Assembly: GCA_002698995.1 (NCBI GenBank) | Contig: PAAX01000007.1 | Location: 1-64,000, forward strand | DNA length: 64,000 nt | Direction: 5' to 3' | Origin: Ignavibacteriota bacterium | GTDB lineage: Bacteria > Bacteroidota > Ignavibacteria > Ignavibacteriales > Melioribacteraceae | In this document: positions 1 through 64,000 of the stretch, in pieces | Position numbering within the stretch: the first letter of the stretch is position 1 | How the letters are laid out: each line of letters starts with the position of its first letter | Notes under the pieces: model-generated | The model's database searches: none | The model's input: only the letters and a program-made list of their open reading frames with translations | Told to the model about the DNA's origin: nothing | Position numbers and translations under genes: made by a program

Positions 1-219
1 ATCGATATCAAAACAAATAAAAAAAATCATTTGAAAAATATTTTAAGAATTGTGATTATTTCTGGATTTGTTTTTTACATGGGATCAATTGATAATTTTG
101 AATTTTCGATCTTTATAGCGTTTTTGTTTTTCATACTTCCAATGAAGTTTAGGGTGAAAGATGATTATTGTTATTCAATATTGAATCGATTTTTAATGCT
201 TAAGTATTCTCTTAAGTAA
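1..219 (+). CDS. 3' end of a small membrane protein gene (partial)
   Basis: The frame is open from the first base of the window to a TAA at 217-219, so this is probably the C-terminal part of a longer protein. A TTG at 31 is the only start-like codon before residue 20 and has no clear ribosome binding site. The readable part holds two hydrophobic stretches, around the IVIISGFVFYMGS and FSIFIAFLFFILP segments, followed by a basic and polar tail, as in a small integral membrane protein. I recognise no family. It is followed by a perfect hairpin repeat at 235-257. It could also be a chance AT-rich frame. Confidence 0.35.
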   Translation: MDIKTNKKNHLKNILRIVIISGFVFYMGSIDNFEFSIFIAFLFFILPMKFRVKDDYCYSILNRFLMLKYSLK

Positions 220-229
220 TAATTAATTC

Positions 230-261
230 CAAGGCTGTCACGGTCGCACCGTGACAGAGCA
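230..261. repeat. Palindromic repeat, copy 1
   Basis: A 32-base sequence that recurs identically at 543-574. Its core, 235-257, is a perfect inverted repeat with 10-bp arms (CTGTCACGGT and its complement) around a 3-base CGC loop. It is GC-rich in an AT-rich surrounding and lies between small genes, like a REP/PU-type dispersed element. It could also end transcription of the upstream gene, but there is no T-run after it. Confidence 0.8.
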
Positions 262-327
262 TGTGATCTAGTAGTTTAATCAATATTAGTATCAAGGCAT
301 GGACATAACACCCGAGGAAAGGCGAAT

Positions 328-507
328 ATGAATACAGATTATTTAGTACTTTTTGCAATTGGTATAGTTGGAACAATTATTCGTTTAATTATTCCTGGTA
401 AAACTGAAGATGAACCCTTTTGGGGGAAATTACATGTATCAATGGTGTATATTATGATTTTGCTAGGGATATGTGGATTGATTTTGATTATTATTGACTT
501 TTTTTAG
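328..507 (+). CDS. Small two-helix membrane protein, 59 aa
   Basis: ATG at 328 with a purine-rich ribosome binding site (GAGGAAAGG, 314-322) five bases upstream, running to a TAG at 505-507. The 59-residue product has two hydrophobic segments, about residues 5-23 and 39-58, separated by a charged linker (KTEDEPFWGK). This suggests a small inner-membrane protein with a hairpin topology. I recognise no family. It sits between the two identical copies of the palindromic repeat (230-261 and 543-574), so repeat-gene-repeat may be a unit. The good ribosome binding site and the two clean helices argue for a real gene; its size leaves some doubt. Confidence 0.5.
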   Translation: MNTDYLVLFAIGIVGTIIRLIIPGKTEDEPFWGKLHVSMVYIMILLGICGLILIIIDFF

Positions 508-542
508 TATAAAATTATGCCCAATCAAAAAATAATATTTTT

Positions 543-574
543 CAAGGCTGTCACGGTCGCACCGTGACAGAGCA
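543..574. repeat. Palindromic repeat, copy 2
   Basis: Identical over 32 bases to 230-261, with the same perfect 10-bp stem and 3-base loop (548-570). The bases on either side differ between copies, so the repeat unit ends there. Both copies have the same orientation and flank the 59-residue membrane protein gene. Confidence 0.8.
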
Positions 575-640
575 AGTAAGCTTTAAGTGAATTAATATTG
601 TTGTTATGTTAATACCATTACTATTAAGCAGCTTTAAGTA

Positions 641-680
641 TGTAGGGGACGAAATCCACCTCGGCGGATCGTCCCCTACA
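641..680. repeat. GC-rich inverted repeat, possible terminator of the muramidase gene
   Basis: A perfect 12-bp inverted repeat, TGTAGGGGACGA (641-652) with its complement (669-680), around a 16-base GC-rich centre. It lies just past the 3' end of the minus-strand gene that stops at 687, so it may end that transcript. Its composition is unlike its surroundings, and it could equally be a copy of another dispersed palindromic element. Confidence 0.5.
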
Positions 681-686
681 AAAAAA

Positions 687-1916
687 TCATTCGTACAAAT
701 AATATTTCTTCGAAAATTCTTTGAACTTTTCTGCATCAGTATAAAAAACTTCTTTTATATCTTCAAATTTCCAATTCTTTATAAATGCTTTTCTAATTTT
801 ATCCGAACCCATAACTTTATCAAACATGTTAATTCTGTTCGGAGCTGCTAATTCAAAAATATCTTTATCCGTGTGAATCTCTTTTACAGCTTGAAGAAAA
901 TAGAATTGAATCTCAGTCAATTTCACTTTTTCAAAATCTGTTATATGTAATTGGACTCCATGTAAATATTCACCTTTACCCATTGCATAAAATGGTTTGT
1001 AAGTAATTTGGCGGAAGATCACCCCTTCTAAATGATAACTGTTAAGTTTGTTTGCTAATTGACTGCTATTTATCCATGAAGCTGCAAATGTTTGGAACGG
1101 AATTGTATAACCTACACCTATCGAAACTGTACCAAGTTCACCTATAATTCCTGTTGCTGAATAATAATAAGGAGAATCCTTATGTGGAATATGAGGAGAA
1201 GTAGGAACCCATTCCAATCCGGTTTCTTCAAATGTCATTTCTCTTTTCCACCCTTCCATTTTTACAACCGTCAAATTACATTTAACTCCGTTCTCAAGCA
1301 TCTTTTCATTGTTTATTAACTCTGCAACTTCACCGCAGGTTAATCCATATACGTATGGTATTTTAAACTGACTTACAAACGAATAAAAACCATCCTCAAC
1401 TAGAGGTCCTTCAACTCTATTTCCTCCGATTGGATTTGGTCTGTCTAATACAATAAATTCAATATTATTCTCAGAAGCAGTCTCCATTGCCAATCCCATT
1501 GTGCTGATATAGGTGTATGATCTGCTTCCTATATCCTGAATGTCATAAACCAATACATCAACATTTTCAATCATTTCTTTTGTCGGTTTTCGTGTTTTAC
1601 CGTAAAGAGAATATACCGGGACTTTAGTCTTTTCATCAATGTAAAAATCGACATATTCACCGGCTGCATGATCCCCGCGGACTCCATGTTCAGGTCCGTA
1701 TAAAGCAGTAAGATTAACATTTTCAGCTTCAAAAAGAATATCAACTGTTGACTTTAGGTTTCTGTCAACTCCAGTTGGATTAGTAATTAAACCGACTCTT
1801 TTTCCTTCAAGTAATTTAAAGTTTGATTCCTTCAAAACATCAATTCCGGTTTTAACTTGTGCACTTAATGCGGAAACTAATAATGCAATAAGTATTAGTG
1901 ATAATTTAATTTTCAT
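687..1916 (-). CDS. namZ: Exo-beta-N-acetylmuramidase NamZ-like (DUF1343, GH171), secreted
   Basis: A 409-residue exported protein. Residues 1-19 are a typical signal peptide ending in SALSAQ, and the mature part matches the DUF1343 family throughout. Visible hallmarks are GLITNPTG (42-49), YGPEHGVRG (73-81), VYDIQDIGSRSYTY (123-136) and LDRPNPIGG (157-165). Characterised members (NamZ, GH171) release MurNAc from the non-reducing end of peptidoglycan fragments and act in cell-wall recycling; the glutamate in YGPEHG is the likely catalytic acid. The protein should be periplasmic. The length fits the family. It stands alone, with the next minus-strand gene 46 bases upstream and a hairpin at 641-680 downstream. 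The family call is strong; the exact substrate is inferred. Confidence 0.88.
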   Translation of the reverse strand: MKIKLSLILIALLVSALSAQVKTGIDVLKESNFKLLEGKRVGLITNPTGVDRNLKSTVDILFEAENVNLTALYGPEHGVRGDHAAGEYVDFYIDEKTKVPVYSLYGKTRKPTKEMIENVDVLVYDIQDIGSRSYTYISTMGLAMETASENNIEFIVLDRPNPIGGNRVEGPLVEDGFYSFVSQFKIPYVYGLTCGEVAELINNEKMLENGVKCNLTVVKMEGWKREMTFEETGLEWVPTSPHIPHKDSPYYYSATGIIGELGTVSIGVGYTIPFQTFAASWINSSQLANKLNSYHLEGVIFRQITYKPFYAMGKGEYLHGVQLHITDFEKVKLTEIQFYFLQAVKEIHTDKDIFELAAPNRINMFDKVMGSDKIRKAFIKNWKFEDIKEVFYTDAEKFKEFSKKYYLYE

Positions 1917-1962
1917 TTTTACTCTTTAGTTTATTTTATAGATAGGATTTTGTTAGGTCAGA

Positions 1963-2418
1963 TTACTTCTTTTCTTCCCAATCGATTAATTTTTTGTCAC
2001 GGAAGAAAAACTCAATATCTCCGTATTTTAATTGTGTAAATGTTCCATATGAAAAAGTATCTTCATTAACCTTATCCGGTTTTCCCCAGCTGTCTCTCAG
2101 CATTTCAATTGTCATTCCTTTCCAAATCTTTCCAGCCGATATCATTGAAGCAATATCTTTGCCATATTTTTTTGTTAGTTTATCTAACTTTGTAATAACA
2201 ATCGATTCATTACATTCAATTATACTTTTATCTAATTCAGTAATTTTATCATTATGTTTTTTTATCTCATTTTTTAACTGTTCAATTTCTAAAAGGAGAT
2301 TACTTTTTTGAGTTTCAAGATTAATCAACTCATTTTTAAATTCGCTTCTTGAAATTGTTCTATCTTGTGCATATATGCTTATTGTAATTAGGCAAATTAT
2401 TAAAACAAACTTTTTCAA
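1963..2418 (-). CDS. Secreted coiled-coil protein with SmpA/BamE-like tail
   Basis: A 151-residue protein with a signal peptide (residues 1-17, ending IYAQ). A strongly charged heptad-rich coiled coil covers about residues 22-75. The C-terminal 55 residues contain GKIWKGMTIEMLRDSWGKP, which resembles the G-M-t/s-x3-V-x3-W/L-G-x-P motif of SmpA/OmlA/BamE-type domains. It is probably periplasmic. It has no lipobox, unlike true BamE. It may be co-transcribed with the muramidase gene 46 bases downstream. I recognise no named family for the full length, and the domain likeness rests on a short motif. Confidence 0.6.
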   Translation of the reverse strand: MKKFVLIICLITISIYAQDRTISRSEFKNELINLETQKSNLLLEIEQLKNEIKKHNDKITELDKSIIECNESIVITKLDKLTKKYGKDIASMISAGKIWKGMTIEMLRDSWGKPDKVNEDTFSYGTFTQLKYGDIEFFFRDKKLIDWEEKK

Positions 2419-2786
2419 ACCAAATCCTCATTTATTTATGCCAAAAATAAGAAATCATTGGGATAAAAGCCCAATGGATAAATCCATTGATTAACAACAT
2501 CGCATATTTCATTAACCAACACTTTTTATTTAAAGTGATAAGTCAGTTGTAAATTTATTTTCTATTCAATCTAAAGCTGACCTGAAAAAAGGAAGGGAAT
2601 GTCATGCCGGATTGGTTTTGTTTTTTTTAACCAATACCGGCATCTCTTAATCCATTTTGAAAAATCAAATTAGATGCCAGTATTCTAAAAAACAGAAACC
2701 GACATGACAAATTATTTCCCTTGAATTTTTGTTTGAATTGAAGCCAATAGATAAATAACTCGTTAGCCATAAACTCAATAACCAAA
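2419..2786. other. Intergenic region with nested inverted repeats
   Basis: No gene is visible in these 368 bases between two minus-strand genes. The main structure is a nested palindrome at about 2591-2725. An inner hairpin pairs ATGCCGGATTGGTT (2604-2617) with 2629-2643 (one bulged base), and its loop is a T-run. Outer arms AAGGGAA..TGTCATG (about 2592-2606) and their imperfect complement (about 2701-2721) enclose it. The inner hairpin has no T-tract after it on either strand, so a terminator is not obvious. It may be a palindromic mobile or REP-like element. Confidence 0.5.
2604..2643. repeat. Imperfect hairpin with T-rich loop
   Basis: Arms at 2604-2617 and 2629-2643 pair over 14 bp with a single bulged A; the loop is mostly T. 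It forms the core of the larger nested palindrome in this intergenic region and starts with ATGCCGG, whose complement CCGGCAT ends it. Confidence 0.6.
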
Positions 2787-4442
2787 CTACGTTTGTATTA
2801 CACCAACATTAAACTTTGGAATGTCAGGATTATTATCAGCCCATTCAATAGATTTTGAAATGTATTCTCTAGCTTTTGTCGGATCAATTATTTCATCAAT
2901 CCATAACCTTGCTGCTGCGTAATACGGACTGCTTTTAGAATCGTATGAGTTTTTAATTTCATCAAGAAGTTTCTTTTTATCTTCTTCCGAAAATTCTTTT
3001 CCTTCTTTTTGAAGCTGTTTTACTTTTATATCTAAAAGAACTGAACTTGCCTGAGCTCCTCCCATAACCGCAATTTTAGAATTTGGGAAAGCATAGATAA
3101 ATCTTGGATCGTACGCTTTGCCGCACATTGCATAATTTCCTGCGCCGTAACTGTTCCCGGTTATAATTGTAATTTTAGGAACAACCGAATTTGCAACAGC
3201 ATTTACCATTTTAGCACCGTCTTTTATAATTCCACCATGTTCAGCTTTGCTGCCGACCATAAATCCGGTTACATCTTGAAGAAATACTAAAGGAATTTTC
3301 TTTTGATTACAATTCATTATAAATCTTGTTGCCTTGTCTGCACTGTCTGAATATATGACTCCGCCAATCTGCATTTCACCTTTTTCAGATTTTACAACAG
3401 CTCGTTGGTTTGCTATAATTCCAACCGACCAGCCATCTATTCTTGCATAAGCTGTTATTATTGTTTTACCGTAACCCGACTTATACTCATCAATTTCAGA
3501 ATTATCAACAATTCGGGCTAGAAGTTCATATGTATCATATTGCTTTAAAGTATCATCCGGTAAAATAAAATTTATATCTTCACTCTTAAATTTTGGAAGA
3601 GATGATTCAATTCTGTCAAATCCCGCTTTTTGTCTAGCCCCAAATTTCGATATAAGATTTCGGATCATCTCAATTGCTTCATCATCATTTTTCATTACGT
3701 AATCTGTAACACCGGAAATATTGGACTGCACTCTTGCACCACCCAAAGATTCATTATCAATCTCTTCACCAATTGCTGCTTTAACTAAATGAGAACCGGC
3801 AAGAAATACTGATCCTTCTCCTTCAACAATCAAAGCTTCATCACTCATAATTGGGAGATAAGCACCACCGGCAACACAAGGACCCATAATTGCTGCTATC
3901 TGAGGAATTCCCATTGATGACATTCTTGCATTGTTTCTAAATATTCTCCCAAAATGTTCTTTATCCGGGAAAATCTCATCCTGCATTGGAAGAAAAACTC
4001 CTGCACTATCAACCAAATAAATTATCGGAAGATTATTTTCCATTGCAATTTCCTGAGCACGCAAATTTTTCTTTCCGGTTATAGGAAACCAAGCTCCGGC
4101 TTTAACCGTGGCATCATTTGCAACAATTACACAGTCACGCTTATGAATTCTGCCAATGCCATATATTGTTCCGGATGAAGGGGCTCCGCCGTATTCTTTG
4201 TACATATCGTATGCAGCTAATGTGTTTAACTCATAAAATTTTGTATCAGGATCAATTAATTTATTTATTCTCTCTCTTGCTGTCAGTTTTCCTTTTTCAT
4301 GCTGCTTTGCAATTGCTTTTTCTCCACCACCAAGTTTTACGGTATCTTTTATAGCATTTAATTTTCTGATCTTCGTTTTATTTATATCTTCGTAATAAAG
4401 AGTAGTTTCGTTTTCGATAATTTCTTTACCGATTTGTTTCAT
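2787..4442 (-). CDS. Acyl-CoA carboxylase carboxyltransferase (beta) subunit, methylcrotonyl/propionyl type
   Basis: A 551-residue biotin-dependent carboxyltransferase of the crotonase fold. It moves CO2 from carboxybiotin to an acyl-CoA. The N-terminal half carries [12 protein letters not shown] (near 49-60), the oxyanion-hole stretch MGPCVAGGAYLP (near 190) and FLAGSHLVKAA. The C-terminal half has DVTGFMVG, GNSYGAGNYAMCGKAYDP and FPNSKIAVMGG. The GAPSSGTIYGIGRI and AGVFLPMQDEIFPD segments look more like methylcrotonyl-CoA carboxylase beta than classic PccB, but the substrate is not settled. It starts 2 bases after the meaB stop, in the prsW-nadD-meaB run, and MeaB suggests propionate/methylmalonyl metabolism. 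No biotin carboxylase or biotin carrier gene is in the window. Confidence 0.88.
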   Translation of the reverse strand: MKQIGKEIIENETTLYYEDINKTKIRKLNAIKDTVKLGGGEKAIAKQHEKGKLTARERINKLIDPDTKFYELNTLAAYDMYKEYGGAPSSGTIYGIGRIHKRDCVIVANDATVKAGAWFPITGKKNLRAQEIAMENNLPIIYLVDSAGVFLPMQDEIFPDKEHFGRIFRNNARMSSMGIPQIAAIMGPCVAGGAYLPIMSDEALIVEGEGSVFLAGSHLVKAAIGEEIDNESLGGARVQSNISGVTDYVMKNDDEAIEMIRNLISKFGARQKAGFDRIESSLPKFKSEDINFILPDDTLKQYDTYELLARIVDNSEIDEYKSGYGKTIITAYARIDGWSVGIIANQRAVVKSEKGEMQIGGVIYSDSADKATRFIMNCNQKKIPLVFLQDVTGFMVGSKAEHGGIIKDGAKMVNAVANSVVPKITIITGNSYGAGNYAMCGKAYDPRFIYAFPNSKIAVMGGAQASSVLLDIKVKQLQKEGKEFSEEDKKKLLDEIKNSYDSKSSPYYAAARLWIDEIIDPTKAREYISKSIEWADNNPDIPKFNVGVIQT

Positions 4443-4444
4443 TT

Positions 4445-5422
4445 TTAATCCTGATTATTTGGAGAAATATCATTCTTAAAATTACTCAGTAGAGTTTCTG
4501 CAAGTGTATAAGGAGAAATGTCTCTTTCAACAACATCAAAAACTTTTTGATTTAATAAATTCTCACGCTTAGTATTCCATATTTCAACATGAAGTTTAGA
4601 ACCGATTATTCCTTTTATTCTAATTTTATAATTCTCAGCTCTTCTTTCATTTAATTTATTTTTGGATTCAAGAAATGATTTGTGATTTTCAATGTTGTTG
4701 TACACATCTTCAATCCCTTTATTTTCTTGAGCAATACATTTTACAATAGGGGAGAGCCAGCTGTTTTCATCATGAGCTCTTAAACCAAGAATTGTTTTAA
4801 TTGCTTGAAATGCAGAATCAGAACCCGGTCTGTCACTTTTATTAAGTACAAAAAAATCGGCAATTTCCATTAACCCAGCTTTCATTGCTTGAATTGAATC
4901 ACCAGATTCCGGAACAAGAACAACTAAAGTTGTATCTGCAGTTTTTGCAATATCTAATTCAGATTGACCAACTCCTACAGTCTCAAAAATTATTATATCA
5001 TAACCGGCAGCATCAAGCACATCTGCAGTATCAATTGTTTTTTTGCTTAATCCTCCCAAACTCCCTCTGGTTGCCATACTTCTTATAAATACACCTTCAT
5101 CCATTCCTATTTCATTCATTCTTACTCTATCACCAAGCAGGGCACCTCCGGTAAAAGGGGAAGTAGGATCAACTGCAATAATGCCCACTGTTTTTCCTAA
5201 CTTTCTGTAGATTTTTGTTAATTGATTTGTTAAAGTTGATTTACCGGCTCCTGGAGGACCTGTAATTCCAATACGATAAGCATTTCCGGTTTTAGAATGA
5301 ATCTGTTTTAGTATTTCAATTGATTCTTCACTATTGTTTTCAACCTTGGAAATTGTTCTTGATACAATTCGTTTATTATTTGTATTTAACTTTTCTAAGA
5401 GTTCTATGTTTACCATAATCAT
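4445..5422 (-). CDS. meaB: Methylmalonyl-CoA mutase-associated GTPase MeaB
   Basis: A G3E-family P-loop GTPase of 325 residues that protects and reloads adenosylcobalamin-dependent methylmalonyl-CoA mutase. It shows the Walker A GPPGAGKS (55-62), the VDPTSPFTGGALLGDR segment (85-99), the ETVGVGQSE motif (147-155) and NKSD (194-197), all typical of MeaB/ArgK. Length fits the family. The start at 5422 overlaps the nadD stop as ATGA; a second ATG at 5416 is possible. The mutase itself is not in the window. The next gene, 2 bases downstream, encodes an acyl-CoA carboxyltransferase, which fits a propionyl-CoA/methylmalonyl-CoA route. Confidence 0.94.
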   Translation of the reverse strand: MIMVNIELLEKLNTNNKRIVSRTISKVENNSEESIEILKQIHSKTGNAYRIGITGPPGAGKSTLTNQLTKIYRKLGKTVGIIAVDPTSPFTGGALLGDRVRMNEIGMDEGVFIRSMATRGSLGGLSKKTIDTADVLDAAGYDIIIFETVGVGQSELDIAKTADTTLVVLVPESGDSIQAMKAGLMEIADFFVLNKSDRPGSDSAFQAIKTILGLRAHDENSWLSPIVKCIAQENKGIEDVYNNIENHKSFLESKNKLNERRAENYKIRIKGIIGSKLHVEIWNTKRENLLNQKVFDVVERDISPYTLAETLLSNFKNDISPNNQD

Positions 5423-5988
5423 CTGTATAAATTATTTTCTTTAATATAATCAATAACTGAATCGGGAAGGAGGTATTTAACACTTATATCATTATGAACT
5501 CTGTTTCTTATATCTGTTGATGAGATCTCAATTACCGGTGATTCCACAAACTCAGCCAATTCAAAATACTTGTTTATTCTTTGATTCAAATCAGTTTTTC
5601 TTTTTAGAACAACCACTGTTGCAAGTTCAAATATTCTATCCGGTTCTTTCCAATCCGGAAAGACTAAAAGATTATCGTAACCAATGATTAATTCTATTTC
5701 CTCATAAATATTTGAAAAATGCTCTAAAGTTTTAACTGTGTATGAAATCTCTTTATTCTCAAGTTCATATTCCGAAATTTCAAATCGTGGTTCATCTTTA
5801 GTTGCTAACCTTAACATTTCTAATCTTGCATTTTCATTTGATGAAAACTGATGAACTTTATGAGGAGAAATATAGCATGGAATGAAAATTAATTTATCCA
5901 GTTCTCTTGTTTCAAGAATATATCTTGCTGTTATTAAATGTCCAAAATGAATCGGATCAAAAGTACCGCCGTATATGCCAATCTTCAT
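5419..5988 (-). CDS. nadD: Nicotinate-nucleotide adenylyltransferase
   Basis: A 189-residue nucleotidyltransferase that adenylates nicotinate mononucleotide to deamido-NAD in NAD synthesis. The N-terminal GGTFDPIHFGH (7-17) is the nadD form of the (H/T)xGH nucleotide-binding motif, and EISSTDIRNRV near residue 155 is the conserved ISST-x-IR motif. Length is normal. It begins directly after the stop of the PrsW-like gene and overlaps meaB by 4 bases, so these are translationally coupled in one operon. Confidence 0.95.
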   Translation of the reverse strand: MKIGIYGGTFDPIHFGHLITARYILETRELDKLIFIPCYISPHKVHQFSSNENARLEMLRLATKDEPRFEISEYELENKEISYTVKTLEHFSNIYEEIELIIGYDNLLVFPDWKEPDRIFELATVVVLKRKTDLNQRINKYFELAEFVESPVIEISSTDIRNRVHNDISVKYLLPDSVIDYIKENNLYR

Positions 5989-6915
5989 TTATGTAATTAC
6001 CAGTTCCTTAATTTTATCTCTTATCGACTCAATCTCGTCGGATAGTGAATTACTTTCCAATGTTCCAAACTTCTTCAACTGATTTTTTCTGAAAGCTAAA
6101 GTAGTAGAAAGAGTAATAAGTTTATTTCTCTTTTTCTCATCTATCCATCCTTTTCTAAATCTTTTGTTTGATGAAATAAAATCAATATAATTTGCTAAAT
6201 ATAATTCATCAAAAAGTTCTTCTCTTATTAATTTTAATTCCGAATTTATAAATGATTTATAAACTCTCCAAAAAATTATAATGCAAATAACTATAAATAT
6301 TATTCCATATAAAAATGTGAAATCAAAGCTGACTAAAAAATTCCAAGCTGAATGAATTAGCATTGGAAAAATTAAAAATCCGGTAATAAATATGCTTTTA
6401 AAATAACTCCGCTGAAACTTAAAAATACCAAACACACCACCGATTATTCCAGTACAAATTGCATGTACCAAAGCAGAAGTTGCAGTTCTTAAAATTACTG
6501 TGTATAACCAAATTGTAGAATTATCTGCTGCACCGGAAAAGTATAAAAAGTTTTCTGTCATACCAAAACCCAGACCAACAGCGGCTCCGTAAAGCATTCC
6601 ATCTGTTACATTATCAAACTTAGCACTTCGGTATGTAACAAAAAGTATTAAAGCTTTTGCAATTTCTTCCACAATTGGAGCAACAATAACTGCTCCGGAT
6701 AAATCCAGAAGACTTTCTGAAAGTATAAATGAAAAGAACCAAAGAAAAATTGAACTACCTATAATTGATAAAATTATAGCGCCAACTGCTCCCCATAAAA
6801 AATGAATGATAAGAAATGAAAATGGTTCTCTTTCATATTTATCCTGCCGCCATAAAATTAGCAGATAAATAGTCATTGGAATAATAGCAGCATAAAAGGA
6901 ATTTAACATTGACAT
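5989..6915 (-). CDS. PrsW-family intramembrane metalloprotease
   Basis: A 308-residue membrane protein with about seven or eight helices in the first 220 residues and a soluble C-terminal tail. PrsW-family hallmarks are visible: VEEIAKA (82-88), GMTENFLYF (118-126) and an ALVHAICTGIIGG helix with H151. The two glutamates and the histidine are the expected metal-binding and catalytic residues. B. subtilis PrsW cleaves the anti-sigma factor RsiW; in this lineage the substrate is unknown. It is the first gene of a minus-strand operon with nadD, meaB and a carboxyltransferase, a pairing with no obvious functional logic. An alternative start at the second ATG (M3) is possible. Confidence 0.85.
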   Translation of the reverse strand: MSMLNSFYAAIIPMTIYLLILWRQDKYEREPFSFLIIHFLWGAVGAIILSIIGSSIFLWFFSFILSESLLDLSGAVIVAPIVEEIAKALILFVTYRSAKFDNVTDGMLYGAAVGLGFGMTENFLYFSGAADNSTIWLYTVILRTATSALVHAICTGIIGGVFGIFKFQRSYFKSIFITGFLIFPMLIHSAWNFLVSFDFTFLYGIIFIVICIIIFWRVYKSFINSELKLIREELFDELYLANYIDFISSNKRFRKGWIDEKKRNKLITLSTTLAFRKNQLKKFGTLESNSLSDEIESIRDKIKELVIT

Positions 6916-7056
6916 AATTATTTATTAATAGTGAATTGATTTGCCAATTTAATTCTTTTTAGTTTTAAAAACATTTGATATTTGATGAATGATAAATTAA
7001 AGAATATTATAACTCAGATTTGATTTGCCTCGGTAATTTTGAATTCATAATTATAA

Positions 7057-7101
7057 ATTGTCCATTATACATTGTACATTTTATATTATACATTGTGCAT
7101 T
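7057..7101. repeat. Short AT-rich near-tandem repeat
   Basis: In the 234-base gap between the divergent prsW-like and aroC genes, variants of ATTGTNCATT / TATACATTGTNCATT occur head-to-tail (7057-7066, 7067-7080, 7087-7101). The rest of the gap (6916-7056, 7102-7149) shows nothing I can assign. Confidence 0.5.
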
Positions 7102-7149
7102 AAGTGTTACCATTATATATTTACACTTTCGTTTATTAGGGAAAAATTA

Positions 7150-8361
7150 ATGATCAGATTTCTTACTGCTGGAGAATCTCACGGTAAAGGTTTAACGGTT
7201 ATTGTTGAAGGTTTTCCATCTAACATAAAAATAGAAAATGAATATATAAATTATCATTTAAGTCGCAGACAGATGGGATATGGACGCGGCGGTAGAATGA
7301 AAATTGAAACTGATGCTGCTGAAATTAACGGTGGAATCCGGTTTCAAAAAACTCTAGGTTCACCAATTTCTATGTTTATTCAGAATCGTGACTGGGTAAA
7401 CTGGGAAGAAAAAATGACCGAACATAAGCCTAAAGATAAAACTGAAAAAATTACTATTCCTCGTCCCGGACACGCAGATTTAGTAGGTATTTCAAAATAT
7501 AATTTTAGTGATATAAGAAATTCGATTGAAAGATCGAGTGCCAGAGAAACTGCTGCTAGAGTTGCGGCATGTTCAATTGCCAGAAGCTTTTTAGATAACT
7601 TCGGAATTAAAGTCGGTAGTTTTGTTGAAAATATCGGTGGTATTTATCCAAAGAAAAATTTTGCGGATGAATTATTTCTGAATAATGTTGAAGATGATCT
7701 TGATGCTTGGGAAATTGCTAAGCAGGCTGATGAAAGCTCAGTTAGAGTTCTGGATAAGGATCAAGAGACAAAAATTATAAACAAAATTAAAAAAGCTAAA
7801 AAGCAAGGGGATACTCTAGGCGGAACTATGATAGCTTTTGCCACCAGTGTTCCGTTGGGATTGGGAAGTTTTATTCATTACGATACAAAACTTGATGCTG
7901 CAATTGCTCATTCAATGATGTCAATTAATGCTGTTAAGGGTGTTGAAATTGGAACAGGATTTCATTCAGCAAATATTTTTGGTTCAGAATCTCATGATGA
8001 AATAGTTTATGAGAATAATAACTTCTCAAGAAAAACAAATAGAGCAGGGGGAATTGAAGGAGGAATTTCTACAGGGCTGCCGATTATTGTAAGAGTTGCC
8101 ATGAAACCAATTGCAACTTTAATGTCGCCGATTGAAACCGTTGATTTATCTTCATTTAAATCCATTCAAGCTAGAAGAGAAAGAAGTGATTTTGTGGCTG
8201 TTCCAGCATGTGCTGTAATTGCTGAATCAATGCTGGCTTGGACTTTGGCGGATTTCTTCCTAAAGAAATTTGGCGGCGATTCTTTAGAAGAGACGATTGA
8301 TAATTATAAGACTTATACAAAAAAATTAAACAACAGAATTAAAAAGAATTTTAAGAAGTGA
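7150..8361 (+). CDS. aroC: Chorismate synthase
   Basis: A 403-residue flavoenzyme making chorismate from EPSP, the last step of the shikimate pathway. The N-terminus MIRFLTAGESHG with SHG at 10-12 is the family signature; RRQMGYGRGGRM (about 41-52), RAGGIEGGIS and the C-terminal QARRERSDFVAVPA segment follow. I chose the ATG at 7150 because the family starts immediately before this motif; the frame is open upstream for 26 more codons without family similarity. An AGGGAAAA stretch lies upstream. It leads a tight operon with the hydrolase (1-base gap), ABC genes and a carboxyltransferase. Confidence 0.96.
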   Translation: MIRFLTAGESHGKGLTVIVEGFPSNIKIENEYINYHLSRRQMGYGRGGRMKIETDAAEINGGIRFQKTLGSPISMFIQNRDWVNWEEKMTEHKPKDKTEKITIPRPGHADLVGISKYNFSDIRNSIERSSARETAARVAACSIARSFLDNFGIKVGSFVENIGGIYPKKNFADELFLNNVEDDLDAWEIAKQADESSVRVLDKDQETKIINKIKKAKKQGDTLGGTMIAFATSVPLGLGSFIHYDTKLDAAIAHSMMSINAVKGVEIGTGFHSANIFGSESHDEIVYENNNFSRKTNRAGGIEGGISTGLPIIVRVAMKPIATLMSPIETVDLSSFKSIQARRERSDFVAVPACAVIAESMLAWTLADFFLKKFGGDSLEETIDNYKTYTKKLNNRIKKNFKK

Positions 8362-8362
8362 T

Positions 8363-9004
8363 ATGCTAAAAATTAAGAGATTCGTTTTCAGTTCTTTTAT
8401 GGAAAACTCTTATGTTGTTTTTGATGATCAATCAAAAGAGGCTGCATGTATTGATCCTGGTTGTTTAACAACTTTTGAAGAAAATGAATTGAAAAATTTT
8501 ATTGAAGAAAATTCACTTCAGCTTAAGTACCTCATAAATACTCACTGCCATTTAGATCATATTTTTGGAAATGCATTTGTTACAGATTATTTTGATGTAA
8601 AGTTCTACGCACCGGAAAAAGATATGTTTCTGCTGGAAGAAATGCCAAACATAGCAGCTAAATATGGCTGTTCCGTAAAATCATCTCCAAAACCGGATGT
8701 TTATATCACTGAAGATATTGAACTGAAAATTGGTGAAATAAAAATTAAATTTCTTTTTACACCGGGTCATACACCTGGTGAATATTGTCTTGTTTTTCAT
8801 TCTCAAAAAGTTTTATTTAGTGGCGATGTGTTATTTCTGGAAAGCATTGGAAGAACAGATTTGCCAGGCGGAGATTTTAATACTTTGATTAATTCTATTC
8901 ATACCAAATTATTTACTTTGGATGATGATTTTGTTGTTTTTCCCGGGCATGGTGACTCAACTTCAATCGGTTATGAAAAGAAAAATAATCCATTTTTATC
9001 ATGA
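8363..9004 (+). CDS. MBL-fold (glyoxalase II-like) metal-dependent hydrolase
   Basis: A 213-residue cytoplasmic metallo-beta-lactamase-fold enzyme. The THCHLDH motif (60-66) gives the HxHxDH dinuclear metal site; FTPGHTPGE, FSGDVLF and a late PGHGDST supply the remaining ligands. The compact size resembles the small hydroxyacylglutathione-hydrolase-like or YcbL group that is widespread in bacteria. The substrate is not known. The gene follows aroC by one base and overlaps the next gene by 4 bases (ATGA). Confidence 0.88.
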   Translation: MLKIKRFVFSSFMENSYVVFDDQSKEAACIDPGCLTTFEENELKNFIEENSLQLKYLINTHCHLDHIFGNAFVTDYFDVKFYAPEKDMFLLEEMPNIAAKYGCSVKSSPKPDVYITEDIELKIGEIKIKFLFTPGHTPGEYCLVFHSQKVLFSGDVLFLESIGRTDLPGGDFNTLINSIHTKLFTLDDDFVVFPGHGDSTSIGYEKKNNPFLS

Positions 9005-9750
9005 AGGAGTTTAAAATCGAAAAGAAAAAAAATATCTTTTTAATTTATTTCTCATTTCTACTTTTGTATATAATTCTTGGTGAGCTTACACCAATTTTAA
9101 ACTTTTTACCTAAACCTCAAATTTTACTCGATTCTTTTTTTTCTCTTTGGACTGATTATAATTTATTAGCAGAACTTGGCATAACAACTTTCACTGTTTA
9201 TGTGGGAATCTTTTTAGGAGTTTTAATATTAGAAATTACTTCGGGAGTTCTTGTCAAATTTTTAAGCAGTAATAAATATTCTCTTGAGCTGTTTAAGTTT
9301 CTAAAGTATTTCCCGGCGTTTTTCTTTGCAATACTTTTTTCTTTCTGGTTTCCGGTTTCTATTATAGCTCAATTAGTTTTTGTTGTTCTTGCCTTTGTTT
9401 CTATTATGTTTGTCCCAATTCAAAATGCATTAAAAAATGTAAATGAAAGTTATGTTGATTCTGCATTAAGTTACAAGGTAAGTGAGTCCAAGCTTTCAAA
9501 AATAATTTGGAAAGATTCTCAACCAAAAATTTATTCCAATCTTAATAGAATTCATTATTACGTTTGGACTTTAGTTATGATCTTCGAATATATCGGTACT
9601 TTTAATGGAGTTGGATCAGTTTATTATAATGCGCATAATTACAATGATTATGCTGCCTTTTTTAGTCTTGCAGTTTTAATCGCATTCCTAATTTGGATAG
9701 GAGATTCATTAATAATTCTAATTAAGAATAAGTTAATCGATTGGGAGTAA
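9001..9750 (+). CDS. ABC transporter permease, SsuC/TauC-like
   Basis: A 249-residue membrane protein with about six helices in the arrangement of binding-protein-dependent permeases of the nitrate/sulfonate/taurine group. A degenerate EAA loop is visible (NESYVDSALSYKVSESKLS), but the usual LGA glycine is replaced. It overlaps the upstream hydrolase gene (ATGA at 9001) and is followed 3 bases later by the ATPase gene. No substrate-binding protein gene is nearby, so the cargo cannot be stated. The degenerate coupling loop matches the degenerate partner ATPase. Confidence 0.75.
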   Translation: MKEFKIEKKKNIFLIYFSFLLLYIILGELTPILNFLPKPQILLDSFFSLWTDYNLLAELGITTFTVYVGIFLGVLILEITSGVLVKFLSSNKYSLELFKFLKYFPAFFFAILFSFWFPVSIIAQLVFVVLAFVSIMFVPIQNALKNVNESYVDSALSYKVSESKLSKIIWKDSQPKIYSNLNRIHYYVWTLVMIFEYIGTFNGVGSVYYNAHNYNDYAAFFSLAVLIAFLIWIGDSLIILIKNKLIDWE

Positions 9751-9753
9751 GTT

Positions 9754-10500
9754 TTGAGTAATTCTACAATTAAACTAAATAAATTGGGTAAAAACTATTT
9801 CGATAAAATTGGAAATAAATTAGAAGTATTAAAAAATGTAAGCGCGGAAATTTATCCTAATAAAATTACAGCTTTTCTTGCTCCTCAAGGTTCAGGTAAA
9901 TCATCATTGTTAAAAATAATTGCCGGAATTGAAACTCATTCAAATGGTGATTTAATTTGTAATTCAAAAGTTGTTTACATTCCTAGTGAACCTTCTTCTT
10001 TTCCTTGGTTAACAGTTAAAGAAAATATTCTTGATGAAAATAATATTTCAAATGAAGAATTAACTTCTATAATAAAACTTGTTGGATTAAAAGGTTACGA
10101 AGATCATAAACCAGACAACAGAAGTATTGGTTTTAGATTTAGAATTTCATTGGCAAAAGCAATTGCATATAAAGCCGATTTTATAATTCTGGATGAAGTT
10201 TTCAGTTTAATGAGTTCTGAATCCAAAGTTGAACTATATGAACTGATAAAAAAATTAAGCAAAGAAGGATTTTCATTTATAATAGGAACGAGCAACATTA
10301 CCGAAGCTTTATATTTAGCATCAGAGATTTATTTATTAAGTGCTAAACCAGGAGAAATAATTAGCAAGATTGATAATAAAGAATCAGAAAATTATACATT
10401 GCATTCAATTGCAGAAGAAAAATTTATATCAAAAAGAAATAATATTGAAAATATTTTTAAGAAGGAATATTCACAAGTATTTGCAAAACTCACTATCTAA
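9754..10500 (+). CDS. Degenerate ABC transporter ATP-binding protein
   Basis: A 248-residue nucleotide-binding domain of the SsuB/TauB type, starting at TTG 9754 with GGGAG (9743-9747) upstream. Walker A is APQGSGKS (43-50) and Walker B is FIILDE (143-148), both usable. Other conserved elements are changed: the Q-loop glutamine is serine (IPSEP, 76-80), the signature LSGG reads RSIG (123-126), the D-loop SALD reads SLMS (151-154), and the H-loop histidine is serine (GTSNITEA, 178-185). ATP may be bound but hydrolysis is doubtful. The permease partner directly precedes it. It could be a half-active subunit, a regulatory form or a decaying gene, although the frame is intact. Confidence 0.78.
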   Translation: MSNSTIKLNKLGKNYFDKIGNKLEVLKNVSAEIYPNKITAFLAPQGSGKSSLLKIIAGIETHSNGDLICNSKVVYIPSEPSSFPWLTVKENILDENNISNEELTSIIKLVGLKGYEDHKPDNRSIGFRFRISLAKAIAYKADFIILDEVFSLMSSESKVELYELIKKLSKEGFSFIIGTSNITEALYLASEIYLLSAKPGEIISKIDNKESENYTLHSIAEEKFISKRNNIENIFKKEYSQVFAKLTI

Positions 10501-10506
10501 TTGGTT

Positions 10507-12051
10507 ATGAAAGAAAAAATTGATCAACTCAAAAAATTAAGAGAAGAAGCCCAAAAAGGGGGCGGTGAAGAAAAAATTAAATCTCAGCATGAAAAGGGAA
10601 AACTTACCGCCAGAGAAAGAATTGATCTTTTAGTTGATGAAGGAAGCTTTAGTGAAATTGATATGTTTGTAAAACATAGAACTTCTGATTTTAATCTTGA
10701 TAAACAAAAAATTTTAGGTGATGGAGTTGTAACCGGTTTTGCAAGAATTGACGGAAGACCAATTGCTCTTTACAGTCAAGATTTCACTGTTTTCGGCGGT
10801 TCGTTATCTGAATCCCACGCAGAAAAAATCTGCAAGATTATGGATCTTGCCATGAAAATGGGAATACCTGTCATAGGATTAAATGATTCCGGCGGTGCAA
10901 GAATTCAAGAAGGAGTTGTCTCTTTAGGTGGTTATGCCGATATATTTTTAAGAAATACACTTGCAAGTGGTGTTATTCCACAAATATCTGCAATTTTAGG
11001 TCCTTGTGCCGGTGGAGCTGTCTATTCACCAGCAATTACTGATTTTATATTTATGGTTAAACATACAAGCCACATGTTTGTAACCGGACCGAATGTTGTA
11101 AAAACCGTCACTCATGAAGAAGTTACTTTTGAAGATTTAGGAGGCGCAGATACTCATTCGGTAAAAAGCGGTGTTGCTCATTTTTCCTTTGAAAATGAAT
11201 TAGAAGTATTTCAAAATATCAGAAAATTGATTTCATATCTTCCGCTAAATTGGAAAGATAGATCACCTGAAAAAGAATTTAACTTTGACCAAGATTTTAT
11301 AGAGACAAAACTAGATAATATTATTCCCGATAATCCAAACAAACCTTACGATATGAAAGAAATAATTCATCTTCTTTTAGATGATGAAGAATTTTTGGAA
11401 GTTCATGCAAATTATGCTGAGAACTTAATAGTTGGATTCGGCAGAATTGGCGGCATTTCTGTAGGGATTGTTGCAAACCAACCCTCAATATTAGCAGGAG
11501 TTTTGGATATTAATGCTTCAGTTAAAGGGGCAAGATTTATAAGATTCTGCGATGCATTTAATATTCCCATTCTTACTCTTGAAGATGTACCCGGATTTAT
11601 GCCCGGAACTGAACAAGAATGGAACGGAATAATTAGACATGGCTCAAAACTACTTTTTGCGTATTGTGAAGCTACTGTTCCAAAAGTAACAGTAATTACT
11701 AGAAAAGCTTATGGCGGAGCTTATGATGTGATGAATTCAAAACATATTCGCGGCGACTTTAATTTTGCATGGCCTTCTGCGGAGATTGCCGTGATGGGAC
11801 CAAAAGGTGCTGTAGAAATTATTTTCAAAAGAGAAATTGATAAAGCAGAAGATAAAGAATCAAGACTAAATCAATTGATTTCTGAATACACAGAAAAATT
11901 TGCAAATCCATACATTGCCGCAGAAAGAGGTTATGTAGATGATGTGATTTTGCCCTCAGAAACAAGATTAAGACTGATAAATACCTTTCAACTATTGAAA
12001 AATAAAGTCGATAATAACCCAAAAAGGAAGCATTGCAATATTCCGTTGTAA
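10507..12051 (+). CDS. pccB: Acyl-CoA carboxylase beta subunit, propionyl-CoA type
   Basis: A 514-residue carboxyltransferase of the PccB/MmdA type. It carries [15 protein letters not shown] near the N-terminus, [25 protein letters not shown], a central [13 protein letters not shown] segment, [13 protein letters not shown] and [11 protein letters not shown], all classic for propionyl-CoA carboxylase beta or the methylmalonyl-CoA decarboxylase alpha chain. I prefer the ATG at 10507; a TTG at 10501 is also in frame. It ends the aroC operon. With MeaB at 4445 it supports a propionyl-CoA to methylmalonyl-CoA step. It is distinct from the carboxyltransferase at 2787-4442. Without its alpha subunit, a decarboxylating sodium-pump role cannot be excluded. 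Confidence 0.9.
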
Positions 12052-12083
12052 ATCAATTGCTTTCTCTCTAAATTATTTTATAA

Positions 12084-12118
12084 CAAGAATTTATGTGAAT
12101 CACATAATATTTTTCTTG
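12084..12118. promoter_or_regulatory. Nested palindrome upstream of the transglycosylase gene
   Basis: A perfect 17-bp palindrome, TTATGTGA-A-TCACATAA (12091-12107), is framed by CAAGAA (12084-12089) and TTCTTG (12113-12118). It lies 55 bases before the GTG start at 12173. The half-sites look like a dimeric regulator operator; the one-base spacer excludes a standard CRP/FNR site. The regulator is unknown. Confidence 0.35.
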
Positions 12119-12172
12119 ATAATATTTATGTAAGGATATATATTGCAATATAATCTTCAAAAAGGAGTTCGT

Positions 12173-14929
12173 GTGAAAAAATCTTTAAAAATCCTATCAT
12201 TTTTTATATTCTCACTTATTTTAACTTCCTGCGGTCTTTTTGAAAGTGCATCTACAAATAATCAAAATGAAGAAAGTTCAGTTGTTGTAGATCCAAATAT
12301 TCTAATAAATGAAATGTTGGAAGAAGCTAGACAGAATTATGTTGATGCTTTAACCAATCAAAAATTAGGATTTAAAAAAGAGGCAATTCTAAATTATGAA
12401 AACTCATTAAGTATCATAAATAAATTAAGTTATTACCCGGATATTGACGAAAATTTTGCCTATTTGGAATTGCAAACATCTATAGTAGAAGATTATAAAG
12501 GATTTATAGAAAGTTTAGATGAAATTCCTTCAGATGTTTCAGTTTCAGCTTTAGAAGAATGGATGTTTAAAAATATCCCCGAAATTCAAATATCTGAAGA
12601 AAACGATGAAGAAAATTCCGAAGTTAAAAACATAATTGTAGTTGGAGAATTTCCTTTAGAAATTAACAATTACGTTGAACAGTTTATTGAATATTTCAAT
12701 GGAAAAGGGAGAAGACATATCGAAACCTGGCTTTCTCGTTCAGGTAAATACTTTCCAATGATGGCAAGAATTTTTGCCGAAGAGCAAGTCCCTCAGCAGT
12801 TAATATTTTTAAGTATGGTTGAAAGTGGTTTGAATCCGACTGCAAGAAGCTGGGCAAGAGCAGTTGGTTTATGGCAGTTTGTTAAAGCTACCGGAAAAAC
12901 TTATGATTTAGATGTTGATTTCTATTTTGATGAAAGAAGAGATCCTGAAAAAGCTACTAGAGCTGCTGCAAGACATTTAAGAGATTTATATTATAGTTTA
13001 GGTGACTGGTACTTGGCTTTATCAGCTTATAATGCGGGTGAAGGAAGAGTTAAGCGTGCACAAAGAAGATCAGGCGGAGATGATTTCTGGGCAATTAGAA
13101 AACACTTACCAAGAGAAACCAGAAATTATGTCCCTCAATATATTGCAGTAACTTTAATCGCAAGTCAGCCGGAGAAATATGGTTTTACTAATATCCAATT
13201 TGAAAAACCATACGATTATGAGGTCTTTAATGTTGAAGGTGCAGTTGATTTAAAAGTGTTAGCTATGTGCGCCGGAGTAGATGAAGAAACTATAAGAGAT
13301 ATGAATCCTGAACTAACGCAGCATTGTACACCTCCGGATTTCTACGGCGGATATCCTTTAAGAATTCCAAAGAAAAGTGCTGCTGTTTTTGCTCAGAACT
13401 TATCTCAGATTCCAGATGAAGCAAAATTACAGTATGTAGTTCATACTGTTAGAAACGGTGAATCACTTTCTGAAATAGCTTACCGCTATGGTGTTAATAT
13501 GACTCAGCTTGCAAAGGTTAATAACATTTCAACTAAGTCAAGAATTTATCCAGGTGTTGATTTAAAAATTCCTATATCCGATTTCAATGAAAAAGATTAT
13601 TCATTTAACATTGATGGAGTTGCAGCATTTGAAGAAGATGAATTTGATCCAACTGTTGCACCTTATCAATTAATTGTTAATGAAAGTACCGGTGAAAATA
13701 ATTATAAAGAAATCTATGCAGAAAAAAGAAATCAACCGGTAGAAGTTATAATTCCTGAAGGAAGTGAAATAGTATCATATAAAGTTAAGAAGTTTGATAA
13801 TCTTATTGATATAGCTGATTTGTTTGACGTAAGAGTTTCTGATTTAAGAAATTGGAATAATCTTCCTTATACATCTGTAATTGTAGTTGGTCAAGAACTT
13901 AATATTTATGTTCCTTCGGAAAAGAAAGAATATTATGCTTCATTAAATGAATTAGATAGAAGTGAAAAAACTCAAAAATTATATAATGAATCTGGCGGTG
14001 AGTGGATTGAGCACAGAATTAGAAGAGGAGAATCGCTTTCCGTAATAGCAATGAAATATGGTGCAAGTATAAGCCAAATTAAAAAATGGAATGATCTTTC
14101 ATCAAACAGAATTTTTGTTGGAAAAAAATTAAAAATCTTTACCGGTAAATCTGAAGAGATAGCTTCAACTGATAATTCTAATCAGAAAGAAACATATTAT
14201 AGAATAAAAAGAGGGGATTCACTTAGCGAAATTGCAATGAAATTTGGAGTGAGAACCACTGATATTAAGAGATGGAATAATCTTGCAAGCAATAAAATTG
14301 TTGCCGGTAAAACATTAAAAATATTCGGACAGGATGACAATACATCAATCGGTGATAATACAGTTAAAACAAATTCAAACGTAGTTAATTATGAAATTAA
14401 ATCTGGTGATACAATAAGTGAAATAGCATTAAAATATAGAGTTAGCAGTACAGATATTAAAAAGTGGAATGATTTATCAAGCAATAAAATTGTAGTTGGT
14501 AAAACTCTTAAAATCTATTCAGATGAATCAAACGTTGATGACAATTCTGTTGCGGAATCATCTGAAGCTAAAACTTTGAAGGATAAAGACCAAGCAGTTC
14601 ATTACATAGTTAAAAAAGGGGATACAATAGGTCATATAGCTGAAAGATTTGGTATCTTATCTTCCGATATTAGAACATGGAATAATATTTCTGGAAGTAA
14701 AATTGTAGTTGGACAAGAATTAATTGTTTATCCTAATGAAAATTCAAGCAGCAGTTCCGAACAAGTTCCTTCATCTTCTAATGAAGAAAATATACATGTT
14801 GTTGAATCCGGTGAATCACTTTGGACAATTGCAAGAAAATATCAAATTACAGTAAGCAATTTGAAAAGCTGGAATAACTTATCATCTAATAAGATTAAAA
14901 TAGGGGATGAGTTAAGAATTTTGAACTAA
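12173..14929 (+). CDS. MltD-like lytic transglycosylase lipoprotein with seven LysM repeats
   Basis: A 918-residue lipoprotein that should cut glycan strands of peptidoglycan. The GTG at 12173 is chosen because AGGAG (12163-12167) lies five bases before it; an upstream TTG at 12143 has no such site. Residues 1-20 form a signal with the lipobox LTSC (17-20). The SLT domain follows, with the catalytic glutamate near residue 217 ([14 protein letters not shown]), [13 protein letters not shown] and [16 protein letters not shown]. The C-terminal half has seven LysM repeats (GESLSEIA-type), where MltD commonly has one to three; repeats 3 to 7 are very alike ([21 protein letters not shown] type), suggesting recent duplication. 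It is monocistronic by context, ending at the thiamine operon promoter. Confidence 0.93.
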
Positions 14930-14950
14930 GTTCGTAATTTAGTAGGTTTG
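14920..14950 (+). promoter_or_regulatory. Bacteroidetes-type promoter for the thiamine operon
   Basis: TTTG at 14920-14923 and TAGGTTTG at 14943-14950 are separated by 19 bases, which matches the Bacteroidetes sigma consensus TTTG-N19-21-TAnnTTTG. Transcription would begin near 14957, just before the riboswitch. The -33 element lies inside the last codons of the transglycosylase gene. That this organism uses the same consensus is inferred. Confidence 0.5.
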
Positions 14951-14965
14951 TGTAAATAAATTTTG

Positions 14966-15048
14966 AAAGCCGTTAGGGGTGCCGATTTTGGCTGAGAAAA
15001 TACCCTTGAACCTGATCCGGATAATACCGGCGTAGGAAAACGCAAAAC
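14966..15048 (+). promoter_or_regulatory. TPP riboswitch (THI element)
   Basis: The conserved core is read directly: AGGGGTGCC (14975-14983), GGCTGAGA (14990-14997), TACCC (15001-15005), GAACCTGATCCGG (15008-15020) and ATAATACCGGCGTAGGAAAA (15021-15040). This is the pyrimidine-sensing and pyrophosphate-sensing architecture of the thiamine pyrophosphate aptamer, with P3 shortened to a small stem. It lies about 65 bases before a TonB receptor gene in a thiamine-related operon and is followed by an intrinsic terminator, so control is probably by premature termination when TPP is high. Confidence 0.96.
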
Positions 15049-15066
15049 GTTTTGTTATCTGTTTTG

Positions 15067-15088
15067 GCCGTTTTCTTAACGGCTTTTT
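15067..15088 (+). terminator. Riboswitch expression-platform terminator
   Basis: GCCGTT (15067-15072) pairs with AACGGC (15078-15083) over a 5-base loop, followed by TTTTT (15084-15088). The same hexamer GCCGTT occurs at the 5' edge of the aptamer (14969-14974), so AACGGC can pair with either copy. This gives a simple terminator/antiterminator choice. Confidence 0.75.
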
Positions 15089-15112
15089 CATTTTAAATGA
15101 AAGGAGATAACA

Positions 15113-17593
15113 ATGAAACATATTATCACATTTCTTTTTCTGCTCTATTCAATCAATTCTCAAATTATTTCAATAGATGGATTTATAAAATCTTTAGAAG
15201 ATGAAACTCCATTATATTTGGCTAATATTGTTATTGAAAATAGTTCTTATGGAACAACAACAAACGAAGCCGGTTATTTCAAGCTAGAAGCTGAAGTAAA
15301 TAAAAATGCTCACTTGCTTATTTCATATTTGGGATATGAACAAAAATCAATTTCAATTGAAGATTTTTTATCCACAGAAAACAAAACAGTTTATCTTGAA
15401 CGAAAGATTATTACTAGTCAGACAATATTAGTAAAAGGAGCAATTGGCAAAGTTGGAACCACTCCTTTATCATTTTCACAAATTAAAAAGGAAGAGATAA
15501 AAGAGAATTATATTCATCAAGATGTACCTGAATTTCTAAGTTATCTTCCCTCAACAACATTTTATTCAGAAAGCGGTAATGGTGTTGGATATAATTACTT
15601 AAGTATCCGCGGTTTTGGGCAGAGAAGAATTGCTATTTCAATAAATGGAATTCCTCAAAATGATCCTGAAGATCATAATATTTACTGGATCGATTTACCT
15701 GATCTACTAGAAAACACCGAAATGATTCAAGTACAGAGAGGTGCCGGGAATGGTGTGATTGGTTATCCTGCTGTGGGAGGTTCCATCAATATAATTACTT
15801 CAACTTATTCCAATCAAAAGAAGTTTGAGCTTTATTCTACTTTAGGAAGTTATAACTACAGAAAATACGGTGTTTCTGTTTCAAGCGGATTAATTGACAA
15901 TAAATACTCTTTTTCTGCTCGATTATCTAGAACTTTAAGTTCAGGTTATAGAGATAATAGCTGGGTTGAACTTAATTCATATTATCTTTCTGCAGTTAGA
16001 TTTGATAAAAATATTACAACACAGTTTAATATGTACGGCGGACCTTTAGAAGATGGTTTGGTTTACAATGGACTTCCTAAATGGGCTATTAAGGATAAAG
16101 ATTTACGAAAAGAAAACTATTCTTATTGGGAAGATCAAGACGGAAAATACACATATACAGTCAGAAGAAAACCGACTGAAATTGAAAATTTCTCTCAACC
16201 TCATTTTGAGTTGTTAAATGAATTTAATATTTCTAAAAACGTAACACTAAACTCTGCATTGTTTTTAGTTTTAGGAGAAGGATTTTTTGATTACGATGGT
16301 TCTTGGTCTGTTTTTTATGATGATTATTTCCGATTGAAAGCAAATGGATTTGATACAAATTTTGTCCCGACTAATTCAATTATTAGAGCAATGGTTGATA
16401 ACTCTCAATGGGGATGGATTCCAAGATTCAGCATGAAACACTCAAACGGTGAATTAATTTTTGGCGGTGAATTCAGAAATCACAGATCAAAGCATTGGGG
16501 AAGTATAAATTATGCTGAAAATCTTCCTCCAAATTTAGATAAAACATACAGATACTATTATTATGAAGGGGGAAAAGATATTCTAAATCTCTTTGTTCAT
16601 GAAAATTATAATGTTAATGAAAGATTGAGTATGCTGGGTGAACTTCAATTGGCTTATCATAAATATTTAATAAGAAATGAAAAATATTTGAATAACGAAT
16701 TTGAAATTGATGGATTGTATTTAAATCCAAGATTCGGATTAAATTATAAATTTGATGATGCAGTAAGCACATACTTTTCATTTGCAAGAGTTACAAGAGA
16801 ACCAAGATTGAAAAACTATTATGATGCAGCAGAATCGAGCGGCGGAGCAGTTCCACAATTTTCTACACTGCCAAATGGAAGTTATGATTTTGAAAATCCT
16901 CTTGTTAAACCGGAAACTATGAATAATATTGAACTTGGATTTGTTTACTCGAAAAGTAATATTAATCTTAGCTTAAACGGGTTTTATATGCTCTTTAATG
17001 ATGAAATTGTAAATCAAGGACAAGTTGATAGATTTGGACAACCGATTACCGGCAATATGGATGAAACAATTCACACCGGAATTGAATTTTCTTCTAGTTT
17101 AAAAGTAAATGATTATTTTGATTTTGTTGTGAATGCTTCATACAGCAAAAACTATATTAGTGAAGGAAAAGAATTTGTTAATTTAAGTGATGGTTCAGTC
17201 AAAGAAGTTAATCTAAAAGATAATAGAATAAGCGGATTTCCTGATGTTACTATAAATGGAATAGTTTCATTTAAGTATCAAAACTTTTTAGCCAGATTTT
17301 TTGCTAAATATGTAGGTGAATTTTACTCAGATAATTATGATAAAAATCTTTCAAATTATTTGTTGTTGTATCCCGGAATTGCAGATTACAGCGATAATAA
17401 AGTAGATCCATATTTCACTGCAAACTTATTGTTGAGTTATGAATTTCCGCTTGAACCGATGTTTAATAAAGTAAAAGTATTCGCTCAGGTAAATAATATT
17501 TTTAATAATCTATATGCCTCTTATGCAATTGGTAAAGAATTTTTTCCGGCGGCAGAGCGTAATTTTATGGCTGGAATTAGAGTGGGATTATAA
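15113..17593 (+). CDS. TonB-dependent outer-membrane receptor, predicted thiamine/TPP uptake
   Basis: An 826-residue outer-membrane transporter. Residues 1-16 are a signal peptide. A carboxypeptidase-D-regulatory-like beta domain (about 20-95, with NEAGYFKLE) precedes the plug (about 120-230, with SIRGFGQRRIAISINGIPQND and VQRGAGNGVIGYPAVGGSINI). A long barrel follows, ending in NFMAGIRVGL. AAAGGAG lies upstream of the ATG. The TPP riboswitch in its leader and the thiamine pyrophosphokinase gene that starts at the next base point to thiamine or a phosphorylated form as substrate. That assignment is contextual; the barrel itself gives no substrate. Confidence 0.9.
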   Translation: MKHIITFLFLLYSINSQIISIDGFIKSLEDETPLYLANIVIENSSYGTTTNEAGYFKLEAEVNKNAHLLISYLGYEQKSISIEDFLSTENKTVYLERKIITSQTILVKGAIGKVGTTPLSFSQIKKEEIKENYIHQDVPEFLSYLPSTTFYSESGNGVGYNYLSIRGFGQRRIAISINGIPQNDPEDHNIYWIDLPDLLENTEMIQVQRGAGNGVIGYPAVGGSINIITSTYSNQKKFELYSTLGSYNYRKYGVSVSSGLIDNKYSFSARLSRTLSSGYRDNSWVELNSYYLSAVRFDKNITTQFNMYGGPLEDGLVYNGLPKWAIKDKDLRKENYSYWEDQDGKYTYTVRRKPTEIENFSQPHFELLNEFNISKNVTLNSALFLVLGEGFFDYDGSWSVFYDDYFRLKANGFDTNFVPTNSIIRAMVDNSQWGWIPRFSMKHSNGELIFGGEFRNHRSKHWGSINYAENLPPNLDKTYRYYYYEGGKDILNLFVHENYNVNERLSMLGELQLAYHKYLIRNEKYLNNEFEIDGLYLNPRFGLNYKFDDAVSTYFSFARVTREPRLKNYYDAAESSGGAVPQFSTLPNGSYDFENPLVKPETMNNIELGFVYSKSNINLSLNGFYMLFNDEIVNQGQVDRFGQPITGNMDETIHTGIEFSSSLKVNDYFDFVVNASYSKNYISEGKEFVNLSDGSVKEVNLKDNRISGFPDVTINGIVSFKYQNFLARFFAKYVGEFYSDNYDKNLSNYLLLYPGIADYSDNKVDPYFTANLLLSYEFPLEPMFNKVKVFAQVNNIFNNLYASYAIGKEFFPAAERNFMAGIRVGL

Positions 17594-18256
17594 ATGGAAA
17601 AATGTTTGATTCTTGCTAATGGACAATATCCTAATAAAAAAGAAATTCTCTATTTAAAGAAAAATGGTTTCGATAAAATAATTTGTGCCGACGGCGGAGC
17701 TAATTCCGCCTTCAAATTAAATATTATTCCCGATTTAATTATTGGTGATCTTGATTCAATTGAAGAGCACATTCTCAATTATTATGAACCAAAAACAAAA
17801 ATCAAAAAAATAAAAAGACAGAACGATACCGATGTTGAGAAGGCATTAAAGTATGCAATCAGTAAAAACTGTAGAGAAGTAATTCTGCTTGGAGCAACAG
17901 GAGATAGATTAGATCATTCATTTTGCAATTTGGGAATTGCTCTAAAGTTTGATGATAAAATTAAGATAAATGTTCTTCATCAAAAAAGTTATCTCTCGGT
18001 TAAAACAGGTACTGTAAATTTAAAAACCATACCTAAAGAGATAATTTCCCTTTATGGATTTGATTCAAAAACAAAAATTACTTCAAAGGGATTAAAGTAT
18101 GAATTAACTGATGAAGCACTTCCATTTGGAAAAAGAGAAAGTACCAGCAATCAGGCGGTAGGAACTGAAGTTAATCTAAAAATTAAAGGAGGAAAAATTT
18201 TTATTATCAGAGAATTTGAGGCATTAAAAAAGAATGATTTCTTTAAGCACACTTGA
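17594..18256 (+). CDS. thiN: Thiamine pyrophosphokinase
   Basis: A 220-residue enzyme that transfers pyrophosphate from ATP to thiamine, giving TPP directly. Family motifs are ICADGGANSAFKLNIIPD (29-46) with IIGDLDSI, KRQNDTDVEKAL (near 78-89) and LLGATGDRLDHSFCNLGIAL (near 100-119). Length is typical. It starts at the base following the receptor stop, and the symporter gene begins inside its last 23 bases, so the three are coupled. The operon lacks thiamine biosynthetic genes, which fits salvage of preformed thiamine. Confidence 0.94.
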   Translation: MEKCLILANGQYPNKKEILYLKKNGFDKIICADGGANSAFKLNIIPDLIIGDLDSIEEHILNYYEPKTKIKKIKRQNDTDVEKALKYAISKNCREVILLGATGDRLDHSFCNLGIALKFDDKIKINVLHQKSYLSVKTGTVNLKTIPKEIISLYGFDSKTKITSKGLKYELTDEALPFGKRESTSNQAVGTEVNLKIKGGKIFIIREFEALKKNDFFKHT

Positions 18257-19631
18257 TGTTTCTATAATTCTGATCTTTTTCTCCGCACTGTTATTTATTG
18301 GATTTCTTCCTCAACTGATAAATAAAGAAAGTGTTGAAGATTATGTTTTATCCGGTAGAAAAGTTGGGTTGATACTTTTTGTTGTTACCAATGTTTCAAC
18401 TTGGTACGGTGGAATTTTAGGTGTAGGTGAATTTACTTATTCATACGGAATTGTTAGCTGGGTAACTCAAGGTCTCCCTTATTACATTTTTGCAATTATT
18501 TTTGCAATATATCTAGCACCAAAAATTAGAAATACATCACTTTTAACAATTCCTGATAAGATTGAATCTGTTTACGGAAAACAAACTTCTTTTATAAGTT
18601 CTATTTTCATTTTCTTGATTGTTACACCAGCCCCGTATTTATTAATGATGGGGAATATTTTCACTTTAATTTTTGATATCAGTTTTTCATCTGCTTTGTT
18701 AATCTCGTTAGTAGTTTCAATAGCTTATCTGCTTAAAGGGGGATATAAATCTGATTTATATACAGATGCATTTCAATTTGTAATTATGTTTGTTGGATTT
18801 ATAATTCTATTTGTTGCAGCTTTTATAAACTACGGTGATTTTAATTTTCTACAAAACAATTTACCTCAAGAACATTTAAATCCAACCGGAGGTTTTTCTC
18901 ACCTTTATCTTCTTGTTTGGTTTTTAATTGCATTATGGACTTTTACCGATCCCGGATTTCATCAGCGATGTTATGCAGCAAAGAATGTTAAAGTTGCTAA
19001 ATGGGGGATAATAATCTCAATCTTTTTCTGGGCTTTATTTGATTTCCTTACTACTACAGGAGGACTTTATGCCAAAGCAATTCTTCCAAATCTAGATAAT
19101 CCGGTCCAAGCATTTCCTGCTCTAGCAGATAATATTTTAGGTAATGGATTAAAAGGATTATTTTTTGCCGCTTTGTTTGCGACTGTACTTTCTACATTAA
19201 ATAGTTTTATGTTCTTGAGCGGAATTACTTTTGGTCAGGATTTATTTCCAAAAATCTCTAAATCAAAAAAAATATCTACAAACAATTTGATAAGAATTGG
19301 AATTTTAATTGCATCATTAATTTCATTTGTGCTAGCCCTATTCTTTCAGTCGGTTATTGAAATGTGGTATTTGACTGGCTCACTCTTAATTCCTGGATTA
19401 ATCTTTAATGTTCTCGGAAGTTATTTTGAGAAATTCCGTGTCTCAAGCAGAACTGCAAGTCTGGAGTTAATTCTTGGTTTTATTTCATCATTAGTTTGGT
19501 ATATTTTAAAAGAAACACAAAGTTTAGATGAATCTTTGCAGATAATAGAACCAATGCTGATAGGCTTAACTGTTGTTCTTTTCATTCATATTCTTGATTT
19601 AATATTGCAGAAAAACAGCAGTAAAAAGTAA
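18234..19631 (+). CDS. Sodium:solute symporter family protein, predicted thiamine or precursor transporter
   Basis: A 465-residue inner-membrane protein with about 12 or 13 helices and clear SSS-family features: GRKVG and STWYGGILGVGEFTYSYG near the N-terminus, GGYKSDLYTDAFQF in the middle, DPGFHQRCYAAKN and FAALFATVLSTLNSFMFLSG later. It overlaps thiN by 23 bases and is under the TPP riboswitch. In many Bacteroidetes the inner-membrane step in this kind of operon is PnuT. Other lineages have riboswitch-linked SSS proteins (ThiV-like) predicted to import thiamine or HMP. Here an SSS protein fills that slot. The substrate is inferred from regulation and position. Confidence 0.86.
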   Translation: MISLSTLDVSIILIFFSALLFIGFLPQLINKESVEDYVLSGRKVGLILFVVTNVSTWYGGILGVGEFTYSYGIVSWVTQGLPYYIFAIIFAIYLAPKIRNTSLLTIPDKIESVYGKQTSFISSIFIFLIVTPAPYLLMMGNIFTLIFDISFSSALLISLVVSIAYLLKGGYKSDLYTDAFQFVIMFVGFIILFVAAFINYGDFNFLQNNLPQEHLNPTGGFSHLYLLVWFLIALWTFTDPGFHQRCYAAKNVKVAKWGIIISIFFWALFDFLTTTGGLYAKAILPNLDNPVQAFPALADNILGNGLKGLFFAALFATVLSTLNSFMFLSGITFGQDLFPKISKSKKISTNNLIRIGILIASLISFVLALFFQSVIEMWYLTGSLLIPGLIFNVLGSYFEKFRVSSRTASLELILGFISSLVWYILKETQSLDESLQIIEPMLIGLTVVLFIHILDLILQKNSSKK

Positions 19632-19804
19632 ATAGATACTAAAATAAATTTTGATACCGGATTATTCTACCAAGCAATTCCATTGTAAAACAATCCAATT
19701 TTGGGTACTTTTATTTTCTAAATTTATAAGATAAAGTGCTTTCTTTTCGCTCTTATCTCAAATTTGATATCAATTCTTTTTTTGAAATAAAGGTAGCTTT
19801 GCAC

Positions 19805-21016
19805 ATGAAAATTTTACTTACTTTTTTTCTTATTATGAATCTTTATGCGCAGGATGTTTTTATAAATAGTTTAAGAGTTTATGGATCACATTCCGAAATT
19901 TCATTTCCGATTGTTGAATATAAAGATGAAGGTAATTCAAGAATAACAATAGATTTTGATGTTGAATCTGATGTCAATCCAAATCTAAATATTAGATTTC
20001 TTTTCTGTAACAGTAATTGGAAACCTTATAAAAGCTCATTTTTATCATCAGCACCAAATGATATTGATTATAATTTATGGCTGGAAAGAGTTCCCAGACC
20101 CGCTTCCGGTGCAGATTATCATTTCACTAAATCATACCCAAATAAAGATATAAAATTTCCTTTTTCTGGTAATTGGATTTTCCAGATTTACAATTCATCC
20201 GATCCCAATTTTATTTTAGGTGAAGGTAAATTTTTTGTCGTAAGAAATGAAATTGTTCAATCAACTTCTTTAAAAGAAGGAAGAATTGAAAGTAGAAAAG
20301 TTACTGATGCAAATCTTGGTAGAATAATTGACATTACTACTTCATTCAATCTAAATGAAAATAGGTTTGGTAATGAACTTGGAAAAGTAGTACTGATTGA
20401 AAATCAAAAGTTAACATCAGCAATAGAAATAACTACCGACCAGTCATTTCAGAATGATTTTTTTGAATGGAACGGAGATAAGAAATTTAAGTTTTATTTT
20501 AAATCTATACAGCCGGGTAATGAGTATAGACAAGTAAATCTTAACGATATTACTTGGTATAATCCTCCAGAAACCAAAGCGCATTATGATGGAGCAGATT
20601 TGTCTAGATTTTTTAAGTTCGGTAATAATGATTTTAACGGGGGATCAAAACTAAAAAATTATAAAGATGATTATGCCGAATATATGGATGTTAAGTTTGA
20701 ACTTCAGCCAGCGGTATTTAATAATGATAAGAATATTTATCTTGTTGGCGCATTTACAAATTGGGAAATTTATGAAGACTTCAAATTATACGAGGAAAGA
20801 CCAGGTTACTTTTCACTCTTTGTAAATCTTAAAAGAGGAATTTATGATTATCAGTATGTAACTGCATTTGAAAATGGTGAAGATGGAGACTGGCTTGAAT
20901 TGGAAGGGAATTTTTGGGAGACTTCAAACGAATATCATATTTTTGTTTATTATAATTCAACAGATTTTGGCGGATACGAAAAACTAATCAGTTATAAATT
21001 AATACAAAATAGGTAG
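19805..21016 (+). CDS. Type IX secretion system plug protein (DUF5103-like)
   Basis: A 403-residue exported protein starting at ATG 19805 with a signal peptide ending LYAQ; the frame continues 23 codons upstream without plausible content. Features match the T9SS plug family: VFINSLRVYGSHSEISFPIV at the mature N-terminus, an RFLFCNSNWKPYKSSFL segment (the CNxxW motif), a central NFILGEGKFFVVRN and a C-terminal NIYLVGAFTNWE carbohydrate-binding-like beta sandwich. In structures of the SprA translocon this plug closes the periplasmic side of the channel. Four T9SS-sorted proteins in this window agree with it. It leads a run of genes to 28016. Confidence 0.8.
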   Translation: MKILLTFFLIMNLYAQDVFINSLRVYGSHSEISFPIVEYKDEGNSRITIDFDVESDVNPNLNIRFLFCNSNWKPYKSSFLSSAPNDIDYNLWLERVPRPASGADYHFTKSYPNKDIKFPFSGNWIFQIYNSSDPNFILGEGKFFVVRNEIVQSTSLKEGRIESRKVTDANLGRIIDITTSFNLNENRFGNELGKVVLIENQKLTSAIEITTDQSFQNDFFEWNGDKKFKFYFKSIQPGNEYRQVNLNDITWYNPPETKAHYDGADLSRFFKFGNNDFNGGSKLKNYKDDYAEYMDVKFELQPAVFNNDKNIYLVGAFTNWEIYEDFKLYEERPGYFSLFVNLKRGIYDYQYVTAFENGEDGDWLELEGNFWETSNEYHIFVYYNSTDFGGYEKLISYKLIQNR

Positions 21017-21019
21017 TTT

Positions 21020-22003
21020 ATGTTAAAAGTAGGAATTATCGGAACAGGACATTTAGGAAAACTTCACACAAAATTGTTTAAGGAAATTACAAATTGTGAG
21101 TTAATTGGTATTCATGATATTGATGAAGTAAAATTAAATTCGGTATCAAAAGAATTTGCCGTTGAACCATTTTTTAATATTGATGATTTATTAAACAAAG
21201 TTGATGCAGTATCAATTGTATCAACAACAAGTGCACATTATAAAATTGCTAAGAAAGCATTGGAAAATGGGAAGCATGTTTTTGTTGAGAAACCAATTAC
21301 TGCAAGGATTGATGAAGGAGAAGAGATTGTTGAACTTGCTAAGAAAAATGGTTTGAATATGCAGGTCGGACATATTGAGAGATTTAATCCTGCTCTTCTA
21401 TCACTTGAGAAGTTTCCGCTTGAACCGACTTTTATTCAAAGTGACAGGCTCTCACAATTCAATCTACGCGGAACAGATGTTGCCGTTGTTCATGACTTAA
21501 TGATACACGATATTGATATAATTTTGAGTCTGGTTAAAAGTGACGTTAAACAGGTGAATGCAAGCGGTGTTGCCGTTGTAACAGATAATATTGATATTGC
21601 CAACGCAAGAATTGAATTTGTAAATGGCACAGTTGCAAATGTTACTGCAAGCAGAATCTCTCAAAAGAAAATGAGAAAGATGAGAATGTTTCAAAAGGAT
21701 GCTTACATTACTTTAGATTTTACAACCGGAGTTTCTGAAATATTCAGACTGCTTCAGCCGGGTGATCCTGCATCAGAAAATTTGATGGCTTTTGGTGAAA
21801 TTGGTGTCGGTGAAAAGAAAAAACTTTTAGTCTATGAACAACCGGAATTAAAAGAAGTAAATGCATTGAAATATGAATTACAGTTATTTGTAAATTCAAT
21901 TTTGGAAAAGAAAGAACCAATGGTAACCGGTGCAGATGGATTAAAAGCACTAAAAGTTGCCGAAGAGATTATCACTAAAATAAATGAAAGTAGAATTCAA
22001 TGA
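21020..22003 (+). CDS. Gfo/Idh/MocA-family NAD(P)-dependent oxidoreductase
   Basis: A 327-residue soluble dehydrogenase. The N-terminal Rossmann fold has VGIIGTGHLGKLH (3-15), then IVSTTSAHY, the catalytic-region VFVEKPI (about 92-98) and the later MQVGHIERFNP, where family members place the substrate-binding lysine/histidine set. Length is typical. The closest described relatives act on sugars or sugar nucleotides such as UDP-N-acetylglucosamine; the substrate here is open. It overlaps the next gene by 4 bases. Confidence 0.85.
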   Translation: MLKVGIIGTGHLGKLHTKLFKEITNCELIGIHDIDEVKLNSVSKEFAVEPFFNIDDLLNKVDAVSIVSTTSAHYKIAKKALENGKHVFVEKPITARIDEGEEIVELAKKNGLNMQVGHIERFNPALLSLEKFPLEPTFIQSDRLSQFNLRGTDVAVVHDLMIHDIDIILSLVKSDVKQVNASGVAVVTDNIDIANARIEFVNGTVANVTASRISQKKMRKMRMFQKDAYITLDFTTGVSEIFRLLQPGDPASENLMAFGEIGVGEKKKLLVYEQPELKEVNALKYELQLFVNSILEKKEPMVTGADGLKALKVAEEIITKINESRIQ

Positions 22004-22602
22004 AAAGATTAATAATCACATCATTTTTAGCTGTAATGGTTTTTACTTCGTGTTCAGTTCTTCAGACAGTTATGAATGTCTCCAGGTTGAAGTTTAAAGT
22101 CAATAATGTAAATGAATTTAAAGTGCTTGGTATTTCGATAAAGGATAAACAGAAGTTATCCGATTTTAATCCCTTGGATATAATAAAACTTACTGCATCA
22201 GTTGCAAAGGGGGAACTTCCGGTCACATTTACTCTTTTTGTTGAAGCTGAAAATCCTAATGATGGAACCGGCGGCTATCCTGCAACAGATATAACTCTTA
22301 AATCATTTCCGGCAAAATTGTATATTGATGATAAATTAACAGTAACAGGAAATATCGGAGAACCGGTTGTTGTTCCGGGTGTTGGAGAAAATAAATTAAT
22401 TCCAATCAATATAGATATGGATTTAATGAAGTTTTTTAAGGATAAAGGCTTGGAGAGTATTATTAATTTAGCATTAAATCTTGGCGGACAAAAAGCTAAT
22501 ACTTCTGCAATTAAATTAATCACAAAACCTGTGATTGGAACTCCACTTGGCGATCTTGAATATCCGGATGAAATTACTGTTGTCGATCAGAAGTTTAATT
22601 AG
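22000..22602 (+). CDS. LEA14-like lipoprotein
   Basis: A 200-residue protein with a signal and lipobox FTSC near residues 15-18, so probably lipid-anchored. The remainder is beta-rich, with VNNVNEFKVLGISIKDK, TFTLFVEAENPND and a TDITLKSFPAKLYIDDK segment like the water-stress/hypersensitive-response (LEA14, WHy) fold seen in Gram-negative lipoproteins. Its start overlaps the oxidoreductase stop (ATGA) and the glucokinase gene follows after 8 bases. A function cannot be given; the fold call is moderate. Confidence 0.65.
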   Translation: MKRLIITSFLAVMVFTSCSVLQTVMNVSRLKFKVNNVNEFKVLGISIKDKQKLSDFNPLDIIKLTASVAKGELPVTFTLFVEAENPNDGTGGYPATDITLKSFPAKLYIDDKLTVTGNIGEPVVVPGVGENKLIPINIDMDLMKFFKDKGLESIINLALNLGGQKANTSAIKLITKPVIGTPLGDLEYPDEITVVDQKFN

Positions 22603-22610
22603 GAATTTCT

Positions 22611-23573
22611 ATGTCGAAATCTAAATATGCAATTGGTGTTGATTTAGGAGGGACATCTGTAAAAATTGGAATTGTATCTGAAAGTGGCAAAATAATTAAG
22701 AAAACTTCAATTGATACAAATGCTCAGAATGGACCTGCGGCTGTAATTTCATCAATTAAAAATGGAATTGATCAACTAATCAGTAAAAATAATATTAAAG
22801 ATTTTATAGGAATAGGTCTGGGTTCTCCCGGTTCGGTTATTGGTAAGAAGGGAATTGTTAAAAATCCTCCTAACTTTCCGGGATGGGAAAGTGTTCCGGT
22901 AGGTAAAATTCTGGAGAAGCATTATGGATTGAAATGCAGTGTTGAGAATGATGCAAATGCTGCAGCAATTGGTGAAATGATATTTGGTGCCGGAAAAAAA
23001 TTGGAAAGTTTTATTATGGTTACTCTCGGAACAGGTGTAGGCGGGGGAATTATAATCAACAGAAAAATTTACAGAGGAATGCTTGGGGCAGCCGGAGAGC
23101 TTGGTCATGTTTCTATTGATTATAAAGGTGTAAATTGTAAATGCGGTTCAACCGGTTGTATTGAAGCTTATGCTGGAAATAATTATTTGGTTGAATGGGT
23201 CGCAGAAGAATTGAGAAATTATCCTAATTCTTATTTGAATCTACTTATAAAAAATAATGACAATATATTAACCCCAAAATTGATTCACGAAGCTGCTGAA
23301 AAGAATGATGAATTTTCTCTTTATGTTATTGATAAATTAGGAAATTATTTAGGCTATGCTCTTGCATCAGTAATTAATATGCTTGATATAGGAAAAGTGA
23401 TTGTTGGCGGCGGTGTTGCCGGTTTTGGGGATAGACTTTTCAATTCTATTGAATCGACTATTAAAGAAAGGGTTCTTACTCCATTAAGACCTCGAATTAA
23501 TGTTGCACCCGCTAAATTAAAGAATGCGGCTGGAATTAAGGGAGCATCTGCTCTGGCATTTTATAAAGCTTAA
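22611..23573 (+). CDS. glk: ROK-family glucokinase
   Basis: A 320-residue sugar kinase that phosphorylates glucose or a related hexose with ATP. It shows the phosphate-1 motif IGVDLGGTSVKIGIV (7-21), VENDANAAAIGE with the catalytic aspartate, LGTGVGGGIIINRKIYRG, and the ROK zinc site GHVSIDY...CKCGSTGCIEAYAG. Length fits. It has no DNA-binding domain, so it is a kinase rather than a NagC-type repressor. A hexosamine substrate is possible given the family. Confidence 0.9.
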   Translation: MSKSKYAIGVDLGGTSVKIGIVSESGKIIKKTSIDTNAQNGPAAVISSIKNGIDQLISKNNIKDFIGIGLGSPGSVIGKKGIVKNPPNFPGWESVPVGKILEKHYGLKCSVENDANAAAIGEMIFGAGKKLESFIMVTLGTGVGGGIIINRKIYRGMLGAAGELGHVSIDYKGVNCKCGSTGCIEAYAGNNYLVEWVAEELRNYPNSYLNLLIKNNDNILTPKLIHEAAEKNDEFSLYVIDKLGNYLGYALASVINMLDIGKVIVGGGVAGFGDRLFNSIESTIKERVLTPLRPRINVAPAKLKNAAGIKGASALAFYKA

Positions 23574-23586
23574 TAATGATTATTTA

Positions 23587-26193
23587 ATGAGAATCTTTTA
23601 CTTAATTACTTTTTTTCTTTTATTAAATTTTTTGACGGCTCAGGAAGTTAGTCTTGATTCTATTCTTTCTGACTCGATAACAGTTAAAGATTCTGTTTCA
23701 TTATTAGATTCACTCTCCATATCCGATTCTACCGCTGTGCAAGATAGTCTGACCAAGAAAAAAAAGACTGATATTGAAGCAGTTGTATATGCAAGTTCAA
23801 GTGATTCACTTACTTTTGATGTACTTCAAAAGAAGATGAATGTATATGGAAATGGAAATCTGAAGTATAAACAGTCTGAACTTACCAGCGGAAACATATT
23901 TGTAGATTTTACAACTAATGAGCTTTTTGCAACCGGAATTCCAGATACTTCCGCTCAAAGTGATTCTACCGAATCCAAAATAATTCAAACTCCCGTTCTA
24001 AAAGAAGAAGGGGAAACTTATGAAGGATTTAATATTAGGTATAATTTTAAGAATCAAAGCGGATTTATATCATTAGCTAAAAATGCTGCAGAAGATTCAA
24101 GGTATGAAGGGAATGCAGTTAAAAAAGTTGATAAAGAGACTTATTTTATTGATGAAGGCATTTATACAACTTGTCCTAGTGACACACCCCATACACATTT
24201 CAGTGCAGAAGAAATGAAAGTTATTCATCAAGATAGAATTTTTGCAAAATGGATTTTTATGTATGTCGGTGGTGTTCCTTTACCTCTTCCAATTCCATTT
24301 GCGGTCTTTCCTGCTAAATCGGGAAGACGTTCAGGAATAATTGTTCCGGCTTATGGTTCTAGTCCAACTAGAGGACAATATTTCAGCAACTTCGGTTACT
24401 TCTTTGCTCTTAGTGATTACATGGATTTAGCCTTAACCGGAGATTACTATTCAAAAGGGGGATTTGCTGCGAAATCCAGATTTAGATATGCAGAACGATA
24501 TAAGTTAAATGGAAATTTTAATGCCGAGTATTCTTTTTATAAAGAGGGAGAAGAATCAGATCCCAATGCCGTAAGAAGAAAAGATTATAATCTTCAATGG
24601 GCGCATTCGCAAACATTTAATCCAACTACAACTCTTGATGTAAACATGCAGTTTGTATCCAGCAGTTTCCTTTCTACTAATAGTGTTGATTATGATAATC
24701 TTTTAAGAACAGATATTATATCAAATGCAAACTTTAGAAAAAGATGGGATGAATCGGGAAACAGTTTATCTTTAAGTTACAGCAGATCACAAAATCTGAA
24801 AACCGGAAATATCAATGAAACTTTGCCAAGTCTTAATTTTAATGTCCCCACTTCTTTTCCATTTAGAAAGGGTAGAAATATAAGTAAAGATCAAAATTGG
24901 TATGAATACATCGGTTATAGTTATTCAGGTCAACTTAGAAATAATCGAAATAAAACTGACGGCAACTTAAAGGTAAGAGGAGGTATTCAGCACAATATCA
25001 GCGTTAATGCTTCTCCTAAGATCGGTTATTTCAATATCTCACCAAGAATAAACTACACAGAAAAATGGTATAATAAGAAAATCAGAAGATCAGAAGTATT
25101 AATAGCAGATACAACTCAGCAGTCAGGTTATAGAAGCACAACAGTTGATGAAGACATACATGATATTAATTTTGTGAGATCATTCGATTTTGGAATTTCA
25201 GCTTCGACCAAAATTTATGGTATTATGCAGCCGAATATGCTTGGAATAGAAGCTTTCAGGCATACTGTTCAACCATCCATTTCTTATAATTATCGTCCCG
25301 ATTTTTCAGAAGAACATTGGGGATATTGGACTACTTATACAAATTCTGCCGGTGAAGAAGTAAAGTATGATCAGTATGGAAAAGAGATATTCGGTGGTGC
25401 CGGTTCTGGTGAATCACAAAGAATAAGTTTTTCAATCGGAAATATTTTCGAAATGAAAACAATGAAAGATCCTACCGATACAACATCGCAATCTGAGAAA
25501 ATTCAGCTTCTTAATTTAGGGATAAGTTCTGGTTACGATTTTACCAGAGACAGCCTTAAACTTGATGACCTTAGGTTAACTTATAGAACTCAAATTGGTG
25601 ATATTCTCAGCTTAAATGGAAGTTCAGTTTATTCTTTTTATGAACATAACGGAAATAATTTTATAAATAGATTTCTTGCAAGTGATAACCGCGGTTTATT
25701 CAGATTGACGAGTTTCAGTTTTTCTGTAGCTTTAAATCTTTCAGGAGATAAAATAAAAGGGGAGGATAGAACAGGAGAAACCGAAGAGGAAGAATATGAA
25801 TCATTTAAGCAAAGTAAATATGTTGCTTTGTATGACGAAACCGAACCTCCCGATTTTTCCATTCCTTGGAATTTATCATTGAATTACAATTTCAATCTTA
25901 ATAAAAGTGATGCTGCTAATGCAACTAAGAACAGCGGACTTGGATTGTCATTTGATTTTAGTCTGACTAAAAACTGGCGTTTTAAAGTTAGAGGCAATTA
26001 CGATTTCCAAAGAAAAGAAATTTCTGCTCCCGATGTAGCAGTTTATAGAGATTTGCACTGTTGGGAAATGAATTTCACTTGGAAACCTTTTGGTACATAC
26101 AGAGGTTTTAGATTAGAAATAAGAATGAAAGCACCAGAGTTAAGAGATATTAAAGTTACTAAATCACGAGGATTATATACGGGAAGAAGATAA
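23587..26193 (+). CDS. lptD: LptD-like LPS-assembly outer-membrane protein
   Basis: An 868-residue exported protein from ATG 23587; the frame is open further upstream inside glk, but only this start yields a signal peptide (MRIFYLITFF...LTAQ). An OstA/LptA-like jellyroll region (about 55-170, VYGNGNLKYKQSELTSGNIFVDF) precedes the LptD barrel, with AKWIFMYVGGVPLPLPIPFAVFP and SGIIVPAYGSSP typical of the family. It should insert lipopolysaccharide into the outer leaflet with LptE. Its 13-base gap from glk and contact with the next gene place it in the long operon. The serine/aspartate-rich N-terminal segment is a lineage feature. Confidence 0.88.
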   Translation: MRIFYLITFFLLLNFLTAQEVSLDSILSDSITVKDSVSLLDSLSISDSTAVQDSLTKKKKTDIEAVVYASSSDSLTFDVLQKKMNVYGNGNLKYKQSELTSGNIFVDFTTNELFATGIPDTSAQSDSTESKIIQTPVLKEEGETYEGFNIRYNFKNQSGFISLAKNAAEDSRYEGNAVKKVDKETYFIDEGIYTTCPSDTPHTHFSAEEMKVIHQDRIFAKWIFMYVGGVPLPLPIPFAVFPAKSGRRSGIIVPAYGSSPTRGQYFSNFGYFFALSDYMDLALTGDYYSKGGFAAKSRFRYAERYKLNGNFNAEYSFYKEGEESDPNAVRRKDYNLQWAHSQTFNPTTTLDVNMQFVSSSFLSTNSVDYDNLLRTDIISNANFRKRWDESGNSLSLSYSRSQNLKTGNINETLPSLNFNVPTSFPFRKGRNISKDQNWYEYIGYSYSGQLRNNRNKTDGNLKVRGGIQHNISVNASPKIGYFNISPRINYTEKWYNKKIRRSEVLIADTTQQSGYRSTTVDEDIHDINFVRSFDFGISASTKIYGIMQPNMLGIEAFRHTVQPSISYNYRPDFSEEHWGYWTTYTNSAGEEVKYDQYGKEIFGGAGSGESQRISFSIGNIFEMKTMKDPTDTTSQSEKIQLLNLGISSGYDFTRDSLKLDDLRLTYRTQIGDILSLNGSSVYSFYEHNGNNFINRFLASDNRGLFRLTSFSFSVALNLSGDKIKGEDRTGETEEEEYESFKQSKYVALYDETEPPDFSIPWNLSLNYNFNLNKSDAANATKNSGLGLSFDFSLTKNWRFKVRGNYDFQRKEISAPDVAVYRDLHCWEMNFTWKPFGTYRGFRLEIRMKAPELRDIKVTKSRGLYTGRR

Positions 26194-26649
26194 ATGAAGC
26201 ACTATTTAATCGATGGAAATAATCTGCTTCATAAAATGAAGGATCTCAAATCAGTTCAAAAGGAAAATCCACAGGAATCAAGAGAGAAACTTGCTCACCG
26301 TTTAGATCGATTTTTCTTAAATAAAAAAGTAAAAGCCACACTTCACTTTGATGGATTTCCACAGGAAGCAATCAAAACATTAAAAGTGAAAATTCTTTAC
26401 AGCGAATCGAAAACTGCAGATGATGAAATTAGACTCCAAATTGATAGAACAAAAAATCCTAAAACTCTAATTATAGTTTCTTCTGACAGAAGAATTTACG
26501 AATATGCAAAGGTAAATAGTGCAGAGTATCTTAAAGCTGAAGATTTTGTTCAAGAAATGAAAAAGCTTAACAAAAAAAGTGAGGAAGAAGAAAGAATTAA
26601 ATCAATTGATGATGAAGCAATTAAAAAATTATTCGGTGTTGATGAATGA
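26194..26649 (+). CDS. NYN-domain (YacP-like) RNase-fold protein
   Basis: A 151-residue cytoplasmic protein of the PIN-like NYN superfamily. The N-terminal YLIDGNNLLHK (4-14) contains the first acidic metal ligand. SESKTADDEIRLQI and IIVSSDRRIYEYAK supply the later aspartates. YacP/Rae1 relatives cleave mRNA on the ribosome in Firmicutes; here the role is unknown. It begins at the base after the lptD stop and overlaps the next gene by 4 bases. Confidence 0.82.
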   Translation: MKHYLIDGNNLLHKMKDLKSVQKENPQESREKLAHRLDRFFLNKKVKATLHFDGFPQEAIKTLKVKILYSESKTADDEIRLQIDRTKNPKTLIIVSSDRRIYEYAKVNSAEYLKAEDFVQEMKKLNKKSEEEERIKSIDDEAIKKLFGVDE

Positions 26650-28016
26650 ATAGAATAATTAATGTAATTATTGCAGTAATATTTTTAGTAACAAGCAATT
26701 TTGGATTTGATACTCTTCAAGTGAAAGAAGTTGGTCCAGGAGTTATTTATTACAAAATTATTGATTCAATCAGACCGTTAAGTATCGACGTCTTAAAAAT
26801 AGATTTGAAGAACAAGGAGAATGATTTAGAAGTATTTATTCCTTTTGATACACTTGGCGTTGGAGGTTTAACAGCATCGCAATTTTCAAAATATCTATCA
26901 AAAAAAGATTTTAATGTTATTGCCGGAGTTAATGCTGATTTTTTTGGAGGCTATCCAATCCAAGCACAAAACTCAACTATTTCAAACGGTGAACTGATTA
27001 AAGGAGCAAATCTAAATCGCTCACTTTTGATAATTGATTCCAATAAAACTCCTTCGATAGATAGGTATAAGTTTGTCGGTGAATTGTTAATTACTCAAAA
27101 GAAATACAATATAGATGGATTTAATAATGTAAATCCAAATTCAGAAATTGTTTTAGTTAATAATCGATTAAAAAATTACAGTAAAGAATTTCATCCCTTT
27201 CAATATCCAATTAATCTAAGATCAGATTTGAAACTGAATAAACAAATTGATTCTGTATTCGATGAGAATAATGAAAATATTCAAAATAGTTTTCTTCTAT
27301 TGTCGAAGAATCCAATTAATGAATTTAGCAAATCGAATGAAGGAAGCATTAAGTTATACTTTAGGGATATTGAAGATAAATCAATAAAATCAATGGTAGG
27401 AGGATTACCAGGTTTATATAAAAATTCCAAAATAACACATGATTTTTTTGGAATTGAAAATGTGCGGAGCGAAAAATTTATAGATAAAAATCCTAGAACT
27501 GCAGTCGGTTATAATTCAACAAAAGATACATTGATTATTCTAACTGTAGATGGCAGAAAGCCAAATCATTCAATGGGATTGAATTTATATGAATTATCCC
27601 GTTTAATGAAAATGTTAGGATGCACTGATGCATTAAATCTTGACGGCGGCGGTTCCACCTCAATGGTAATTAGAGACAGTGTTGTAAATAAACCATCTGA
27701 TTTAACTGGAGAAAGAATTTTATACAGTATGTTGATGGTACTTTCTAAAAACAAATCCGAAAATAGAATTGAAGTCTTTCCAAAGTTTAAGGAAATAATG
27801 CATAACCATACAATTGATTTTGATTTGAAAGTTTTTGATAAGTGGGGTTTTGAAACTAAACTAGATTCTTCTTATGTTGAAATTAAAGTTGAAGGTGTTG
27901 AAGGACAATTCAATAATTATGAGTTTATTCCAAGAACAACCGGAAATGCACTTTTTATTTGGAATTATAAAAATCTTTCTGATACATCAAGAGCAGTTAT
28001 AATTCCGGGTGAATAA
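26646..28016 (+). CDS. Phosphodiester glycosidase (NAGPA) family protein, secreted
   Basis: A 456-residue exported protein with a signal peptide (residues 1-18). The NAGPA/DUF2233-type catalytic domain covers about 75-370: FNVIAGVNADFFGGYPIQAQN, KNPRTAVGYNSTKDTLIILTVDGRK and a CTDALNLDGGGSTSMVI core. An extra beta domain follows (about 375-456). Members remove sugar phosphodiester groups or act on exopolysaccharides and wall polymers. The substrate is not deducible. It closes the run that starts at 19805. Confidence 0.82.
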   Translation: MNRIINVIIAVIFLVTSNFGFDTLQVKEVGPGVIYYKIIDSIRPLSIDVLKIDLKNKENDLEVFIPFDTLGVGGLTASQFSKYLSKKDFNVIAGVNADFFGGYPIQAQNSTISNGELIKGANLNRSLLIIDSNKTPSIDRYKFVGELLITQKKYNIDGFNNVNPNSEIVLVNNRLKNYSKEFHPFQYPINLRSDLKLNKQIDSVFDENNENIQNSFLLLSKNPINEFSKSNEGSIKLYFRDIEDKSIKSMVGGLPGLYKNSKITHDFFGIENVRSEKFIDKNPRTAVGYNSTKDTLIILTVDGRKPNHSMGLNLYELSRLMKMLGCTDALNLDGGGSTSMVIRDSVVNKPSDLTGERILYSMLMVLSKNKSENRIEVFPKFKEIMHNHTIDFDLKVFDKWGFETKLDSSYVEIKVEGVEGQFNNYEFIPRTTGNALFIWNYKNLSDTSRAVIIPGE

Positions 28017-28132
28017 ACTAAACTTGCTCTTCTCCTAAAACTTGATTTAACAAAAATACAGCAGAATTTTTTTGAGTTAAAATCTGCGGCAAAGTAAATA
28101 ATAAAAATAAAAGAAACTTATTGTATGCTTAC

Positions 28133-28147
28133 GTCTTATAATAAGAC
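28133..28147. promoter_or_regulatory. 15-bp palindrome upstream of ndh
   Basis: GTCTTAT-A-ATAAGAC is a perfect palindrome centred at 28140, about 35 bases before the ATG of the NADH dehydrogenase gene. Position and symmetry suit a repressor operator. No matching regulator is adjacent. Confidence 0.35.
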
Positions 28148-28180
28148 AAGAGATCGCAAAAGTCTAACAAGAAATATAAT

Positions 28181-29425
28181 ATGAAAAAGAAAATAGTAAT
28201 TATAGGTGGGGGATTTGGCGGATTAAATGCTGCAAAAGAATTAAAAGGTTTAGACGTAGAAATAACTTTAATAGATAAAACAAATCATCACTTATTTCAG
28301 CCCCTTTTATATCAAGTTGCAACTGCGGCTTTATCTCCTGGAGATATTGCTTTCCCAATAAGAGCAATTCTCAAAAAACAAAATAATGTAAAAGTAATTC
28401 TTGGTGAAGTAACTAACATTGAGAGAGAATCAAAAAAAGTTTTTTTGCAAGATGATTACTATGAATATGATTATTTAATAATAGCAATTGGTTCACGACA
28501 TTCATATTTCGGAAATAGTGAATGGGAAAAGAATGCTCCCGGATTAAAAACTATATCAGATGCATTAAGAATTAGAGAAAGAATTTTACTTTCCTTTGAA
28601 AAAGCTGAACGATATGCTGAAAGGCAGTCGGTTGATAAATATTTAACTTTTGTAATTGTAGGAGGTGGACCAACGGGAGTTGAATTAGCTGGAGCAATTG
28701 CGGAAATCTCTAAGAAAACAATGTTAAAAAATTTTAGAAAAATTGATCCTGCTAAAACTAGAATATTACTTGTTGAAGCAGCCGATAGAATTCTTTCTAC
28801 TTATGATAAAGATTTAAGTGTGAAAGCAAAAGCTCATTTGGAAGAGTTAGGAGTTTCCGTATTAACAAATAAAATGGTTAAGCAGATTAATCAAGAATCG
28901 GTTTTAGTTGATGATGACTTGATTGAAACATCAAATATAATTTGGGCTGCGGGAAATGAAGTATCAAAAATTCTAAAAAATCTTGATACGGAATTTGATA
29001 AAACCGGAAGAGTTGTTGTAAATAAATTCTGCAGCCTAAAAGAAGACGATACTATTTTTGTTATTGGAGACGCCGCAAATTATAATTATAAAAATGGAAG
29101 TTTGCCGGGAATTGCTCCGGTTGCATTGCAGCAAGGAAAGTATGTAGGTAAACTAATTGAACAAATAATTAAAGGTGAAAAAAAATTAAAACCGTTCAAT
29201 TATTTTGATAAAGGAAGCATGGCAACAATAGGAAGAGCAAAAGCAATTCTGCAAGTCGGTAAATTTAAGTTAAGTGGATTTTTAGCTTGGCTGGCTTGGA
29301 GTTTAGTACATATTTTCTTTTTGATTACTTTTAGAAATAAATACAAAGTAATGTCTGAATGGATTTGGTATTACATTTCGCTCAGAAATGGAATTAGATT
29401 GATTACAAATAGAACAAAAATTTAA
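28181..29425 (+). CDS. ndh: Type II NADH dehydrogenase (NDH-2)
   Basis: A 414-residue flavoprotein oxidising NADH and passing electrons to quinone without pumping protons. It has the FAD-binding IIGGGFGGLNAAKEL (6-20), LFQPLLYQVATAALSPGDIAFPIR, the NAD-binding VIVGGGPTGVELAGAIAE (about 161-178), VIGDAANY for the FAD ribityl contact, and a C-terminal hydrophobic segment (about 365-390) that would hold it on the membrane. Length is typical. It is monocistronic or paired with the VOC gene 11 bases downstream. A palindrome lies in its promoter region. Confidence 0.92.
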   Translation: MKKKIVIIGGGFGGLNAAKELKGLDVEITLIDKTNHHLFQPLLYQVATAALSPGDIAFPIRAILKKQNNVKVILGEVTNIERESKKVFLQDDYYEYDYLIIAIGSRHSYFGNSEWEKNAPGLKTISDALRIRERILLSFEKAERYAERQSVDKYLTFVIVGGGPTGVELAGAIAEISKKTMLKNFRKIDPAKTRILLVEAADRILSTYDKDLSVKAKAHLEELGVSVLTNKMVKQINQESVLVDDDLIETSNIIWAAGNEVSKILKNLDTEFDKTGRVVVNKFCSLKEDDTIFVIGDAANYNYKNGSLPGIAPVALQQGKYVGKLIEQIIKGEKKLKPFNYFDKGSMATIGRAKAILQVGKFKLSGFLAWLAWSLVHIFFLITFRNKYKVMSEWIWYYISLRNGIRLITNRTKI

Positions 29426-29436
29426 GAGGGAAGAAA

Positions 29437-29799
29437 ATGAGTGTAAATATAAAAAGAACCGGACATACAGCAATTGAAGTTGACGATATAAAGCAATCTG
29501 CTGATTTTTACATTAACAATTTTGGATTTGAAGAAGGCTACATTGCTGAAGACTGGGGAATAGTAAGAAAAAACGGAGATGATATTGCCTTTATAAAAAA
29601 AGGAGTCTCACATCATCCGCCTCACTTTGGGTTAAGAGTAAATTCTAATAAAGAAGTTGAAGATGCGTTCAATAATCTTAAGGATAAAGTGAGAATATTA
29701 AAAGAACTAAAAATGCACAGAGATAATAGTTATTCATTTTACTTTGCTGATCCGGACGGTAATGTTGTTGAATTAATTTATGATCCGAACAATCCATAA
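29437..29799 (+). CDS. VOC-superfamily (glyoxalase-like) protein
   Basis: A 120-residue protein with the vicinal-oxygen-chelate pattern: RTGHTAIEVDDIKQSADFY at the start, a central HPPHFGLRV and a final YFADPDGNVVELI. The putative metal ligands are H9, a central histidine and the C-terminal glutamate. It may be a lyase, dioxygenase or resistance protein; nothing fixes the substrate. The gene follows ndh closely with an AGAGGGAAG ribosome binding site and ends before a strong bidirectional terminator. Confidence 0.82.
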   Translation: MSVNIKRTGHTAIEVDDIKQSADFYINNFGFEEGYIAEDWGIVRKNGDDIAFIKKGVSHHPPHFGLRVNSNKEVEDAFNNLKDKVRILKELKMHRDNSYSFYFADPDGNVVELIYDPNNP

Positions 29800-29810
29800 G
29801 GAAATTAAGT

Positions 29811-29848
29811 AAACCTCCAAATTACTATAAAAAGCAATTTGGAGGTTT
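29811..29848. terminator. Bidirectional terminator between ndh/VOC and copA
   Basis: A perfect 13-bp inverted repeat, AAACCTCCAAATT (29811-29823) with its complement (29836-29848), around a 12-base loop, ending in T-runs on both strands. It separates converging transcription units. Confidence 0.85.
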
Positions 29849-29860
29849 TATCAAAACAAG

Positions 29861-32089
29861 CTAATCAATTTTACTATTTCTTAATCTCAACGAATTAGAA
29901 ACCACGCTAACAGAGCTAAGAGACATAGCAAGGGCGGCAAACATTGGATTTAATAATCCGGTTGCAGCTAAAGGTATTCCGATTACATTATAAATAAAAG
30001 CCCAAAACAAGTTTTGTTTTATTGCAGAAACAGTTTTCTTGGATAAATTAATCGCTTTATAAATATCCTTTATTGAACCTTTCATTAAAGTTAAAGATGC
30101 AGATTCAATTGCAACGTCAGTTCCGGTTCCAATTGCAATGCCAACATGAGCAAGAGTTAAAGCAGGCGCATCATTAATACCGTCGCCAACCATTGCAACA
30201 GTTTCGTCATTCAGTTTATACTTACTTACTATATTTGCTTTATCTTTCGGAAGAACTTCAGAAAATACTTCATCAATTTTAACTTCTTTTGCAATGGCTT
30301 CTGCTGAAGATTTATTATCTCCGGTTGCTAGACTTAATTTAATTCCCATTTCATGAAGTTTTTTAACTGCTTCTTTTGAGTCATTTTTTAGTGGATCTTC
30401 AATTACCAATATGCCTTTTACTTCTTCATTTATAGAGACAAAAATAATTGTTTTTGCCGAAGACAAAATATCTTTGTATTCTTTCTTAATATCTGAAATG
30501 TTTATAGAAAATTCGGTCATTAATCTTTCATTACCTATCAGCACGGTTTTGTTATCATAAACTGCAGTAATTCCCATACCGGGATGATTCTTGAAAGTTT
30601 CAACTTTATCATCCAATAAACTATCATCCATATATTCTATAATTGCTTGAGATAGAGGATGTTCTGATTTCTTTTCGATACTTCCAACAATCTTAAGCAA
30701 TTCATCTTTTTCTATATTTATAGGAATTGCCTCAGTAAGTTTTGGCTTTCCTTCGGTCAAAGTTCCGGTCTTATCAAATATTATTCTGTTAACTTTATTC
30801 AATATTTCTAAACTTTCGCTATTCTTTATTAAAATTCCGTTTTTAGCTCCCAATCCGGTTCCAACCATTATTGCAGTAGGTGTTGCTAGTCCCAATGCAC
30901 ATGGACATGCAATTATTAAAACAGCAACAAAATAAATTAATGCATCTGCAAAACTTCCTTCTGTTATATACCAAATAATAAAAGTAAGTGCTGCGATAAA
31001 TATTACTGTTGGGACAAACACAGCTGAAATTTTATCCGCAAGTTTCTGAATAGGAGCTTTACTTGCTTGGGCATCTTCAACTAATTTAATAATCTGTCCT
31101 AATACAGAATTTTTATTTACTGCTTTAACTCTGAATTTGAAACTGCCGTTTTTATTAATAGTACCGCCAATCACTTTAGAACCTTTAGTCTTTTCAATTG
31201 GAATTGATTCGCCGGTAATCATCGATTCATCAACAGTCGAGTGTCCATCTTCAATTATTCCGTCAGCCGGAATTTTATTGCCAGGTTTTACTAAAACAAT
31301 GTCATCAATAGATAACTCAGAAATATTGATTTCTTGTTCTTTTCCATTCTTTATTATAACAGCAGTTTTTGGTTTTAATCCAATTAGTTCTTTGATAGAA
31401 TTTCTAGTTTTCTTCTTAGCTCTACTTTCTAATAATCTACCTAATAGAATTAATGTTACAATTACTGCAGCGGTTTCAAAATATACATGCTGGTCAATTC
31501 TATTTGAAAGTAATTCCGGAAATAGAGTTACAAATGTACTATAAATAAAGGCTGAACCGGTTCCGATTGCAACCAAAGTATTCATTTCTGCTGAAAAATG
31601 TTTTAAGTTATTCCATGCAACAACAAAAAATCTTTTTGCAGAAATAAACATTATTGGTGTAGTAATTATCAACAATAGCTTTTGAGTTTGATTAACAGTT
31701 AAAGGCCATATATTTATAAACCACTCAAAATCAAAAGCCATACTTATCACAAAAACAGGAAAGGTTAGTATTAAGGCAAACAGAAAATCATTTTTTAATT
31801 TATTGTAATGTTTATCTGCTTCATCCTCTTCATTCTTTTGATTTTCAACTGGACTAGAATCATCATCTGATTGATTTTCTAACTTTAATTTATAACCGTA
31901 CTCGTCAATTTTTTTTGCAATTTCATTTAAGTCAACTTCTTTATCATCTGCTTCAAAGCTTAGTTTTTCAGTCGCAAAATTAACCGTTACATCTTCAACA
32001 CCGTCAAATTTCTTTACAACTTTTTCAACTCTTGCAACACAGCTTGCGCAAGTCATACCTTCAACCGGAATATTAAATATCTTTTTCAT
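29861..32089 (-). CDS. copA: Copper-exporting P1B-type ATPase
   Basis: A 742-residue inner-membrane pump. One N-terminal HMA domain has GMTCASC (C14, C17). The transmembrane region holds the CPCALG ion-binding motif near residue 395, with TGES before it in the actuator domain. The phosphorylated aspartate is D439 in DKTGTLTEGK, followed by the SEHPLSQAI histidine motif and GDGINDAPAL. The CPC motif and final-helix MxxS pattern (AALAMSLSSVSVVSNSLRL) indicate Cu(I) export. It is the last gene after a CopZ-like chaperone and an AraC-type regulator that also carries a CxxC metal motif. Confidence 0.95.
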   Translation of the reverse strand: MKKIFNIPVEGMTCASCVARVEKVVKKFDGVEDVTVNFATEKLSFEADDKEVDLNEIAKKIDEYGYKLKLENQSDDDSSPVENQKNEEDEADKHYNKLKNDFLFALILTFPVFVISMAFDFEWFINIWPLTVNQTQKLLLIITTPIMFISAKRFFVVAWNNLKHFSAEMNTLVAIGTGSAFIYSTFVTLFPELLSNRIDQHVYFETAAVIVTLILLGRLLESRAKKKTRNSIKELIGLKPKTAVIIKNGKEQEINISELSIDDIVLVKPGNKIPADGIIEDGHSTVDESMITGESIPIEKTKGSKVIGGTINKNGSFKFRVKAVNKNSVLGQIIKLVEDAQASKAPIQKLADKISAVFVPTVIFIAALTFIIWYITEGSFADALIYFVAVLIIACPCALGLATPTAIMVGTGLGAKNGILIKNSESLEILNKVNRIIFDKTGTLTEGKPKLTEAIPINIEKDELLKIVGSIEKKSEHPLSQAIIEYMDDSLLDDKVETFKNHPGMGITAVYDNKTVLIGNERLMTEFSINISDIKKEYKDILSSAKTIIFVSINEEVKGILVIEDPLKNDSKEAVKKLHEMGIKLSLATGDNKSSAEAIAKEVKIDEVFSEVLPKDKANIVSKYKLNDETVAMVGDGINDAPALTLAHVGIAIGTGTDVAIESASLTLMKGSIKDIYKAINLSKKTVSAIKQNLFWAFIYNVIGIPLAATGLLNPMFAALAMSLSSVSVVSNSLRLRNSKID

Positions 32090-32145
32090 TTCTCAAACAC
32101 CTTCACATTACTATTTAATTTAACTTCTTCAAGCCTTTGTAAAAT

Positions 32146-32349
32146 CTATTGCTTTTTAACTTTGTATCCGGCTTCTTCAATTGCTTTTATAAAGTCTTCT
32201 TCACCAAACTGATTTTCATCATAAGTAACTTCGGCTTTACCAATTTCCACTTTCATTTCTGCCGGATTTAATTCCTTCAATTCCATTTCAACTCCTTTAA
32301 CACAATGCATGCATGACATGCCTTCGATAGCAAATTCTTTAGTTACCAT
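32146..32349 (-). CDS. copZ: CopZ-like heavy-metal-binding chaperone
   Basis: A 67-residue single HMA domain with IEGMSCMHCVKGVE (C13, C16), small enough to be a free copper chaperone that delivers Cu(I) to CopA. AAAGGAG lies just before the ATG on the minus strand. It is 56 bases upstream of copA and probably on the same transcript. Some HMA proteins of this size carry mercury or other metals, but the neighbours favour copper. Confidence 0.88.
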   Translation of the reverse strand: MVTKEFAIEGMSCMHCVKGVEMELKELNPAEMKVEIGKAEVTYDENQFGEEDFIKAIEEAGYKVKKQ

Positions 32350-32483
32350 TTTTTCTCCTTTTAAATTATTTATTAATGCTCATCTAAAATATTAATCAGA
32401 CAAGAAGTATGCGTTACATAATTTTTAAAAAGTTTTATATAATTTTAGCTGATAAACGGTAAGGTTAAGCTTTTTTGAAAATG

Positions 32484-33041
32484 CTATTTTAAAGAATCTA
32501 TTGATTCTCTAATAGAATTAGTATTCTTTTTAAATTCCGTGGCAGTCATTCCGGTAATTTTTTTGAATTGAGAAGATAGATGATTAACTGAAGCATAACC
32601 TAATTTGTATGCAATTTCACTTAATGTTAATTCATCATATTTAAGGAGTTCTTTTGCTTTCTCAATTTTCTGCAGAATATAAAAATGTTCAATAGTTATA
32701 TTTTCTTTTGACGAAAAGAGGGAACTAAGGTAGGTATAATCTTTATTTAGCTTCGATTCCAACAGGGAAGAGAGATTTCGGTTCAATTCATTTTCTTGAA
32801 TCGAAAGAATAATTATTTTTTTTATATCTTCAATAAGTTTTGCAGATTTGTCTTCAATTAATTCAAAACCATTTTCAAGTAACACTTCTTTTACTTTATC
32901 CAATAAATTTAAAGGTAATTGTTCTACTAATTCTACCTCACCTAAAGAAATATTGCTTGGATAAATTCCTAATTTATTCAGTTCGTCTTTTACTACTTTA
33001 ATACAACGCGGACAAACCATATTTTTGATAAATAGTTTCAT
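32484..33041 (-). CDS. AraC-family regulator with an N-terminal HMA-like metal domain
   Basis: A 185-residue protein from ATG 33041, preferred over the in-frame ATG at 33068 because the domain begins there. Residues 1-75 look like an HMA fold with NMVCPRC (C10, C13), two strands and a second helix. After a linker helix, the C-terminal 100 residues are an AraC double helix-turn-helix (LTLSEIAYKLGYASVNHLSSQFKKITGMTATEFKK). The fusion suggests direct metal sensing and control of the copZ-copA genes 134 bases downstream. Classical copper regulators (CueR, CsoR, CopY) are absent here. The regulatory role is inferred. Confidence 0.82.
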   Translation of the reverse strand: MKLFIKNMVCPRCIKVVKDELNKLGIYPSNISLGEVELVEQLPLNLLDKVKEVLLENGFELIEDKSAKLIEDIKKIIILSIQENELNRNLSSLLESKLNKDYTYLSSLFSSKENITIEHFYILQKIEKAKELLKYDELTLSEIAYKLGYASVNHLSSQFKKITGMTATEFKKNTNSIRESIDSLK

Positions 33042-33083
33042 TACATTTGTTTTGAAATTTCTATACAATAATAAGAATTAAAG

Positions 33084-34256
33084 ATGAAAAAAGTTATTCT
33101 AAAGAAGAATGAAGAACGAAGAATTAATCTTGGACACATTTGGATATTCAGCAATGAAATAAAAGAAATAATAGGTGATGTTCAATCCGGTGATATTGTT
33201 CAAGTCTTCGATTCGAGAAATAGTTTTATAGCAAATGGTTTCTATAATAAGTCATCTTTGATTTCTGTTAGAGTATTAAACAAGGAAACAGAAATTAACT
33301 TTCCAAATCTCTTAAGTGAAAGAATAAATAACGCTTATAAATTAAGAAAGCTATTCTATCCAAATCGAAAATCATTTCGATTAGTTTTTAGTGAAAGTGA
33401 TTATCTGCCAGGATTAATAATTGACAAATTTAATTCAACTTTTGTTTTGCAGGTTTATTCATTTGGAATGAATAATTATCTTGATGAAATTTCCCGCATA
33501 CTTAAAAATGATTTTAATGCAGAAAATATTTTTACTAACAATGATGAATATTTTAGAAAATTGGAAGGATTGGATATTGATCAAAAAATACTTCTAGGTT
33601 CTGATGCAGTTGAAGAAATTATTAATGATGGAAAAGTTAATTATCACATAAATTTTAAATCTACTCAGAAAACGGGTTTCTTTTTTGATCAATGTGATAA
33701 TAGAGAATTTTTAGGAAAATTAGTCAATGGTAAAAAATATCTAGATCTGTTTTGCAACTCAGGTGGATTTGGTCTTCATGCAGCCTTAAATGGCGCAAAA
33801 GAAATTATGTTTGTAGATTCATCCAAATCTGAAATTGAGAATGTAAAACGAAATTATCACTTAAATAATTTTGAAAGTAATGTTGGTTACACTGAGTCTG
33901 ATGCCTTTGAATTTATGAAAGAAATAAATGAAAGAAACGAAAAATATGACATTGTTAATATTGATCCCCCAGCATTTGCAAAAAATAAAAAGTCCTTAAG
34001 CAATGCAATAAAAGGTTATGAGCGAATAAATTCTTTGGCAATAAATGCCACAGCAGTAAATGGTTTGTTTGCTACATCATCATGCTCCCATCATTTGAAT
34101 GAGCAAGAATTTTTCAGAATGATTTTAAGGGCGGCAAATAAATCAAACCGGAAAATACAACTACTTCATTTTAATGGAGCTTCGTTAGATCATCCGTCAC
34201 TTCCTTCAATGGATGAAACTAAGTATCTAAAATTTGCTCTTTTCAAATTAGATTAA
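33084..34256 (+). CDS. rlmI: RlmI-like class I rRNA methyltransferase
   Basis: A 390-residue SAM-dependent methyltransferase. An N-terminal PUA domain (about 1-75, GHIWIFSNEI) is followed by an EEHVD-like linker domain and a Rossmann domain with YLDLFCNSGGFGLHAALNGA, VDSSKSEIENVKRN and the NIDPPAFAKNKK motif. ATSSCSHHL holds the late cysteine typical of m5C enzymes. This organisation is that of RlmI, which makes m5C1962 in 23S rRNA. It is divergent from the copper regulator with 42 bases between starts. Confidence 0.86.
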   Translation: MKKVILKKNEERRINLGHIWIFSNEIKEIIGDVQSGDIVQVFDSRNSFIANGFYNKSSLISVRVLNKETEINFPNLLSERINNAYKLRKLFYPNRKSFRLVFSESDYLPGLIIDKFNSTFVLQVYSFGMNNYLDEISRILKNDFNAENIFTNNDEYFRKLEGLDIDQKILLGSDAVEEIINDGKVNYHINFKSTQKTGFFFDQCDNREFLGKLVNGKKYLDLFCNSGGFGLHAALNGAKEIMFVDSSKSEIENVKRNYHLNNFESNVGYTESDAFEFMKEINERNEKYDIVNIDPPAFAKNKKSLSNAIKGYERINSLAINATAVNGLFATSSCSHHLNEQEFFRMILRAANKSNRKIQLLHFNGASLDHPSLPSMDETKYLKFALFKLD

Positions 34257-34416
34257 GAGAGAAAATTCTATTATAAAAATAAAAAATCATAATTTTTGAT
34301 TTTATTGAAAATTCTCATAAATAAATATTATTGAATACAAATTAGTTTTCACGATTAGTAATATTATTCTTATATTTTAATCCAACCATTTTTAACTCTT
34401 CTGATAGGACTACTTA

Positions 34417-35487
34417 ATGAAAGCAAAACTAATACTTGAAGACGGAACAGAGATTGTAGGAACTTCTTTCGGCTCACAAGAAAAAACTGAAGGGGAAGTT
34501 GTTTTTAACACTGGTATGGTAGGTTATCCGGAAACTTTAACTGATCCTTCTTATGCCGGACAAATATTGGTGATGACTTATCCATTGATTGGCAATTATG
34601 GTGTTCCAAATAAAGAATTAGAAAACGGATTATTAAAGAATTTTGAATCTGATAAAATTCAAGTAAATGGATTAATAATTTCTGATTATTCATTTGAGTA
34701 TTCACATTGGAGCGCAGTAAGATCACTTGATGATTGGATGCGAGAAGAAAAAATTCCTGGTATCTTTGGAATAGACACAAGAATGCTTACCAGAAAATTA
34801 CGTGATCATGGCACTTTACTTGGAAAAATTGTTTTTGAGAATGAATTTCATTTGCAGCACGATTCATTAATTAATGATCCAAATAAAAGTGATTTAGTTA
34901 GAACAGTTTCTATCAAAGAACCTAAGCTTTATGAAAGAGGAAGAAAAAAAATAGTTTTAGTTGACTGTGGAGTAAAGAACAATATCATTCAAGCATTTCT
35001 AAAAAGAGATATTTCAGTTCTACAAGTTCCTTATGATTATGATTTCTTATCTATTGAAGCTGACGGATTAATGATTTCTAACGGTCCCGGCGATCCTAAA
35101 ATGAATACTACTACAATAGAAAACGTAAAAAAAGCTATGGCAAAGGGAATGCCGATATTAGGAGTTTGCCTTGGCTGTCAAATAATTGCATTAGCATCCG
35201 GAGCTGATACATATAAATTAAAATATGGTCATAGAAGTCATAACCAGCCGGTAAATGAAATGGGAACAAGAAGATGTTTTATTACTTCTCAGAATCATGG
35301 TTATGCAATTGATTCCAGATCTCTCTCAGAAGATTGGCGAGAATGGTTCCAAAACGATAATGACGGAACAAATGAAGGAGTGATTCATATTTCAAAACCG
35401 TTTTTTGGTGCACAGTTCCATCCTGAAGCTTCACCCGGACCGGATGACACCGAATTTATTTTTGACATGTTTGTAAGGGCTTTATAA
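34417..35487 (+). CDS. carA: Carbamoyl-phosphate synthase small (glutaminase) subunit
   Basis: A 356-residue subunit that hydrolyses glutamine and passes ammonia to CarB for carbamoyl phosphate, the precursor of pyrimidines and arginine. The N-terminal small-subunit domain has EGEVVFNTGMVGYPETLTDPSYAGQI. The class I amidotransferase domain has SNGPGDP, GVCLGCQ with the nucleophile C251, and FHPEASPGPDDT with histidine and glutamate. Length is normal. It touches carB with no gap. A 160-base leader precedes it, without a recognisable attenuator. Confidence 0.96.
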   Translation: MKAKLILEDGTEIVGTSFGSQEKTEGEVVFNTGMVGYPETLTDPSYAGQILVMTYPLIGNYGVPNKELENGLLKNFESDKIQVNGLIISDYSFEYSHWSAVRSLDDWMREEKIPGIFGIDTRMLTRKLRDHGTLLGKIVFENEFHLQHDSLINDPNKSDLVRTVSIKEPKLYERGRKKIVLVDCGVKNNIIQAFLKRDISVLQVPYDYDFLSIEADGLMISNGPGDPKMNTTTIENVKKAMAKGMPILGVCLGCQIIALASGADTYKLKYGHRSHNQPVNEMGTRRCFITSQNHGYAIDSRSLSEDWREWFQNDNDGTNEGVIHISKPFFGAQFHPEASPGPDDTEFIFDMFVRAL

Positions 35488-38400
35488 ATGATAAAAAAAG
35501 GTAAACCAAAAAAAGTTTTAATATTAGGATCAGGTGCATTACAAATAGGGCAAGCCGGAGAGTTTGATTATTCCGGTAGTCAAGCCATTAAAGCACTTAA
35601 AGAAGATGGAATAGAAACCGTTTTAATAAATCCAAATATTGCTACAATCCAAACTTCCGAGCATTTGGCAGATAAAGTTTATTTCGTCCCAATAAAAATT
35701 GAGTTTGTAGAAAAAGTTATCGAAAAGGAAAAACCGGATTCTATTCTTCTCGGATTTGGCGGACAGACAGCACTTAATGCCGGCGTTGAACTGCACGATA
35801 AAGGTATTCTTCAGAAATATAATGTGAAAGTATTAGGTACTTCTGTTGAAACAATTAAGGATACGGAAGATAGATTTTTATTTGCAGAAAAAGTTAGAGA
35901 AGCCGGATTAAAAGTAGCTCTAAGTAAAACTGTTGAAAATGTTGAAGAGGCAGTTTTAGCTGCCGAGAAAATAGGTTTTCCTGTTATGGTTAGAATTGCT
36001 TATGCTCTTGGCGGACTTGGTTCTGGAATAGTTAATAACAAAGAAGAATTAATTGAAAAATCAAAAAGAGCTTTTGCATTTACAAGTCAAATTTTAATTG
36101 AAGAATCACTATACGGCTGGAAAGAAGTTGAATACGAAATAGTTAGAGATCAGTATGATAACTGTATTACTGTTTGTAACATGGAAAATTTTGATCCTAT
36201 GGGAATTCATACCGGTGATTCTATTGTAGCTGCTCCGGTTCAGACACTTACTGCAAAAGAAAATTTTAAGCTAAGATCAATTGGTATAAAGCTTATAAGA
36301 CATTTGGGAATTATAGGAGAATGCAATATTCAATATGCACTTAGTCCTTTTTCTGATGATTACAGAATTATTGAAGTTAATGCTAGACTTAGTAGAAGTT
36401 CTGCACTTGCATCCAAGGCAACCGGCTATCCACTTGCTTTTGTTGCTACTAAATTAGCAATTGGATATAATCTTAATGAAATTGAAAATATCATAACAAA
36501 AGAAACATCTTCATGTTTTGAACCGGCACTTGATTATGTAGTTCTAAAATTTCCTAGATGGGATTTGCAAAAGTTCGGTTTAGTGAACAAAGAACTTGGT
36601 TCAGAAATGAAATCTGTCGGCGAAGTTATGTCAATAGGAAGAAGTTTTGAAGAAGTAGTACAGAAAGCAATAAGAATGCTTGATATTGGAATGAATGGAC
36701 TTGTATGTAATGAACTCCAATTTGAAGATTTAGATAAAGCCATTGAGATTCCAAATGATAAAAGAATCTATGCTATTGCCGAGGCTTTTGATTTAGGTTA
36801 TACAGTTGAGAAAATTCATCAGCTTTCTAAAATTGATAAATGGTTTTTGTATAAACTAAAAAATATAGTAACTACTAAAAAAGAATTAGAAGTTATGCAG
36901 TTGGAAGATCTTGATGAAGAAATTTTAACTGATGCAAAAAAGAAAGGATTTTCTGACAAACAAATTGCAATCTTGGTTGATTCTTCAGAAATGAAAGTTA
37001 GGGAATTTAGAAAATCAAAAAATATTAAGCCCTTTGTTAAACAGATTGATACTATGGCAGCTGAGTTTCCGGCACAAACCAATTATTTGTATATGACTTA
37101 TAACGCATTTGAAGATGATATTAAAGCAGGTGATGATAATCAAATAGTAGTTTTAGGTGGAGGAGCTTATAGAATCGGTTCTTCAGTTGAATTTGATTGG
37201 TGCTGCGTAAACTCTGTATTAACATTGAATAAGCTAAATTATAAATCCATTATGATTAATTATAACCCGGAAACTGTTAGTACTGATCATGATATCTGCG
37301 ATAAACTTTATTTTGAAGAAATGTCATTAGAAAGAGTTTTAGATATTTATGAAAGGGAAAATCCTAATGGTGTTATTGTTTCAATGGGGGGACAAATACC
37401 GAACAATCTTGCAATTAAATTAAGCAAGAATGGTGTTAATGTTTTAGGTACTTCAACCTCGCAGATAGATAATGCAGAAAACAGACACAAATTTTCTGAA
37501 ATTTTAGATCAGTTGGAAATCGATCAGCCCGATTGGAAGGAATTAACTGATTTGGAATCAGCCAAACATTTTGCAAAGATGGTTGGCTATCCGGTTTTAA
37601 TAAGACCAAGTTATGTATTAAGCGGTGCTGCAATGTCGGTTGTATTAACTGAAGATGAACTTGAAACTTATCTTAAGAAGGCATCTGATATTAGTAATGA
37701 ACATCCGGTGGTAATGAGTAAATTTATAACCGATGCAAGAGAAATAGAAGTTGATGCTGTAGGTGATAACGGGGAATTATTCTGCTATGCAATTTCTGAA
37801 CATGTAGAAAATGCAGGAGTTCATAGTGGTGATGCAACAATTGTTCTTCCTCCGCAAAGAACTTATTTGGAAACAATGCGTAAAGTAAAAATTATTACTA
37901 AGAAAATTGCCAAAGCATTTAAAATTACCGGACCATTTAATATTCAGTTTATTGCTAAAGATAATAACGTAAAAGTAATTGAATGTAATTTAAGAGCATC
38001 AAGAAGTTTTCCATTTGTCTCCAAAGTTCTCAAAATTAATTTTATTGATATTGCTACAAAATTAATGATGGGGGAAAAAGTGACAAAAGTTGATAAATCA
38101 TCATTTGATGTTGATTATGTTGGAGTCAAAGCTTCACAATTTTCTTTTACTAGATTGAAAGGATCCGATCCTGTTACCGGAGTTGAAATGTCTTCTACGG
38201 GAGAAGTAGCTTGCCTTGGTGATGACTTTAACGAAGCTTTCCTCAAAAGTATTTTATCAACCGGATTTAAAGTACCTCAGAAAGGGGTCTTATTATCAAC
38301 AGGAACTTATAAAAACAAAGCTGAATTTATTGATGAACTAAAAATACTTGAGAAAATAGGATTAAAATTCTATGCTACAAGCGGCACTGCTGAGTTTTAT

Positions 38401-38682
38401 AAGGAGAATGGAATTGAGGTTGAGACCTTATTCAGACCATACGATAATGAAGAACCTTCAATATTAACTTATCTGAATGAAAGAAAAGTTGATTTAGTAA
38501 TTAATATTCCCAAAACTACCGATAAGGAAGAATTGGATAGTGATTATTTAATAAGAAGGCGTGCCGTTGATCTTAATGTTCCTCTTATAACTAATATTCA
38601 AATCGCTAAAAGGTTTGTTAAATCATTAAAACAATTTATTGATAGAGATATTCAAGTTAAAAGCTGGGATGAATATAACTGA
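35488..38682 (+). CDS. carB: Carbamoyl-phosphate synthase large subunit
   Basis: A 1064-residue two-fold ATP-grasp enzyme, full length for the family. The first half carries LGSGALQIGQAGEFDYSGSQ, GFGGQTALN and IEVNARLSRSSALASKATGYPLA. The second half repeats this as LGGGAYRIGSSVEFDWC, MGGQIPNNLA and IECNLRASRSFPFVSKVL. The C-terminal MGS-like allosteric domain (about 935-1064) has LSTGTYKNK and FYATSGTAEFY. It starts directly at the end of carA. A short 13-bp palindrome (38748-38760) lies downstream without a T-run. Confidence 0.97.
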   Translation: MIKKGKPKKVLILGSGALQIGQAGEFDYSGSQAIKALKEDGIETVLINPNIATIQTSEHLADKVYFVPIKIEFVEKVIEKEKPDSILLGFGGQTALNAGVELHDKGILQKYNVKVLGTSVETIKDTEDRFLFAEKVREAGLKVALSKTVENVEEAVLAAEKIGFPVMVRIAYALGGLGSGIVNNKEELIEKSKRAFAFTSQILIEESLYGWKEVEYEIVRDQYDNCITVCNMENFDPMGIHTGDSIVAAPVQTLTAKENFKLRSIGIKLIRHLGIIGECNIQYALSPFSDDYRIIEVNARLSRSSALASKATGYPLAFVATKLAIGYNLNEIENIITKETSSCFEPALDYVVLKFPRWDLQKFGLVNKELGSEMKSVGEVMSIGRSFEEVVQKAIRMLDIGMNGLVCNELQFEDLDKAIEIPNDKRIYAIAEAFDLGYTVEKIHQLSKIDKWFLYKLKNIVTTKKELEVMQLEDLDEEILTDAKKKGFSDKQIAILVDSSEMKVREFRKSKNIKPFVKQIDTMAAEFPAQTNYLYMTYNAFEDDIKAGDDNQIVVLGGGAYRIGSSVEFDWCCVNSVLTLNKLNYKSIMINYNPETVSTDHDICDKLYFEEMSLERVLDIYERENPNGVIVSMGGQIPNNLAIKLSKNGVNVLGTSTSQIDNAENRHKFSEILDQLEIDQPDWKELTDLESAKHFAKMVGYPVLIRPSYVLSGAAMSVVLTEDELETYLKKASDISNEHPVVMSKFITDAREIEVDAVGDNGELFCYAISEHVENAGVHSGDATIVLPPQRTYLETMRKVKIITKKIAKAFKITGPFNIQFIAKDNNVKVIECNLRASRSFPFVSKVLKINFIDIATKLMMGEKVTKVDKSSFDVDYVGVKASQFSFTRLKGSDPVTGVEMSSTGEVACLGDDFNEAFLKSILSTGFKVPQKGVLLSTGTYKNKAEFIDELKILEKIGLKFYATSGTAEFYKENGIEVETLFRPYDNEEPSILTYLNERKVDLVINIPKTTDKEELDSDYLIRRRAVDLNVPLITNIQIAKRFVKSLKQFIDRDIQVKSWDEYN

Positions 38683-38847
38683 GTGATTTGACAGTGCTAA
38701 ATAAATCAAATAAAAGAGAGATTTTGATTAGAAAACTAAATCGAATTTTGTCTCAGACAAGTAAAGTTTGAAGTAGCTATTTTTCAGAATTTATAATAAA
38801 TTGTCAGAGATTAAGAAAGAATATTCTAACTATATAAAGAGGTGCTT

Positions 38848-41130
38848 ATGAAGAAAATGATTTACAGTTCATTAATATTTTTATTCTCAGTTAGTTTATT
38901 TGCACAGGTGCAAATTGATACGGATTGGGAAAAAACAGGACTCAGTTCAAGTCTTCCATCTTGGTTTAGTACAACTCATCTCGAAAGAGGTTTAGCTTAT
39001 AACCATGCAACCCATAATGTTTATGTTGTAAGTAGAAACGGCGGTACTTTTATTAGAATAATGAATAGTGAAGATGGTTCCGATGTTGGTAATTTAGATG
39101 CAACAGGAATCTCCGGCGGTACATATGCACTAAATGATATTGGTGCATCATTTGATGGTAAACTTTATGCAATTAATTTAGCAATTGGTGCAACATCATT
39201 TGTTAAAATTTACAAGTGGGACGATGATTCAGATGTTCCTACTGTTGCTTTTAATAGTGATTTAGGAGGAGTTGATAACAAAAGAATAGGAGATAAATTT
39301 ACTGTTTATGGATCGGCTGTTGATAACAGTGTAAAAATATTTCTTGCCGATGCAACTAATAGTAAAATATATATTCTAGGTACAGCAGATTTTGGCGAAA
39401 CATTTACTTTAGAGGAAACTATTGTATTACCAGCAAGTTCATTTGGTTCTACACCTTCTGTATTTCCAATTTTTAATGATGATCAATTAGAAATATTAAT
39501 TACCAATAGTAATGGTAAAAGTCTTGCTGCTTATGATTTAACCGGCACTCAAGTTGGAGTAATTCCAGGAAGTATTGTTGGAACCGGTTCAAATGCTGTT
39601 ATGGCAGTAGAACTTAATAATGTTACTTATTTAACAACTTTTCAATATGGTGCTACAACAGAAAATGCAAGATTAGTATTAGTAGGTGAAGATCCAGCAA
39701 ATGCAGTTAGTGTAGGTCAAACTCCTTCTATATTTTCTGTAACAAATACTAACGGTACAGGTGATATTGATATTAGTTACAATCAAGATGGTACAATTAC
39801 TTTATTCGTATTAAGTACAAATAATGGTGTAGGTGCCTATACAATTTCAGCACCCCAAGTTACAGACGGTCTTTTCTTAGAACCTTTTTCTGAAATTGCT
39901 AATAAACAAAATACAAATTCAGGATTCGGTGGTGATATTAATATTGATGCTCTCTCTTATTATGTTGATGATACTCATCTTTATATTGGCGTTGAAGGTA
40001 AATTAAATACCGGATCAAATGATGGAATTGCTTTATTTGTTGGTTTATCAAATTTATCCGGACAAGGTGTAAGTGCCGGAAGCGCTTTAGGTGCAGTTAA
40101 TGGCGGCGGACATGTTTTTGGTGCAGGTGCTTCTTCATTTGCTAATGATTTTGAAACACATTATGGTTTCGTTGTTAATCCTGGCGGCGGTGCTACAGAC
40201 GTTTATATTGATGCTGTTAAATATGTTGGAACTCCGGCTGGACAATATTTAGGAAATGCAAACCAATCCGGTTCTACAGGTACCGGCCCTTCTACAGATG
40301 GTATTTTTTCTGCAAATTCTGTTTCATTTGGTTTTTATAATTCTATGCCCGATAATAAACGCGGATGGGAAATTGCTATTCCTTTAAGTGAATTAGGCAA
40401 TCCAACATCAAGTGATGTTGTTGAATTATTTGCCGTGGTTGTTTCAAGTACCGGATGGTTTAGTGATGTAACAGTTCCTGGTAACATCACAACTGGTAAT
40501 TTAGGTGAAAATCCTAATTTCTCTACTTTAGCCGGCGGTCCTTTCCATAGTTTTGGTGCTCCAATTCCGGTTGAATTAGTTTCTTTCAATTCTTCTGTTG
40601 TTAATAATAATGTTAATTTAACTTGGACTACAGCAACAGAAGTTAACAACTCAGGTTTTGAAGTTCAAAGAAGTAGTGATAATAAAACTTTCCAAACAAT
40701 TTCATTTATAAATGGAAAAGGTACTTCAACCGAAATTAATCATTACAGTTTTACCGATTCTGAATTAACCGGTGGTGTATATTTTTATAGATTAAAACAG
40801 ATTGATTTTGACGGTACGTTTGAATTAACTAATTCTATTGAAGTAAATGTTGAGCAAATTCCAACTTCATTCTCGTTAAATCAGAATTATCCAAATCCGT
40901 TTAACCCGGTAACCTCAATTAGTTTTTCAGTTGCCCAAAATGGTTTAACTAAATTGGTTGTTTATAATTTACTTGGTCAGCAGGTTGCAACATTATTTAA
41001 TAAAAACGCAGAAGCAGGGCAGTTATACAAAGTTAATTTTGATGCATCAAAATTGAGTTCAGGAATTTACATATATTCTCTGCAGCAGAATAATTCTATT
41101 ATAACAAAGAAAATGACTTTGATTAAATAA
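38848..41130 (+). CDS. Large secreted protein with T9SS sorting domain
   Basis: A 760-residue exported protein from ATG 38848 (AGAGGTG upstream). A signal peptide (SVSLFAQ) is followed by a long beta-rich region (about 25-330) with the look of a propeller: HNVYVVSRNGGTFIRI, GSFDGKLYAIN-like repeats. A middle region (about 335-560) is rich in glycine and asparagine, then comes an Fn3-like segment (LTWTTATEVNNSGFEVQRSSD). The C-terminus, LNQNYPNPFNPVTSISFSV to KKMTLIK, is a type A T9SS sorting signal. It should be exposed or released at the surface. The function is unknown. A strong terminator follows. Confidence 0.85.
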   Translation: MKKMIYSSLIFLFSVSLFAQVQIDTDWEKTGLSSSLPSWFSTTHLERGLAYNHATHNVYVVSRNGGTFIRIMNSEDGSDVGNLDATGISGGTYALNDIGASFDGKLYAINLAIGATSFVKIYKWDDDSDVPTVAFNSDLGGVDNKRIGDKFTVYGSAVDNSVKIFLADATNSKIYILGTADFGETFTLEETIVLPASSFGSTPSVFPIFNDDQLEILITNSNGKSLAAYDLTGTQVGVIPGSIVGTGSNAVMAVELNNVTYLTTFQYGATTENARLVLVGEDPANAVSVGQTPSIFSVTNTNGTGDIDISYNQDGTITLFVLSTNNGVGAYTISAPQVTDGLFLEPFSEIANKQNTNSGFGGDINIDALSYYVDDTHLYIGVEGKLNTGSNDGIALFVGLSNLSGQGVSAGSALGAVNGGGHVFGAGASSFANDFETHYGFVVNPGGGATDVYIDAVKYVGTPAGQYLGNANQSGSTGTGPSTDGIFSANSVSFGFYNSMPDNKRGWEIAIPLSELGNPTSSDVVELFAVVVSSTGWFSDVTVPGNITTGNLGENPNFSTLAGGPFHSFGAPIPVELVSFNSSVVNNNVNLTWTTATEVNNSGFEVQRSSDNKTFQTISFINGKGTSTEINHYSFTDSELTGGVYFYRLKQIDFDGTFELTNSIEVNVEQIPTSFSLNQNYPNPFNPVTSISFSVAQNGLTKLVVYNLLGQQVATLFNKNAEAGQLYKVNFDASKLSSGIYIYSLQQNNSIITKKMTLIK

Positions 41131-41159
41131 CTATTTTTTCATTTTCTTAAAAGTCTTTT

Positions 41160-41189
41160 AAAATCCCGCTTTATGCGGGATTTTTTTTG
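41160..41189 (+). terminator. Rho-independent terminator
   Basis: AAAATCCCGC (41160-41169) pairs with GCGGGATTTT (41175-41184) around a TTTAT loop, followed by a T-run to 41188. It ends the transcript of the T9SS-sorted protein gene. The 240 bases from here to 41429 hold no gene; CAGTAAAA occurs twice directly and once inverted but I draw no conclusion. Confidence 0.92.
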
Positions 41190-41429
41190 TTTTAACCTAC
41201 TTGATTTTTATCACAAATAGACGTAAATCACATCTTATAATATACCTTATATCTATTTTCCATATACTATTATAATTTATTAGTCAGTAAAAATTACTTA
41301 TTACAGTAAAATAATTTAACTTTTTTACTGAAAAGTAGTATTTAGAGAGAGAAAAAAGTACCGTTTCAAGCATTTTTTGTAGCACGATTTTTGTCGTTTG
41401 TTATAACTATCAATCAATAGGAGGGGTAT

Positions 41430-41912
41430 GTGGTAAATAGAAATAATAACTCAATAGATAATTTTGTTCAGAAGCATCAGAATAAGGTAATGGGATTAGT
41501 TTATTTTGGTGCTTCATTTCTAATTATTATTGTCGGTTTAAGAGGATTAGGAACTTTAGCCGGTCAGCTCTCAGTAATCCCGTCTTTTCTAGTTGATGCA
41601 TCTGGTAAAATTGATCCGAATTGGGTAATACTAGCTTTGCTTGTTGAGTTTATTATGCTTACTCTTTTAGCTGTGTTTACTTTTCTGAATAAAGAAATTG
41701 AAAACGGAAAGTCGAATTTTTCCACTACACAAGCTTCTCAGATTCATGATTTGCGCAATGAACTCTCTAAATTAAAGGATGTTTCCAGAGAAGAATTGGA
41801 TATCATAAAAACATATTTAAAAGAATTTGAAGAAATGCAGGAGAAAATCAATCATATTCAAACCAAAAATATGATGGCTATTAAAAACATGAAAGAAATG
41901 TTAAATAAATAG
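41430..41912 (+). CDS. GldL-like T9SS/gliding motor membrane protein (divergent)
   Basis: A 160-residue inner-membrane protein starting at GTG 41430, with AGGAGGGG (41419-41426) just upstream; an ATG two bases earlier meets a stop at once. Two helices, about 20-45 and 65-86, are followed by a cytoplasmic coiled coil (about 100-155). KVMGLVYFGASFLIIIVG matches the start of GldL (KVMNFAYGMGAAVVIVG in Flavobacterium from memory), and helix 2 has glutamate E73 in ALLVEFIMLTLLA, where GldL has its proton-relay glutamate. With the next gene it may form a proton-driven rotary motor. The identification rests on my alignment by eye. Confidence 0.55.
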   Translation: MVNRNNNSIDNFVQKHQNKVMGLVYFGASFLIIIVGLRGLGTLAGQLSVIPSFLVDASGKIDPNWVILALLVEFIMLTLLAVFTFLNKEIENGKSNFSTTQASQIHDLRNELSKLKDVSREELDIIKTYLKEFEEMQEKINHIQTKNMMAIKNMKEMLNK

Positions 41913-41935
41913 AATCATATTAAAAGGAGAATTAA

Positions 41936-42538
41936 ATGAAAAAGAATATGGTTTATTTCGTTTTATACATCATTTTGATTGTTGAATTACTTGTAGTTAT
42001 AACAGAGAGAGACGAACTGCAGGCTGTTGAATATGAAATTAGAAATAAAATGTTAACAACCCTTGCAGAAAATTATAAAAGTGATATTTACTTAAGTATC
42101 CCAGAAAAAGAATCCGAATACTCACTGGGTGCAAAGGAAAATGTTAGAGTAGTTTTAACCCCAATTGGATTAACATCAGAAAAAGAAAAAGAGAACATTG
42201 AGTTTTTTATTGATATTGCCGAAGATTCAAAAAATATTCCTCCTAATTGGCCTAAAGGGGGAATTAATCTAAGTACATTGAATGAAGATTACAATATTGA
42301 AAAAGAAGAAGGAAACGGCGTTTTTATAGCTAAATTCAGCCGTATAGGAAGTTATAAATTTGTTGCTTACTGCCAAGTTCAAAGAGTACTGCCGGAATAT
42401 CTTCCCGAAAATCTACTTGAAGAATTAAAAAGAGAAGTTGGCGAAAACTTAATTAAGAAAAGCAATTTAGAGGATTTCATAATTAATGCTAAATCGTTTG
42501 GTGGTTTAGAGAAAAAAGAAGCAAAAATAATTTTTTGA
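41936..42538 (+). CDS. Single-helix periplasmic protein, GldM N-terminal-like candidate
   Basis: A 200-residue protein with one N-terminal uncleaved helix (about 5-23, with glutamate E17 inside it) and a periplasmic remainder. It begins after AAGGAGA. Residues 25-55 are helical and charged (ERDELQAVEYEIRNKML), and later segments look beta-rich (VRVVLTPIGL, GVFIAKFSRIGSYKFVAYCQV). The topology, one helix plus a periplasmic domain right after a GldL-like gene, is that of GldM, but it is far shorter than the roughly 500-residue GldM. The next gene may supply the missing domains. I do not recognise a family by sequence. Confidence 0.45.
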   Translation: MKKNMVYFVLYIILIVELLVVITERDELQAVEYEIRNKMLTTLAENYKSDIYLSIPEKESEYSLGAKENVRVVLTPIGLTSEKEKENIEFFIDIAEDSKNIPPNWPKGGINLSTLNEDYNIEKEEGNGVFIAKFSRIGSYKFVAYCQVQRVLPEYLPENLLEELKREVGENLIKKSNLEDFIINAKSFGGLEKKEAKIIF

Positions 42539-42544
42539 GGAAGT

Positions 42545-43621
42545 ATGAAATATTTATTAATAGTTTTTTTATTTGCTGTTAGTTTGTTCTCTCAAGTTCC
42601 TCAATCGGTTACAGATACAATTAAAGTAACAGCGCTACAAGAATTTAAAGTACCACGGGAGAAAAATATTCTTCTTGTTGCAGTTTATAACAGCGATTTA
42701 AGAGCTGTTCTATTAGATGAGAACGGTGTGTTCATTAGAGATATTAATGGAATATGGCAGCTCCCTACAAAAGATGAAATTGCCAGAGAAGTAAAAGGGG
42801 GAAGAGGAACTACTGTGCAGTATCATGTAGATGAAAAAATTGAAGAAGCCGGTACTTATTATATAAAACTCAATTTTGATTATGTTGATGAATATAAAAA
42901 GAAGCATAGTAATGAAGCATTCTATAGAATTGAAGTTTCAAATCCAACTCTTGCCTCAGCAATAACCTTACGCAAAAGTGGAAATTACAATTTTACGGAA
43001 AAAGAATCGTTTGCTTTTATGACTGTCGAATTTAGTGATCCTACAGCTTATTCATATAGAATTGAAGATAATCTTGGGAATGTATTGAAAGAGTCAATTG
43101 GACCAATTGCAGTTTTAGATGATGTATTTGATAAAGTAGAAAATGTTGGTAAGGAAATAACAATTATAGGTCTTTATAACGGCAAAGAATTTTTATATAC
43201 ATATAATGGCGATAAAGAACCGCATACTTCTCGTTGGAATGTAAAAATACAAAGACCTGTGCTTGATGAGTTCAGCGATTGGAAAAAATCAAAAGATGAT
43301 CAAACAATTTATGTTAGTGCTTTTAACGAAAATGCCAGAAGAATTTTATATACATATATCGGTAAAACAGAGGATAATGGATTTGTATTGGTGCAGCCTG
43401 AAATTTCAAATTTCCGATTTACTTCAGAACCGAATAATATAATTACAAATGCAAAGGCAATTCCATCGGGAGTATTTCTTTATGTAACTTTTGATTTTAA
43501 TCAAGAATTACTTGCTTTAATGAATGAATGTGCTTCCCAGGAAATTAGTTTTTCTATTGAATTTACAGATCAGTTCGGTTCTACTATCAGAAAAGAATAT
43601 AATGCTGTTTTATTAAATTAA
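42545..43621 (+). CDS. Secreted beta-sandwich protein, possible second half of a split GldM
   Basis: A 358-residue protein with a cleavable signal peptide (LFAVSLFSQ). The rest alternates hydrophobic and polar residues as in tandem Ig-like domains: VEEAGTYYIKLNFDYVDE-like strands, ESFAFMTVEFSDPTAYSYRIED, then GVFLYVTFDFNQELL near the end. It starts 6 bases after the previous stop with a GAGGAAG site. GldM has Ig-like domains D2 to D4 in the periplasm, which this protein could represent as a separate chain. No family is recognised. The call is from position and predicted fold. Confidence 0.4.
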   Translation: MKYLLIVFLFAVSLFSQVPQSVTDTIKVTALQEFKVPREKNILLVAVYNSDLRAVLLDENGVFIRDINGIWQLPTKDEIAREVKGGRGTTVQYHVDEKIEEAGTYYIKLNFDYVDEYKKKHSNEAFYRIEVSNPTLASAITLRKSGNYNFTEKESFAFMTVEFSDPTAYSYRIEDNLGNVLKESIGPIAVLDDVFDKVENVGKEITIIGLYNGKEFLYTYNGDKEPHTSRWNVKIQRPVLDEFSDWKKSKDDQTIYVSAFNENARRILYTYIGKTEDNGFVLVQPEISNFRFTSEPNNIITNAKAIPSGVFLYVTFDFNQELLALMNECASQEISFSIEFTDQFGSTIRKEYNAVLLN

Positions 43622-43639
43622 TCGGCTCTAGGAATAAAA

Positions 43640-45124
43640 ATGAAAAAATTAATCATTCTTCTTATAATTTCTGTTCAGCTTTACGCGCAGCAAATTGATG
43701 ATCTAATAAAAAAAATAGATATTAAATTAAGAAATGATAAGACTTATCTCGATCTTAATTATCTTTCTTTAGATATAAAAAATGATTTCCCAGCGGAATT
43801 GTGGGAATTAAAACGTGAGCTTAAAAGACCCCCTTTATTGTTTGAAGAATCCAAATCAAATCAATACAATATTGTTTTTGTAAAAAAAGGACAAGGATTA
43901 GATTCACTCGAACTTTTATATATTCAATTGATTAGAACCAACTTAGGTACAGAAGAAACTATTTTTAGTGCGGCAGCCGGAATTGAATCTCAAGATACAT
44001 CAATTGTTTATGATTACAGAGATTTTTATTTCCTTAAAGAAAAAGATAAATCTACTTATGATAAAATTCATAGAATTGTAAAAAATTATGTTTACCAAAA
44101 TTATGATTCTGAAATTCCCGGGTTATTAAGTATTAATCCGAATACACAAATAAATACCAGCTTTGGTGTTACTGCAGATGATAATTTGGATTACCTTAAC
44201 CATGTTAGAATTAACGATCCTTATTGGTATCCCGAACCTCCTAAAAGAAGAACTTTAGTAAGGCAGGTTGAAGATACATTTCCATTTCGTCTTGATGTTA
44301 ACTTTTCATCATTAAGATTTTCTCATGAGGCTATGGATTTTGAAAATGGTAATGCTAGTATTTTTGCTACAACCGGTGATGAAATTCTTAATATCCTTCC
44401 TTATCAAGGGCAGACGGTTACAGCCGGTGCTCGACTTCTACTAGCATTAAATGCTTCACCTGACATAAATAAAGTTCAGTTTATTGATTTATCATTAGGA
44501 ATAAGATTTAATGTTGATTCGAGATGGCATTTTGATAATCTTCCTTTTATTCTTGCCGAAGTTCCATACTTAAATGTAGGGAAAGGAATTGCAGCAAGTT
44601 TTTCAATCACAAGACCTTTTGGTTTACCAAACATCAATCTTAAAGTTGCCAGTGGTGAAAAAGATTATTCAGACGCAATAATAAAAAGATCAGTTAATGG
44701 AGTTTTGAGTTCTTATCATTCTTTCAATCAGATTGAAGGGACAATGTCTTTTTTCTGGAACAGCAGCGATCTCCGCACAAACAGATTTAGAATAGATGTT
44801 GGAGCCGGATATTATGATATTTATAAAGCCGAATATACTGGTAATAAAATCTCTTCTGAAAAAAGTTTTGATATAAAATTTCAGCCTCTTGCTGCAATTT
44901 ATTATGATTTTGTCCCAACATTCGGACCGTTATTTGGCGCTAAGATGAAAGTCTTTGATAGTGTATTAAATGCAAATGTTTGGCTGAAATTATTTCAATT
45001 CAGCGAAAAGAATTCAGTACGTTTAGAAGTTAATTACATCTCTCAGCCATTCACAAGAAAAAAATATGAATGGGAAAAAGGGAGCGGATTAATGTTTCAA
45101 CTTAGATATAGATTAGGATTATAG
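43640..45124 (+). CDS. Secreted protein with probable C-terminal outer-membrane barrel
   Basis: A 494-residue protein with a signal peptide (VQLYAQ). Residues 20-175 are mixed and charged. From about residue 210 it alternates in the manner of a beta barrel (FRLDVNFSSLRFSHE, VTAGARLLLALNAS, FIDLSLGIRFNVDS, GSGLMFQLRYRLGL), ending in an aromatic-rich strand. A short proline-rich segment, WYPEPPKRRTL, lies between the two parts. It is the fourth gene of the GldL/M-like cluster and may be the outer-membrane partner of the motor. I recognise no family. Confidence 0.5.
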   Translation: MKKLIILLIISVQLYAQQIDDLIKKIDIKLRNDKTYLDLNYLSLDIKNDFPAELWELKRELKRPPLLFEESKSNQYNIVFVKKGQGLDSLELLYIQLIRTNLGTEETIFSAAAGIESQDTSIVYDYRDFYFLKEKDKSTYDKIHRIVKNYVYQNYDSEIPGLLSINPNTQINTSFGVTADDNLDYLNHVRINDPYWYPEPPKRRTLVRQVEDTFPFRLDVNFSSLRFSHEAMDFENGNASIFATTGDEILNILPYQGQTVTAGARLLLALNASPDINKVQFIDLSLGIRFNVDSRWHFDNLPFILAEVPYLNVGKGIAASFSITRPFGLPNINLKVASGEKDYSDAIIKRSVNGVLSSYHSFNQIEGTMSFFWNSSDLRTNRFRIDVGAGYYDIYKAEYTGNKISSEKSFDIKFQPLAAIYYDFVPTFGPLFGAKMKVFDSVLNANVWLKLFQFSEKNSVRLEVNYISQPFTRKKYEWEKGSGLMFQLRYRLGL

Positions 45125-45131
45125 GTGCAAT

Positions 45132-46520
45132 ATGAAATTTTATAGAATAATATTTTTGTCAATTATTTTTAGTTTTACTTCATCTTACTTTGGGCAGGAA
45201 ATTGACAGCAGTAAAGTGCAGCATCTTAAAAACGTCTATTCTAATCTAGAATATAATACGATTGCCTTTGATGATTTAAAAGGGAAGTGGCAGATAACCG
45301 ATCCTTTATTAATTAGAGAAATATTTAACAGGTTCATAGTTAATGATGCCGTTAGATTAAACAGTAAAGAATTACTAAATGATTCTTTGAGAATTCTGTC
45401 AAGAAAAGTTCAAACCGGTGATATTATTATTGATCTGAGAAAAAGATATTACGACGATGAGATTGAGTACTTTGCATTTTTACCGGTAGAAGAACTAGAT
45501 AAGGAAAATCCCAAATATTTTATTGATCCAATAAACGACGGGTTTTATTTGAAGAAAATTCTTGGAGAAGAACTTTATCTAAAAGTTAAAGATAAAGGAT
45601 ACTTCTTCTATGATATAACAAAGGATGTATATCAAAGTGAAGTTGGTTATAACTTTGATGTAAATTTAAGTCTATTCGATCCTTATGTTATGTTTTGGTC
45701 AACAACATCAAATTTTAGAAATAAATATCTTCTTTCTTTATTTGGTAAATGGGGAGAAAATTACATCTTTTTACCAGGTTGGTTTTCAAGTGATTATATA
45801 CTTGGAGCAAAGTTAAATTTTAGAGATGTATTAACACAAGATCCAAATAATTATATGTACGAACTGGCAGTTGGTATTGCTGTTCCGGCAGGTAAACCTT
45901 TTACTTCTGTTCTTCCATCCAAATCAATTTTAAGAAGCGGTGAAAGTATTTATTTTAAAATATCCGGACAACCGCTAAAATATATGAATGTTGATTTTGA
46001 TAAATTCTTTGTAAATCTTGAAGGCATGTTTACTGTAACAGATTACAACAGAAGTGATTTTAAACCAAAAGCAGTTTTTGAATTTACATCAATTAGAGAT
46101 TATCTAGTTTTCAAACTGAATAAAAAAGATTTATTCAATCTCTTTGATTTTGGTCAATTTGAATTTGCTCTTGGTGTAAGCACTCATTCAATTTTTAATT
46201 ATATAGTTGATCCTGCTTCTGCAAATTTAATTGATACTTCACCTAAAACTGATTGGACGAATAAATTTTCCCACTTTGTTTTTTCTGAGATCGGTATTGA
46301 AAAGAGGGGAGGATTGATGCAGTACAGTTTAAGTGCTCTATTCGGCCAAAATATTGTTGATGATTATAATTATGTTGGAGTTAATGCAAGAGCAATGTTA
46401 AGTGATACTTTTGGTGTGGAAATGAAATATTACACTGCTCTTAAATTTGATAAAATTAAATATCCATATAGAAGCGATACTTATTTTGTATTTTCACCAA
46501 TATTTAGAATAAATTATTAA
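45132..46520 (+). CDS. Secreted protein with probable C-terminal barrel, cluster end
   Basis: A 462-residue protein with a signal peptide (SSYFGQ). An N-terminal soluble part (about 20-165) has FDDLKGKWQITDPLLIREIFNRF and repeated acidic stretches. The rest looks like amphipathic strands (GYNFDVNLSLFDPYVMFW, LFGKWGENYIFLPGWF, VGVNARAMLSDTFGVEMKYY) ending FSPIFRINY. It resembles the preceding gene in plan, though not obviously in sequence. It ends the five-gene run. No family is recognised. Confidence 0.48.
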   Translation: MKFYRIIFLSIIFSFTSSYFGQEIDSSKVQHLKNVYSNLEYNTIAFDDLKGKWQITDPLLIREIFNRFIVNDAVRLNSKELLNDSLRILSRKVQTGDIIIDLRKRYYDDEIEYFAFLPVEELDKENPKYFIDPINDGFYLKKILGEELYLKVKDKGYFFYDITKDVYQSEVGYNFDVNLSLFDPYVMFWSTTSNFRNKYLLSLFGKWGENYIFLPGWFSSDYILGAKLNFRDVLTQDPNNYMYELAVGIAVPAGKPFTSVLPSKSILRSGESIYFKISGQPLKYMNVDFDKFFVNLEGMFTVTDYNRSDFKPKAVFEFTSIRDYLVFKLNKKDLFNLFDFGQFEFALGVSTHSIFNYIVDPASANLIDTSPKTDWTNKFSHFVFSEIGIEKRGGLMQYSLSALFGQNIVDDYNYVGVNARAMLSDTFGVEMKYYTALKFDKIKYPYRSDTYFVFSPIFRINY

Positions 46521-46531
46521 TTCTGGTAAGT

Positions 46532-46576
46532 AAAGATTTTGTTCATTCCTTTATTATTGCGTTAAACAAAATCTTT
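46532..46576. terminator. Hairpin after the GldL/M-like cluster
   Basis: AAAGATTTTGTT (46532-46543) pairs perfectly with 46565-46576 around a 21-base loop. There is no T-run directly after it, so termination is uncertain, but the position at the end of the cluster is suggestive. Confidence 0.4.
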
Positions 46577-46633
46577 CAATAATTTTAAAAATTATCGGCC
46601 CTGGAGATTTTTAAAAATAATACCAGAGAATAA

Positions 46634-48298
46634 ATGCTTCACAAAGAAGATAAAAATGGATCTAAGAAATCCAGTGCTAATGCGGTTTCGAAGAAGAATT
46701 CATTTAGAAAAATTGATAATAATTTATTGTTCCAGATTTATGATTTATCTCCTTTCCCAATATTTATTATTGATGTAATAAATAATTCCGAATTTATATT
46801 TGCTGGAAGTAATAAAATACACCAGCAGGTTATGAAGTTTCCCATCAATAATTTTGCAGGTAAATCTATTGATGATTTATCGGAAATTATTCCCAAAAGA
46901 ATAATTAATAAATTCAAAAACAGATATAAGAAATGTGTTAAAACTAAAAAGGTTATAGAATACTTTGAGACTTATAAACTTCAAAGTGATGAATCATACT
47001 GGCATACATTTCTAAATCCAATATTAGATAAATCGGGAAATGTAATTAGAATAATAGGCAATTCTCACAATATTTTTGAGCTAATCAACACACAAAAGGA
47101 AATAAAAAACCATAAAGAAAATCTTGAAATAGTAGTTGAAAAAAGAACAAAGGAATTGGATGACCTTAATAAATCTCTTCAAAATGAGATTAAGAAACGG
47201 GAAAAAACTACTAAACTTCTAAAAAATTCCGAGGCATTAATCAATTCTATATTAAATGCCGTTCCACAAAAAATTTATTGGAAGGATACTTATCATAGAT
47301 ATTTAGGATGTAATAAAAGTTTTGCAAATAAGTTAGGTTTCAAAAAAGTCAGTGATGTTGTAGGTCTTACTGATTATGATTTATTTGATGATGAACTGGC
47401 TTCAAAGCATTTTGATATTGAGAAAAAAGTAATTAAAACAAATAAACCTCTGCTGGATTTTGAAGAGCAGATTCAATTTAATAATGGCAAGGTTAGATGT
47501 TATAGAAGGAGTGTTTTACCATTTGTAATTAATAGTAAAACTAGAGGGGTAATAGGCACTTTTGAAGATATAACACTACTAAAAGAAATTGAAAGTGAGT
47601 TAAAAGAAACAAATATTGCAAAGGACAAATTCTTTTCAATAATTGCGCACGATTTAAGAAGTCCGTTAACAGCCCTCTTAGGTTTTTCCGAAATATTAAA
47701 AAATGAATATTCTGATATGACTGAGGAAGAAGTTGATGAATGTTTATCGGGAATTAATAACGGAATAAAAGGTCTTCAGAGTCTGATTCTTAATCTACTT
47801 GAATGGGCCAGAATACAGACTAACAGAATTGATTATAATCCTACCGATTTTGATGTTTATGATACCGTATTGGAAGTTCTTCTTGCGCAAAGCATAAATA
47901 TTAAACAGAAGGAAATAGAAATTGTAAAAAGAATTACTCCAAAATCTTATGTTTATGCAGATGAATACATGATAAGAGCGGTAATTAGAAATATAATTTC
48001 AAATGCAGTTAAGTTTTCCAACAAAAAAGGTAAAATAATTATTGATTCCAAAATGAATAAAAATCACTTAATTTTTTATGTTGAAGATGAAGGAATTGGA
48101 ATTTCTGAAAGCGACAGAGAAAGTATTTTTTATATTGATAAACAGTTATCCAATAAAGGTACTGAAGGAGAGGACGGAACCGGACTTGGTTTAATTTTAT
48201 GTAAAGAATTTATTTCCAAAAATAATGGTAATATTTGGTTTGAAAGTAAAGAAGGAAAAGGAACAACTTTTTATTTTTCAATTCCAATAAAAAAATAA
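46634..48298 (+). CDS. Soluble PAS-domain sensor histidine kinase
   Basis: A 554-residue kinase without membrane segments. Two PAS domains are visible (about 27-145 and 195-315; the second has NAVPQKIYWKDTYHRYLGCNK and a PAC-like GVIGTFEDITLLKEIE), joined by a coiled coil (about 150-190). The HisKA domain has the phosphoacceptor H339 in IIAHDLRSPLTALLGFSE. The ATPase domain has NIISNAVKFSN, VEDEGIGIS and GTGLGLILCKEF. No receiver domain or response regulator is adjacent. The hemerythrin gene starts 20 bases later, which suggests sensing of oxygen or redox state; that link is inferred. Confidence 0.9.
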   Translation: MLHKEDKNGSKKSSANAVSKKNSFRKIDNNLLFQIYDLSPFPIFIIDVINNSEFIFAGSNKIHQQVMKFPINNFAGKSIDDLSEIIPKRIINKFKNRYKKCVKTKKVIEYFETYKLQSDESYWHTFLNPILDKSGNVIRIIGNSHNIFELINTQKEIKNHKENLEIVVEKRTKELDDLNKSLQNEIKKREKTTKLLKNSEALINSILNAVPQKIYWKDTYHRYLGCNKSFANKLGFKKVSDVVGLTDYDLFDDELASKHFDIEKKVIKTNKPLLDFEEQIQFNNGKVRCYRRSVLPFVINSKTRGVIGTFEDITLLKEIESELKETNIAKDKFFSIIAHDLRSPLTALLGFSEILKNEYSDMTEEEVDECLSGINNGIKGLQSLILNLLEWARIQTNRIDYNPTDFDVYDTVLEVLLAQSINIKQKEIEIVKRITPKSYVYADEYMIRAVIRNIISNAVKFSNKKGKIIIDSKMNKNHLIFYVEDEGIGISESDRESIFYIDKQLSNKGTEGEDGTGLGLILCKEFISKNNGNIWFESKEGKGTTFYFSIPIKK

Positions 48299-48318
48299 AC
48301 AATAAATCCGAGATCAAA

Positions 48319-48714
48319 ATGATAATGTGGAAGAAAGAGTACAGCATTGGAATTGATTCAATTGATGCACAGCATCAGCAGTTAGTAAATATAATTAACG
48401 AATTAAAAGATGGAATAGATAACAAGAAGGAAAATGAAGTATTAAAAGAGACACTCCCAAAACTAGTTGAGTACTCAAAAATCCATTTTCATGATGAAGA
48501 AAAACAAATGGAAATGGCCGGTTATACGGATATTCATCTTCATAAAGCTCAGCATAAAATTTTGATCAACCAAATAATTCAAGTTCTTGAGCAATTAAAA
48601 TCGGGTAAAACCAATGTATCAATCAGTCTATTCGATTTTCTTAAAAATTGGTTATTAAAACATGTCTTGGATCATGATAAAGAATTTGGTTACTTTGTAA
48701 ACGAAAAGCGATAA
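48319..48714 (+). CDS. Bacteriohemerythrin
   Basis: A 131-residue four-helix protein with a full set of non-heme di-iron ligands: H19, H56, E60, H75, H79, H115 and D120, in the hemerythrin spacing (DAQHQQL, HFHDEEK, HLHKAQHK, HVLDHDKEF). The WxxxYSIGIDSID start is typical. It binds O2 reversibly or buffers iron/NO. An alternative ATG lies at 48325. It follows the PAS kinase gene after 20 bases and ends before a bidirectional terminator, so the two make a transcription unit. Confidence 0.94.
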   Translation: MIMWKKEYSIGIDSIDAQHQQLVNIINELKDGIDNKKENEVLKETLPKLVEYSKIHFHDEEKQMEMAGYTDIHLHKAQHKILINQIIQVLEQLKSGKTNVSISLFDFLKNWLLKHVLDHDKEFGYFVNEKR

Positions 48715-48718
48715 GAAT

Positions 48719-48753
48719 AAAAGGTGAATTTTTTTTTTATTAATTCACCTTTT
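48719..48753. terminator. Bidirectional terminator between hemerythrin and DUF4197 genes
   Basis: AAAAGGTGAATT (48719-48730) pairs with AATTCACCTTTT (48742-48753); the loop is mostly T. It sits exactly between two convergent genes and gives a T-run on each strand. Confidence 0.85.
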
Positions 48754-48759
48754 ATAAAA

Positions 48760-49503
48760 TTATGGTTTTATACTTCCGAAAACATCTTTTAAAATATCAT
48801 TAATTCTTGCAGAAGGATTTTCTCTAATATTTTTTTCTTCCTTTGCAATCATGGTATATAATCCATCCAAAGTTTTTGAAGTAACATATTGATCAATATC
48901 TGTGACCTTAACACTAACAAAAGGTATTGATTTTATATTTGATGTGAGATCTTTGTATGTCTTTGTAACTCCAACTTGATTCATAGCATTAGTAACAATA
49001 GGTTTGAACAAATCAGTAAGTTTTCCTTCAGTTTTATCTTTAAAGTACAATGTTGCTTCATTTTCTTTTCCGTTAAGAATATTCAAAGCATCGGTTATTG
49101 TCATTTCTTTTATTGCATCAATAAAAATTGGTGCGGCAGATTTTGAAGCAGTTTCCGCTGCACGATTCATACTTAGAATCATTTCATCAAATTGAGAACC
49201 CAAACCGAATTGTCTAGCTGTTTTTTCTATTGTTTGAAGTTCGCTGGGTAATAAAATTTTGATTAGATCATTTCCATAAAAGCCGTCAATTTTAGAAACT
49301 AAATCTACTGCGTTTCCGGTACCTACGTTTAATGCTTCTTTTAATCCGGCAGCAATTTGATCATTGGATAGATTTGAACTTGATTGTTTATCACCGGAAA
49401 GTGCTCCTTTTACTCCTTTAATTAAATCATCAAATTGTGCTGATGAAGTAATTGGAAAAAGTAATAGAAGAAAAAATCCTAATACCATAAATTGTTTTTT
49501 CAT
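48760..49503 (-). CDS. DUF4197 family secreted protein
   Basis: A 247-residue exported protein with a signal peptide (residues 1-22, ITSSAQ). The mature part matches DUF4197: AAGLKEALNVGTGNAVDLVSK, FYGNDLIKILLP, MNRAAETASKSAAPIFIDAIKEM and ATLYFKDKTEGKL. It is an all-helical periplasmic or lipid-associated family of unknown function. It follows the membrane-protein gene at 49513 after 9 bases. Confidence 0.86.
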   Translation of the reverse strand: MKKQFMVLGFFLLLLFPITSSAQFDDLIKGVKGALSGDKQSSSNLSNDQIAAGLKEALNVGTGNAVDLVSKIDGFYGNDLIKILLPSELQTIEKTARQFGLGSQFDEMILSMNRAAETASKSAAPIFIDAIKEMTITDALNILNGKENEATLYFKDKTEGKLTDLFKPIVTNAMNQVGVTKTYKDLTSNIKSIPFVSVKVTDIDQYVTSKTLDGLYTMIAKEEKNIRENPSARINDILKDVFGSIKP

Positions 49504-49512
49504 TTTGCCCTC

Positions 49513-50103
49513 TTATAAATTTAATTGAAATTGAATTCCTAAATAGCTTTTATCTATAGTGTTAATTAACGGATAAAGATTGATTTCTGCATTACTTTGA
49601 TGAAAAAAATATAGAATTAAATCGAACGCCAAAAGAAATGCTCCTTGAATTATTAAACTATTTCCGTACCCATAAAGTAACTCTCCTTTGGTTTTTGAAT
49701 TATAACTTTTCTCTTTAAGAAAAAATCCGGTAACAATGTGAGCTGCATCTAAACCTGTATTAAGAAGAAGAAAGTTTTGAAGATTGCTGTATTCTTTAAA
49801 TGAATCTATTAGTGTTAGATCATTTCCGGGTAAATTCATTAAACTAAAAACTGCTATTCCAAGATTTACACTATTCCAAACTGCATTCATCTGGTGAAAA
49901 TATTTTGTTCTTCCTGAAGTACTAAAATTTCCTATTGTACCGGAAACAATATTTAATACTGCCCAACTCCCCAAAACATACATCCCGTTTTTATTTATGG
50001 AATTGAATTGTTCTAAAAATTTGCTCTGCTCCGTATTATCAAATCCCATTAAACCAAAACCGGAAAACCAAATTAAAATTACAATCGCAAAAAATTTATT
50101 CAT
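49513..50103 (-). CDS. Conserved membrane protein of unknown function
   Basis: A 196-residue protein with about four or five hydrophobic segments. The first (1-20) may be a signal or anchor. GMYVLGSWAVLNIVSG, YFHQMNAVWNSVNLGIAVFSLM and LNTGLDAAHIVTGFFL are recognisable segments that I associate with a Bacteroidota membrane family (perhaps DUF6992), without certainty. It is co-oriented with and 9 bases from the DUF4197 gene. No function can be given. Confidence 0.6.
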   Translation of the reverse strand: MNKFFAIVILIWFSGFGLMGFDNTEQSKFLEQFNSINKNGMYVLGSWAVLNIVSGTIGNFSTSGRTKYFHQMNAVWNSVNLGIAVFSLMNLPGNDLTLIDSFKEYSNLQNFLLLNTGLDAAHIVTGFFLKEKSYNSKTKGELLYGYGNSLIIQGAFLLAFDLILYFFHQSNAEINLYPLINTIDKSYLGIQFQLNL

Positions 50104-50163
50104 TTATTTTGTATCTTGTTTCAATTAATAATCACTTAATTTACCAATAAAATGGAGTAATTA

Positions 50164-50973
50164 ATGGAAAAATATATTGAATTAGTACAGACTTATGCAA
50201 CAGAATTCGGTTTGAAAATTTTAGCTGCTCTTGCCGTATTTATAATAGGAAAATGGGCAGCCAAAAAGCTAAGAAAAGTAGTAGAAAACCTAATGAAAAA
50301 AGGGAGTGTTGATCCAACCTTAATTAAATTCATTTCTAATTTGATGTATACTATTTTGTTAGTAGTTGTAATTTTAGCGGCTTTAAGTCAGCTTGGTATT
50401 CAAACTACATCCTTTTTAGCAATTTTAGGTGCTGCCGGTTTAGCAATTGGTTTGGCATTGCAGGGTTCACTTTCCAATTTTGCTTCCGGTGTATTATTAA
50501 TATTTTTCAGACCGTTTAAGGTTGGTGATTTTGTTACAGTAGGCGGTGAATCTGGTTCTGTTTCTCAAATTCAATTATTTACTACTGAATTAAAAACTCC
50601 AGATAATAAAGTAATTATTATTCCTAATTCTCAAATAACTTCTAATGTTATTACAAACTTTTCAGCTCAAGAAACTAGAAGGGTTGATTTAACATTCGGA
50701 ATTGGTTATGGAGATGATCTCCTGAAAGCAAAAAATATTCTTAATGATTTGGTAAATGCTGATGAAAGAATTTTAAAAGATCCGGCTCCATTTATTGCCG
50801 TAAGTGAACTTGCAGACAGCAGCGTAAATTTTGTTGTCAGAGCTTGGACTAAAACCGGAGATTACTGGTCGGTTTATTTTGACATGACAGAAAAAGTAAA
50901 ACTAACTTTTGATAAAGAAGGTATTTCAATTCCTTTTCCGCAAAGAGACGTCCATATTTATAATCACAATTAA
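50164..50973 (+). CDS. mscS: MscS-type mechanosensitive channel
   Basis: A 269-residue small-conductance channel. Three helices are seen in residues 15-125: helix 1 near ILAALAVFIIGKWAAK, helix 2 near TILLVVVILAALSQLG, and the pore helix with AILGAAGLAIGLALQGSLSNFASG (about 93-116), where alanine and glycine alternate as in E. coli MscS. The beta domain (FKVGDFV, VIIIPNSQI) and alpha/beta C-terminal cage follow. It opens under membrane tension to release solutes in osmotic downshock. It is a single gene followed by a terminator. Confidence 0.94.
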   Translation: MEKYIELVQTYATEFGLKILAALAVFIIGKWAAKKLRKVVENLMKKGSVDPTLIKFISNLMYTILLVVVILAALSQLGIQTTSFLAILGAAGLAIGLALQGSLSNFASGVLLIFFRPFKVGDFVTVGGESGSVSQIQLFTTELKTPDNKVIIIPNSQITSNVITNFSAQETRRVDLTFGIGYGDDLLKAKNILNDLVNADERILKDPAPFIAVSELADSSVNFVVRAWTKTGDYWSVYFDMTEKVKLTFDKEGISIPFPQRDVHIYNHN

Positions 50974-50984
50974 ACTTTCCAAAG

Positions 50985-51014
50985 ATTGCCATCAGTTTAG
51001 ATGGCAATTTTTTT
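50985..51014 (+). terminator. Terminator of the MscS-like gene
   Basis: ATTGCCATC (50985-50993) pairs with GATGGCAAT (51000-51008) around a 6-base loop, then a run of T to 51014. A second small hairpin, CTGATAT/ATATCAG (51025-51042), follows. Confidence 0.92.
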
Positions 51015-51155
51015 ATAAATCCGACTGATATTTTTATATCAGGCGAAACTACACCTTTTTCAGGCATTTAATATTTGTAAAATTGCACATTTTAGAACAT
51101 TTTAGCTGTGGCATTATAATTGTTTTACAGTATAAAAAGTTTGAGTGAGTTAAAA

Positions 51156-51998
51156 ATGAAAAAAGCAATTTTACTTCTAGTTTTAGCGGTAAGCATTAAA
51201 GCGCAATGGAATTCTGAATGGAATTCATCTTCAATTGATTATAATACTTTATCCGGCTGGATTTCCTTCAAGCAGACTTCAACTTCAATTTGGGAAAAAG
51301 CATTCTATACTTTAAATGAAACTTCATTTAATATTATGGATAATGTTTATCCAACAGCAGTTAAATATTCTTATAATTTTACTCAAGAAGAAATTACTGC
51401 AAATTATCAAATCTATTCTTTAGGGATAGATTTGACAGGTGATGATATAACTGAGTTTTATGTTTTAGCATATCATGAAAATTCCGATAATTACAGGCAG
51501 TCCTTCAAAATATTAGATATTACAAACAACAATGTAATTTTGGAAAAGAACAATTCATCATTCTATTATTCTTATCCAGTTTTATGGGATTTAGACAATG
51601 ACGGAGTTTTAGAGTGTTCGTTTATTGAATATGATTATCCAAACTATTCTTCTTATCGATATAATGTTTTAAATACCGGAATAATTACAGCAATAACTAG
51701 CAAACCGGAAAGCGTAAATAAAGGATTTAGGCTGAATAATAACTATCCGAATCCTTTTAATCCATCAACAATTATTGATTATGAAGTTCCTTCACCTTCA
51801 CAAATAAAAATTGAAGTATTTGATATAACCGGATCAAAAATCAGAACATTGATTCAAGATTTTCATCAAGCCGGCAATTATAAAGTTGAGTGGAACGGCA
51901 CTGACGAGTATGGAAATATAGTTTCTTCTGGAGCATATTTTTATAAAATGAGCAATGAAAAATTTTCTGATGTTAAGAAAATGATATTCCTAAAGTAG
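51156..51998 (+). CDS. Small secreted protein with T9SS sorting domain, first gene of the PqqD/ATP-grasp cluster
   Basis: A 280-residue exported protein from ATG 51156; the frame extends 12 codons upstream but the signal peptide starts here (MKKAILLLVLAVSIKAQ). The mature part begins with NSEWNSSSIDYNTLSGW and is aromatic- and asparagine-rich, with a LDNDGVLECSFIEYD calcium-like loop. The last 85 residues are a T9SS sorting domain (NNYPNPFNPSTIIDYEVP to KKMIFLK). The PqqD gene follows after 8 bases, so it appears to belong to that operon. Whether it is a substrate of the enzymes downstream is open. Confidence 0.8.
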   Translation: MKKAILLLVLAVSIKAQWNSEWNSSSIDYNTLSGWISFKQTSTSIWEKAFYTLNETSFNIMDNVYPTAVKYSYNFTQEEITANYQIYSLGIDLTGDDITEFYVLAYHENSDNYRQSFKILDITNNNVILEKNNSSFYYSYPVLWDLDNDGVLECSFIEYDYPNYSSYRYNVLNTGIITAITSKPESVNKGFRLNNNYPNPFNPSTIIDYEVPSPSQIKIEVFDITGSKIRTLIQDFHQAGNYKVEWNGTDEYGNIVSSGAYFYKMSNEKFSDVKKMIFLK

Positions 51999-52006
51999 GG
52001 GGTAAA

Positions 52007-52261
52007 ATGTCTAACTATAAAGTATTCGATAATCTTGCAGTGAGTGAAAGCGGATTTTTATTTAGTCCTTCAACTGGAGAATCTTTCACACTAAATCCAA
52101 TTGCAAATCAAATTCTTCACTTGCTAAAACAAGGTGAAACCATTAATCAGATCAAAGAAAAAATTCTAAGTGAATATGATATTGATGAATCCTCATTAGA
52201 AAAGGATTTGGATGATTTCATAAATCAATTAATTAATTACAAAATTGTAGAAGAAAAATGA
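52007..52261 (+). CDS. PqqD-like protein
   Basis: An 84-residue protein of the PqqD family: an N-terminal FDNLAVSESGFLFSPSTGESFTLN strand pair, then IANQILHLLKQGETINQIKEKIL and an acidic helix ending YKIVEEK. In PQQ and RiPP systems PqqD domains bind a leader peptide (RRE). No PQQ gene or radical SAM enzyme is nearby. It has a strong AGGGGG site and overlaps the ATP-grasp gene by 4 bases. In this setting it may deliver a peptide or protein to the ligase next door, which is inference. Confidence 0.86.
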   Translation: MSNYKVFDNLAVSESGFLFSPSTGESFTLNPIANQILHLLKQGETINQIKEKILSEYDIDESSLEKDLDDFINQLINYKIVEEK

Positions 52262-53301
52262 ACATAGCTATAACAGGATTAAACAATGTTGATAGTCCGG
52301 GTCCCGGGGTTCCGGTAATTAGAGGAATAAGAGAATCAAAAGAATTTACCGGGAAGATTATAGGATTAATTTATGATTCGTTAGAACCCGGAGCTTACAT
52401 GAAAGATGTAAGTGATATAAATTACCTAATTCCTTATCCTTCAGCCGGTTTGGACAATTTACTGGAAAGATTGAAATTTATTAATGATAAAGAAAAAATT
52501 GATGTAATTATTCCCACTTTAGATTCAGAACTTTATGGTTTTGCAAAACTCTCCTCTAAACTAGAAGAGATGGGAATTAAAACTTTCCTTCCCACTTTTG
52601 ATCAGTTAAACTTTAGAGCAAAAGATAAACTTTTCGATTTTGCTGTAAAGCATAATTTCAAAGTTCCGAAAAACTTATTAGCAACATCTATAAGTGATTT
52701 ATATAAATTATCCGATGAAATAACATTTCCTACAGTAATTAAAGGAATTTTTTATGATGCTTATATAGCTCATAATTTTGAAGAAGCAGTAGGAGCTTTT
52801 CATAAAATATCTTCTAAATGGGGACTTCCAATAATTATTCAAGAATTTGTAAAGGGACAAGAATATAATGTTGCTGCTTTAGGAGATGGTAACGGCGATA
52901 CTGTTGGTGCTGTGGCAATGAAGAAGTTGTACATTACAGATAAAGGTAAAGCCTGGGCAGGAATTACAATTAATGATCCCATTCTAATTAAGCTGTCAGA
53001 TGATATAATAAAAGCACTAAACTGGAAAAGCGGCTGTGAACTTGAATTTGTAAAAGATGAAAAATCAAACGAATATTATCTTTTGGAAATTAATCCCAGA
53101 TTTCCTGCTTGGGTATATTTAGCTGTTGCAGCAGGGCAAAATCTTCCGGCAGCTTTATTAAATCTTGCAATTAGTAAAGATCAGCAGAAGTTTACTTCTT
53201 ATGAAATTGGTAAAATTTTTATAAGGTACTCTTGGGACTTAATAACAGATATCAGAAAATTAGAAGAAATTACTGTTAAAGGAGAATTGATTAATGGATA
53301 A
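52258..53301 (+). CDS. ATP-grasp ligase
   Basis: A 347-residue ATP-grasp enzyme that likely forms an amide or thioester-type bond through an acyl phosphate. The N-terminal domain (NIAITGLNNVDSPGPGVPVIRGI) resembles a preATP-grasp fold. FPTVIKGIFYDAY carries the ATP-binding lysine, EFVKGQEYNVAALGD is the central strand, and EYYLLEINPRFPAW has the Mg-binding glutamate and asparagine. Carboxylate and amine substrates are unknown. It overlaps PqqD upstream by 4 and the PLP enzyme downstream by 8 bases, indicating translational coupling. Confidence 0.86.
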   Translation: MNIAITGLNNVDSPGPGVPVIRGIRESKEFTGKIIGLIYDSLEPGAYMKDVSDINYLIPYPSAGLDNLLERLKFINDKEKIDVIIPTLDSELYGFAKLSSKLEEMGIKTFLPTFDQLNFRAKDKLFDFAVKHNFKVPKNLLATSISDLYKLSDEITFPTVIKGIFYDAYIAHNFEEAVGAFHKISSKWGLPIIIQEFVKGQEYNVAALGDGNGDTVGAVAMKKLYITDKGKAWAGITINDPILIKLSDDIIKALNWKSGCELEFVKDEKSNEYYLLEINPRFPAWVYLAVAAGQNLPAALLNLAISKDQQKFTSYEIGKIFIRYSWDLITDIRKLEEITVKGELING

Positions 53302-54652
53302 GAAAATTTATGAAAGACCGGTAATAATTAAACAGCAGATGGGTTTTATGAATAAGTTCGGAAGCGCTCCAGCAAATCAGCCTTTAACTCATATTGATAA
53401 TGTTTCAGTTGTAGAAATGGCTGAAAAATACGGCTCACCTCTTTTTGTTTTTTCAGAAAAGAAGATTAGACAGAATTATAGAAATCTGAATAGAATATTT
53501 AAAACCCGTTATCCAAAAGTACAGTTTGCCTGGTCTTACAAAACAAATTATTTAAATGCAGTTTGTTCTTTGTTTCATCAAGAGGGAGCGTGGGCAGAAG
53601 TTGTATCTGAATTTGAGTATGAAAGAGCCAGAAAACTTGGTGTTAAAGGGGAAAACATAATTTTTAACGGACCGGATAAAACGATTGAAGGAATTAAAAA
53701 AGCAATTGAAGAAAAAGCAAAAATTCACATAGATCATTTTGATGAACTTTATGACATAATTAATATTACTGAAAAATATAACCTCAAAGCAGATGTTGGT
53801 ATTAGAGTAAATATGGATACAGGAATTTATCCTAAATGGGACAGGTTCGGATTTAATTATGAAAATGGTGAAGCTGTTCAAGCCTTAAAGCGAATTATAT
53901 CAAATGAGAGATTGAATTTAGTTGGACTTCATACTCATATCGGAACTTATATTATGAGTACTGAACCTTATAAAATTGCGGCTCAGAAATTAGTTGTGTT
54001 GGCAAACATGCTTATTGATCAATATGATATAAAATTGGATTATATCGATTTGGGAGGTGGTTTGCCGAGTCACAATACCTTAAAGGGACAATATCTTGAA
54101 GCTGAGCAATTGCTTCCTACATTAGAACAGTATGCAGATGCAATTACATCACCTTTGTATGATCTAAATTTAAGTCCCTCTGAGTTTCCAACTCTCTTTT
54201 TAGAAAATGGAAGAGTGTTAATTGATGATGCCGGATTTTTAGTTAGTAAAGTTCTTGCAAATAAAAGATTATCCGATGGAAGAAGATCAACAGTTATAGA
54301 TGCCGGAGTTAACTTATTATTTACAAGTTTTTGGTTTAAGCATAAGGTTCGTCCAGCACAAGTAAGTTCAACATATACAGAGAGCGCAACTTTATATGGT
54401 CCCTTATGCATGAATATAGATATAATTAGAGATGATGTTGTCCTTCCCACATTAAAAAAAGGGGAATATCTTGTGATAATGTATGTTGGCGCATATAGTG
54501 TTACTCAATGGATGCAGTTCATTACTCTTCGTCCAAATATTGTTATGATAACCGAAGAAGGAAAAATTGAACAATTAAGAAAATCAGAAAATCTAGATTA
54601 CATTATGGAGCAGGAAATTCTTCCCGAGAAACTAAAAGAATTTTCGATTTAA
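53294..54652 (+). CDS. PLP-dependent decarboxylase of the LysA/alanine-racemase fold
   Basis: A 452-residue fold-type III PLP enzyme, related to diaminopimelate, ornithine and arginine decarboxylases. The cofactor lysine is K83 in AWSYKTNYL. GLHTHIGTY, YIDLGGGLPS and LENGR bind phosphate and substrate. The cysteine C372 in GPLCMNID is present, as in active decarboxylases. The N-terminal 40 residues (ERPVIIKQQMGFMNKFGS) are additional to LysA. Its place between an ATP-grasp ligase and a transporter/peptidase makes a role in ordinary lysine synthesis unlikely; a decarboxylated or carboxy-norspermidine-like product is possible. Confidence 0.84.
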   Translation: MDKKIYERPVIIKQQMGFMNKFGSAPANQPLTHIDNVSVVEMAEKYGSPLFVFSEKKIRQNYRNLNRIFKTRYPKVQFAWSYKTNYLNAVCSLFHQEGAWAEVVSEFEYERARKLGVKGENIIFNGPDKTIEGIKKAIEEKAKIHIDHFDELYDIINITEKYNLKADVGIRVNMDTGIYPKWDRFGFNYENGEAVQALKRIISNERLNLVGLHTHIGTYIMSTEPYKIAAQKLVVLANMLIDQYDIKLDYIDLGGGLPSHNTLKGQYLEAEQLLPTLEQYADAITSPLYDLNLSPSEFPTLFLENGRVLIDDAGFLVSKVLANKRLSDGRRSTVIDAGVNLLFTSFWFKHKVRPAQVSSTYTESATLYGPLCMNIDIIRDDVVLPTLKKGEYLVIMYVGAYSVTQWMQFITLRPNIVMITEEGKIEQLRKSENLDYIMEQEILPEKLKEFSI

Positions 54653-54655
54653 GAA

Positions 54656-56791
54656 ATGAAATTAATCATTGAATCAATATTTTATAGTTATTCACAAATC
54701 TTTTTCTCAAATAGAAAATGGTTTGGAGTTGTTTTGTTACTAAGTTCAATGGTAAATCCGGTTGTTGGATTAATGGGATTTGCCGGGGGATTTATCTCTA
54801 ATCTTGCAGCTATAATTTTAAAATATGATAAAGAAAAAATTAGAAGCGGGTTTTACGGTTTTAACGGGATTTTATTTTCTGCTGCTGCAGCATACTTTTT
54901 TGAACTTACTCCATTTATGATATTAATAATCTTCTTCTTTATAATTTTAGCATTTTTTATCTCATCTGGATTAGAAAACTTACTTGCATCACTTTTTAAT
55001 TTACCCGGATTAAGTCTCCCGTTTATCATAACTCTTTTCATACTCTTTATATTTTTAACCAACTATCATAATTACAGTTTCAATACTTTTTTGGAAAATG
55101 GTTCGTTCGGTTTTGATTTTATACCAACCTACATTCAAACTGCATTAAAGTCAGTTGGATTGATAATTCTGCAGCCAAATATTATTACCGGTGGAATAAT
55201 ACTTACAGCATTACTTTTCTTATCCAGAATTCATTTTATCAATACAATAATTGCTTTAATAGCAAATTATTATTTAATGCAACTACTGTTGCCCGATTCC
55301 GGAAATGATATTTTAATTCTCTCATCTTTTAATGCTGTTGTAACTGCTTATGCTTTGGGAGGATCATTAATTATTCTTTCCAGAAAAACAGTTTTCCTAC
55401 TAATTATTTCAAATATTATGGTAATTATTTTTACCGGATTTTTCCTAAAGTTTTTAGTCAATTTTTCTCTTCCGGTTTTAGTTCTTCCTTTTAATGTTGT
55501 TGTTCTATCAATAATTTATAGTCTTAAATTCAGACAAGAGCAGTCTGATTTTGTACTTCTTTATTTTAAACCCGGTTCTCCCGAGGAGAATTTTTACTAT
55601 CATCAAAACAGAAAAAGCAGATTTGAAGAATTCAAATATCTTTTCCCTGAGCTTCCTGTTAATGGAGAATGGAAAATATCTCAAGCTTTTAACGGTGATT
55701 ATACGCATAAAGATGATTGGAAGTATGCTTGGGATTTTATAATTGTTGATAAAGATGATAACCAGTATCAAAATTCGGGAGATTTAAAGGAAGATTACTA
55801 CTGCTATAATATTCCCGTTACTGCTCCTTTGGAAGGGGAAATTGTTAGAGTTATTGATAATGTTCCGGATAATAAAATCGGTGATACAAACCTAAAATAT
55901 AACTGGGGAAACACTATTATAATTAAACATGATAAGGAATTATATTCTTCTTTATCTCATCTAAAAATGGGTACAATTAAAGTTAAAAAAGGGGATCAAA
56001 TTAGAAAAGGACAAGTTTTGGCAAATGTTGGCAACAGCGGGCGTTCTCCTTATCCGCATTTACATTTTCAATTCCAGCTTACAGATAAAGTCGGTGAAAA
56101 AACTTATAAATTTCCTTTCTCTTATTATGTTAGAAATGACAAGAATGAAACAATATTAAAATCTTTTGATTATCCGGACAAAGATGATATTGTAATGAAT
56201 ATTGATACTCACAAAACATTAAAATCGGCTTTTGATTTTCAAATCGGTTATGAGTATAAATTAAAATGGAAATTGAACGGGAAAGAATCTTATGAAAATT
56301 GGAAAGTGAATGTAGATATAAACAATAATATGTATATAGAATCAAATTTAGAATCAAAAGTATATTTATTCCCAAAGGAAAAGGTTTTGTATTTAACTGA
56401 CTTTATCGGAAATAAAAAATCAGCTCTCTATTATTTTTACTTATTAGCATCAAAAGTACCTCTTGGATATAACCAAAACTTAAGATGGAATGATACATTT
56501 CAGATTTCATTAACAATCAACAAATTGATTAGATATTTATCTGAATTTTTTTTAATGATCACTCCTTTATTAAAAACGGAAGGATTATATAATTTTCAGA
56601 AAGATGAAGAAAATAATTTTACGATAAAAGCCGAAATATCCAGTTCCGGCAAAGGAATATTAAATTTCTATAATGATTCTGCTAAAGGAGAATTATTGAT
56701 TTCTAATGAAGGAAAATTAAAAAACCTTAATTATATGTCAGCAAATACAGAATTTAATTCAGAGTTTATTAATAGTGAGGAAAATTTATGA
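54656..56791 (+). CDS. Urea-transporter-like membrane domain fused to M23 metallopeptidase
   Basis: A 711-residue protein in three parts. Residues 1-290 contain ten or so helices of the urea-transporter type (SMVNPVVGLMGFAGGFISNLAA, IITGGIILTALLFLSRIHF). Residues about 330-490 are an M23 peptidase with the ligands near H351 (THKDDWKYAWDF), SLSHLK and PHLHFQF (about 465-471), which cuts peptidoglycan cross-links or peptides. The C-terminal 210 residues are unrecognised and beta-rich. The peptidase side should face the periplasm. Start is 3 bases after the PLP gene stop; the TPR gene overlaps its end by 4 bases. Confidence 0.85.
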   Translation: MKLIIESIFYSYSQIFFSNRKWFGVVLLLSSMVNPVVGLMGFAGGFISNLAAIILKYDKEKIRSGFYGFNGILFSAAAAYFFELTPFMILIIFFFIILAFFISSGLENLLASLFNLPGLSLPFIITLFILFIFLTNYHNYSFNTFLENGSFGFDFIPTYIQTALKSVGLIILQPNIITGGIILTALLFLSRIHFINTIIALIANYYLMQLLLPDSGNDILILSSFNAVVTAYALGGSLIILSRKTVFLLIISNIMVIIFTGFFLKFLVNFSLPVLVLPFNVVVLSIIYSLKFRQEQSDFVLLYFKPGSPEENFYYHQNRKSRFEEFKYLFPELPVNGEWKISQAFNGDYTHKDDWKYAWDFIIVDKDDNQYQNSGDLKEDYYCYNIPVTAPLEGEIVRVIDNVPDNKIGDTNLKYNWGNTIIIKHDKELYSSLSHLKMGTIKVKKGDQIRKGQVLANVGNSGRSPYPHLHFQFQLTDKVGEKTYKFPFSYYVRNDKNETILKSFDYPDKDDIVMNIDTHKTLKSAFDFQIGYEYKLKWKLNGKESYENWKVNVDINNNMYIESNLESKVYLFPKEKVLYLTDFIGNKKSALYYFYLLASKVPLGYNQNLRWNDTFQISLTINKLIRYLSEFFLMITPLLKTEGLYNFQKDEENNFTIKAEISSSGKGILNFYNDSAKGELLISNEGKLKNLNYMSANTEFNSEFINSEENL

Positions 56792-57399
56792 AACATTTAA
56801 TCATTGTTCTGTTTTTCATTAATCTGATTTTTTTAACTGCTCAGAATGATCAGAAAATAATTGCATTTAATAAATCGGTTGATTTTGAAGAAATAGGAAA
56901 TTATAAAGATGCTGTAAAGGAAATAGAAAATATTTATTCGAAATTTTCAAATGATTATCTGGTTAACTTAAGATTAGGCTGGTTGAATTATCTTGATAAA
57001 AAATATGATGAATCTATTAAGTATTATAAAAAAGCTGTTTCAATAAGTAATAATAGTATTGAAGCGCAGCTTGGTATAACATATCCTTTATCTGCAAAAA
57101 ATAATTGGGATGAAATAAAAAATGTATATGCTAATATATTGGATACAGACCCGTTAAATTATACCGCAAGATTAAATCTTGCCCAGATTTACTTAAAAGA
57201 CGGAGATAATCTAAATGCAAAAATAAATTTGGAGAAATTAATTGAACAGTATCCTAGTGACAGTGCTGTTAATTTGTATTTGGGCTGGACTTATTACTAT
57301 TTAGGAAATAAAAGTAAGGCAAATAATTTATTTGCAACTGCATTAATTGCAGACCCAACAAGTTCAAGCGCTAAAGAAGGATGGAATTTAACGAAATGA
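56788..57399 (+). CDS. Secreted TPR protein
   Basis: A 203-residue protein with a signal peptide (LIFLTAQ) and about five tetratricopeptide repeats: YLVNLRLGWLNYLDKKYDESIKYYKKAV, PLNYTARLNLAQIYLKDGD, SAVNLYLGWTYYYLGNKSKANNLF. It should be periplasmic. It overlaps the M23 fusion upstream (ATGA) and the barrel-like gene downstream. TPR followed by a barrel recalls the domain order of YaiO-type outer-membrane proteins, here as two genes. Confidence 0.84.
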   Translation: MKHLIIVLFFINLIFLTAQNDQKIIAFNKSVDFEEIGNYKDAVKEIENIYSKFSNDYLVNLRLGWLNYLDKKYDESIKYYKKAVSISNNSIEAQLGITYPLSAKNNWDEIKNVYANILDTDPLNYTARLNLAQIYLKDGDNLNAKINLEKLIEQYPSDSAVNLYLGWTYYYLGNKSKANNLFATALIADPTSSSAKEGWNLTK

Positions 57400-58208
57400 A
57401 AAAACTGATAAGTTTATTTATAATTATTTCTTTTCCTATTTATGCTCAAGCAATTAATTCAGTAAAGCTGCTTCCCTTTGTAAATATTGGAGATTACAGC
57501 AATAAAACAAACTCAACTTCGTTTTCAGTTTATTCTTCATTAAATCTTTTTTCATATGATTATTTATCTCTTGGATTCGACAAATTGAAAATCAATAACA
57601 AAGAATGGAATTATGATCAATCTCTTTATGTAATAGGATATACAAAAAATATCTATCCGTTTTATATTTCAGCCAATTATGGTTACTTAAATGGTGAGTA
57701 TTCTTATAAACCGTTTTCTTTTAAATATAATGACGACATAAATATTTATAATGCAAAAGCTACATATAACTACAATCTTTTTTTTATAAGCGGTTCATTC
57801 TCATATTTAAATATAAGAGGATTCAAAAATTTGAAGAGTTATCAGTCGGAAGCGATTATAACTTTCCAGCCGAATATTAAATCTTATTTTGGAGCTTCTC
57901 TATTAAATACAAATCAAACAGATAACAGAAATTTAATTGGAGCAGAAGTATTTGGTTCTTATCAATTTATTACCAGTTTAAGATTATCTGCTAATTTATT
58001 TGTTGGAGAAAGAGCTTACTATTTTGATCCAAATACATTTACTATATTTAATCAAGATGACACACAAACCGGAAATTATAAATTACAAATTGACTATCTC
58101 GTTAATAATAATTTTTCTATAACCGGTATATATCAAAAATCTTTATTCAAACCATATTCTATAAATTATTTTTCATTAGGATTAGCAATTCTTATCGAAA
58201 GTAAATAA
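57396..58208 (+). CDS. Outer-membrane beta-barrel-like protein
   Basis: A 270-residue exported protein; I choose ATG 57396, which overlaps the previous stop as ATGA, over the in-frame ATG at 57381. After the signal peptide (SFPIYAQ) the sequence is aromatic-rich with regular two-residue alternation (NSTSFSVYSSLNLFSYDYLSLGF, YPFYISANYGYLNGEYSY, SLRLSANLFVGERAYYF), ending YFSLGLAILIESK. That is the pattern of a 12-14-strand barrel. It ends the PqqD/ATP-grasp cluster and could export or anchor the product. No family is recognised. Confidence 0.6.
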   Translation: MKKLISLFIIISFPIYAQAINSVKLLPFVNIGDYSNKTNSTSFSVYSSLNLFSYDYLSLGFDKLKINNKEWNYDQSLYVIGYTKNIYPFYISANYGYLNGEYSYKPFSFKYNDDINIYNAKATYNYNLFFISGSFSYLNIRGFKNLKSYQSEAIITFQPNIKSYFGASLLNTNQTDNRNLIGAEVFGSYQFITSLRLSANLFVGERAYYFDPNTFTIFNQDDTQTGNYKLQIDYLVNNNFSITGIYQKSLFKPYSINYFSLGLAILIESK

Positions 58209-58210
58209 TC

Positions 58211-58231
58211 ACTATGAAAAAATTTCATAGT
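58211..58231. other. Short hairpin after the PqqD/ATP-grasp cluster
   Basis: ACTATGAAA (58211-58219) pairs with TTTCATAGT (58223-58231) over a 3-base loop, 3 bases after the last stop codon. There is no T-run, so a terminator call is weak. The rest of the gap to 58391 shows nothing further. Confidence 0.4.
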
Positions 58232-58391
58232 TAGTTAATTATTTACACACTTCAATTTGAGAATTACTTTTTTAACCACCGCTGCAGTAGAAAATCCATC
58301 TAAAATGTAAATAAATTAAAAAAATATTAATCAGTTATTTTGGTATGATTAATGACTGTATTAATTTGCATTATAAATTAACGGGGTATTT

Positions 58392-60761
58392 ATGAAAATA
58401 AGTTCACTTCTTTTAATCATGGTTTTCATTCCCTTACTGGTCTTAGGTCAAACAAAAAAGATTTATGATTTGGACTTTTCCGACAACAGTAAAGAAGGCA
58501 CTTTAGCAAAAAGCAGTTTTATTGATTACAAAACATTATCAAATAATAAAATTGAAATATCTCTGTTGGAGGGGGGATTTTTTACATTTGGAACCAACAA
58601 AGGTTTATCATCTTCAATATTTGATGATAACTGCGAATTAACTTATGGTCATCCATTTGCTTTAACATCTTATCCAATTTTGTTAATTGACGGGGAAGCA
58701 AAAAAAGTAGAAGAATTATTTGCCGGTGTTCAACCCCAGTTTTATCAATCGATTGATACATTAAAAATTACTTATAGGATTGAATCACAAATTGAATATT
58801 CATTGATTTTCGCAGTCGAAAATGAAGTAATGATTGATGTGAATTCGGAAGTTAAAAATCTGGATAATGCAGCTCATACTTATTCTCATCAAATAATTTA
58901 TGACGCAGCTTTAGGAAAATATGGAGATGGATTTGTTTACTTAAATTCAGATTACTTATTGAATCCAACCAAATTAAATGAAGGAGAAATTCCATTTGAA
59001 TTATTCTTACATGAAAAAAATATAGCTCAAAAGGGAATTGCTAACAAAATAATTCTTAATACCGATTTAACAAATTCAATTGAATTTAATAACTGGTTCA
59101 CACTTTCAGGTGAAGCTGAATTAGAAATTGATGATTCATTTCCTATGTTTGATTTGGCTATTAAATTGGCATCAAAGGAACAAACTCTGCAGCCTGCAGA
59201 AATATCCGAATTTAATTTCAGCATTGAATTGGCAGAACCGTCATTCCCTGAAACTGCTATGTTAAGATGGGATCTTCAGCCATTTTTACTTTTGAGTAAT
59301 AATTTAGTATTCCCGGAAAATTTTAAGTCCTTTGCATTACCGCAATCATCAATTGATAGTTATTCAAATGAACTACAATTGGAAGTTCAAACCGAATCAA
59401 TTCTGTTGACTAACATAATTAATAATAACTTTTACTTGTCACCACAGGAAACTGGTTTTATTCAGATTAATATGAATGCAAGAACTATTTATCAAGATAT
59501 GGTAATTCCGGTTAATATGAAGCTAAAGCAGAATGGAAGTGTTATTGATGAAATTAACAAGTACATGTTTATCCCGGGTTCTCCTTTCTCTAATGAAGGA
59601 TTGGAAGTAAACATTGATTCATTATTGTTAGGAGAATTTCCAAAGGTACAGATGAGTTTTAATGTAAAGATTTCAGAAACCGGTGGATTTGTGGGCAAAC
59701 TTTACAAAGAAAATATTTTCTTATATGAAGAAGGAAATAGAATCTTAGATTTTCAGCTTGCAAAGGATACACTAGCCGGTACTAACGAAGCTGATATAAT
59801 TTTTGTACTTGATGTTACCGGAAGTATGGGGGATGAAATTGGTGAAGTTGTTGATAATATAATTGAATTTACTGATTCACTTGAATTTAGAGGAGTTGAT
59901 TACCAATTAGGAATGGTAACTTTTTTAGATGAAATCGAAAATGTATATGACTTTACTTCAGATCCCGAACAGTTTAAAGGTTTTGTTTCTGCTCAATATG
60001 CACATGGCGGCGGCGATTATGCTGAAAATTCTCTGCTTGCATTAGACCGCGCTGCTCAATTTAATTTTAGAGAATCTTCAAATCGAATTGTAATCTGGAT
60101 TACCGATGCCTCTTATCATATTAATGATGGGTATTATACTAATTTAACTATTCAGGATGTTGTAAATAGTATGCTTTCGCTCGGAGTAACAGTTCATTGT
60201 ATCGGCAATCCTACTGAGCAAACTTCATTTTACAATCCAATTGTTGATCCGACCGGAGGAAGTTATTTTGATATTTACGGTAACTTCAGAGATATACTAT
60301 TAGAAATATCTAGATTGGAGAGCAGTTCGCAATTCTTATTAACTTATAACAGTATCTCGCAGTTAAATAATGATGCTTCGGGAAAACTAGAAATTCATTA
60401 TGCCGGATTGGGAGGAAGTGCAGATTTTATTCTTAATGAAAATAAATCTAATTCATCACCAATACTAAATAATGAACTTGCACTTAGCTGTTATCCAAAT
60501 CCATTTAATCCGGTAACTAATATTCAAGTAAATAAACCAATTAATTCATTCGGAAATGTTACAATATACAATATACTCGGGGAGAAAATTAAAACCTTTG
60601 ATGTAGCAGTAGGCAGCGAAAAACTTAATCTTTCTTGGAATGCTTCAAATGATTATAACATGCCTATATCAACCGGATTTTATATTGTTAATGTAAGATT
60701 ATATGACGAGGAAGGGAATTTGTCTCTTAATCAATCCCAAAAATTATTGTATTTGAAATAA
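58392..60761 (+). CDS. Secreted von Willebrand A protein with T9SS sorting domain
   Basis: A 789-residue exported protein. Signal peptide (LLVLGQ), then a large beta-rich N-terminal region (about 20-460) without recognised motifs. The VWA domain (about 468-650) starts IIFVLDVTGSMGDE, with D474 and S478 completing a full MIDAS, and has VIWITDASYHI later. The C-terminal sorting domain has LSCYPNPFNPVTNI and ends QSQKLLYLK. It is followed 13 bases later by another VWA gene, so the pair is probably one operon. Surface adhesion or a metal-dependent protein contact is likely; the ligand is unknown. Confidence 0.88.
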   Translation: MKISSLLLIMVFIPLLVLGQTKKIYDLDFSDNSKEGTLAKSSFIDYKTLSNNKIEISLLEGGFFTFGTNKGLSSSIFDDNCELTYGHPFALTSYPILLIDGEAKKVEELFAGVQPQFYQSIDTLKITYRIESQIEYSLIFAVENEVMIDVNSEVKNLDNAAHTYSHQIIYDAALGKYGDGFVYLNSDYLLNPTKLNEGEIPFELFLHEKNIAQKGIANKIILNTDLTNSIEFNNWFTLSGEAELEIDDSFPMFDLAIKLASKEQTLQPAEISEFNFSIELAEPSFPETAMLRWDLQPFLLLSNNLVFPENFKSFALPQSSIDSYSNELQLEVQTESILLTNIINNNFYLSPQETGFIQINMNARTIYQDMVIPVNMKLKQNGSVIDEINKYMFIPGSPFSNEGLEVNIDSLLLGEFPKVQMSFNVKISETGGFVGKLYKENIFLYEEGNRILDFQLAKDTLAGTNEADIIFVLDVTGSMGDEIGEVVDNIIEFTDSLEFRGVDYQLGMVTFLDEIENVYDFTSDPEQFKGFVSAQYAHGGGDYAENSLLALDRAAQFNFRESSNRIVIWITDASYHINDGYYTNLTIQDVVNSMLSLGVTVHCIGNPTEQTSFYNPIVDPTGGSYFDIYGNFRDILLEISRLESSSQFLLTYNSISQLNNDASGKLEIHYAGLGGSADFILNENKSNSSPILNNELALSCYPNPFNPVTNIQVNKPINSFGNVTIYNILGEKIKTFDVAVGSEKLNLSWNASNDYNMPISTGFYIVNVRLYDEEGNLSLNQSQKLLYLK

Positions 60762-60774
60762 GGAGAATGAATAA

Positions 60775-62805
60775 ATGAAAAAGCTATTGATAATAATTTT
60801 AGTTTTGGCTGGATTTAATTCACTCTTTGCAGATGGATTAATGATGCCGACAAACGAAAACTATCCAAAAGATTTTTTGAGAAATAAGATTACAGATATT
60901 AATGTAACAATAGATGGATTTTTGGCGAAAACAATTGTCTATCAAGAATTTTTAAATGAATCAAATCTAAAGACAGATGCAGTTTATTCTTTTCCACTTC
61001 CGCCTGATGCAAGAGCAGTTAATGTTCTCTATTGGTATCGTGATACTTTATACCAAGCAGTTTTGAAAGTACAAGAACAGGCACCAAATCCCGGAACCGG
61101 TGAAGGGGGAGTTGCAGCACTTGTTAATAGTTATATCGGTAGAAACGGTCTTAAAGTTTACTTCAAGAATATTTTACCTAATACACTGCAAAAAGTTGAA
61201 CTTCATTATGTTAGTCTATTGGATTTTCATAAAGGTGAAGCTCTTTATAATTATCCTTTATTCACTAAAGAATTCGTTGATTATCCTATTGATTATTTAT
61301 CTTTCAAGGTAACAATAAATTCCAAACAGCCGATAACTGATTATGCAATAACATCACATAGTGGTTATACATCTTCGGCTGAATCAGTAAATAAAGTAGA
61401 CTTATCTTTATCTAAATCAAAAGCTTATTTGGATCAAGATATTGAATTGAAATACAAAATTGATAATAATATTACTGATACCGATTTCTATTCTATTGCA
61501 AATGATTCACTTGACGGACACTTCGCATTATTTATTAAACAGCCGAATGAAGTTGATTCAAATCTAACTTTTGAAAACAATTTTGTTTATTTAATTAATA
61601 CAACATCACGTGTTGCCGGTGTTACTATGCAGCAGTCGGTTGAAGCAGTTAAAGATGCAATTAATTTACTCAAAGAGAATGATAAATTTTCAATCATTGC
61701 CTATAACTCAATCATAAATAAATTCAGCACTACATTAATTGAAGCAACCGAATCAAATATAGAAAGTGCATTCAGCTTTTTAGATGGACTTACCCCGGCA
61801 TTCGGCAACAATTTGGAATATGCATTGAATCAATCATTTGAATACTTTTCCGATCCCACTAAAAATAATGCAATAATTGCTTTTGCCGACGGAAGATCTG
61901 TAATCGATCCTTATGAAATTCAAGAAAACAATACACATAGTGTAGGTATTTTTTCAATTGCTATTGGTGATGATGTTGATAGAGCTAAACTTGAAATGAT
62001 TTCAATGTTGAACAACGGATTTGTAAAATATTTCAAACATGATAAATATGATAAAAGGGAAGTGGCAGAAATGTTTGAGAAAATATCAAAGCCGGTTTTA
62101 AAGAATATTAATTTGGATTTTGATGATGAAGTAGGTGTTTATTCTTTAATGCCTTTTGTAACACCAACCGGTTTTGCCGGATCATATTCTTTTGTAGCGG
62201 GTAGATACCAAAACAGCGGTTTTTCTGAAATTGTTTTAAATGGCATTAATATTAACGGAACACAAACGAATAATTACCAAGTTGAATTTACTGAAGATAA
62301 ATATGCAAAAAACTTTTCTGATAAGATTTGGGCTAAAGAAATGATTGATATGCTTGAAAGAAAAGTTGCTGTATTTGGTGAAAATCAAATCTGGAAAGAC
62401 AGCTTGATTGATTTAAGTCTTACTTACAACATCAGATGTAAATACACAGCTTATATAGCCGATTATGAAACTCTTCCTACTTCCGTCGAAATTATTGAAG
62501 ATGAAATACTTCTTCCGGATTCATATATTCAAGGGAACTATCCAAATCCATTTAATCCTTCTACAAAAATTAAATTTTATTTGTCTGCCGAATCAATCGG
62601 AAAGATTAAATTCATTAAGATATTTAACATTCTTGGTCAATTGATAAATGTTATAGATATTAGCAGTATGAATGAAGGATGGCATGAAATTACAGTTTAC
62701 GGAAAGAACTATTATGGTGAGGATTTATCTGCTGGAGTTTACATTGCAAGTCTGGAAATAGGAGGAGAAATTAGAAGTTCAATAAAATTACTGCTGGTTA
62801 AATAG
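60775..62805 (+). CDS. Secreted VIT-VWA protein with T9SS sorting domain
   Basis: A 676-residue exported protein. After the signal peptide comes a VIT domain (about 30-160) with ITDINVTIDGFLAKTIVYQEF, the pattern of inter-alpha-trypsin-inhibitor heavy chains, and a VWA domain (about 260-440). Its MIDAS is altered: the D-x-S-x-S position reads N275-T-T-S-R, and the later GGT is FGN, although AFADG keeps an aspartate. Metal binding is therefore doubtful. The C-terminus has NYPNPFNPSTKIKFYLS and ends IKLLLVK, a T9SS signal. It follows the intact VWA gene by 13 bases; a GGAG site lies before its ATG. Confidence 0.87.
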   Translation: MKKLLIIILVLAGFNSLFADGLMMPTNENYPKDFLRNKITDINVTIDGFLAKTIVYQEFLNESNLKTDAVYSFPLPPDARAVNVLYWYRDTLYQAVLKVQEQAPNPGTGEGGVAALVNSYIGRNGLKVYFKNILPNTLQKVELHYVSLLDFHKGEALYNYPLFTKEFVDYPIDYLSFKVTINSKQPITDYAITSHSGYTSSAESVNKVDLSLSKSKAYLDQDIELKYKIDNNITDTDFYSIANDSLDGHFALFIKQPNEVDSNLTFENNFVYLINTTSRVAGVTMQQSVEAVKDAINLLKENDKFSIIAYNSIINKFSTTLIEATESNIESAFSFLDGLTPAFGNNLEYALNQSFEYFSDPTKNNAIIAFADGRSVIDPYEIQENNTHSVGIFSIAIGDDVDRAKLEMISMLNNGFVKYFKHDKYDKREVAEMFEKISKPVLKNINLDFDDEVGVYSLMPFVTPTGFAGSYSFVAGRYQNSGFSEIVLNGININGTQTNNYQVEFTEDKYAKNFSDKIWAKEMIDMLERKVAVFGENQIWKDSLIDLSLTYNIRCKYTAYIADYETLPTSVEIIEDEILLPDSYIQGNYPNPFNPSTKIKFYLSAESIGKIKFIKIFNILGQLINVIDISSMNEGWHEITVYGKNYYGEDLSAGVYIASLEIGGEIRSSIKLLLVK

Positions 62806-62839
62806 TTAGATAAACCGATTAAGGTATAATATAAGGTAA

Positions 62840-62877
62840 ATGCCGATTTGATAATTGAAATCAAATCGGCATTTTTT
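62840..62877 (+). terminator. Terminator of the VWA operon
   Basis: ATGCCGATTTGAT (62840-62852) pairs perfectly over 13 bp with 62860-62872 around a 7-base loop, then a T-run to 62877. Confidence 0.94.
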
Positions 62878-63026
62878 ATGAAATCAGATACACAATTTGT
62901 AATTCAGTTAATATTTATAACGGGTAAGCAATCGCCGAATTTAATTTTTTATTTCAAAAAAAATTATATCTTGCATCCCATTAACATTCAAATGCTTTTA
63001 TCCCAATAATAATTGAAAGGAATCAT

Positions 63027-64000
63027 ATGGAATTAAGTATTCTTAATCTCTTACTAGTATTACTAGCTGCTTGGCTCTCTGGTCAATTATTTAATAAAAT
63101 GGGATATCCATCTGTACTTGGCGAATTGATGGCTGGAATTATTCTCGGTCCTCCTTTACTTGGATTATTACAGGGAAGCGAAGCATTAGCAATTTTAGCT
63201 GAAGTCGGTGTTTTACTTATGATGCTTTATATAGGAATGGAGATCGATCCGAAGGAACTCCGTAAAGCTTCATTAGGAGGATTTTTAGCAGCAATAGGCG
63301 GATTTGTAGTTCCTTTCTTTTTGGGTTACTGGGTTGTAACTTATTTTGGTGGAACCGGAATTGCCGGTGTTTTTGTGGGAATGGCAATGGGTGTGACTTC
63401 TCTTGCTACTAAATCTAGAATTCTAGTTGATCTTAAAATTCTTGATACAAGAATTGCTCATGTAATGATGGCTGGAGCTTTAATTGCAGATACTATTTCT
63501 TTAATCATTTTTGCCGGAATTATAAGTTTTGCCGCTGCTGGTTCCTTAGATATTGTAGGAATTTTAATTATTGCCGGTGAAGTTTTATTATACTTTGCGG
63601 TTGCTTGGTTTTTGGGATTAAAAGTATTTCCTCCTTTTTATAAATGGTTAAAGAAAAAAGAATTAACAGGAAGAACTTTTAATATCACACTTGTGCTTCT
63701 TATTGCTCTTTTATTTGCTGAGTTAGCTCATGTTGCCGGACTTCATGGAATTTTGGGCGCTTTTATTGCTGGACTATTTTTAAGAGAAGCTATTGCCGAA
63801 AGAAAACTTTCCCATGAATTAACAGGTCTGGTTAAAGATGTTTCACTTGGATTTTTAGCTCCTATCTTTTTTGTTACTGCCGGATTTCAAGTTTCCTTTG
63901 AAGTATTTCAAACAGATTTAGTTCTGTTGATTTCTGTTATTCTTTTAGCAACTGTTGGTAAAATTATTGGTACAGCATTGTTTTATGCTCCAAGCCGTAA
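63027..64000 (+). CDS. CPA2-family cation:proton antiporter (5' part, runs off the window)
   Basis: ATG at 63027 with GAAAGGA (63014-63020) upstream; the frame stays open to the last base, giving 324 residues of an incomplete protein. It is a hydrophobic KefB/NapA-type exchanger with about nine or ten helices visible: MGYPSVLGELMAGIILGP near the start, FVGMAMGVTSLATKSRIL, and GALIADTISLIIFAG with the aspartate of the ion-binding site. LHGILGAFIAGLFLRE and APIFFVTAGF follow. It should exchange Na+ or K+ for H+. The C-terminal region, which would show whether a TrkA-N or universal-stress domain is present, lies outside the window. Confidence 0.93.
   Translation, partial: MELSILNLLLVLLAAWLSGQLFNKMGYPSVLGELMAGIILGPPLLGLLQGSEALAILAEVGVLLMMLYIGMEIDPKELRKASLGGFLAAIGGFVVPFFLGYWVVTYFGGTGIAGVFVGMAMGVTSLATKSRILVDLKILDTRIAHVMMAGALIADTISLIIFAGIISFAAAGSLDIVGILIIAGEVLLYFAVAWFLGLKVFPPFYKWLKKKELTGRTFNITLVLLIALLFAELAHVAGLHGILGAFIAGLFLREAIAERKLSHELTGLVKDVSLGFLAPIFFVTAGFQVSFEVFQTDLVLLISVILLATVGKIIGTALFYAPSR

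Follow-up and report, generated by a model that had tools for sequence, protein, structure and literature searches.

To our knowledge, the PqqD-family RREs described so far all serve peptide precursors. In borosins, a RiPP-type substrate segment is fused to its own modifying enzyme, and in butirosin biosynthesis BtrJ, which we take to be an ATP-grasp enzyme, presumably works with BtrK on the carrier protein BtrI. D70 of LppB hydrogen-bonds the leader tyrosine, Tyr-16, of LppA (PMC13381572). Members of the FslC/FigC clade decarboxylate conjugated amino acids (PMC7857480).

Here we describe a cassette from an Ignavibacteriota bacterium, found in a stretch of 64,000 nucleotides (the window), that brings together a PqqD-family protein, an ATP-grasp ligase and a decarboxylase whose N-terminus resembles a leader peptide. 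The open-licence literature yielded no account of this cassette, and no report in it joins PqqD to a urea transporter or a urea transporter to an M23 peptidase, in line with an initial annotation of the window that knew of no described system with this gene set. A 2009 amidoligase survey may already mention part of the neighborhood.

Results

A compact cassette with a conserved three-gene core

A profile search of the window's proteins found all seven genes at the coordinates in Table 1, with matches to the domains that the initial annotation had named. The gaps between them are, in gene order, +8, -4, -8, +3, -4, and -19 bases, so the description of tight packing, with 8- or 3-base gaps or overlaps, holds, as do the calls of a T9SS-sorted protein, an ATP-grasp ligase, a fold III decarboxylase, and a membrane protein and peptidase fused in one gene. 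Neither the radical SAM enzyme PqqE nor any other PQQ gene lies beside pqqD among the nine window proteins scanned, as had been remarked, and the same profile scan found no acyl carrier protein among the cassette proteins of the window.

Table 1. Genes and sequence features of the cassette, in window coordinates
Feature	Position	Strand	Evidence or remark
T9SS-tail protein	51156-51998	+	TIGR04183, E 9.5e-9
PqqD-family protein, predicted lasso-B1-type RRE	52007-52261	+	PF05402, E 2.6e-14
PqqD Asp67 codon	52205-52207	+	aligned with LppB D70
ATP-grasp ligase	52258-53301	+	PF15632, E 2.7e-10
Fold-III PLP decarboxylase, alanine-racemase fold	53294-54652	+	PF02784, E 6.1e-31; PF00278, E 1.7e-14
Decarboxylase N-terminal tail, residues 1-28	53294-53377	+	conserved, predicted disordered
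YERPVI, decarboxylase residues 6-11, matching the YxxPx[L/V/I] motif	53309-53326	+	
Decarboxylase Lys21 of the NKFG box, 15 residues past Tyr6	53354-53356	+	
Urea-transporter-fold (UT) membrane domain fused to M23	54656-56791	+	PF03253, E 2.5e-48; PF01551, E 2e-15
TPR protein, N-terminal hydrophobic signal-like stretch	56788-57399	+	TPR_2, E 7.7e-16
Barrel-like predicted outer-membrane protein	57381-58208	+	co-conserved with the cassette

The gene order recurs well outside close relatives. In 95 of 101 loci from Bacteroidota and Ignavibacteriota, pqqD, the ATP-grasp ligase gene, and the PLP decarboxylase gene adjoin (in the genome-collection scan, the best 80 loci of at least 585 stretches were taken), and across the 101 loci this trio is mostly followed by the UT/M23 fusion, a barrel-like protein, and a TPR protein. 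The six loci with no PqqD beside the decarboxylase were dropped from all PqqD counts; in five of them the decarboxylase starts fewer than 400 bases from a contig end, and the sixth, L082, belongs to a lineage with scattered genes. Cultured genera such as Algoriphagus and Mucilaginibacter are among the carriers (L117, L128). Two genomes, G367 and G424, carry the decarboxylase, ligase, and pqqD on three different contigs, and each has a single ligase match and a single pqqD match.

Of 393 genomes sampled from the phylum, 32 encode the decarboxylase, as do 46 of 294 sampled from the class of the window. UT and M23 parts were both present in 22 of 247 genomes of the phylum draw, the window's own included, and 20 of the other 21 were examined at length. 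In all 20, pqqD, ligase, and decarboxylase precede the UT and M23 parts, so chance falls far short of explaining the order, and the cassette cannot be put down to coincidence. The membrane part is optional: no UT-M23 was detected after the decarboxylase in four loci (L100, L120, L144, and L167). A plasmid search for mobile copies of the cassette returned four records at 26.8-30.2% identity.

PqqD resembles the RREs of lasso-peptide pathways

The best PDB profile match of PqqD is TbiB1 (5v1u, E 7.7e-13). Its AlphaFold model matches leader-bound TbiB1 best (5v1v, Z 13.9 over 83 residues, rmsd 1.7) and leader-bound TfuB1 third (6jx3, Z 12.2). The residues lining the cleft that would hold a YxxP motif are well kept among 148 PqqD sequences (N30 in 145, F71 in 133, L75 in 142, and D67 in 117), and the model's last helix (61-77) carries residues 67, 71, and 75. 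Our own mapping, from profile alignments and PMC13381572, makes Asp67 the apparent equivalent of LppB D70. Both its predicted fold and its cleft residues place PqqD among the lasso-B1-type RREs.

The initial annotation had proposed that PqqD presents a nearby-encoded peptide and that short conserved precursor ORFs might lie near pqqD. By leader motif only, leader-like small ORFs were not enriched near the cassette (25/1154 near versus 66/2454 far), and among ORFs of at least 60 aa no recurrent neighbor of pqqD stood out as a precursor; the evidence favors the decarboxylase tail, described below, as the ligand. The T9SS protein, put forward as the modified substrate and a core part, is demoted to a companion because its relatives adjoin only 27 of the 101 loci; 21 of 30 members lie upstream. 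What stands of the proposed plan to recognize, ligate, decarboxylate, and transport is thus the conserved gene set, and what finds no support is a precursor encoded nearby and a core role for the T9SS protein.

The decarboxylase carries a leader-like tail that covaries with PqqD

The decarboxylase N-terminus has a conserved consensus, [YF]ERPxI...KFG, that fits YxxPx[L/V/I], the leader motif to which the RREs of lasso-peptide pathways bind. Columns 6, 9, and 11 are [YF], P, and [ILV] in all 101 decarboxylases; as a background, a looser form of the motif occurs within the first 24 residues of 14 of 1108 other long ORFs. When identical decarboxylase ends were merged, 159 distinct sequences remained, 148 of them with a PqqD; Pro9 is present in 159/159, residue 6 is Tyr in 128 and Phe in 31, and residue 21 is Lys in 158. 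The motif glycine lies at +11 from the Tyr, unlike the +9 that we take to be usual in lasso leaders. NCBIfam models matched none of six tails given alone.

The tail appears to be flexible. Residues 6-25 have pLDDT below 50 in a single-chain model, predicted without the second subunit of the dimer, that averages 88.8. The closest structural relatives align with this model only from residue 29-30; for some remoter structures (D-ornithine/lysine decarboxylases), the alignment begins at residue 14-18.

Tail residue 6 and PqqD residue 67 vary together. Across 148 distinct pairs, Tyr occurs with Asp or Asn in 119/119 and Phe with neither in 29/29 (Tyr-Asp 117, Tyr-Asn 2, Phe-Tyr 20, Phe-Ser 7, Phe-His 1, Phe-Phe 1). 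The PqqDs of G367 and G424 fall outside these 148, and both genomes keep the tail Tyr and the PqqD Asp despite their scattered genes. Over 92 distinct rows, the pair ranks first of 35,392 column pairs by both MI-APC and normalized MI, but only 3127th by raw MI. Clade-driven ligase-decarboxylase column pairs reach a normalized score of up to 0.588, versus 0.661 for the tail-PqqD pair, and exceed it in plain MI-APC (0.471 versus 0.389). By parsimony, no change at PqqD 67 falls on the 27.16 branch units with Tyr and three fall on the 5.85 with Phe; each of the two Tyr/Phe switches in the tail coincides with a change at PqqD 67. The tree requires just these two switches, and a tree-aware sign test (p 0.5) therefore has no power. 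From these sequence patterns we infer that PqqD probably docks on the decarboxylase tail.

If PqqD instead served an ordinary RiPP, another part of the genome would encode a precursor with the same leader motif, which the tail would merely share, for instance so that the decarboxylase could modify the peptide. The PqqD-family RREs known to us do serve peptide precursors, and graspetides are made by ATP-grasp ligases. Against this stand the lack of enrichment of leader-like small ORFs beside the cassette and the motif's distribution in the window's genome, where the decarboxylase gene alone has the exact pattern in frame at the beginning of its protein and the pattern's two other matches are antisense to longer ORFs. 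We consider such a precursor improbable.

The tail could also be a substrate in itself. PqqD would then present Lys21, the ligase would load an amino acid onto it through the side-chain carboxylate, and the decarboxylase domain would act on its own cargo before the product is transferred off. The near-invariance of Lys21 within the predicted disordered tail fits this idea, and equating Tyr6 with LppA Tyr-16 (our own mapping, from PMC13381572) places Lys21 at -1, the leader/core junction. BtrK, which belongs to the FigC decarboxylase clade and acts on carrier-bound glutamate (PMC7857480), also matches the fold of the cassette enzyme (Z 42.0). However, position 21 is Gln in one natural sequence, L204, and Lys21 may merely bind PqqD, the ligase, or a second subunit. 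We regard self-loading as unlikely; if true, the tail would be a one-residue RiPP, with leader recognition replacing a BtrI-type acyl carrier protein.

Active-site residues of the ligase and decarboxylase

Docking of PqqD on the tail may place the decarboxylase near the ligase. The start of the ligase gene overlaps pqqD, with a median gap of -4 bases in 95 loci; a PqqD-ligase gene fusion, sought as proof of contact, was not found in the 101 loci. Ligase residues K122, K162, E277, N279, and R281 are invariant in 21 aligned sequences, and we take the two lysines and the ExNPR motif to be the ATP/Mg residues.

The decarboxylase matches 7kh2 best both in sequence (E 7.7e-62) and in fold (Z 47.4, residues 29-435). 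K83, H213, C372, and D376 are invariant in 101 decarboxylases, and M373 (101/101) and T344 (99/101) are as in FigC. The initial annotation had raised the possibility that this PLP enzyme is the organism's only LysA. We rejected a LysA role: the genome has a separate LysA copy (L034), in which the canonical DAP-binding residues sit, and the cassette enzyme lacks the two residues with which DAP decarboxylases grip the far end of their substrate, the Arg of RPSIY and the Glu of CE(S/T).

Among characterized decarboxylases, the nearest is N-citrylornithine decarboxylase (FslC/FigC). This kinship could point to synthesis of a metallophore of the rhizoferrin/staphyloferrin kind, with the ATP-grasp enzyme replacing an NIS synthetase. 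The score against the NCBIfam FslC model is 236.5 bits, with a cut-off of 500. The FigC citrate contacts H357 and R387 (PMC7857480) are replaced by I375 (58/58) and Q405 (101/101), and an NIS synthetase was not found among the window proteins scanned; we hold a metallophore to be very improbable.

The envelope genes

The UT domain scores 165 bits against PF03253 and matches dvUT (3me1, E 1.1e-50) in profile comparison. Of three positions that we take to belong to the urea-binding site, Q14 is kept in 62/88 sequences, the dvUT Thr130 position is Ser in 83/88, and the Glu187 position is Ala in 43, Leu in 18, and Ser in 18 of 88, with Glu outside the six commonest letters. In the M23 part, the candidate zinc and catalytic residues H351, D360, H435, H468, and H470 are present in 88/88. 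Its H-x8-D lies outside the Pfam match and stands in place of the usual M23 motif, H-x3-D. The TPR protein is conserved beside the cassette. The last protein matches none of the Pfam or NCBIfam families, so the label "barrel" describes its look only; many other loci have a protein of about 400 residues in this position, some with weak TPR matches.

These genes could serve uptake, with the barrel, TPR, M23, and UT parts importing and cutting envelope peptides or small amides that the ligase and decarboxylase then assimilate. UT channels are passive and M23 enzymes usually cut peptidoglycan, and the M23-type histidines are invariant in the 88 sequences. However, an ATP-driven ligase and an RRE would fit synthesis better, and the core occurs with no detected UT-M23 in four loci and with scattered genes in two genomes. 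We consider a catabolic role improbable.

Discussion

We propose that the cassette core is a three-protein machine of RRE, ligase, and tailed decarboxylase. The ligand of PqqD would be the disordered tail (Tyr6-x-x-Pro9-x-Ile11) rather than a precursor peptide. The RRE would thereby tie the decarboxylase to a partner, most probably the ATP-grasp ligase encoded by the gene that overlaps pqqD. This ligase would couple an amino-acid side chain to a partner through an ATP-driven amide (or ester) bond, and the decarboxylase would strip the alpha-carboxylate of the conjugate to leave an amine-ended product. We hold this route, conjugation and then decarboxylation, to be slightly more likely than not. 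The UT-like domain, M23, TPR, and barrel-like proteins may carry the product within the envelope or process it there, and for its direction of travel we see export and import as evenly balanced. As a whole, an RRE-tethered ligase-decarboxylase pair that makes an amine-ended conjugate is a reasonably probable reading.

If true, RREs do more than bind precursors: their code for recognizing leaders has been put to a second use, the recruitment of an enzyme. For RRE clusters with no precursor, the partner could be found through leader motifs at enzyme termini. The cassette would also gain a testable function and point to a new amine-ended metabolite.

TbiB1, TfuB1, PbaB1, and LppB share with the cassette PqqD the RRE fold and a hydrophobic cleft (PDB 9x90 and 9x8z were taken as PbaB1 and LppB by residue numbers), and TbiB1, TfuB1, and LppB each have an Asp at the position of residue 67; PqqD has Asn30 where TbiB1 has Asp. 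The lasso and LPP RREs bind the leader of a small precursor, whereas the candidate ligand here is the tail of a 452-residue enzyme. The UT domain shares the dvUT fold over its whole length but, unlike dvUT, is fused to M23. With the FslC/FigC clade (SbnH, AcsE, BtrK, and MccE) the decarboxylase has in common its fold, an open pocket with a Met beside the catalytic Cys, and a specificity-helix Thr; it differs in its citrate-site replacements, in a conserved leader-like tail that finds no match in the alignment with 7kh2, and in having an ATP-grasp partner ligase instead of an NIS synthetase. The butirosin enzymes BtrI, BtrJ, and BtrK resemble the cassette in that a ligase is followed by a decarboxylase of the same clade acting on a tethered amino acid, but butirosin uses the carrier protein BtrI where the cassette has an RRE and a tailed decarboxylase. 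Borosins and the cassette decarboxylase both have a RiPP-type segment fused to an enzyme; in borosins, however, that enzyme is an N-methyltransferase with a C-terminal core, and no RRE-leader docking occurs in trans.

A conserved core with a usual set of envelope genes

The seven genes proposed in the initial annotation are all present where it placed them, spaced by +8, -4, -8, +3, -4 and -19 bases, in a host genome of 4.23 Mb. The domains that it named were recovered by our searches, but the last, barrel-like protein has no family match in Pfam or NCBIfam. For the first protein, which carries a T9SS tail, Pfam and NCBIfam matches are, apart from generic hits, confined to the C-terminal region, and its relatives adjoin the cassette in 27 of 101 loci.

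Coordinates of the cassette and related features
Feature	Sequence	Positions	Strand
Seven-gene cassette	window	51156-58208	+
T9SS-tail protein	window	51156-51998	+
Second PqqD-family protein of the window's genome	L002 (G000:C31)	1459-1830	
UT and M23 as two separate overlapping genes	L055 (G005)	7944-10198	
Decarboxylase after a dnaA-like gene	L082	6717-8075	

Judged by eye, the second PqqD-family protein has an MFS-like transporter on one side and a signal-peptide protein on the other.

The gene-order search in other genomes that had been suggested as a check was run in two ways. We queried 247 genomes of the phylum with UT-M23, the urea-transporter-fold membrane domain fused to an M23 domain, and found any match in 37 and both parts in 22, the window's own genome included. 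The pqqD, ligase and decarboxylase genes lie ahead of UT-M23 in 20 of 20 genomes, taken from the 21 others with both parts; in four of the 20, pqqD was detected by a later profile alone. We also scanned a genome collection with a decarboxylase profile, taking the best 80 loci of at least 585 stretches, all with record titles from Bacteroidota, Ignavibacteriota or Chlorobiota groups, into the set of 101. In this set, including those best 80, pqqD, ligase and decarboxylase are contiguous in 95 loci. The downstream order is UT-M23, a barrel-like protein of ~400 residues and TPR in 51 loci and that of the window in 20, with the remainder mostly cut by a contig end or lacking the last genes. The cassette is real and widespread. 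No UT-M23 was detected downstream of the core in four loci with room for it (L100, L120, L144 and L167), and thus pqqD, ligase and decarboxylase form the core, to which the envelope genes are commonly, though not always, added. In L055, where UT and M23 are separate, the fusion is split.

The decarboxylase is patchily distributed, occurring in 17 of 241, 1 of 98, 8 of 128 and 19 of 248 genomes of four orders, in 46 of 294 of the window's class and in 32 of 393 of a further phylum draw, counts that are not independent as the draws overlap. In a tree, the window's enzyme is closest to rows labelled Chlorobiota and Melioribacteraceae. One genome, G120, has two equal-score decarboxylase matches (L050 and L228) close to either end of its one contig, which might reflect an overlap in the assembly of a circular chromosome.

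One lineage, seen in the draft assemblies of G367 and G424, has a broken operon, with decarboxylase, ligase and pqqD matches on three different contigs. On the stretches searched, no cassette partner turned up beside the ligase of the two genomes, nor beside the decarboxylase of G424, and ORF lists around pqqD had no ligase-sized neighbor at the expected place. At L082, from a genome that shares its ligase coordinates with G367, the dnaA-like gene ahead of the decarboxylase was recognized by eye. Because G367 and G424 retain ligase and pqqD, a YERPVI tail and the PqqD Asp at residue 67 despite this scattering, the three core proteins seem to belong together without adjacency.

The decarboxylase tail as a candidate ligand of PqqD

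Among solved structures, a profile search placed the window's PqqD nearest the RiPP recognition elements (RREs) TbiB1 (5v1u, E 7.7e-13) and TfuB1, followed by 9x90 and 9x8z, which we took as PbaB1 and LppB. The top structural matches of the PqqD model were TbiB1-leader and TfuB1-leader complexes (Z 13.9, 13.5 and 12.2). According to PMC13381572, such RREs read the leader motif [Y/W]xxPx[L/V/I/F/A], with D70 of LppB holding the leader tyrosine; in the profile-search alignment the equivalent of D70 is PqqD residue 67.

The N-terminal extension of the window's decarboxylase fits this pattern (Tyr6-Glu-Arg-Pro9-Val-Ile11), and columns 6, 9 and 11 are [YF], P and [ILV] in all 101 loci, against a background of 14 in 1108 other ORFs of at least 120 aa from the same loci with the motif in their first 24 residues. 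Residues 6-25 are predicted to be disordered (pLDDT <50, versus a whole-enzyme mean of 88.8). Structural alignments to the two best relatives start at residue 29-30, and some lower-ranked rows, D-ornithine/lysine decarboxylases, align from residue 14-18. Being conserved yet disordered, this segment would probably act as a docking motif. A bolder reading, in which the tail lysine, Lys21 (retained in 158 of 159 sequences), carries the substrate, strikes us as improbable.

Short conserved precursor ORFs near pqqD, which the initial annotation had proposed to look for, did not emerge: the surroundings of the cassette are not enriched in leader-like small ORFs (25 of 1154, against 66 of 2454 at a distance). 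In the window's genome we counted three occurrences of the exact pattern K-x-[YF]-E-x-P-x-I, and its reversed control gave 2 and 2; both occurrences besides the decarboxylase tail are antisense to longer ORFs. An ordinary RiPP system, in which a precursor peptide with this leader motif is encoded elsewhere in the genome, is in our judgment very unlikely; a precursor of another form could lie there.

For the enzyme tail as PqqD ligand, a covariation prediction was fixed in writing after three loci with a tail Phe and no Asp67 had been seen, and counting came later. Among 95 pairs of tail residue and residue 67 there were 78 Tyr-Asp, 2 Tyr-Asn, 13 Phe-Tyr, 1 Phe-His and 1 Phe-Phe. With more genomes added and identical decarboxylases merged, the 148 pairs comprised 117 Tyr-Asp, 2 Tyr-Asn, 20 Phe-Tyr, 7 Phe-Ser, 1 Phe-His and 1 Phe-Phe, without an exception to the pairing. 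L204 (G994), the only sequence with a replacement of Lys21 (Gln), retains the YERP motif and Asp67.

By both corrected and normalized mutual information (MI), the tail-67 pair ranks first of 35,392 PqqD-decarboxylase column pairs; it ranks only 3127th by raw MI, because raw MI favors variable columns. Two changes on the tree suffice for the Tyr/Phe distribution, so that phylogeny limits this evidence, and clade-driven ligase-decarboxylase pairs reach 0.588 on the normalized score, versus 0.661 for the tail-67 pair, and exceed it on plain MI-APC (0.471 versus 0.389). A comparison of rates lends some support: by parsimony, residue 67 changed 0 times over 27.16 branch units with a tail Tyr versus 3 times over 5.85 with a tail Phe; both tail switches coincide with a change at residue 67, one being a reversion to Tyr accompanied by Asn. 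At equal rates, the chance of all three changes falling on Phe branches is ~0.177 cubed, or 0.006; a Poisson figure of 9e-7 overstates the case, since it takes the rate estimated from three events to be exact.

Predicted chemistry and transport

The decarboxylase is closest to the N-citrylornithine decarboxylases FslC/FigC, both by sequence (E 7.7e-62, versus 8.4e-43 for the first LysA) and by fold (Z 47.4, with LysA near at 46.2). The LysA arginine is missing from it, as is the acidic residue beside the catalytic cysteine, and the concern that it might be the organism's only LysA is removed by an ordinary LysA, with canonical residues, encoded by a separate gene. Thr344 (99/101) and Met373 (101/101) are shared with FigC, whereas the FigC citrate contacts are swapped, H357 for Ile375 (58/58) and R387 for Gln405 (101/101). 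As described in PMC7857480, members of the FigC clade (SbnH, AcsE, MccE and BtrK) decarboxylate amino acids whose distal end has already been conjugated. Because of this, the ATP-grasp enzyme may form a conjugate whose distal group carries no charge and which the decarboxylase would then trim, an order towards which we lean slightly. The ligase retains its ATP and metal residues; the solved structures closest to it are carbamoyl-phosphate-synthase domains and 2pn1, which is named after them.

The UT domain is a full-length homolog of the bacterial urea transporter dvUT. The positions of Glu187 and Thr130, residues of the dvUT urea-binding site, are altered, the former being mostly Ala, Leu or Ser and the latter Ser in 83 of 88 sequences, and on these substitutions the domain likely transports something other than urea. 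Five M23-type residues are invariant (88/88), with an unusual first spacing. With the TPR and barrel-like proteins, the route through the envelope would be complete.

In keeping with the earlier view that no described system has this gene set, we found no description of the cassette in the literature searched. Its parts are of known kinds, and what is new is their arrangement, in which the tail of an enzyme is the best candidate for the ligand of an RRE.
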